A DNA stretch of 19,818 nucleotides from the NCBI GenBank assembly GCA_025361385.1, contig JANYAJ010000250.1:1-19818 (forward strand), in the 5' to 3' direction. The stretch is from Nitrospira sp. Its GTDB lineage: Bacteria; Nitrospirota; Nitrospiria; Nitrospirales; Nitrospiraceae. How positions within the stretch are numbered: position 1 is the first letter of the stretch; the number at the start of each line of letters is the position of its first letter. Under the pieces are notes generated by a model that saw only the letters and a program-made list of their open reading frames with translations, was not told the DNA's origin and ran no database searches. A program made the position numbers and the translations under genes. Below, one piece after another: positions 1 through 19,818 of the stretch.

Positions 1-492
1 CTGGAGGATCCCGAGAAATTCTCCGGTTGGGTCGGTCGGAATATAGGCCTTGATCATCGAAGCCAGAGGAGAACGCAGTTCATCGAGCCGTTGCTCAAGA
101 GCGGCATGCAGCGAATCGGCCGAAAAGGTCTCGGCCCTCACCGCCCGGCTTAGGAGATAGCGCGCGCGAAACAAGACCTGCCGTTCTTCGGACGACAAGA
201 CCTGCATGCCGTTGCCCACGAAATCGATCTGGGTATGCGCTCGCAGCCCTTCGCCCAACGTCTTGCTGAGCCTGGCCAATTCATCCGGCGGCGCCCCCTC
301 GATGGCCAACAGCAACATCCGGCCGGCCAAGCCCGAGCGCACCTGCGTCAGCAACAACCGTTGCGTCGCCGTGGTGCCTTCGGGAAGCAGGTCACTCAGT
401 TCGCTATGGACAGACAGACGGGTTCCGGTGAACCAGGCTGCACCCGCGATGAGGGCAACCCAGACGAGAACTGGCCACCAGGCGGCTTTCAT
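1..492 (-). CDS. MMPL/RND-type exporter, N-terminal part (cut by window edge), aryl-polyene cluster type
   Basis: Partial gene of 164 codons running off the left edge. The start is ATG at 492-490, overlapping the TGA of the upstream LolA-like gene by four bases (ATGA), so the two are translationally coupled. The protein begins MKAAWWPVLVWV and has one hydrophobic N-terminal segment (about residues 5-22). A periplasmic-type domain follows, with the stretches HSELSDLLPEG, LLLAIEGAPPDELARL and LFRARYLLSRAV. This layout is typical of the 'predicted exporter' (MMPL superfamily) of aryl-polyene and xanthomonadin clusters, where such proteins are thought to move acyl or pigment intermediates towards the outer membrane. 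Most of the permease lies outside the window, so the later membrane helices cannot be checked. The family call rests on the N-terminus plus neighbours. Confidence 0.75.
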   Translation of the reverse strand, partial: MKAAWWPVLVWVALIAGAAWFTGTRLSVHSELSDLLPEGTTATQRLLLTQVRSGLAGRMLLLAIEGAPPDELARLSKTLGEGLRAHTQIDFVGNGMQVLSSEERQVLFRARYLLSRAVRAETFSADSLHAALEQRLDELRSPLASMIKAYIPTDPTGEFLGILQ

Positions 493-1196
493 TTGGATGG
501 TCCCCGGCGAAGCGTCATCACCGAGCGGTCGCCATCCGGCGCTCGGATAGCGATGGTCGTCAGGTGCCCTTCCGACCCGGACAACAGCAGATAGTCGACC
601 ATAGACTTTCCGGCAGGATCGTAGGGACGGAGCAGCAATGTCCATTGTCGGCTGGTGCCGTCAACGGTAGTTTCGTACACTTTCTTGAGCTGTGCCACAT
701 CGCCCGTGAGCGTCGCCCGAAAGGCTTCAACAAAGCTGCGTAACGCTGGATAGTCTTCAAGAGAAATGGTTTTCTTCACATGCTTGCGTTCACTCTCGAA
801 AGTCACCCGGTCTCCCTCAATGAGGTACCGTTCCCGGTACGGCTCCAGCACGTCCTTCTCCAATGTCGACGGGGGCGTGAAGCGCAACAGGCCGCGCACG
901 ATCAAGGGCTCGGTGAGCAATGACGAGTAGGTCGCTTCTTCAAACGATACTGAGGGCTCTCGCCCTTCCTTCAGCGAGGCCACGACCTGCTCGACCGTCC
1001 AAGCACGACTTGAATGGTCGCTGTGAGACGTCACATTCTCGCCGGCTGTTGCCAGGGAACCGATCAGTGGAAGCATTCCTAGGATACTGATCCACAGGAT
1101 GCTCAACAGGTTCGTCCAGCAAGGCCGCAGCGAGCGAGCAACTGAACGTTGAACTTTGAACGATGAATGTTGAGGTGAAGATCGTTTTTCATTCAC
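489..1196 (-). CDS. LolA-like outer-membrane lipoprotein carrier protein of the pigment cluster
   Basis: Up to 235 aa. A hydrophobic segment (about residues 29-51, LLSILWISILGMLPLIG...ATAG) looks like a signal peptide or anchor. The mature part resembles LolA-fold proteins: the VRGLLRFTPPSTLEK strand pair, a RYLIEGDRVTFES stretch, LRSFVEAFRATLTGD, and a C-terminal RQWTLLLRPYD...VDYLLLSGSEGHLTTIAIRAPDGD pattern. Divergent LolA-like proteins sit next to the exporter in aryl-polyene clusters, presumably handling lipid-linked product in the periplasm. The start is doubtful. The GTG at 1196 has no clear ribosome-binding site, and the first about 20 codons are encoded by degenerate heptamer repeats. 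A TTG at 1106 or ATG at 1076 are alternatives. The stop overlaps the exporter start by four bases. Confidence 0.75.
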   Translation of the reverse strand: MNEKRSSPQHSSFKVQRSVARSLRPCWTNLLSILWISILGMLPLIGSLATAGENVTSHSDHSSRAWTVEQVVASLKEGREPSVSFEEATYSSLLTEPLIVRGLLRFTPPSTLEKDVLEPYRERYLIEGDRVTFESERKHVKKTISLEDYPALRSFVEAFRATLTGDVAQLKKVYETTVDGTSRQWTLLLRPYDPAGKSMVDYLLLSGSEGHLTTIAIRAPDGDRSVMTLRRGPSK

Positions 1197-1222
1197 AGTT
1201 CATCACTCATCGTTCAACGTTT
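1144..1222. repeat. Two inverted arrays of degenerate heptamer repeats (GAACGTT/GAACGAT type)
   Basis: On the plus strand from 1144 the sequence reads in 7-base steps: GAACGTT, GAACTTT, GAACGAT, GAATGTT, GAGGTGA. On the minus strand from 1222 it reads AAACGTT, GAACGAT, GAGTGAT, GAACTGT, GAATGAA. The two arrays therefore face each other. They share an exact 11-mer (TTGAACGATGA, plus 1156-1166 and minus 1217-1207), so the transcript could fold back on itself. The arrays fill the gap between the acyltransferase stop and the LolA-like gene and cover that gene's nominal GTG start. The pattern is direct observation; its function is unknown. Confidence 0.7.
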
Positions 1223-1251
1223 CCTGTCTGGCGGACCTGTTCAGCATCCTG

Positions 1252-2148
1252 TTACGGCTTATCGTTCCAAAATTCATAGAAGTTAAACCAATTGTCCGGC
1301 GCGAGGCGGCAACATGCTTCAAGGCGATCAGCATACCGTTGCGCCCACCGCTGCAGATCGATGGCGCGCTGATCGGGCGACAGATCCATCCCTTCGCTAA
1401 AGGACTCGAGATACACCTCATAGCGATTCCCCCCCCGGTACAGCCCGAAGAAGAGGACCACCGGAGCATGGACGACGCGGGCCAATCGCATCGCTCCGGT
1501 CGGAAACCTGGCTTGCCCCCCCAAGAAAGTACAGGCAAGCGACTGATCGTTCTGCATCACACGATCGCCCATGATCCCGACGACACCACCCCGATCCAGA
1601 CATTCTTTTACTTGCAGCATAGTGCCAGGCCCGCCGACCTGAATGACTGTCTCCGCGACGGCGGGATTCAACTCCTGAATCAGGTGACGAATCAAGGGCG
1701 CGTTCTGCTCATCCATCAGGACGCGGATCTCGATGTGCTGACGGGACAGTCCTACGGCCCGCACCACTTCAAAGCTTCCAAGGTGCGACCCCAGGAGCAC
1801 ACAACCACGGCCTTTCGCCAACTCACGGTCTAACACCTCTAACCCATGGATCTGAATATCGAACAGATCGAACCGGCTACGCAGAAAATAGACCCGGTCA
1901 AGGATCGTTGCGGCGAAGGCAAGGTAATGGCGATAGAGATCGCACCACCCGACCGGCCGACCGAACAGCCGCTCACGAAATTGCGTGATCGCCTTGCGGG
2001 CAGACCCTGAGGCCAACAGAAAATACAGACAGATCGGATGGAGCAGGACCCGAGCGGTCGGACGACCCAGCGATTGCGCGATCCAGGCCATCAACCGGAT
2101 GGCCGTCCGGCTCCCGCGTTCCTGCTGCTGTTGCCAGGCGAGGCTCAC
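1252..2148 (-). CDS. LpxL/HtrB-type lysophospholipid acyltransferase (LPLAT), pigment-cluster type
   Basis: 298 aa from a GTG start at 2148, whose last two bases overlap the TGA of the dehydratase gene (GTGA). The reading frame is open further upstream, but no better start is seen, and the family typically begins with W-x-x-Q-x-E-R-G-S, here WQQQQERGS at residues 4-12. The segment VLLGSHLGSFEVVRAV carries the HX4E motif (H-L-G-S-F-E) used for acyl transfer by LpxL-type enzymes. GVVGIMGDR and FPTGAMRLARVVHAPVVLFFG are the usual following motifs, and the protein ends in WFNFYEFW. In aryl-polyene clusters the equivalent gene is often a glycosyltransferase-acyltransferase fusion; this one has only the acyltransferase. 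The likely role is attaching the polyene acid to a lipid or sugar acceptor at the inner membrane. Confidence 0.87.
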   Translation of the reverse strand: MSLAWQQQQERGSRTAIRLMAWIAQSLGRPTARVLLHPICLYFLLASGSARKAITQFRERLFGRPVGWCDLYRHYLAFAATILDRVYFLRSRFDLFDIQIHGLEVLDRELAKGRGCVLLGSHLGSFEVVRAVGLSRQHIEIRVLMDEQNAPLIRHLIQELNPAVAETVIQVGGPGTMLQVKECLDRGGVVGIMGDRVMQNDQSLACTFLGGQARFPTGAMRLARVVHAPVVLFFGLYRGGNRYEVYLESFSEGMDLSPDQRAIDLQRWAQRYADRLEACCRLAPDNWFNFYEFWNDKP

Positions 2149-2471
2149 GTCCGTTCCATGTGCGCCGTTGCGCCAGGCATGAACTCGATGGTGCCGGATG
2201 CCACAAGGCGCGCGTCCACCCGGCAAGAAAATGTGGCCCGTCCGGCTCCCTCTTCATCCACGCGGATGGTCACAGCCTCGCCCGGTCTGAGCGGAGAAGA
2301 AAATTTCACCGTCGGCAGACCCTTCACCACCAATGGAGCCGCCGATCCCCGACGCAGGGTGTCGAGCACTTCGTTCAGCAGAACCACACCAGGCACGACG
2401 GGATAGCCAGGGAAGTGCCCCGCCAGCGACGGATGGTCATGGCCGATGGAGAGCACCCGCTCATGTACCAT
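2145..2471 (-). CDS. Short FabZ/FabA-like hotdog 3-hydroxyacyl-ACP dehydratase (ApeI-like)
   Basis: 108 aa from ATG at 2471, overlapping the end of the ligase gene by 11 bases. The frame stays open upstream inside the ligase, but the homologous part starts at MVHERVLSIGHDHPSLAGHFPGYPVVPG. The motif GHFPGYPVVPG is the FabZ/FabA hotdog signature containing the catalytic histidine. Where FabZ-like enzymes have an acidic residue five positions after the PG pair, this protein has asparagine (PGVVLLNEV) with glutamate next to it. The expected role is dehydrating 3-hydroxyacyl-ACP intermediates during polyene extension. It is shorter than housekeeping FabZ (about 150 aa) but normal for this cluster type. 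The stop codon overlaps the GTG of the next gene. Confidence 0.8.
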   Translation of the reverse strand: MVHERVLSIGHDHPSLAGHFPGYPVVPGVVLLNEVLDTLRRGSAAPLVVKGLPTVKFSSPLRPGEAVTIRVDEEGAGRATFSCRVDARLVASGTIEFMPGATAHMERT

Positions 2472-3807
2472 GGCCCTGCCCTGCCAGCCATTGCCGGGCC
2501 AGCTCACGTACCGATTCCTGTGGCAGTTTTCCGGTGGCATTGCGCGGCAGACTGGGAACACAGACCAAGGGGCGGGGCAGAAACACCGGATCGATCTGGG
2601 TCCGCAACCCGCGCTGAATCTCTTCGCTGGTTTTTCCCGGAGCCACGACAAAGGCCATCAGCCTGGTGACGAAATCGGAGCCCTCCTCGGGCAAGTAGAA
2701 GACGCCATCCTGTACCCCCTCGATCTCCAGCAGTTTTTGATTCAAGTCGCCGAGCGATACCCTATGGCCTGCGACGTTGATCTGGTCTGCTTCCCGACCA
2801 TGGACGATGAACAGCCCCTGCGCATCGACGGTCATGCGGTCCGGCACCCGAACCGGATGGGGAAGGTAGTCCGTACATACGCTCCATCCCCTGTCGCTGG
2901 ATTGAAGCCGCACTCCATCTAAGGGCCGCCAGGAATCCCCCGCCGTCGTTCGTCGCTCCGCGACGCTGCCGGCTTCGGCAAATCCGAAAATTTCGTGCAC
3001 CTCCGTGTGAAAGTGCCGTTCAGCTTCTTGAGCCAAGCCCTGAGAAAGGGGAGCGGTGGCGGAAAGGATCAGCCCGACCGGCGGCATTCTCACGCCTTCG
3101 GTCATGCAGGCGCGAAGATGCAAGGGTGTGGTCACGAGAATCCTTCGCCCCTCCACGTCGGCCAAGGCGCTCAGGATGTCGGCCGGGAAGAGCGGTCGCC
3201 CGGCATGCATGACTAATCCATGCATGAGGGGCAACATGACGGAGGCTTCGAGGCCGAACATATGTTGATGCGGAACGGTGGCCACCACCGAGGCGCGATC
3301 GCCGCCTTTGATGCCGAGCCTGGATCCGGTTGCGTGAGCCACGGCCGTCAACGCCCCCCACGTTTTCTTGTTGGGCATCGGCTGACCTGTGCTCCCGGAG
3401 GTGAAGGCGATCGCCACGACTTGATTCAGGGGGACTAGCGGAATCTCGTCCGGCCAAGGAGCCAGGCCTTGTCGATGTTGGATCGCGACAGACTCGATCC
3501 CCTCGATCGCATCGTCACGATCGGTCAGGGCGTAACTCTCTGGGTAATCGCCGGCGATACGGCGAAGAGTCTGGACCGCCCGGCTTTGAGGCAGCAACGT
3601 CAACTGCCGCCGGAGAATCGCCGCGGCAAATCCCACCAGAAACTCGTAGCGGCTCGTTGCGAGATTGATGACGGTGAGCCGATCGGGCAAGGATTCAGCG
3701 AGTCGGGCGACATCGGATAAAAACTGCCGCGCCGTGCGTGAACCATCCGGCTCCCAGGCCAGCACATCGTCCGGACTATAGGGGCCGATCAAAGGGGTAT
3801 CGTGCAT
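2461..3807 (-). CDS. AMP-forming acyl/aryl ligase (ANL superfamily), aryl-polyene starter activation
   Basis: 448 aa, start ATG at 3807, 13 bases after the ACP stop, with GGGTGGG as a possible ribosome-binding site. ANL motifs are visible: the P-loop FTSGSTGQPMPNKKTWG (about residues 134-150), VPHQHMFGLEASV, the A5-like EIFGFAEAGSVAE in place of YGxTE, the hinge region VHGREADQINVAGHRVSL, and the catalytic C-terminal lysine in LPRNATGKLPQE. The compact length, the TWG after the P-loop and the FAEAGS form are seen in ligases of aryl-polyene clusters, which activate a hydroxybenzoate-type acid and load it on an ACP. The substrate cannot be read from the sequence; ordinary fatty acid activation is the alternative. 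Direct neighbours on both sides (ACP and dehydratase) fit loading and processing on a carrier. Confidence 0.85.
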   Translation of the reverse strand: MHDTPLIGPYSPDDVLAWEPDGSRTARQFLSDVARLAESLPDRLTVINLATSRYEFLVGFAAAILRRQLTLLPQSRAVQTLRRIAGDYPESYALTDRDDAIEGIESVAIQHRQGLAPWPDEIPLVPLNQVVAIAFTSGSTGQPMPNKKTWGALTAVAHATGSRLGIKGGDRASVVATVPHQHMFGLEASVMLPLMHGLVMHAGRPLFPADILSALADVEGRRILVTTPLHLRACMTEGVRMPPVGLILSATAPLSQGLAQEAERHFHTEVHEIFGFAEAGSVAERRTTAGDSWRPLDGVRLQSSDRGWSVCTDYLPHPVRVPDRMTVDAQGLFIVHGREADQINVAGHRVSLGDLNQKLLEIEGVQDGVFYLPEEGSDFVTRLMAFVVAPGKTSEEIQRGLRTQIDPVFLPRPLVCVPSLPRNATGKLPQESVRELARQWLAGQGHGT

Positions 3808-3820
3808 GGCCCACCCGCAG

Positions 3821-4099
3821 TCACTTCGTGCGGTTCTTCACAATCGCATTGGCCAACGCCCGCAGGGAAGAAAAGATGGCTTTAATGTCTGGATCGCTCG
3901 ACTTGAGTTGATAGCCGTAGGTTTGTGAAATGGCCAGCGAAAGCTCCAAGGCATCGATCGAGTCGAGGCCGAGCCCGTCTCCGAACAGCGCGGCGTCAGG
4001 CTGGATCGTAGCCGGATCGATCTTCAGCTTGAGCGTCTGAACGATCAGCGTCGCCACCTCTGGTTCGAGCGGCCTTGATTCTGAATGTTCCATATTCAT
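3821..4099 (-). CDS. Acyl carrier protein
   Basis: 92 aa, start ATG at 4099, one base after the TAG of the methyltransferase gene; a second in-frame ATG lies two codons on. The segment FGDGLGLDSIDALELSLAI contains the phosphopantetheine-attachment serine in the DSI motif (about residue 47). Length and helix pattern fit a stand-alone type II carrier. It lies directly before the AMP-forming ligase, which probably loads it. Aryl-polyene clusters usually carry two ACP genes in tandem; only one is present here, though a second could lie outside the window. It is not the housekeeping fatty-acid ACP, whose usual fab neighbours are absent. Confidence 0.88.
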   Translation of the reverse strand: MNMEHSESRPLEPEVATLIVQTLKLKIDPATIQPDAALFGDGLGLDSIDALELSLAISQTYGYQLKSSDPDIKAIFSSLRALANAIVKNRTK

Positions 4100-4100
4100 A

Positions 4101-4892
4101 CTAGGTTCTCACCGCCCGGTAATCTCGCAAGAGCCCGTTGAAGATCTCGTGCAACGAACAATCGGTCAACCCGACCTCCCGTAACGCGCCGAGGATCGTC
4201 TCCGGCGAGACACAGAACTCGGTCGTATCCCACCAATAGGCCATCAATGTTTTCATATCCCGATTCCCGGTCGAGGCGGTAAAGGCGAGACCCATGACCG
4301 TCTTGATGTAAAAACGCGACAGGGACAGCAGCAGCGAAGAGCGAGGCCGGCAGATGTCTAACAACAGCACAATCCCTCCCGGCTTGAGTACACGTCGATA
4401 CTCAGCAAACGCGGTTTTCAGATCCGAGAGATGGCGCATGGCATAGCCCATACTCAAGAAATCGAAACTCTGATCGGGAAAGGGCAGCTGCTCTCCTATG
4501 CCTCGCACTACATTCCGGCAGGGGCCCTTCTGGGCCTCCCGCAACATTCCCATGCTCGGATCCAGCCCAACCACTCTACCAGACGGGCCAACCAATTCAT
4601 GGGCACCTTGCGAGACTAAACCAGGCCCACAGGCGACATCTAGCACATGCATCCCGGCCTTCAGTCCCGCTTCCCGGAGCGCCTTTTTCCGATACCAGAG
4701 TCCGGAGCCGAATCCGGTGGCCATATCGATATTGCGATACTGATAGGCCGTCCGGTCAAACAGCTCGTTCAGAAATACTTGACGCTTCTTGTCCTCGGAA
4801 TAGTATCGGCGCAAGGGAGGATGGGGCGCGACAGGCACCATGGGCAGCTGGGACAGGGGGCGCTCACCGGATGGGTCTGTACCGACGCTCAT
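4101..4892 (-). CDS. Class I SAM-dependent methyltransferase (UbiE-like), first gene of the pigment cluster
   Basis: 263 aa from ATG at 4892, chosen because AGAGGT lies seven bases upstream and because a TTG further up (4952) falls inside the predicted -35 box. The SAM-binding motif I is VLDVACGPGLVSQGA, motif II includes VVGLDPSMGML, and motif III is RVLKPGGIVLLLDICRP. MGYAMRHLSDLKTAFAEYRRVL is close to the UbiE/MenG pattern. The N-terminal stretch FDRTAYQYRNIDMATGFGSGLWYRKKAL also matches that group. Leading an operon of ACP, ligase, dehydratase and acyltransferase, it is more likely to modify the aryl head of a polyene than to act in quinone synthesis. Methyltransferases occupy the same first position in characterised aryl-polyene clusters. 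A respiratory quinone role is the alternative. Confidence 0.82.
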   Translation of the reverse strand: MSVGTDPSGERPLSQLPMVPVAPHPPLRRYYSEDKKRQVFLNELFDRTAYQYRNIDMATGFGSGLWYRKKALREAGLKAGMHVLDVACGPGLVSQGAHELVGPSGRVVGLDPSMGMLREAQKGPCRNVVRGIGEQLPFPDQSFDFLSMGYAMRHLSDLKTAFAEYRRVLKPGGIVLLLDICRPRSSLLLSLSRFYIKTVMGLAFTASTGNRDMKTLMAYWWDTTEFCVSPETILGALREVGLTDCSLHEIFNGLLRDYRAVRT

Positions 4893-4923
4893 AATGGACC
4901 TCTGGAAACCGGTGGTTGGCACT

Positions 4924-4952
4924 CTTGTAGCAGGACTCTCTGGTACGGGCAA
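4924..4952 (-). promoter_or_regulatory. Candidate sigma-70 promoter of the pigment cluster
   Basis: Minus strand: TTGCCC (4952-4947), 17-base spacer, TACAAG (4929-4924). Four of six bases match at each box and the spacing is ideal. Predicted transcription start is about 4917, giving a 25-base leader before ATG 4892, with AGAGGT in place. It lies in the only gap between the cluster and the upstream DUF4105 gene. Confidence 0.45.
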
Positions 4953-4966
4953 GGGGGCGCGACCGA

Positions 4967-6925
4967 TTAGAAGAAGGCTTGGACGGAAAAGACCAGGTCA
5001 TTGTCCCGGTCACGATGGTTATATTCCACCCGCAATGCCCAATTCTGCGAGAGCGTATAGCGCGATCCGGCATACCAGCGGATGTCGTCGGACTTGTCTC
5101 CGAGCGCATAACGCAGGTAGGAGCCGGACAGCATCAACTTCCAGCGATCGGTGGCGTCGACCAACAGCCCCACCGTCCCGCCACCTCCAACCCGATGCCG
5201 CTCTTCGTAGGCTCTGCTGTAGTTGGCTTCGGCTTCGGCAAATGCAAAATAGACTTCGCGCTTGAACAGCGCCGTTTCTGCCGCAGCCCCGAGACCTACG
5301 TTGGCGACTCCATTGCTGCAGAGAGTACAGCCATTGTGCCGGATCGTCTGCATCCCGACATTCACCTTCCAGGACGGCAGCTGCGAGAGAGAATCCATCG
5401 GGGCCAGCGAAACAATATTGATCGGACTGAACCGCTCGACACGGGCCTGCGATTGGTCGTGGTAATGGCGCAACGACAGGGACATGATTTCTATTTGTGC
5501 ATCGGGCGTGAACCCCGGCTCCGGATCCAGCAAATTATGGTACGCGGCGCGGATGTTGGCTTCTTCAAACGCGCGATGGTTCCGCCATCCGGCTCCGATC
5601 CCGATTCGACTGGTTCCATGACCCAAATCGGGCTGTTTGACATAGGGCTGGATCGGCAGATCGCGCGGGGTCACTTTCAACTCACTTCTCGCACGGAGAA
5701 TTGTTCGATTCTTCTCTCGGAATGGAAGGCCTTCCTCTCCTCCAACTGCACTATGCTGCAGCAGGTAATCCGACGCAGTTTCCAGTACGAAGGCCTGTCG
5801 GTCTTGTTGCAGCGTACGAAAACCCTCTGACTGAAGATCCGCGGGATTTCGAATCAGGCGATCGAACCAAACACGCTCGTCAGCCGACATTGACGCTCGC
5901 TTGCGACGCACCAACGTGCTTCTGGATGGGCGAGATACGACCTCGCCGACCAATCCCGATTCCCGTACGAGCCGAACGGTATCAATGGGAATCGTATAGA
6001 CGGGAAACCGGTCAAGCAGATGGACCGACGGCTCGGCAGCCTCAAGGAGAGACAGAATATGGTATGCGCAGTTTTCGCCAAAGAAAAAGTAATCGAAATA
6101 GGCGTTTCCCAATTCCCAGGTATGCATCAAAAGTCTCCGCACTTGCGGAGCCGTCAGATTTAACCGGTACTCCCAAATATCCCGATTATCGATGTCGCGA
6201 TATTCCTGCACTTTGAGGTAATAGGGAATCGTTGAGAAGTAGCCTGGATAGGCCCCAAAGATACCCTTGATGGCATATTCCACCCCGGCATCGGCGGGCA
6301 ATTGTGCCGCGTAGTTGATCGTGTAGGCGAGAATGCGGGTCTGCGGCGTCTGCTCCTTCCCGTCCACCCGCAGAAACGTGTGGCCGAACATGGAGGACGG
6401 GTTATTCATGAAACCAGACGGGAAAATGATGGTGATCGCGGCGGCGTTGAATTCGTCGTACCAGCGCGTGAAACGTTCGCAGGGTTGTGGAGTGAGCCTA
6501 GCTGCGTCGAACCGTAGCTTCTCGTTCAGCCAATAATACCGCGCGACAAAGGCGCATTGCGCCGGCTGCTTCGATCGGCCCACAAGTTCATCTGAAAAAA
6601 AATTACTCAGCGTCGCTGCCAACTCAGCCTGTGGATTGGTCTTTCCCTCCGGAGAGAGAAAAAATCCCGGATCGTCTTGCATGCTCTCGGTCCCACCGAA
6701 AAGCGTACGACGGTAGTGCAGCAGCACATGCCACTCACGTTCTTCGGCAAGATGCATGGCTTCTGCGCGGCCGATGAGTTCATTGAGATAGAGAATATCA
6801 GGAGCCTCAGCTGCCCAACTGGGTATCGCGCCAAGAATGATCAGACAGGAAACAAGAAGGAGGAGAAGGAGGAACGGGGATCTAAAAGGCCCGTGGGGTT
6901 CCAGCTGATACAACCGGAACCCCAC
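4967..6925 (-). CDS. DUF4105 (Lnb N-terminal periplasmic domain-like) protein with C-terminal outer-membrane barrel
   Basis: 652 aa with an N-terminal signal segment (about residues 16-38, ending PSWAAEA). Residues about 40-330 match DUF4105. They contain conserved tryptophan/tyrosine-rich pieces, SMFGHTFLRVDG (histidine) and FFGENCAYHILSLLEA (cysteine), the presumed Cys/His pair of this NlpC/P60-like fold. The domain is related to Lnb, the lipoprotein transacylase of some Firmicutes, so an acyl-transfer or hydrolase activity in the periplasm is possible but unproven. The last about 230 residues alternate as amphipathic strands and end in FSVQAFF with a terminal Phe, as in outer-membrane barrels. 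The start is uncertain: GTG at 6925 lacks a ribosome-binding site and lies in a perfect 10-bp hairpin. Only nine bases separate it from the DUF3015 stop. Confidence 0.82.
   Translation of the reverse strand: MGFRLYQLEPHGPFRSPFLLLLLLVSCLIILGAIPSWAAEAPDILYLNELIGRAEAMHLAEEREWHVLLHYRRTLFGGTESMQDDPGFFLSPEGKTNPQAELAATLSNFFSDELVGRSKQPAQCAFVARYYWLNEKLRFDAARLTPQPCERFTRWYDEFNAAAITIIFPSGFMNNPSSMFGHTFLRVDGKEQTPQTRILAYTINYAAQLPADAGVEYAIKGIFGAYPGYFSTIPYYLKVQEYRDIDNRDIWEYRLNLTAPQVRRLLMHTWELGNAYFDYFFFGENCAYHILSLLEAAEPSVHLLDRFPVYTIPIDTVRLVRESGLVGEVVSRPSRSTLVRRKRASMSADERVWFDRLIRNPADLQSEGFRTLQQDRQAFVLETASDYLLQHSAVGGEEGLPFREKNRTILRARSELKVTPRDLPIQPYVKQPDLGHGTSRIGIGAGWRNHRAFEEANIRAAYHNLLDPEPGFTPDAQIEIMSLSLRHYHDQSQARVERFSPINIVSLAPMDSLSQLPSWKVNVGMQTIRHNGCTLCSNGVANVGLGAAAETALFKREVYFAFAEAEANYSRAYEERHRVGGGGTVGLLVDATDRWKLMLSGSYLRYALGDKSDDIRWYAGSRYTLSQNWALRVEYNHRDRDNDLVFSVQAFF
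6893..6925 (-). terminator. Perfect 10-bp hairpin after the DUF3015 gene, overlapping the next start
   Basis: Minus strand arms GTGGGGTTCC (6925-6916) and GGAACCCCAC (6902-6893) pair perfectly across a 13-base loop and are followed by GGGCC and TTTT. This could terminate the DUF3015 message, though the T-tract is short and offset. It also includes the nominal GTG start of the DUF4105 gene, so it may act as a translational or attenuation element instead. Confidence 0.5.
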
Positions 6926-6934
6926 GAGACGATC

Positions 6935-7444
6935 TTACTGCGAGACCTTAGCCAACATTGGATTCGTGGCCACGGCTTCATTCAGCGCCTTCACGAGGGC
7001 AACCGGAGAGGTTTCCCCTGCCGCCACGAGCGAGGCATACTTTTCCTGCGTCATTGTGAAAAATGCCGGCTGCTGAGCCGCTGGAATCCCCATCAAGGTT
7101 GCCAGCGAGGCGAGATGTTCGCCCTGCCCCTGAGCCATATCCTGTGCAAGATTCTCGAAGTTCAACGAGGCGAAGGCATTGACCTTCTGTTCCGCCCAGA
7201 ACTTGCCGTCGTTGGTGCAGCCGGAGGTGCCGCTGCTGATGGCGAACGTGTTGTTGCCCATGAGTCCGTTCGTGGTCGCTTCCATGGTCTGGATACCAAT
7301 GACCTTCTGGTGCGGATAGTTCTCCCAGGCAATCTTGCCGAGACCACAGCCTGGTCCCGTGTCCGGATTACCGGCTGCCAACGCAAATCCGCCTTGCGTG
7401 GCGACAAACATTCCTACCACTCCGAGCATGAGCAATTTCTTCAT
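6935..7444 (-). CDS. DUF3015 family secreted protein
   Basis: 169 aa starting at ATG 7444 with a strong ribosome-binding site (GGAGGAGG). A clear signal peptide MKKLLMLGVVGMFVATQGGFALA is followed by NPDTGPGCGLGKIAWENYPHQK and a TTNGLMGNNTFAISSGTSGC stretch. These are the hallmark motifs of DUF3015, a family of exported proteins of unknown function. Two cysteines, in GPGCGLG and TSGCTND, could form a disulfide. The C-terminal half is helical (NLAQDMAQGQGEHLASLATLMG...). It has its own promoter 60-90 bases upstream, suggesting fairly strong expression. The function is unknown; I make no claim beyond the family. Confidence 0.88.
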   Translation of the reverse strand: MKKLLMLGVVGMFVATQGGFALAAGNPDTGPGCGLGKIAWENYPHQKVIGIQTMEATTNGLMGNNTFAISSGTSGCTNDGKFWAEQKVNAFASLNFENLAQDMAQGQGEHLASLATLMGIPAAQQPAFFTMTQEKYASLVAAGETSPVALVKALNEAVATNPMLAKVSQ

Positions 7445-7506
7445 ACATCCTCCTCCATGTTATGATGGTGAGTGCCAGGGCACGAAATAATGCAATAACT
7501 GAGGCA

Positions 7507-7537
7507 ATTATAGCCTAACTATTCGAGAGTGCCACAA
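7507..7537 (-). promoter_or_regulatory. Sigma-70 promoter of the DUF3015 gene
   Basis: Minus strand: perfect TATAAT at 7512-7507, with TTGTGG at 7537-7532 and a long 19-base spacer. Predicted start is about 7500, leaving a leader of about 55 bases with GGAGGAGG before ATG 7444. The -10 is excellent; the -35 spacing is off by two. Confidence 0.5.
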
Positions 7538-7617
7538 TTTTTTTCCATGCAGGGGACTCCTGACGCCAGGCCGGCGCATTGCATCAATGTCTGACTCCCT
7601 GAATATTTCTATACCTG

Positions 7618-8220
7618 CTACAGGGCCTCAGACTTGTCCAGAATTGCACTATCGCCCTGAACTATCGATCGCAGTTGATCCCCCGTCCAGCGCTGCACGA
7701 CCTGACAATCGCGATCGAGCAACGTGACCACCCCATCAGCATCATACGTCGCTTCCGCAAGTGTGGTCCCCGCCTCGTCAACGAGCCGATAGCCGGTTGC
7801 ATCAGGCACGATCGTGGCACGACGCTCCACCATCCCATTTCGCTCGTACGTCACAGTCGCGCCTTCTTCCATCGGCGTCCATCGCACCGTCGCATCACCT
7901 AGGCGAGCCACCTTCGTCCGGCCGTCGTGACCTACGTTCGATGCCTTGATCGGATTGTCCCCGCTCCAGAATTGAATGGAGTTGAAGATAAAGGCATCCA
8001 ACAACGCCGAAAACATATACACCGGAATGATGATCATGCCGAAGAAGACGAACTCCTTCATCCATTTATCGTTTACCTCGCCGCTGCCTTTGATTCCACT
8101 ATTCCAGTGATACACGTTTCGGGTCAGGTTGAACGGACCGTAACAAGCCGTACTTACGGTCATGAAACAGATCACCACCGCCCCTGCCACAATCCGACTC
8201 AGGAACTTGCGTGTCTTCAT
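7618..8220 (-). CDS. DUF3332 family membrane-associated protein
   Basis: 200 aa, ATG at 8220 with a strong AGGAGGGGG ribosome-binding site. The N-terminal hydrophobic segment (about residues 8-25) ends in STACYGPFNLTRNVYHWN. The cysteine could be lipidated, but the residue three before it is Ser, so the lipobox is weak. EFVFFGMIIIPVYMFSALLDAFIFNSIQFWSGDNP is the DUF3332 signature and forms a second membrane segment (about residues 56-77). The C-terminal half is a small beta-rich domain (TVRWTPMEEGATVTYERNG...). The family has no assigned biochemical function. It is followed within 26 bases upstream by the phosphoesterase gene, so the two may share a message. Confidence 0.87.
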   Translation of the reverse strand: MKTRKFLSRIVAGAVVICFMTVSTACYGPFNLTRNVYHWNSGIKGSGEVNDKWMKEFVFFGMIIIPVYMFSALLDAFIFNSIQFWSGDNPIKASNVGHDGRTKVARLGDATVRWTPMEEGATVTYERNGMVERRATIVPDATGYRLVDEAGTTLAEATYDADGVVTLLDRDCQVVQRWTGDQLRSIVQGDSAILDKSEAL

Positions 8221-8245
8221 CTGCCCCCTCCTTTCTCGGAATACC

Positions 8246-8755
8246 TCATGATTGCCGACTCTTGGCTGCTCGAACCGAGCCTTTCTCTAACGCAATAAAA
8301 CTCGGCACGATCTCCCCATTCTCAAGTTTCAGGACTCCAATCCCACGGGGCAAGGAAAATCGCTTCGGACCGGCTGAGCCGGGATTGAAGAGCAACGTCT
8401 TGCCGAACCATTCCACTTTGGGCTGATGCGTATGACCGAAAATGCAGAGGTCCGGCTGGGTGTCCTGGAGGAACGCTCGCCCATCTTCCGTCAGCTTCCC
8501 GCCTTCATACAGAATATGACGGATGGCGATGCGGCAACCGGCGAGTTCGATGATGATCTCTGACGGAAACCCGCGTTGCTCATACCCGTCAACATTGCCG
8601 GAAACCGCAGTGACGGGAGCGATGGCCTGTAGCTGATCGATCACAGACTGGCCGCCAATGTCCCCGGCGTGGAGGATGTGATCAACCCCTGTAAAGTGTT
8701 GTCGAACCGCCGGATCGAACAGGCCATGGGTATCGGCAATTACTCCGATCCGCAT
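8246..8755 (-). CDS. YfcE/MJ0936-type calcineurin-like metallophosphoesterase
   Basis: 169 aa from ATG 8755, preceded by GGGGAGCG. The longer open frame upstream lies over the protease gene and shows no homology-like features. Metal-ligand motifs appear in order: RIGVIADTHG (DxH), LHAGDIG (GDxG), VSGNVDGYE (GNxD), AIRHILYEG (an H motif, usually GH), and CIFGHTHQP (GHxH). NPGSAGPKR follows, as in YfcE-like enzymes. These are small phosphodiesterases with relaxed substrate specificity; the in vivo substrate is not known. The AIRH form replaces the usual HG of motif IV and may be worth checking. It starts 14 bases after the protease stop, so is probably in the same operon. Confidence 0.9.
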   Translation of the reverse strand: MRIGVIADTHGLFDPAVRQHFTGVDHILHAGDIGGQSVIDQLQAIAPVTAVSGNVDGYEQRGFPSEIIIELAGCRIAIRHILYEGGKLTEDGRAFLQDTQPDLCIFGHTHQPKVEWFGKTLLFNPGSAGPKRFSLPRGIGVLKLENGEIVPSFIALEKGSVRAAKSRQS

Positions 8756-8769
8756 GGCGCTCCCCTGGC

Positions 8770-9912
8770 TCACGGAGTGACGACCGGCTGAGATCCGAGC
8801 GACGCCTGGACCTGTTTCCAGTCGAACGTAAAGGGCTCCGGGGATTTCTTCGGCAAGGCCGCCAACTCCGCCTTCAGTCGTTCGGCCCTGGCGGTGCTCA
8901 TCGGATGCGTCGAGAGCCATTCCATCCGCCCCTCGTCTTTCTCCGAGAGCCGCTCGAAAAACCGGATCATGCCGGAGGGATCGATCTTTGCCCGCTGAAG
9001 CAGTTGCAAGCCCGTCACGTCCGCTTCGGTCTCCTGCTCCCGTCCGAATTTAAGGGTGAGCAGTTCGACGCCGACTTGCTTCATCATCCCGACGAGGCCC
9101 TGTTGATCACCGAGCACAATGGCCACCGCTGTCATAAGCCCAAGACTCTTGACAACCCGTTCAAGCCCATGGCGCTGCAGCACGTGGTTCAACTCATGGC
9201 TCATGACGCCCGCCACCTCTTCACCGCTTTCCGCTTTTTTCATGAGCCCGGTGAACACCACCACATGCCCGCCTGGCAGCGCGAAGGCATTGACGATGTC
9301 GCTCTTCACCACCGTCACTTCAAACTTATAGGGGTTATTCGGGATCTGCTCGGTCAGCCGTTGCGTCATCTCTCCCAGCGCAACGACCGCCGGACCTTCT
9401 TTCATCACCTCTTGATGGGCAAGAAAATCCCGATAGGCCGATTCCCCAAGCTTTTGTTCCCACTCCACCGGAATCCGGCTCACGGCCACCTCGACCAACA
9501 GATCGGCTCCGAACCAGAGGCCCAGTATCAGGGCGAGAATCGAACTGCCTACGGCAGCCCACATGACACGATGGCGATGCCGCACCTGCCGCACCCGCTC
9601 GGCCGCCTGTTCAAACGGAGCGTTCAAATGATCCGGCGCGGCGTGGCGGAAGGCACGTATCACGTCGTGGTTTTTGAGATAGAGCGTCCGCTCCCCCTGT
9701 GCATGAGCCCACTTCACCACGAGATGGTCATGGTCGAGCCCGCCTGCCGAGACAGTGAGTGCAGAAAACAGAATAGCCTCCCGCGCGCCCTCGGTCCCCT
9801 CAGATTCGAAGACGATCGTGAGACCCTCCCCATCCACCTGGACGACACAAGGGGCACCGCTGGCTTGGAACTGGCTACCGAAACAGAGCGCATTAGGAGT
9901 CATAGTGGTCAT
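8770..9912 (-). CDS. M48 family metalloprotease with N-terminal domain and membrane anchor
   Basis: 380 aa, ATG 9912 (a second ATG three codons on, neither with a clear ribosome-binding site). Residues 1-110 form a cytoplasmic domain. One hydrophobic segment lies at about 117-135 (VMWAAVGSSILALILGLWFG). The protease domain carries VMSHELNHVLQRHG, the HExxH zinc motif, and EQETEADVTGLQLL, providing the third zinc ligand. NAFALPGGHVVVFTGL and STHPMSTARAERL are usual M48 motifs. This is the HtpX/BepA/Oma1-like class that degrades misfolded envelope proteins. With the anchor N-terminal, the protease would lie in the periplasm. The N-terminal domain is not one I recognise. Neighbours are the phosphoesterase (downstream) and the AIM24-like gene (upstream). 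Confidence 0.9.
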   Translation of the reverse strand: MTTMTPNALCFGSQFQASGAPCVVQVDGEGLTIVFESEGTEGAREAILFSALTVSAGGLDHDHLVVKWAHAQGERTLYLKNHDVIRAFRHAAPDHLNAPFEQAAERVRQVRHRHRVMWAAVGSSILALILGLWFGADLLVEVAVSRIPVEWEQKLGESAYRDFLAHQEVMKEGPAVVALGEMTQRLTEQIPNNPYKFEVTVVKSDIVNAFALPGGHVVVFTGLMKKAESGEEVAGVMSHELNHVLQRHGLERVVKSLGLMTAVAIVLGDQQGLVGMMKQVGVELLTLKFGREQETEADVTGLQLLQRAKIDPSGMIRFFERLSEKDEGRMEWLSTHPMSTARAERLKAELAALPKKSPEPFTFDWKQVQASLGSQPVVTP

Positions 9913-9963
9913 CTAAGGTTTACGGCTGCTCAAAATGTCCACGAACGAGCAAAAACCGGAGGC

Positions 9964-9980
9964 GTACCCCCAGAGGGTAC
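9964..9980 (-). terminator. Weak hairpin in the gap after the AIM24-like gene
   Basis: Minus strand GTACCC (9980-9975), loop of 5, GGGTAC (9969-9964), with TTTTT about nine bases further on. The short stem and distant T-run make this only a possible terminator. It sits in the 121-base gap between the AIM24-like gene and the protease gene. Confidence 0.3.
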
Positions 9981-10033
9981 ATTGAGGATTGTTTCGAGCC
10001 GAGAACGACGTTGGCCGGCATTTTAAGCATCCG

Positions 10034-10717
10034 CTACTCGGAGACAGGGATGAATTGCCTGATCCAGGCTCCGAAACTTCCCGGGTTCCGGCTTTGAATG
10101 TAGACGAGTCCTGGTCCTCGAAACCGGCAGACAAACCCTTCACCCGAGGTAAAGCTGGCAACCCATCCAGACGTGGCCTTTTCGATGTTATAGGACGTGG
10201 TGGCAGACCAGGCGACCAGATGGCTGTTATCCACGATATATTCCTGATCAGGCTTCAACTCGATCTTGTGAATAGCCCCGAAGCTGTTCAGGACGAGCGT
10301 CCCTTTCCCGCTGATTTTCAGAATGAAGAACCCCTCGCCACCCAGCAATCCACGACTCAAACTCTGCATTTTGCTTTCGATGACGATCGCGTCGGCGCCT
10401 GCAAGGAAACCGTCTTTCTGCACCATGTACTCGTTCACACCATCGAGTTCCAAGATGACAATTTCACCGGGGACGGTCGGCGCCAGCAAGGCTTCACCCG
10501 GACCGCGGCTGGCACGCAGCGTCTGGAAGAAGAACTTTTCTCCCGTCAGGAACTTTCTCGATAGGGCTCCGAGAAAACCGCCTTCCATCTTGCTTTCAAT
10601 GTCGATGGTCGGCGAACAAGCCACCATTGCACCAGACTCAGCCTTGATCGACTCGCCCGCCGTCAAATCCACCCGCACCATCGGAAACGCGCCCGGATAT
10701 AAGATTTCGCTTTTCAT
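10034..10717 (-). CDS. AIM24 / TIGR00266 family protein
   Basis: 227 aa from ATG 10717, with GGGAGAG about nine bases upstream; the upstream extension in frame covers the promoter and is rejected. The glycine-rich beta-repeat motifs are diagnostic: SGAMVACSPTIDIESK, GGFLGALSRKFLTGEKFF, APTVPGEIVILELDG, KDGFLAGADAIVIESK, SRGLLGGEGFFILKISGKG, and the final GPGLVYIQSRNPGSFGAWI. The family adopts a TRAP-like beta fold; the yeast homologue AIM24 supports mitochondrial inner-membrane organisation, and bacterial roles are unclear. It is probably cytoplasmic, since no signal peptide is present. It has its own promoter and a palindromic element in the leader. Confidence 0.9.
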   Translation of the reverse strand: MKSEILYPGAFPMVRVDLTAGESIKAESGAMVACSPTIDIESKMEGGFLGALSRKFLTGEKFFFQTLRASRGPGEALLAPTVPGEIVILELDGVNEYMVQKDGFLAGADAIVIESKMQSLSRGLLGGEGFFILKISGKGTLVLNSFGAIHKIELKPDQEYIVDNSHLVAWSATTSYNIEKATSGWVASFTSGEGFVCRFRGPGLVYIQSRNPGSFGAWIRQFIPVSE

Positions 10718-10732
10718 TTTTTTCGTCTCTCC

Positions 10733-10744
10733 CTCACATGTGAG
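10733..10744. promoter_or_regulatory. Perfect 12-bp palindrome CTCACATGTGAG in the AIM24-like leader
   Basis: CTCACATGTGAG reads the same on both strands. It lies between the predicted -10 box and the start codon, and its last bases join the ribosome-binding region. It could be an operator for a dimeric repressor or a small RNA hairpin; nothing identifies the regulator. Confidence 0.4.
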
Positions 10745-10778
10745 TCTTACGAACTGGTGTCCGTTCGTTGCGTCGATG

Positions 10779-10807
10779 ATTCTCTGGAATACCACCGGCA
10801 GTGTCAA
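10779..10807 (-). promoter_or_regulatory. Sigma-70 promoter of the AIM24-like gene
   Basis: Minus strand: consensus TTGACA at 10807-10802, 17-base spacer, GAGAAT at 10784-10779 (four of six). Predicted start is about 10772, giving a leader of about 55 bases before ATG 10717. Confidence 0.55.
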
Positions 10808-10855
10808 GCAGCCGGAGCAGACAGGATGGTGCGGCTCAAGGAGGTCGCGCCTCGA

Positions 10856-11401
10856 TCAGTGGTTGGGACGGAAGGGCCGGGGGTGAGGCGGTCGATCATG
10901 GGGCGGGGGCTGATGGGGTGCAGTTGCCGATCCATCACCATTGTAATTTTTCTTGAGCTGCTGTCGAAACGCCCGCCGCTCGTCCGGAGTCATGTTCTTC
11001 CACTGTTGCCGCATCTCATGGCGCTCTTCGGGCGGCAAGGATCGAAACCATTGCCGGGCGTTGCGGATGGCCTCCCGTCGCTCAGGTGGCAATTCGCGAA
11101 AACGCTGAAACCGTTCACGCAACGCTTGTTGCTGCTCCTGGGGCATCTGCTTCCACTGCTGGAACCGTTGCCGGGCCTCGCCCCGTTCCTCCTGATTCAT
11201 GGTCGACCATTGTCGCGCGCCGTTGCGCAACCGTTCCTGCCGTTCGGGAGGCAACTGATCCCAGTTCTGGTTGAACTGTCGGAGCGTCTGCTGTTCGTCC
11301 TGGCTTAATTGATGCCACGGCACGCCTGCAGGGTTTTCCTGCGCCCAGGCGGAACCTCCGCATCCAAGGACCACTATCAGACTGATCGCAACGATCATCA
11401 T
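10856..11401 (-). CDS. DUF3106 family secreted helical-repeat protein
   Basis: 181 aa from ATG 11401 (a second ATG follows immediately), overlapping the upstream stop as ATGA. A signal peptide runs through GCGGSAWAQEN. The body is a chain of amphipathic repeats of about 20-24 residues, each with an L/M-P/T-P/Q-E pattern such as LPPERQERLR, MNQEERGEARQ, MPQEQQQALRE, LPPERREAIRN, LPPEERHEMRQ and MTPDERRAFRQ. This is the DUF3106 pattern and is reminiscent of Spy/CpxP-like periplasmic helices. The tail (PHQPPPHDRPPHPRPFRPNH) is rich in His and Pro and could bind metal. As the last gene of a sigma-factor operon it is a plausible periplasmic sensor or chaperone. The role is inferred only. Confidence 0.83.
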   Translation of the reverse strand: MMIVAISLIVVLGCGGSAWAQENPAGVPWHQLSQDEQQTLRQFNQNWDQLPPERQERLRNGARQWSTMNQEERGEARQRFQQWKQMPQEQQQALRERFQRFRELPPERREAIRNARQWFRSLPPEERHEMRQQWKNMTPDERRAFRQQLKKNYNGDGSATAPHQPPPHDRPPHPRPFRPNH

Positions 11402-11712
11402 GGCTGTACGTCTCTCTGTGGCACGATCACATCTGTACCCTTCCGATTCGACTCCTGGTTCGTCTCCTCTGGAGGCTTGTTCGTCTGACCACCAGCTTTG
11501 GGTCGTCGAGACGCAGACTCCTTTGCACCGGGCGCCAGATCCGGCCCGCCGCCGATACGAAAGGGATCGACCCATCGATCATCCCCGGCATGCCAGGATC
11601 CAATAAATTCCAGAAAATCGGCATCCGGCGGTGGTCCAGAATCCTGCGGCGCTGCCTCAGCCCTGAACGCAACCAGCACCACCAGTATCAGCAACCAGTT
11701 AACCCGTGACAT
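11398..11712 (-). CDS. Small secreted protein of unknown function in the sigma-factor operon
   Basis: 104 aa from ATG 11712, with another ATG two codons upstream (11718). The start overlaps the end of the DUF3619-like gene by 14 bases, and the stop overlaps the DUF3106 start by four. It begins MSRVNWLLILVVLVAF followed by AEAAPQD, a good signal peptide. The mature part has DADFLEFIGSWHAGDDRWVDPF, a short acidic/aromatic motif also seen in small proteins coded between sigma-factor and DUF3106 genes in proteobacteria (from memory, not checked). The C-terminus is Lys/Arg/Gln-rich and disordered. Function unknown; overlaps on both sides argue that it is a real gene. Confidence 0.7.
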   Translation of the reverse strand: MSRVNWLLILVVLVAFRAEAAPQDSGPPPDADFLEFIGSWHAGDDRWVDPFRIGGGPDLAPGAKESASRRPKAGGQTNKPPEETNQESNRKGTDVIVPQRDVQP

Positions 11713-12052
11713 CGTCATCGGCCAGCCAATGATAAAACTCGAGGTCTTCCGCCAATTCAACATTTTCGGCCGACAACACGAGATCCATATCCTCCAATAC
11801 CGGCGCATGGTGGTTCTCAAGAGCAGGCTGTTTCACCCACAGGACCAGCGCGAGGGCTGCGACGGAAACCGTCGCAAGACCACCAGCCCATAGTAGTCTC
11901 CACGAACGAGCCGGACGTGCTTCATAGGCCGCAACCCGCGCATGCTGTAGCCTCAACCGGGTCTGATGATCGACCCCGTCCATAGTGTGATCCAAGACCT
12001 GCTTCGCACGGGCAATGAATCGCTCCTCGTCCGGCTGAAACTCCCTGTTCAT
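11699..12052 (-). CDS. DUF3619-like single-pass membrane protein, probable anti-sigma factor
   Basis: 117 aa from ATG 12052, which overlaps the sigma-factor stop (ATGA). The N-terminal cytoplasmic part (EERFIARAKQVLDHTMDGVDHQTRLRLQHARVAA) resembles DUF3619 proteins. One transmembrane helix lies at about residues 51-73 (LLWAGGLATVSVAALALVLWV), and an acidic periplasmic tail ends in HWLADDDVTG. A small single-span protein encoded directly after an ECF-type sigma factor is the classic anti-sigma arrangement. The cytoplasmic domain does not contain an obvious zinc-binding HxxxCxxC motif, so any anti-sigma role rests on position and topology. Confidence 0.72.
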   Translation of the reverse strand: MNREFQPDEERFIARAKQVLDHTMDGVDHQTRLRLQHARVAAYEARPARSWRLLWAGGLATVSVAALALVLWVKQPALENHHAPVLEDMDLVLSAENVELAEDLEFYHWLADDDVTG

Positions 12053-12657
12053 GACCAATGATCTCCTAACAACTTCCTCAATGTATGGACGGCGCGAAAA
12101 TAGTGGGTCTTCACGCTCCCCTGCGAACAGCCCATCGCCGTCGCCGTTTGCGCGACGTCTAATTCTTCCCATGCACGCAAGAGAAACACCTGCTGTTGCC
12201 GGAACGGCAACGTCCGCAAGGCCTGCTCCAATGCAACCGCCGCCTGCTTGAGCGCGAGTTGCCTGTCGCTCGACGGTTGACTCGTATCTGGCACCGACTC
12301 AAGAAAGTCAGACTGTGCATCGGACTCCTCTCCCTTGCCAAGCCACTGACGCCACCGATTCCGAACTTTCGTCCGCCGATACCAATCCCGGATGCGATGC
12401 TGAAGAATCGTATGAAACAACGGCCCCCACTCGGCCTCATCGCGAGTGCTGTACCGCTGAACCAGCTTCAGCATCGCATCCTGGACGAGATCCATCGCCT
12501 CATCGGCATCGCCAGTGGCGATCTTCGCCATACGGAATGCCCGACGCTCGATACCGGCCAGAAACCGATCTAGGGCCTGGGTTCGATGCAGAGTCGTGAT
12601 CCTTTCACACATCCAAATGGCATCGGACGATCCATGCCCCGCCATTTCCATGGTCAT
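12049..12657 (-). CDS. ECF-type sigma-70 family RNA polymerase sigma factor
   Basis: 202 aa from ATG 12657, with GAGG seven bases upstream; two further in-frame ATGs lie within five codons. Region 2 is RRAFRMAKIATGDADEAMDLVQDAMLKLVQRY, followed by LFHTILQHRIRDWYRRTKVRNRW. Region 4 is LRTLPFRQQQVFLLRAWEELDVAQTATAMGCSQGSVKTHYFRAVHTLRKLL, with a clear helix-turn-helix. No region 1 or 3 is present, as in ECF factors. It resembles the proteobacterial group that sits with DUF3619 and DUF3106 genes. It leads a four-gene operon with overlapping ends, so it probably directs expression of an envelope-stress set that may include its own operon. Confidence 0.9.
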   Translation of the reverse strand: MTMEMAGHGSSDAIWMCERITTLHRTQALDRFLAGIERRAFRMAKIATGDADEAMDLVQDAMLKLVQRYSTRDEAEWGPLFHTILQHRIRDWYRRTKVRNRWRQWLGKGEESDAQSDFLESVPDTSQPSSDRQLALKQAAVALEQALRTLPFRQQQVFLLRAWEELDVAQTATAMGCSQGSVKTHYFRAVHTLRKLLGDHWS

Positions 12658-12926
12658 GCGCCGACCTCATGCCGAAAAGACCGTACAGTCCCGCATTGCT
12701 GGCGATTGTTCACTTGAGACCCCTCATGGTCAAGCGGAATCTTCATGAACGGACATGCGGTCATCGAACGGTCCTACCTGGGGCATGCATTCAAGATCGT
12801 CCTCTCAACTCCCTCAATCTCTTCTCAGGACAATCAACGCATGGACGGGGGGCCGGTTGACGGGAGACCGATAGGTCTACGCAGGAAGGATGGCTGCAAT
12901 CTGTACGTATGAGGGATTCGGGAGAT
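12658..12926. other. Intergenic region between the sigma operon and the large TPR gene
   Basis: About 270 bases with no supported gene. It holds the sigma-operon promoter (12705-12733) and, nearer the large gene's stop, a 5-bp stem AGACC/GGTCT at 12865-12878 with no T-run. I see no convincing terminator for the large gene. Confidence 0.6.
12705..12733 (-). promoter_or_regulatory. Candidate sigma-70 promoter of the sigma-factor operon
   Basis: Minus strand: TTGACC at 12733-12728 (five of six), 17-base spacer, AACAAT at 12710-12705 (four of six). Predicted start about 12698, leader about 40 bases to ATG 12657. A separate autoregulated ECF-type promoter was not found. Confidence 0.5.
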
Positions 12927-15900
12927 CTACTTGGATCGAGGTGAGGCGACGGAGCGGGCGCTCTCAATCGCAACCGTTTGAACCGTGGGAATGATAGCCG
13001 CAACATCAAGATGGAGATCGCCATCTTGATCCTTGCCGTCTCGCCCGACACTATACATCACGCCCCTCTGCTGGTTGACCAGCATGGGAAGACCGGTAAA
13101 GGGATCGTAGTAGGCTTGCCCGGCCTTTGCGAGACGTGTGAGGACATTCCCCTCTTGCGGCCCTCGTCTAATCCAGACTTGCAGGCCCGCCAGACGAAGT
13201 CGCGCATCGGTCTCCACGATCCGTCCGACGTAGGGATCCCAAGAGGGGAGCGGCTCGATACCGATGATGTGCTCGACCGGATTCGCCACATAGTCCAACG
13301 CACTGACCGCGGGAGTCCGGATGAAGCTGGATGATTTCGGCAAGTTGGTGTAGCGCCCTTCGGCCACGGCTTTGCTCGCCGCTTCGTAATAGTCCGCATA
13401 GGCGTTGGCCCGACGCTGCACGGGAAGAGGCATCGCCGCCGCCAGGGAAACGTACAGCGGACGCTCATCGGTCTTGTCGTTCTTCAGGCTGCTCGGCACC
13501 GTCTTCGTGGCCCACACGAAATGGCTCTGCATCGGCCACCGAAGGGATAGTTCTACCTGATCGAGGGGACGAACGATCTTGCCAAGCCGACCGATGGCTG
13601 GCGCATCGAGGTCCTGACGGGTCAAGAGTCCGGACGCAATGACCACATCGTCCTGAACTGCCGTCGCAGCCAACATCTTGACCATCAACGTCTTCGACTG
13701 TCCCAGCGCTACGCGCCAGGACCCCATATCGCTTTCAAGTCGTCCAAGTCCGGTATTGAGATCCTGCGCAAACCCTTCTGCCAGATACAGCCGATGGGCC
13801 AGCAGAACTTGGGCACAGTTTGGGCTCACGATTTGTCCGTACCCCACATCTTCAAACGGCATCGACAACCATTGTTGGTAGCGCTTGAGGCCAACCGCTT
13901 CTTGAGCCGACCATGATCGTACGGCTGCAGCCTGAGGCTTCATCTGCGCCACGGGGTCGGTACCGCTGAACCACCCTCTCAACACATTGGCAGAGGCCCC
14001 GCTGGTCGTCATCCCTGTCCCTTCATCGCCGGCCATACAGGCCTGTGCCGCCTGAAGCTCTTGCCCCTCGACCTTCCTCTCGTAGCCAGCTTGGAGTGGG
14101 TCCCGTTCCGCAGACGAGTCGAAACCAAGCAGCATAAAGTACCCGTTCTTTCGTGGGTCTGTATGCGCCTGAGGAGAATTAGCCGTCAGGTTGCGATAGA
14201 TCGGGGTCGGGGGCTCTTCCATGACGAGCCAGGCCACTCCCACCCCTCCGATACCGATCGCGACCAGGGCCGCACAGGCAAACGCCAACCCCAAGCATAA
14301 TACGACCATCGATTGCGTCGTCGAAAAACAGGACCCGATCATCGATGAGAGGCCACTGCGGATCCGAGCCACTCTCGTCGCAAACAATGGAGAAGGTCGC
14401 GACCGTGCCATACGATCCTGCGCGGGAGCCTGATTTCCCTGTCCCGTTGAGTCAAACAGGACATCCACCGCCGACGCAGCGACCGAGAATGCAGGTTCCG
14501 GCTTGGACTGGACAGATTCGATGCCGGAATCCTGCCACGTTGCCGGAGAGGAGGGACTAGGAGTCACAAATGTGATCGACTCACTCGCCCGCACCCATTC
14601 CGGTCTCGTATCTACTTCATGAACCACTTGCTCTACGATAGGAGGCGTCGCCTCAGAGGGAGCCGACGCCCAATCAGCTCGCGGCGTAGCAACCGGCTCA
14701 TATTCCTCTACCACCGGCACGGGAGCTGAGGGAACGACTGTCGCTTCCCCTTTTTCCTTGTCCCAGTTTCGCTTCTTGTCAGTCGGACGATGTGGTTGCA
14801 CCTCGACTTCGCCAGTACTCCAATGTGAAGGAGTATCTATTGGAGCCAATGGCACCGATGGCGCATCACTGGCCGTTTCGGAGAACGGAGGAGTCTCGGC
14901 GATCTGGACTGGTGTACTGGTTACTTCATCGTTGACTGTTGAGAAAGTTTCCGATGCGGGCAGTGCTTCCGGAATCACCGCTGAGGATGAAGTCTCCGGA
15001 ACGGCGGCGTCCTGAAATGGCGCCACGGGCTGCGGATCCATGAAAAATGAGGACGATACGGGTTCAGCCTCGCGAGCGAGTTCGATGGGCTCCGACATCG
15101 TCTGTGCTGAAAGGTCCACCTCAAGAACGTCTGAGATCTCGACCGAAAGAGGCGATGACTCTTCCTGACGCGAGGGCGCTTCCGACAGAAAATCCGCTAC
15201 GGACTCAGGAAGATCTGGCTCTCTGATCACATCTGTTTCTGGGATCGATTCACGCTCTTGATTCAAGCCAAAAGCCTGAAGCGATGGCACTGGATCTGGT
15301 TCCGTGAATGAGAATGGCGGTGCTGGCGGTGCGGTACTAAAGTGATCGGCGAGCGCTGGCTCTGGCGCTGATTCAGACTGAACTGATTCCGGCTCCCTCG
15401 CATCCGGTGAAATCGCATCCGGCTTAGAGAATGAGCCAGGCGAACTCGGTGCCGAAGTTCCCGCGCCAAACTTCCATGCGCCATCAAAGACGGAGTTCCA
15501 TGAAAATGGGACAGATGAAGAAGAATCTGCGACAGAAGGGGTCGGGGCTTCAGGTTCTGGAACCACCGGCGAATCCACAGCATAGCTCAACGCACTCGGC
15601 ATCGTCGGCTCTGGCGCAAACACAGAACTCGCCAGCGGCGCTTCTACCGATTCTGACTGAGCAATGAAGGAGAGCGTCGGAACTTCAGGCTCTGATAGCA
15701 CCGTGGGGCTTGCCGATGAATCCACTGCATAGCTCAACGCACTCGGCACCGTCGGCTCTGGCGTAAACTCAGAACTCACCGGCAGCGCGACCTCCGATTC
15801 TGGCTCAGCAACGAAGGAGAGCGTCGGCTCTTCAGGCTCTGACACCACCGCAAGGCTCACCGCCGAATCCACCTCAGACGACTGACCTGGCTCTGGCAAT

Positions 15901-17213
15901 TCCTGAGAAAAATTCAGGCTGGCCAACTGATCGGATGCAGGTTCAGGCTGTGACATGCTGGGCGAGGCAGGAAACGATTCGGCGCCAAAGAGTGGGGCCT
16001 CATCCGATTGAGCTGGAGGCGCTATCGACGGCGCCGCATCTTCAATTCTGATATTGGAATGTTCGATCTGTTCCCAAGGCATGGGAGCGGACAACCGCGG
16101 CGATTCGACGGGAGAAGGGATGGATATCCCGACCTCCGTTGCACGCTCCTCTAAAGAGTCAGGAGTAGACCCTTCTCCCACAACAGAGGGAGACAATTCG
16201 AAAATCGGCTGCCCAATCCCAATATCATCACGATGTTCGGAAGGCGAAAGTGGCGGCTCGGCCGATACCATCGGAGGGGCAGACGGGGCGTCTCCAGAAC
16301 TCGGCAAGCACGACATCTCTGGTGAATGATCCTGCCCGGAAGAATCGGCTGGCAGGATTGGCTCCGTCGATTCGGACAATGGAACCAGCAGTTCCTGAGG
16401 GACCGAAGAAACAGGTGCCGGGTCGATCAAGACCTCCGGAACCTTGATCGATTCAATGACGGGACTTGAAGTCGCAGGCAGCGGCACCTCTTGATTGCCC
16501 GAAGCACGATCACCCTGCTCCCACGACATTACGCTGGAAGGACTTGCCTCTTCAGTGGGGGTAAGTATTACATCCTGAGGCTGGGCAGTATCGACTGCTG
16601 GTAACGTCGCTGCTTCAGCGACTACCGGCGCAGACCCTAAATAATCACCGGTTTGTATGTCGAAGAGCGAGGCAAATTGAAACGCCACAGAGCTAGCCGG
16701 TGCAAGCGCTCTCACCTTGGCATAGAGCTCAGACGGCTTCTTGGGATTGTCAGAGTCGGGGCTCTCGATGAGAATATCGATCGCCTTGCCCAATTCGGCC
16801 ACCGCGGCCATGGCATCGCCCTTTTCCTCATACACATGAGCCAATAGTTCGAGAAACCGTACGCACCGAGGTCCGGCAGCTAAGTATTCACGCAATAGGG
16901 ATTCGGCTAACCAAAAGTCTTGCCTGCCGATCGCTTCATTGGCGAGAGATTCAAATGCCTGCCGAGCCGTGACGAGACTCCCGAGTCGCAGATGCAGCGT
17001 GGCAAAGAGCCGGCGAGCTTCCGTATTGTGAGGATCAAGGGTGAGCAACTCTTTCAACGCAGCAGACGACCGGCCGTATTTGCCGGTGTTCATGTGCGTG
17101 ATGGCTTCTTCGAGCAGTGCGCTCTTCTTGCTGTAGCCAACAAGACCCCGCTTCGGTGCCCGGAAGGGAGTCTTTTTGTCAGTTTTTTGAGGGGGAGTTT
17201 TATCCGTCCGCAC
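12927..17213 (-). CDS. Very large TPR protein with disordered repeat linker, one membrane helix and pseudopilin-like C-terminus
   Basis: 1428 aa, GTG start at 17213 with AAGG about eight bases upstream. Residues 30-170 form TPR-like helices (AITHMNTGKYGRSSAALKELLTLDP, ARRLFATLHLRLGSLVTARQAFESL, LLAHVYEEKGDAMAAVAELGKAI). Residues about 190-960 are Pro/Ser/Glu/Ala-rich and probably disordered, with a 49-residue tandem repeat. A single transmembrane segment follows at about 966-996 (MVVLCLGLAFACAALVAIGIGG). The remainder is periplasmic: NGYFMLLGFDSS near 1015, and near the end YYDPFTGLPMLV...GVMYSVGRDGKDQDGD, which resembles the C-terminal loop of type II secretion major pseudopilins. No signal peptide precedes the TPRs, so they are cytoplasmic. 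Divergence from gspD suggests a role in a secretion or pilus machine, but no specific function is established. It is not FimV: no LysM is visible. Confidence 0.8.
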   Translation of the reverse strand: MRTDKTPPQKTDKKTPFRAPKRGLVGYSKKSALLEEAITHMNTGKYGRSSAALKELLTLDPHNTEARRLFATLHLRLGSLVTARQAFESLANEAIGRQDFWLAESLLREYLAAGPRCVRFLELLAHVYEEKGDAMAAVAELGKAIDILIESPDSDNPKKPSELYAKVRALAPASSVAFQFASLFDIQTGDYLGSAPVVAEAATLPAVDTAQPQDVILTPTEEASPSSVMSWEQGDRASGNQEVPLPATSSPVIESIKVPEVLIDPAPVSSVPQELLVPLSESTEPILPADSSGQDHSPEMSCLPSSGDAPSAPPMVSAEPPLSPSEHRDDIGIGQPIFELSPSVVGEGSTPDSLEERATEVGISIPSPVESPRLSAPMPWEQIEHSNIRIEDAAPSIAPPAQSDEAPLFGAESFPASPSMSQPEPASDQLASLNFSQELPEPGQSSEVDSAVSLAVVSEPEEPTLSFVAEPESEVALPVSSEFTPEPTVPSALSYAVDSSASPTVLSEPEVPTLSFIAQSESVEAPLASSVFAPEPTMPSALSYAVDSPVVPEPEAPTPSVADSSSSVPFSWNSVFDGAWKFGAGTSAPSSPGSFSKPDAISPDAREPESVQSESAPEPALADHFSTAPPAPPFSFTEPDPVPSLQAFGLNQERESIPETDVIREPDLPESVADFLSEAPSRQEESSPLSVEISDVLEVDLSAQTMSEPIELAREAEPVSSSFFMDPQPVAPFQDAAVPETSSSAVIPEALPASETFSTVNDEVTSTPVQIAETPPFSETASDAPSVPLAPIDTPSHWSTGEVEVQPHRPTDKKRNWDKEKGEATVVPSAPVPVVEEYEPVATPRADWASAPSEATPPIVEQVVHEVDTRPEWVRASESITFVTPSPSSPATWQDSGIESVQSKPEPAFSVAASAVDVLFDSTGQGNQAPAQDRMARSRPSPLFATRVARIRSGLSSMIGSCFSTTQSMVVLCLGLAFACAALVAIGIGGVGVAWLVMEEPPTPIYRNLTANSPQAHTDPRKNGYFMLLGFDSSAERDPLQAGYERKVEGQELQAAQACMAGDEGTGMTTSGASANVLRGWFSGTDPVAQMKPQAAAVRSWSAQEAVGLKRYQQWLSMPFEDVGYGQIVSPNCAQVLLAHRLYLAEGFAQDLNTGLGRLESDMGSWRVALGQSKTLMVKMLAATAVQDDVVIASGLLTRQDLDAPAIGRLGKIVRPLDQVELSLRWPMQSHFVWATKTVPSSLKNDKTDERPLYVSLAAAMPLPVQRRANAYADYYEAASKAVAEGRYTNLPKSSSFIRTPAVSALDYVANPVEHIIGIEPLPSWDPYVGRIVETDARLRLAGLQVWIRRGPQEGNVLTRLAKAGQAYYDPFTGLPMLVNQQRGVMYSVGRDGKDQDGDLHLDVAAIIPTVQTVAIESARSVASPRSK
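15571..15864. repeat. 147-bp in-frame tandem repeat in the linker of the large TPR gene
   Basis: The plus-strand landmark GAATCCAC recurs at 15571, 15718 and 15865, exactly 147 bases (49 codons) apart. The two full units share long stretches such as GCATAGCTCAACGCACTCGG and GAAGGAGAGCGTCGG, and the third copy is partial. On the protein they give repeated PSALSYAVDS and EPEVPTLSF-type blocks. This indicates recent expansion of the linker. Confidence 0.85.
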
Positions 17214-17247
17214 GCTACAACCTTAGCAGATCATTAAAAGGTGCAAC

Positions 17248-17264
17248 GTGGCTCCCCAAGCCAC
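17248..17264 (-). promoter_or_regulatory. Leader hairpin upstream of the large TPR gene
   Basis: Arms GTGGCT (17248-17253) and AGCCAC (17259-17264) pair perfectly across five bases. It lies between the predicted transcription start and the GTG start. It is followed on the minus strand by GTTGCACC and TTTT, so it could be an mRNA leader structure or a weak attenuator. Confidence 0.35.
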
Positions 17265-17299
17265 TTTGCCAAAAACTCACATCCGTGTGGTGTCTCATG

Positions 17300-17328
17300 C
17301 TCATACGGGGGGCGAACCAAATAGACAA
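17300..17328 (-). promoter_or_regulatory. Candidate sigma-70 promoter of the large TPR gene
   Basis: Minus strand: TTGTCT at 17328-17323, 17-base spacer, TATGAG at 17305-17300; four of six match in each box. Predicted start is about 17293, giving a leader of about 80 bases to GTG 17213. Confidence 0.4.
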
Positions 17329-17656
17329 GTGCAATCCTAGTGCCATAGCAATTCTCGCGCTTGATCTAGGCACCCCTATGTTATTGAGGAGTTAGTCGAT
17401 GTCGATCGTCGCCATTTTTCGCTGAGCCATCAAAAATGAACAGGACTGTCAGGAATCAGCAACAAGGGCTGTGGCTGCAGCGTAGTTTCAACGCACAGAC
17501 CGAGGTGAACGCGACACAACAAATGATTGGTAGCCTAATAGAACGGAGCGCCCAATCCCTTGCTCGCGCAAGAAGGCGCCGCTTCAGTTTGGTTGTGTCG
17601 ATGACAAGCTTATGGTACCGTTCACTACTCCCATTTTCATGCTCAACGTGATCCGA

Positions 17657-17689
17657 GGGATTACTGATCCCACTCCATACGCATATATT
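17657..17689 (+). promoter_or_regulatory. Candidate gspD promoter with overlapping inverted repeat
   Basis: TATATT at 17684-17689 is a good -10 box, but the -35 position is poor (TTACTG at 17661-17666). GGGAT (17657-17661) and ATCCC (17667-17671) form an inverted repeat over that position, as an activator or repressor site might. Transcription would start about 17696, only a few bases before ATG 17701, which lacks a ribosome-binding site. Confidence 0.35.
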
Positions 17690-17700
17690 GTTCGTGAATC

Positions 17701-19299
17701 ATGAATGTTCTCTCTTTCGGACAATTTAGGTGGATCCGGCAGACCTCTCTCATCTGCGTACTGGCAGTATTGACTGTATCTCTGCTTCCTCTCACCCTGC
17801 GGGCCGAATCTGGCGCAAGCTCACCTGGCCGCGTCTCCCTTGACTTCAATGACGTTGAACTCTCCGTTTTTGTTCGTTTCATTAGCGAATTGACCGGCAA
17901 AAACTTTGTCTTGGATGATGTCGTCAAGAAAGCTGGTGGAAAAATCAGCGTGTATTCCCCCACCAAGGTCACGCACGACCAAGCCTACAGCATGTTCGTG
18001 GCAGCGCTCGAGGTGAGCCGTCTGGCTGTCGTCCAGAAAGGCAACGTCAATCAGATCGTCGCGATGGGGGATCTTCCTCCAGAACGAGGCGCGTTCGTCT
18101 ACAAACTCAAACATGCCAATGCGACCGACCTGGCGGCCATCCTGACCAATCTCGTCGCCCGATCTCAGACCGTGGCACAGACAGCGCCGGGCACGCGACC
18201 GCTATTCAGGCCCTTGAGCGAATTCGAAGCCCCCGTTCAAGTCTTTGCGGACAAAGCCACAAATTCGATCATCATCAGTGCGACCAAAAGCGCCTATACC
18301 AAGTTGCAATCCGTCATTCGAGACCTGGATACGCGCCGGAAGCAGGTCTTTGTCGAAGCCGTCATCTTGGAGGTGCAGGTTGATCGGCTCCGACAGATCG
18401 GAAGCGACCCTCTTCAGGTCATTGGCGTCGGCAAAAGCGGTTCCGTGCAAGGCTTTGGCGGATTCAATACCGCGCCGGAAAACTTGTCCAACATTGCTCA
18501 GGCCATTAGCGGGGTTGCTGCGGGTGGGGCAACAGGAGGAGCAGTCACAGTGCTCAACACGGTCAACGTGCGAGCATTTCTTCAGCTGTTGCTGAGCCTC
18601 ACGGACACCAACGTCCTCTCGACACCTCAAGTACTCGCCGCAGACAATCAAAAGGCTAAAATCGTCGTGGGTGAAAATCGTCCCTTCCCAACCGGCCAGG
18701 CCCAAGGAATCACGGGCGGCACGCTCGTCACGATCGAACGAAAAGACGTCGGCGTCACACTGGAGTTCACGCCCCAAGTCTTAGAGAACGACCTGATCCG
18801 CTTGGAAATTAAGCAGGAGATTTCGGCTATCGCGGAAAATGTGTCACAAACGATCGGAACAGGCACCTCTTCCGTCCCCGTGGGTCCCACCACGACCAAA
18901 CGGTCGATGGAAACCACCACTATTGCGAAAGATCAACAGACCATCGTCATCGGCGGGCTCGTACGGGACAATCTCGTCCTCAACGAACGGAAAGTCCCGC
19001 TCCTTGGAGATATTCCGCTCTTAGGCTGGCTCTTCCGCTTCCAAAGCCGAGCGACCGAGAAACTCAGCCTGCTGGTGTTTCTGACCCCAACCTTAGTCAG
19101 GGATGAAGCGGACATGGTGGAGTTGAACGCCCGTAAAGCAGCGGAGCTGGGAACCCTGCAGCGTGAAAGTCGAATCGAGGAACCCACGAGACTCAAGCAG
19201 GATGTCCTGGAAAAACTCGAACGCCCAAATGGGTCATCCCACCAGTCCTCCCCTAGCCAAACGCCCGTCCCCCCTCAGCCTCTGCCGCGCCCTGAATAA
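17701..19299 (+). CDS. gspD: Type II secretion-type secretin GspD, short form
   Basis: 532 aa; ATG 17701 follows an in-frame stop (17695-17697), so no longer start exists. A signal peptide ends near residues 34-36 (LTLRAES). The N0-type domain (about 44-120) is VSLDFNDVELSVFVRFISELTGKNFVLDD. One N1-type domain follows (FVYKLKHANATDLAAILTNL to RDLDTRRKQVFVEAVILEVQ). The secretin core contains NVLSTPQVLAADNQKAKIVVGE, VGVTLEFTPQVLEND, TTIAKDQQTIVIGGL and VPLLGDIPLLGWLFRF, ending LLVFLTPTLVRD. Typical GspD is about 650-700 aa with N0 to N3; this protein has only one N1-like repeat before the core, so it is reduced. A proline-rich tail follows. It would form an outer-membrane channel for a type II secretion or related pilus system; no gspE/F/G genes are in the window. 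Confidence 0.85.
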   Translation: MNVLSFGQFRWIRQTSLICVLAVLTVSLLPLTLRAESGASSPGRVSLDFNDVELSVFVRFISELTGKNFVLDDVVKKAGGKISVYSPTKVTHDQAYSMFVAALEVSRLAVVQKGNVNQIVAMGDLPPERGAFVYKLKHANATDLAAILTNLVARSQTVAQTAPGTRPLFRPLSEFEAPVQVFADKATNSIIISATKSAYTKLQSVIRDLDTRRKQVFVEAVILEVQVDRLRQIGSDPLQVIGVGKSGSVQGFGGFNTAPENLSNIAQAISGVAAGGATGGAVTVLNTVNVRAFLQLLLSLTDTNVLSTPQVLAADNQKAKIVVGENRPFPTGQAQGITGGTLVTIERKDVGVTLEFTPQVLENDLIRLEIKQEISAIAENVSQTIGTGTSSVPVGPTTTKRSMETTTIAKDQQTIVIGGLVRDNLVLNERKVPLLGDIPLLGWLFRFQSRATEKLSLLVFLTPTLVRDEADMVELNARKAAELGTLQRESRIEEPTRLKQDVLEKLERPNGSSHQSSPSQTPVPPQPLPRPE

Positions 19300-19301
19300 G
19301 C

Positions 19302-19328
19302 TGTGGTCGCCGGTATAGGCGCACCACA
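19302..19328 (+). terminator. Hairpin just after gspD
   Basis: TGTGGTCGCC (19302-19311) pairs with GGCG and ACCACA (19318-19321, 19323-19328), with one bulged base, across a six-base loop. It begins two bases after the gspD stop. No T-run follows, so rho-independent termination is uncertain. Confidence 0.4.
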
Positions 19329-19585
19329 ATTCAACCGCGCCGCCTTCGAAATTCATCTTCGTAAAAGCAGTCAGGAGTTTCTCAGAACGCGGGAACGCGC
19401 CCTAGCGTCAACGGATCAATGTCATGATTGTGCGGAATTGGTCGGTCAAGGGTAGGGGTATGGGGTGAGTGCGCGAACGATTTCAGAACTTTCTTGCTGA
19501 GTCACCCAGAGTTGCCCTGCTTTGGATTGGTTTCTGGGTAACCATGTTCCTTTCGTCGGCGAGTCTCTGAAGTTGGGAGGCTTCC
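19329..19585. other. Intergenic region between gspD and the IS end
   Basis: About 257 bases without a supported gene. The only structure I see is an imperfect 10-bp inverted repeat, GTCACCCAGA (19501-19510) and TCTGGGTAAC (19533-19542), with one mismatch and 22 bases between. No relic of gspE or another secretion gene was recognised. Confidence 0.55.
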
Positions 19586-19818
19586 TGAGCTTCCCTCTGT
19601 TTTTCGTCTTCCATCAGGCGGGTTTCATGCTACCAGGTTTTTCTCATGTTGAGCCAGACGCCACTCCTCCAGACACGGCATCGGTGACCGGTAGCCCAGC
19701 GTCGAGTGCCGTCGCGTTCGATTGTAGAACACCTCAATGTATTCGAAGCTCGCCGCCGTCATTGCTGCTCGGGTTGCATAGCACCGTCCATGGACCCGTT
19801 CGTTCTTGAAGCTGTTAA
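19586..19818 (-). mobile_element. IS3-family insertion sequence, end portion (continues beyond window)
   Basis: The transposase C-terminus is at 19625-19818. The predicted element end is at 19586, where the plus strand reads TGAGCTTCCCTCTG. IS3-family ends normally begin TG and lie a few tens of bases outside the orfB stop, which fits the 39 bases here. The other end and any target duplication are outside the window, so the exact boundary is an inference. Orientation is convergent with gspD. Confidence 0.6.
19625..19818 (-). CDS. IS3-family transposase OrfB, C-terminal part (cut by window edge)
   Basis: Reading the minus strand from the right edge gives an open frame ending TGA at 19627-19625. 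It contains NSFKNERVHGRCYATR, EYIEVFYNRTRRHSTLGYRSP and EEWRLAQ. FYNRxRRHSxLGYxSP is the characteristic end of the DDE integrase domain in IS3-family OrfB (rve), just after the catalytic glutamate. About 64 codons are present; the rest lies past 19818. Whether the element is intact cannot be judged. Confidence 0.88.
   Translation of the reverse strand, partial: NSFKNERVHGRCYATRAAMTAASFEYIEVFYNRTRRHSTLGYRSPMPCLEEWRLAQHEKNLVA

Follow-up and report, generated by a model that had tools for sequence, protein, structure and literature searches.

A probable xanthomonadin-type aryl-polyene gene cluster in a Nitrospira, with a chorismatase linked to it in relatives

The DNA analysed here, referred to as the window, is a stretch of 19,818 nucleotides from a host that is a Nitrospira, as judged by its nearest named relatives, in an assembly that is 82% complete with 5.7% contamination. 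Positions 1-4892 hold, on the minus strand, a closely packed series of genes, the front half of an operon, for a methyltransferase, an ACP, a ligase, a dehydratase, an LPLAT, a LolA-like protein and an MMPL exporter, in this order. A sequence-only reading had proposed this order, a Nitrospira-like host and junctions that either overlap by 4 to 11 bases or leave small gaps, and was right on all three, on the last because the junctions, in gene order, are gaps of 1 and 13, overlaps of 11 and 4, a gap of 55 and an overlap of 4 bases. That only the front half of the cluster is visible also holds, as the MMPL gene runs off the window at position 1 and continues in contig C84 of the same assembly, to which window positions 1-118 are identical over all 118 bases and which carries the operon's other half.

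The methyltransferase (4101-4892, minus strand) is SAM-dependent and UbiE/COQ5-like (PF01209, 88 bits; PF08241), probably acting on ring or chain; it was identified in 6 of 11 fetched relatives and in 16 of the 24 Nitrospirota loci of at least 18 kb, and E. coli ApeB gave no match to it at E 0.01. The ACP (3821-4099, minus strand; PF00550; NF006617 at 106 bits, cutoff 70) is of the ApeE type, with 45% to E. coli ApeE as against 32% to ApeF, and the Ser of its GLDSIDA motif is conserved in 29 of 30 alignment rows, the other row having a gap. It is followed by a candidate aryl-acid:ACP ligase (2461-3807, minus strand; PF00501 and PF13193), ApeH/ArcT-like with 28% identity to E. coli ApeH, whose substrate we infer and whose neighborhood is the same in relatives. 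The ApeI-like hotdog dehydratase (DH1; 2145-2471, minus strand; 30% to E. coli ApeI) scores 22.4 bits with a FabA-like profile, slightly below the Pfam cutoff of 23, and has FabZ 5bux as top PDB match (E 3.5e-6), with 6qsr_A of the ApeI:P complex at E 1e-4; its His is conserved in 30 of 30 alignment rows. The LpxL-type acyltransferase (LPLAT; 1252-2148, minus strand; PF03279) shows 31% to ApeJ of E. coli over its acyltransferase half (250-550); for the LolA-like periplasmic carrier (about 489-1196, minus strand; LolA_3, PF19574, 76 bits), a blast comparison with ApeL gave nothing at E 0.01. Positions 1-492 (minus strand) encode the N-terminal part of an ApeM-like MMPL/RND exporter (24% to ApeM), which extends in G000:C84 up to base 1948; the window piece is without a Pfam match, PF03176 falls on the C84 continuation, and the 824-aa reading across the join matches those of G011, G008, G017 and G009 at 91-95%. 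The ACP, ligase, dehydratase, LolA and MMPL genes stand in the same order in 11/11 relatives fetched (ligase identity 42-95%), and the gene order was seen again, with variations, across 80 loci, so that the arrangement is not due to chance.

The remaining part of the operon on C84 carries an ApeO-type ketosynthase (KS), an ApeC-type chain-length factor (CLF), an ApeP-type dehydratase (DH2), a ketoreductase (KR) and a GT2. The KS and CLF-like genes are adjacent, with a 4-base overlap; the top PDB match of the KS is ApeO (6qsp_A, E 3.7e-72), and its short partner matches only 6qsp_B and 7f28_A in the PDB, up to E 0.1, these being the two ApeC chains with solved structures (entries as identified in PMC8358021). 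The Cys/His/Lys/His set of the KS is conserved in 41/41 rows (40 titled Nitrospirota and L076, titled Proteobacteria) and in 39/39 others, and the equivalent CLF column varies. For DH2, 6qsr_B came first in the PDB search and was the sole profile match (E 1e-12); it is also first by fold E-value for the predicted model (pLDDT 91.8), for which some FabZ chains reach TM-scores of up to 0.82 as against 0.74 for ApeP. An ACP, a candidate aryl-acid ligase, a KR and two hotdog dehydratases are present, as are an acyltransferase, a glycosyltransferase, a LolA-like carrier, an MMPL exporter and an ApeA-like lipoprotein. The proposed aryl-polyene/xanthomonadin-type identity is thereby supported. Among the genes that the sequence-only reading had named as ones to look for, the ketosynthase, its CLF-like partner, the ketoreductase and the second dehydratase were recovered on C84, whereas the DUF3261 lipoprotein (ApeN) and an ApeR-type second active ketosynthase were not found in the cluster.

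One ACP, an unfused acyltransferase and the lack of a thioesterase had been noted as differences from the best-known clusters, and they are true both of the segment and of the remaining recovered cluster. A check of all places found a single KS place in 40/40 Nitrospirota loci, with no thioesterase and no second acyltransferase, and the only second ACP-like place was a 22-codon piece in L047; among 40 proteobacterial loci, two KS places occur in 5 and two acyltransferase places in 16, as against none in the 40 Nitrospirota loci. In a KS tree built by a quick method, with SH-aLRT support only and a long outgroup branch, 39/40 Nitrospirota-titled rows and the window form one clade (98), L081 groups with Proteobacteria, and G032 takes an unresolved position outside the clade. 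No direction of horizontal transfer is claimed.

Another contig of the same genome, C188, carries a chorismatase that is truncated where the contig ends, together with a flavin halogenase-like protein, and is placed with the cluster by synteny only. The chorismatase is physically linked to the cluster in relatives: it is present in 24/24 Nitrospirota loci of at least 18 kb, lies 2.8-9.3 kb from the KS in 29 of the 30 genomes in which a single contig carries both (the exception being G232), and among 32 host-genus genomes was found in the 12 that have the KS and in no other. Its scores of 138-242 bits are under the NCBIfam cutoff of 325, and its closest structure is 5ag3, which we take to be Hyg5. 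The flavin halogenase-like protein is a putative halogenase by its PF04820 match (102 bits); both Trp of W-x-W-x-I-P, a halogenase motif, are present in 24 of 25 Nitrospirota rows (1 gap), and 6 of the 24 Nitrospirota loci of at least 18 kb gave no halogenase match. A polysaccharide deacetylase is a cluster member in relatives and is not among the cluster genes recovered from this genome. The link between chorismatase and KS is not universal, because in a phylum sample (n=395) 10 of 40 KS-positive genomes have no chorismatase match and 7 of 37 chorismatase-positive genomes have no KS at 55% identity; these 40 leave out nine weak KS matches (36-44% identity) of 49, and the co-occurrence p-values ignore shared ancestry. 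HAL/TAL was rejected as a starter source in the 10 KS-positive, chorismatase-negative genomes, with 0/11 found (the eleventh genome searched, G232, has a chorismatase).

The xan genes of Xanthomonas encode a type II PKS set as in Lysobacter, and Xanthomonas has a halogenase. The Lysobacter enzymogenes cluster, as described in PMC3691225, resembles the present one in its type II PKS with KS and short partner, one ACP, two dehydratases, KR, acyltransferase, LolA, exporter and XanB2 homolog; it differs in host phylum and gene order, and the halogenase is absent from the cluster as given there. The arc genes of Azoarcus sp. BH72, as set out in PMC3949708, are a like set that makes arcuflavin, a xanthomonadin-dialkylresorcinol hybrid, and in which ArcB makes 3- and 4-hydroxybenzoate. 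They have in common with the Nitrospira cluster the methyltransferase, polysaccharide deacetylase, exporter, LolA, acyltransferase, two dehydratases, ligase and ACP, and also the KS, short KS-N partner, KR, glycosyltransferase, XanB2-type chorismatase and halogenase. By the same account arc occupies two loci as against one in Nitrospira, where a second acyltransferase (arcD) was not found, no dar genes are seen in the cluster, and ApeA-like lipoproteins are present. Of the two labels, "xanthomonadin-type" fits better, because one ACP, no thioesterase and a separate GT2 accompany the chorismatase and halogenase, as in arc (PMC3949708), and the three differences noted earlier largely follow from the cluster being of this type. 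We are thus confident that this Nitrospira has a complete xanthomonadin-type aryl-polyene cluster and that the window holds its front half. The basis of this reading comprises genes, order, homology, catalytic residues, and genome-level and physical linkage, the physical linkage being observed in relatives and C188 being assigned here by synteny.

The alternative that survives best, although we consider it rather unlikely, is an ordinary, non-halogenated aryl polyene of the APE_Ec kind that starts from 4-hydroxybenzoate (4-HBA), with the chorismatase serving mainly to supply 4-HBA. In its favor, as in that of the xanthomonadin-type reading, eleven cluster proteins have counterparts in ten ape genes of E. 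coli (ApeA, C, E, H, I, J, M, O, P and Q, with ApeJ divided between two proteins here). XanB2-type enzymes, moreover, yield both 3- and 4-HBA according to PMC3949708, where sequence alone is said not to settle a chorismatase's product. Compared with APE_Ec of E. coli CFT073 and the Xenorhabdus doucetiae APE, as these are presented in the sources (PMC8253772, PMC8358021; 6QSP, 6QSR), counterparts of ApeA, C, E, H, I, M, O, P and Q are present and ApeJ is split into LPLAT and GT2, whereas counterparts of ApeB, D, F, G, K, N and R were not found, and a chorismatase, a halogenase-like protein and a different methyltransferase are added. A tblastn search (E 1e-3) of 40 Nitrospirota loci, 24 of them at least 18 kb, gave 0/40 with a counterpart of ApeR, ApeF, ApeK, ApeG, ApeD, ApeN or ApeB. 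The adjoining chorismatase and halogenase are xanthomonadin/arcuflavin features, the GT2 is a separate gene at the operon's far end with the LPLAT within the operon, unlike the fusion in E. coli ApeJ, and UbiC was found in 0/32 genus genomes (control: 1/14 known genomes, E. coli), all of which argue against the APE_Ec kind.

A flexirubin- or arcuflavin-kind polyene-dialkylresorcinol ester, or another lipid conjugate, is improbable. The starter of flexirubin comes from an aromatic ammonia lyase, and HAL/TAL (PF00221) was found in 0/32 genus genomes (control: 5/14 known genomes). The LolA-like protein scores 30 bits with NF053544 (flexirubin LolA2), far under the cutoff of 125, and the KR 262 bits with its flexirubin model, under the cutoff of 340. 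Azoarcus joins the same polyene set to dialkylresorcinol as described in PMC3949708, but no dar-type gene (darA/darB) is among the annotated genes of the Nitrospira cluster.

It is very improbable that the cluster is decaying and non-functional in this genome. A palindromic repeat of about 160 bp with 21-nt inverted ends (1094-1252; DNA fold z = -7.5), which has no part in the pathway, is inserted at the LPLAT/LolA junction; it has at least 41 other matching places in the same genome, and the site is empty in L031, L032, L034 and L040. The repeat takes in the 55 bases between LPLAT and LolA as well as the start of LolA, which is therefore uncertain (candidates GTG 1196, TTG 1106 or ATG 1076). 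The start used in relatives, which overlaps the LPLAT end, is here separated from LolA by the repeat (the in-frame stop was read by eye), as would befit decay after a split of the LPLAT-LolA coupling. However, the recovered frames are open with intact catalytic residues, the LolA frame stays open with alternative starts, and the KS is 97.5-98.3% identical to those of the empty-site relatives L031, L032 and L040. A non-aryl lipid or fatty-acid-like pathway with borrowed genes is scarcely credible, for although KS, KR, dehydratases and ACP are FAS-like families and the ligase is only 28% identical to ApeH, it leaves the short ApeC-type CLF, the ApeP-type dehydratase and the linked chorismatase unexplained.

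To return to the xanthomonadin-type reading, we infer the chemistry in all its steps, as well as the starter, halogenation, export and biological role. The FkbO/Hyg5/XanB2-type chorismatase would convert chorismate into 3-hydroxybenzoate, probably the polyene starter, and perhaps into 4-hydroxybenzoate too, and the ligase would load the hydroxybenzoate onto the single ACP. The ApeO:ApeC-type KS/CLF pair would add malonyl units to the starter; in each round the KR would reduce and the ApeI:ApeP-type pair dehydrate. Enoyl groups would stay unreduced, and the result would be a conjugated polyene that the methyltransferase and halogenase-like flavoprotein may decorate. LPLAT and GT2 would join the polyene to a lipid or sugar-lipid, and the MMPL exporter, LolA-like protein and ApeA-like lipoproteins would carry it to the outer membrane. 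The gene set looks complete for making a membrane-bound yellow pigment, an aryl polyene of the Xanthomonas kind, which would absorb near 430-453 nm. More tentatively, the aryl polyene of this lineage might be halogenated, built on 3-hydroxybenzoate and anchored to lipid, be made by a reduced xanthomonadin machine with a single ACP, a single KS-CLF and a single acyltransferase, and serve as a photo- or redox shield in the outer membrane, which we regard as possible rather than probable.

Light inhibits nitrifiers. If such a shield exists, presence or loss of the cluster would help to set light tolerance among them; occurring in only some Nitrospira, it is a genetic marker that can be tested against light and oxidant tolerance. 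According to PMC3949708, pigments of this class protect Xanthomonas from damage by photooxidation, and caution is warranted by N. inopinata, which is light sensitive despite the aryl-polyene cluster listed for it (PMC9765116). The novelty expected of such a cluster outside Proteobacteria and Bacteroidetes is weaker than thought, as antiSMASH aryl-polyene BGCs were listed in 2022 for N. inopinata, N. lenta, N. japonica and N. sp011405515, of the same class and host family, in a list that gives no gene-by-gene account, chorismatase or halogenase (PMC9765116). With the class already reported in Nitrospira, the starter-making and halogenase-like genes make the pigment chemistry testable, and the chorismatase is tied to aryl-polyene supply in a genus where UbiC and HAL/TAL were not found (32 genomes); no account of this link to the Nitrospira cluster was found in the literature searched. 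A linkage to AmoA was rejected: AmoA occurs in 12/32 genus genomes, only 4 of them with the KS (G006, G013, G027, G030), and was not found in G000 (82% complete), G008, G011 or G017. The Lnb/DUF7840 gene at 4967-6925 was likewise rejected as a pathway part, being present in 27/32 genus genomes, 11/12 with the KS and 16/20 without it.

On the minus strand of the window, from 4892 down to 1, the genes run from a methyltransferase through ACP, AMP-dependent ligase, hotdog dehydratase, LpxL-type acyltransferase (LPLAT) and LolA-like protein to the beginning of an MMPL exporter, the successive junctions being a gap of 1, a gap of 13, an overlap of 11, an overlap of 4, a gap of 55 and an overlap of 4 bases, so that the description of genes and junctions in the sequence-only reading was accurate. 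Window bases 1-118 are identical to the end of another contig of the same assembly, C84 (6,583 bases; locus L009), which carries the remainder of the MMPL gene, and no other contig matched these bases among the 40 of 145 candidates that were scored. Read across the join, the exporter has 824 aa and matches its four nearest relatives over the full length (91-95%), which speaks for the join. Next on C84 come the genes for a ketosynthase (KS; L009 1938-3152), a shorter ketosynthase-like protein (3149-3952), another hotdog protein (3940-4383), a reductase of the FabG type (4380-5105) and a GT2 glycosyltransferase (5102-5905), with successive overlaps from the MMPL gene onwards of 11, 4, 13, 4 and 4 bases, and a convergent ApeA-like gene (5886-6308), the product of which shares 40% identity with the E. 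coli protein across 105 residues.

A palindromic repeat of ~160 bp with 21-nt inverted ends (window 1094-1252), which matches at least 41 other places in the genome, sits at the LPLAT/LolA junction; the site is empty in four related loci (L031, L032, L034 and L040), where the LolA start overlaps the LPLAT end, and holds a short remnant in L030. Several relatives carry a gene for a ~225-aa lipoprotein between methyltransferase and ACP (L034 10808-11482, the product of which has no Pfam match; L033 11196-11873; L040 10394-11173), which is absent from the window.

The closest solved structure to the KS is Xenorhabdus ApeO (6qsp_A, E 3.7e-72), and the protein scores 517 bits against NF006618 (cutoff 407). 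For its short partner, a cutoff of E 0.1 leaves two matches, both of them solved ApeC chains (6qsp_B and 7f28_A) from entries named as ApeO-ApeC (PMC8358021). With 267 aa as opposed to 404 aa, the partner is without the C-terminal part carrying both histidines, as would be expected of a chain-length factor (CLF), and source databases call the Nitrospira protein a "beta-ketoacyl synthase chain length factor"; the column aligned with the KS cysteine has C, G or S (10, 11 and 19 of 40 rows, respectively). ApeO-ApeC alone is reported to yield the full polyene, ApeR increasing throughput (PMC8358021). For the second dehydratase, which has no Pfam match, chain 6qsr_B of the ApeI:ApeP complex, assigned to ApeP by its length, is both the top sequence match and the sole profile match (E 1e-12); it is also the first fold match of the predicted model (pLDDT 91.8) by E-value (3.9e-10), with FabZ chains close behind, some of them at higher TM-scores.

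Eleven cluster proteins match 10 of the 18 E. coli CFT073 ape proteins (ApeA, C, E, H, I, J, M, O, P and Q), whereby the ApeJ counterpart is split here, residues 9-226 corresponding to the GT2 and 250-550 to the LPLAT. Within this set of 18, the methyltransferase and the LolA-like protein have no match at E 0.01, ApeB, D, G, K, L and N are matched by no cluster protein, and ApeF and ApeR are reached only as second-best matches of the ACP and the KS, respectively. ApeG, ApeD, ApeK, ApeR, ApeF, ApeN and ApeB were found in none of 40 Nitrospirota loci, each of which has one ketosynthase place. The three differences from the best-known clusters pointed out previously, namely one ACP, an unfused acyltransferase and no thioesterase, hold and fit the xanthomonadin/arcuflavin type: the second ACP is reported to be absent from Xanthomonas xanthomonadin clusters (PMC8253772), and the arc table of Azoarcus has the glycosyl transferase as an entry of its own, along with chorismatase, halogenase and deacetylase (PMC3949708). 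In the most likely mechanism the genes and their linkage are observed, and the chemistry is inferred.

The contig scan for relatives covered the best 80 of 190 loci, half of them (40/80) Nitrospirota by title. ACP, ligase, LPLAT, CLF and chorismatase are each present in 24/24 Nitrospirota loci of at least 18 kb, the halogenase in 18/24 and the methyltransferase in 16/24; the 28 long proteobacterial loci contain ApeG in 17, ApeD in 19, and chorismatase and halogenase in 15 each. Nitrospira accordingly carries a shared block in compact form, not a new one; ApeG or ApeD is missing from several proteobacterial loci as well. In the KS tree, 39 of the 40 Nitrospirota rows form one group with the window (SH-aLRT 98). 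The KS of L081, from a contig titled Nitrospira sp. (MohnsGC08), groups with Muproteobacteria, reflecting either transfer or misbinning. The genome G032, the KS of which also lies outside the main Nitrospirota clade, has its GT2 fused to a second C-terminal domain, glycosyltransferase-like by eye (L038 3004-5058). Nitrospira MAG bin.260 has two clusters (L049 and L073), one near the window type and one reduced, the latter belonging to a clade with a 66% identical KS.

Past the GT2, the related genome G008 carries on the opposite strand three ApeA-like lipoproteins, a polysaccharide deacetylase, a chorismatase and a tryptophan-halogenase-family flavoprotein. In the host assembly, contig C188 holds this halogenase-like gene and a chorismatase truncated where the contig ends, arranged as in G008; C188 is tied to C84 by this gene order shared with relatives, not by joining sequence. 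The G008 chorismatase matches PF21168, scores 201 bits against TIGR04444, below the cutoff of 325, and is nearest to 5ag3 (E 2.5e-42), which we take to be Hyg5, followed by FkbO. Two columns that presumably bear on the product are Gly and Cys in 5ag3 versus Ala in FkbO; among 31 Nitrospirota rows, they hold Gly in 29 (2 gaps) and Cys in 30 (1 gap). Hyg5 is reported to form 3-hydroxybenzoate and XanB2 both 3- and 4-hydroxybenzoate, the alignment by itself not being decisive on the product (PMC3949708). A second chorismatase locus, with methyltransferase and polysaccharide deacetylase, occurs twice in the host assembly (L133 2436-5860 on contig C117, which also has a small ACP, and L134 271-3635 on C517) and once each in the relatives G011, G017 and G013.

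Among 32 genomes of the host genus, the KS (E 1e-60) was found in 12; these 12 also carry the chorismatase, which occurs in 0/20 of the others (Fisher 4.4e-9, a p-value that ignores kinship); the alternative starter sources UbiC and HAL/TAL were each found in 0/32. In a phylum sample of 395 genomes, 40 have the KS (at least 55% identity) and 37 the chorismatase (30 both, 10 KS only, 7 chorismatase only), a count that omits nine weaker KS matches, in genomes with no chorismatase (0/9). Over both searches, 30 genomes have the two genes on a single contig; the distance is 2.8-9.3 kb in 29 of them and ~640 kb in G232, a genome consisting of one contig. In 9 of the 10 KS-only genomes the KS is 57-60% identical; no starter source was found for this group, HAL/TAL being present in 0/11 genomes searched.

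The aryl-polyene class is already known in Nitrospira, since clusters are reported in N. inopinata, N. lenta, N. sp011405515 and N. japonica (PMC9765116), a Nitrospiraceae MAG is listed with one (PMC13055281), type II KS-CLF pairs are described from 14 phyla including Nitrospirae (PMC10132072), and databases carry the CLF label; in the table of PMC5383146, the Nitrospirae bin has no arylpolyene. The literature searched on aryl polyenes, xanthomonadin and chorismatase in Nitrospira, as far as its accessible text goes, contained no link of xanthomonadin with Nitrospira, nothing pairing chorismatase with the genus and no linkage of chorismatase and halogenase to the cluster. Protection against photooxidative damage has been reported for xanthomonadins (PMC3949708), and a photoprotective pigment in Nitrospira can be hypothesized; N. 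inopinata, listed with an aryl-polyene cluster, is described as light sensitive (PMC9797979), therefore protection would be partial at best. AmoA was detected in 12 of the 32 genus genomes, and the host is probably not a comammox organism, because AmoA was found neither in its assembly nor in the near relatives G008, G011 and G017 (each given as 99% complete). Elsewhere in the window, a protein of 1,428 aa, the long middle part of which is rich in Pro, Ser and Glu (12927-17213), is encoded divergently to a GspD/PilQ-type secretin (17701-19299), which scores 349.4 bits against TIGR02517, just below the cutoff of 351.35.
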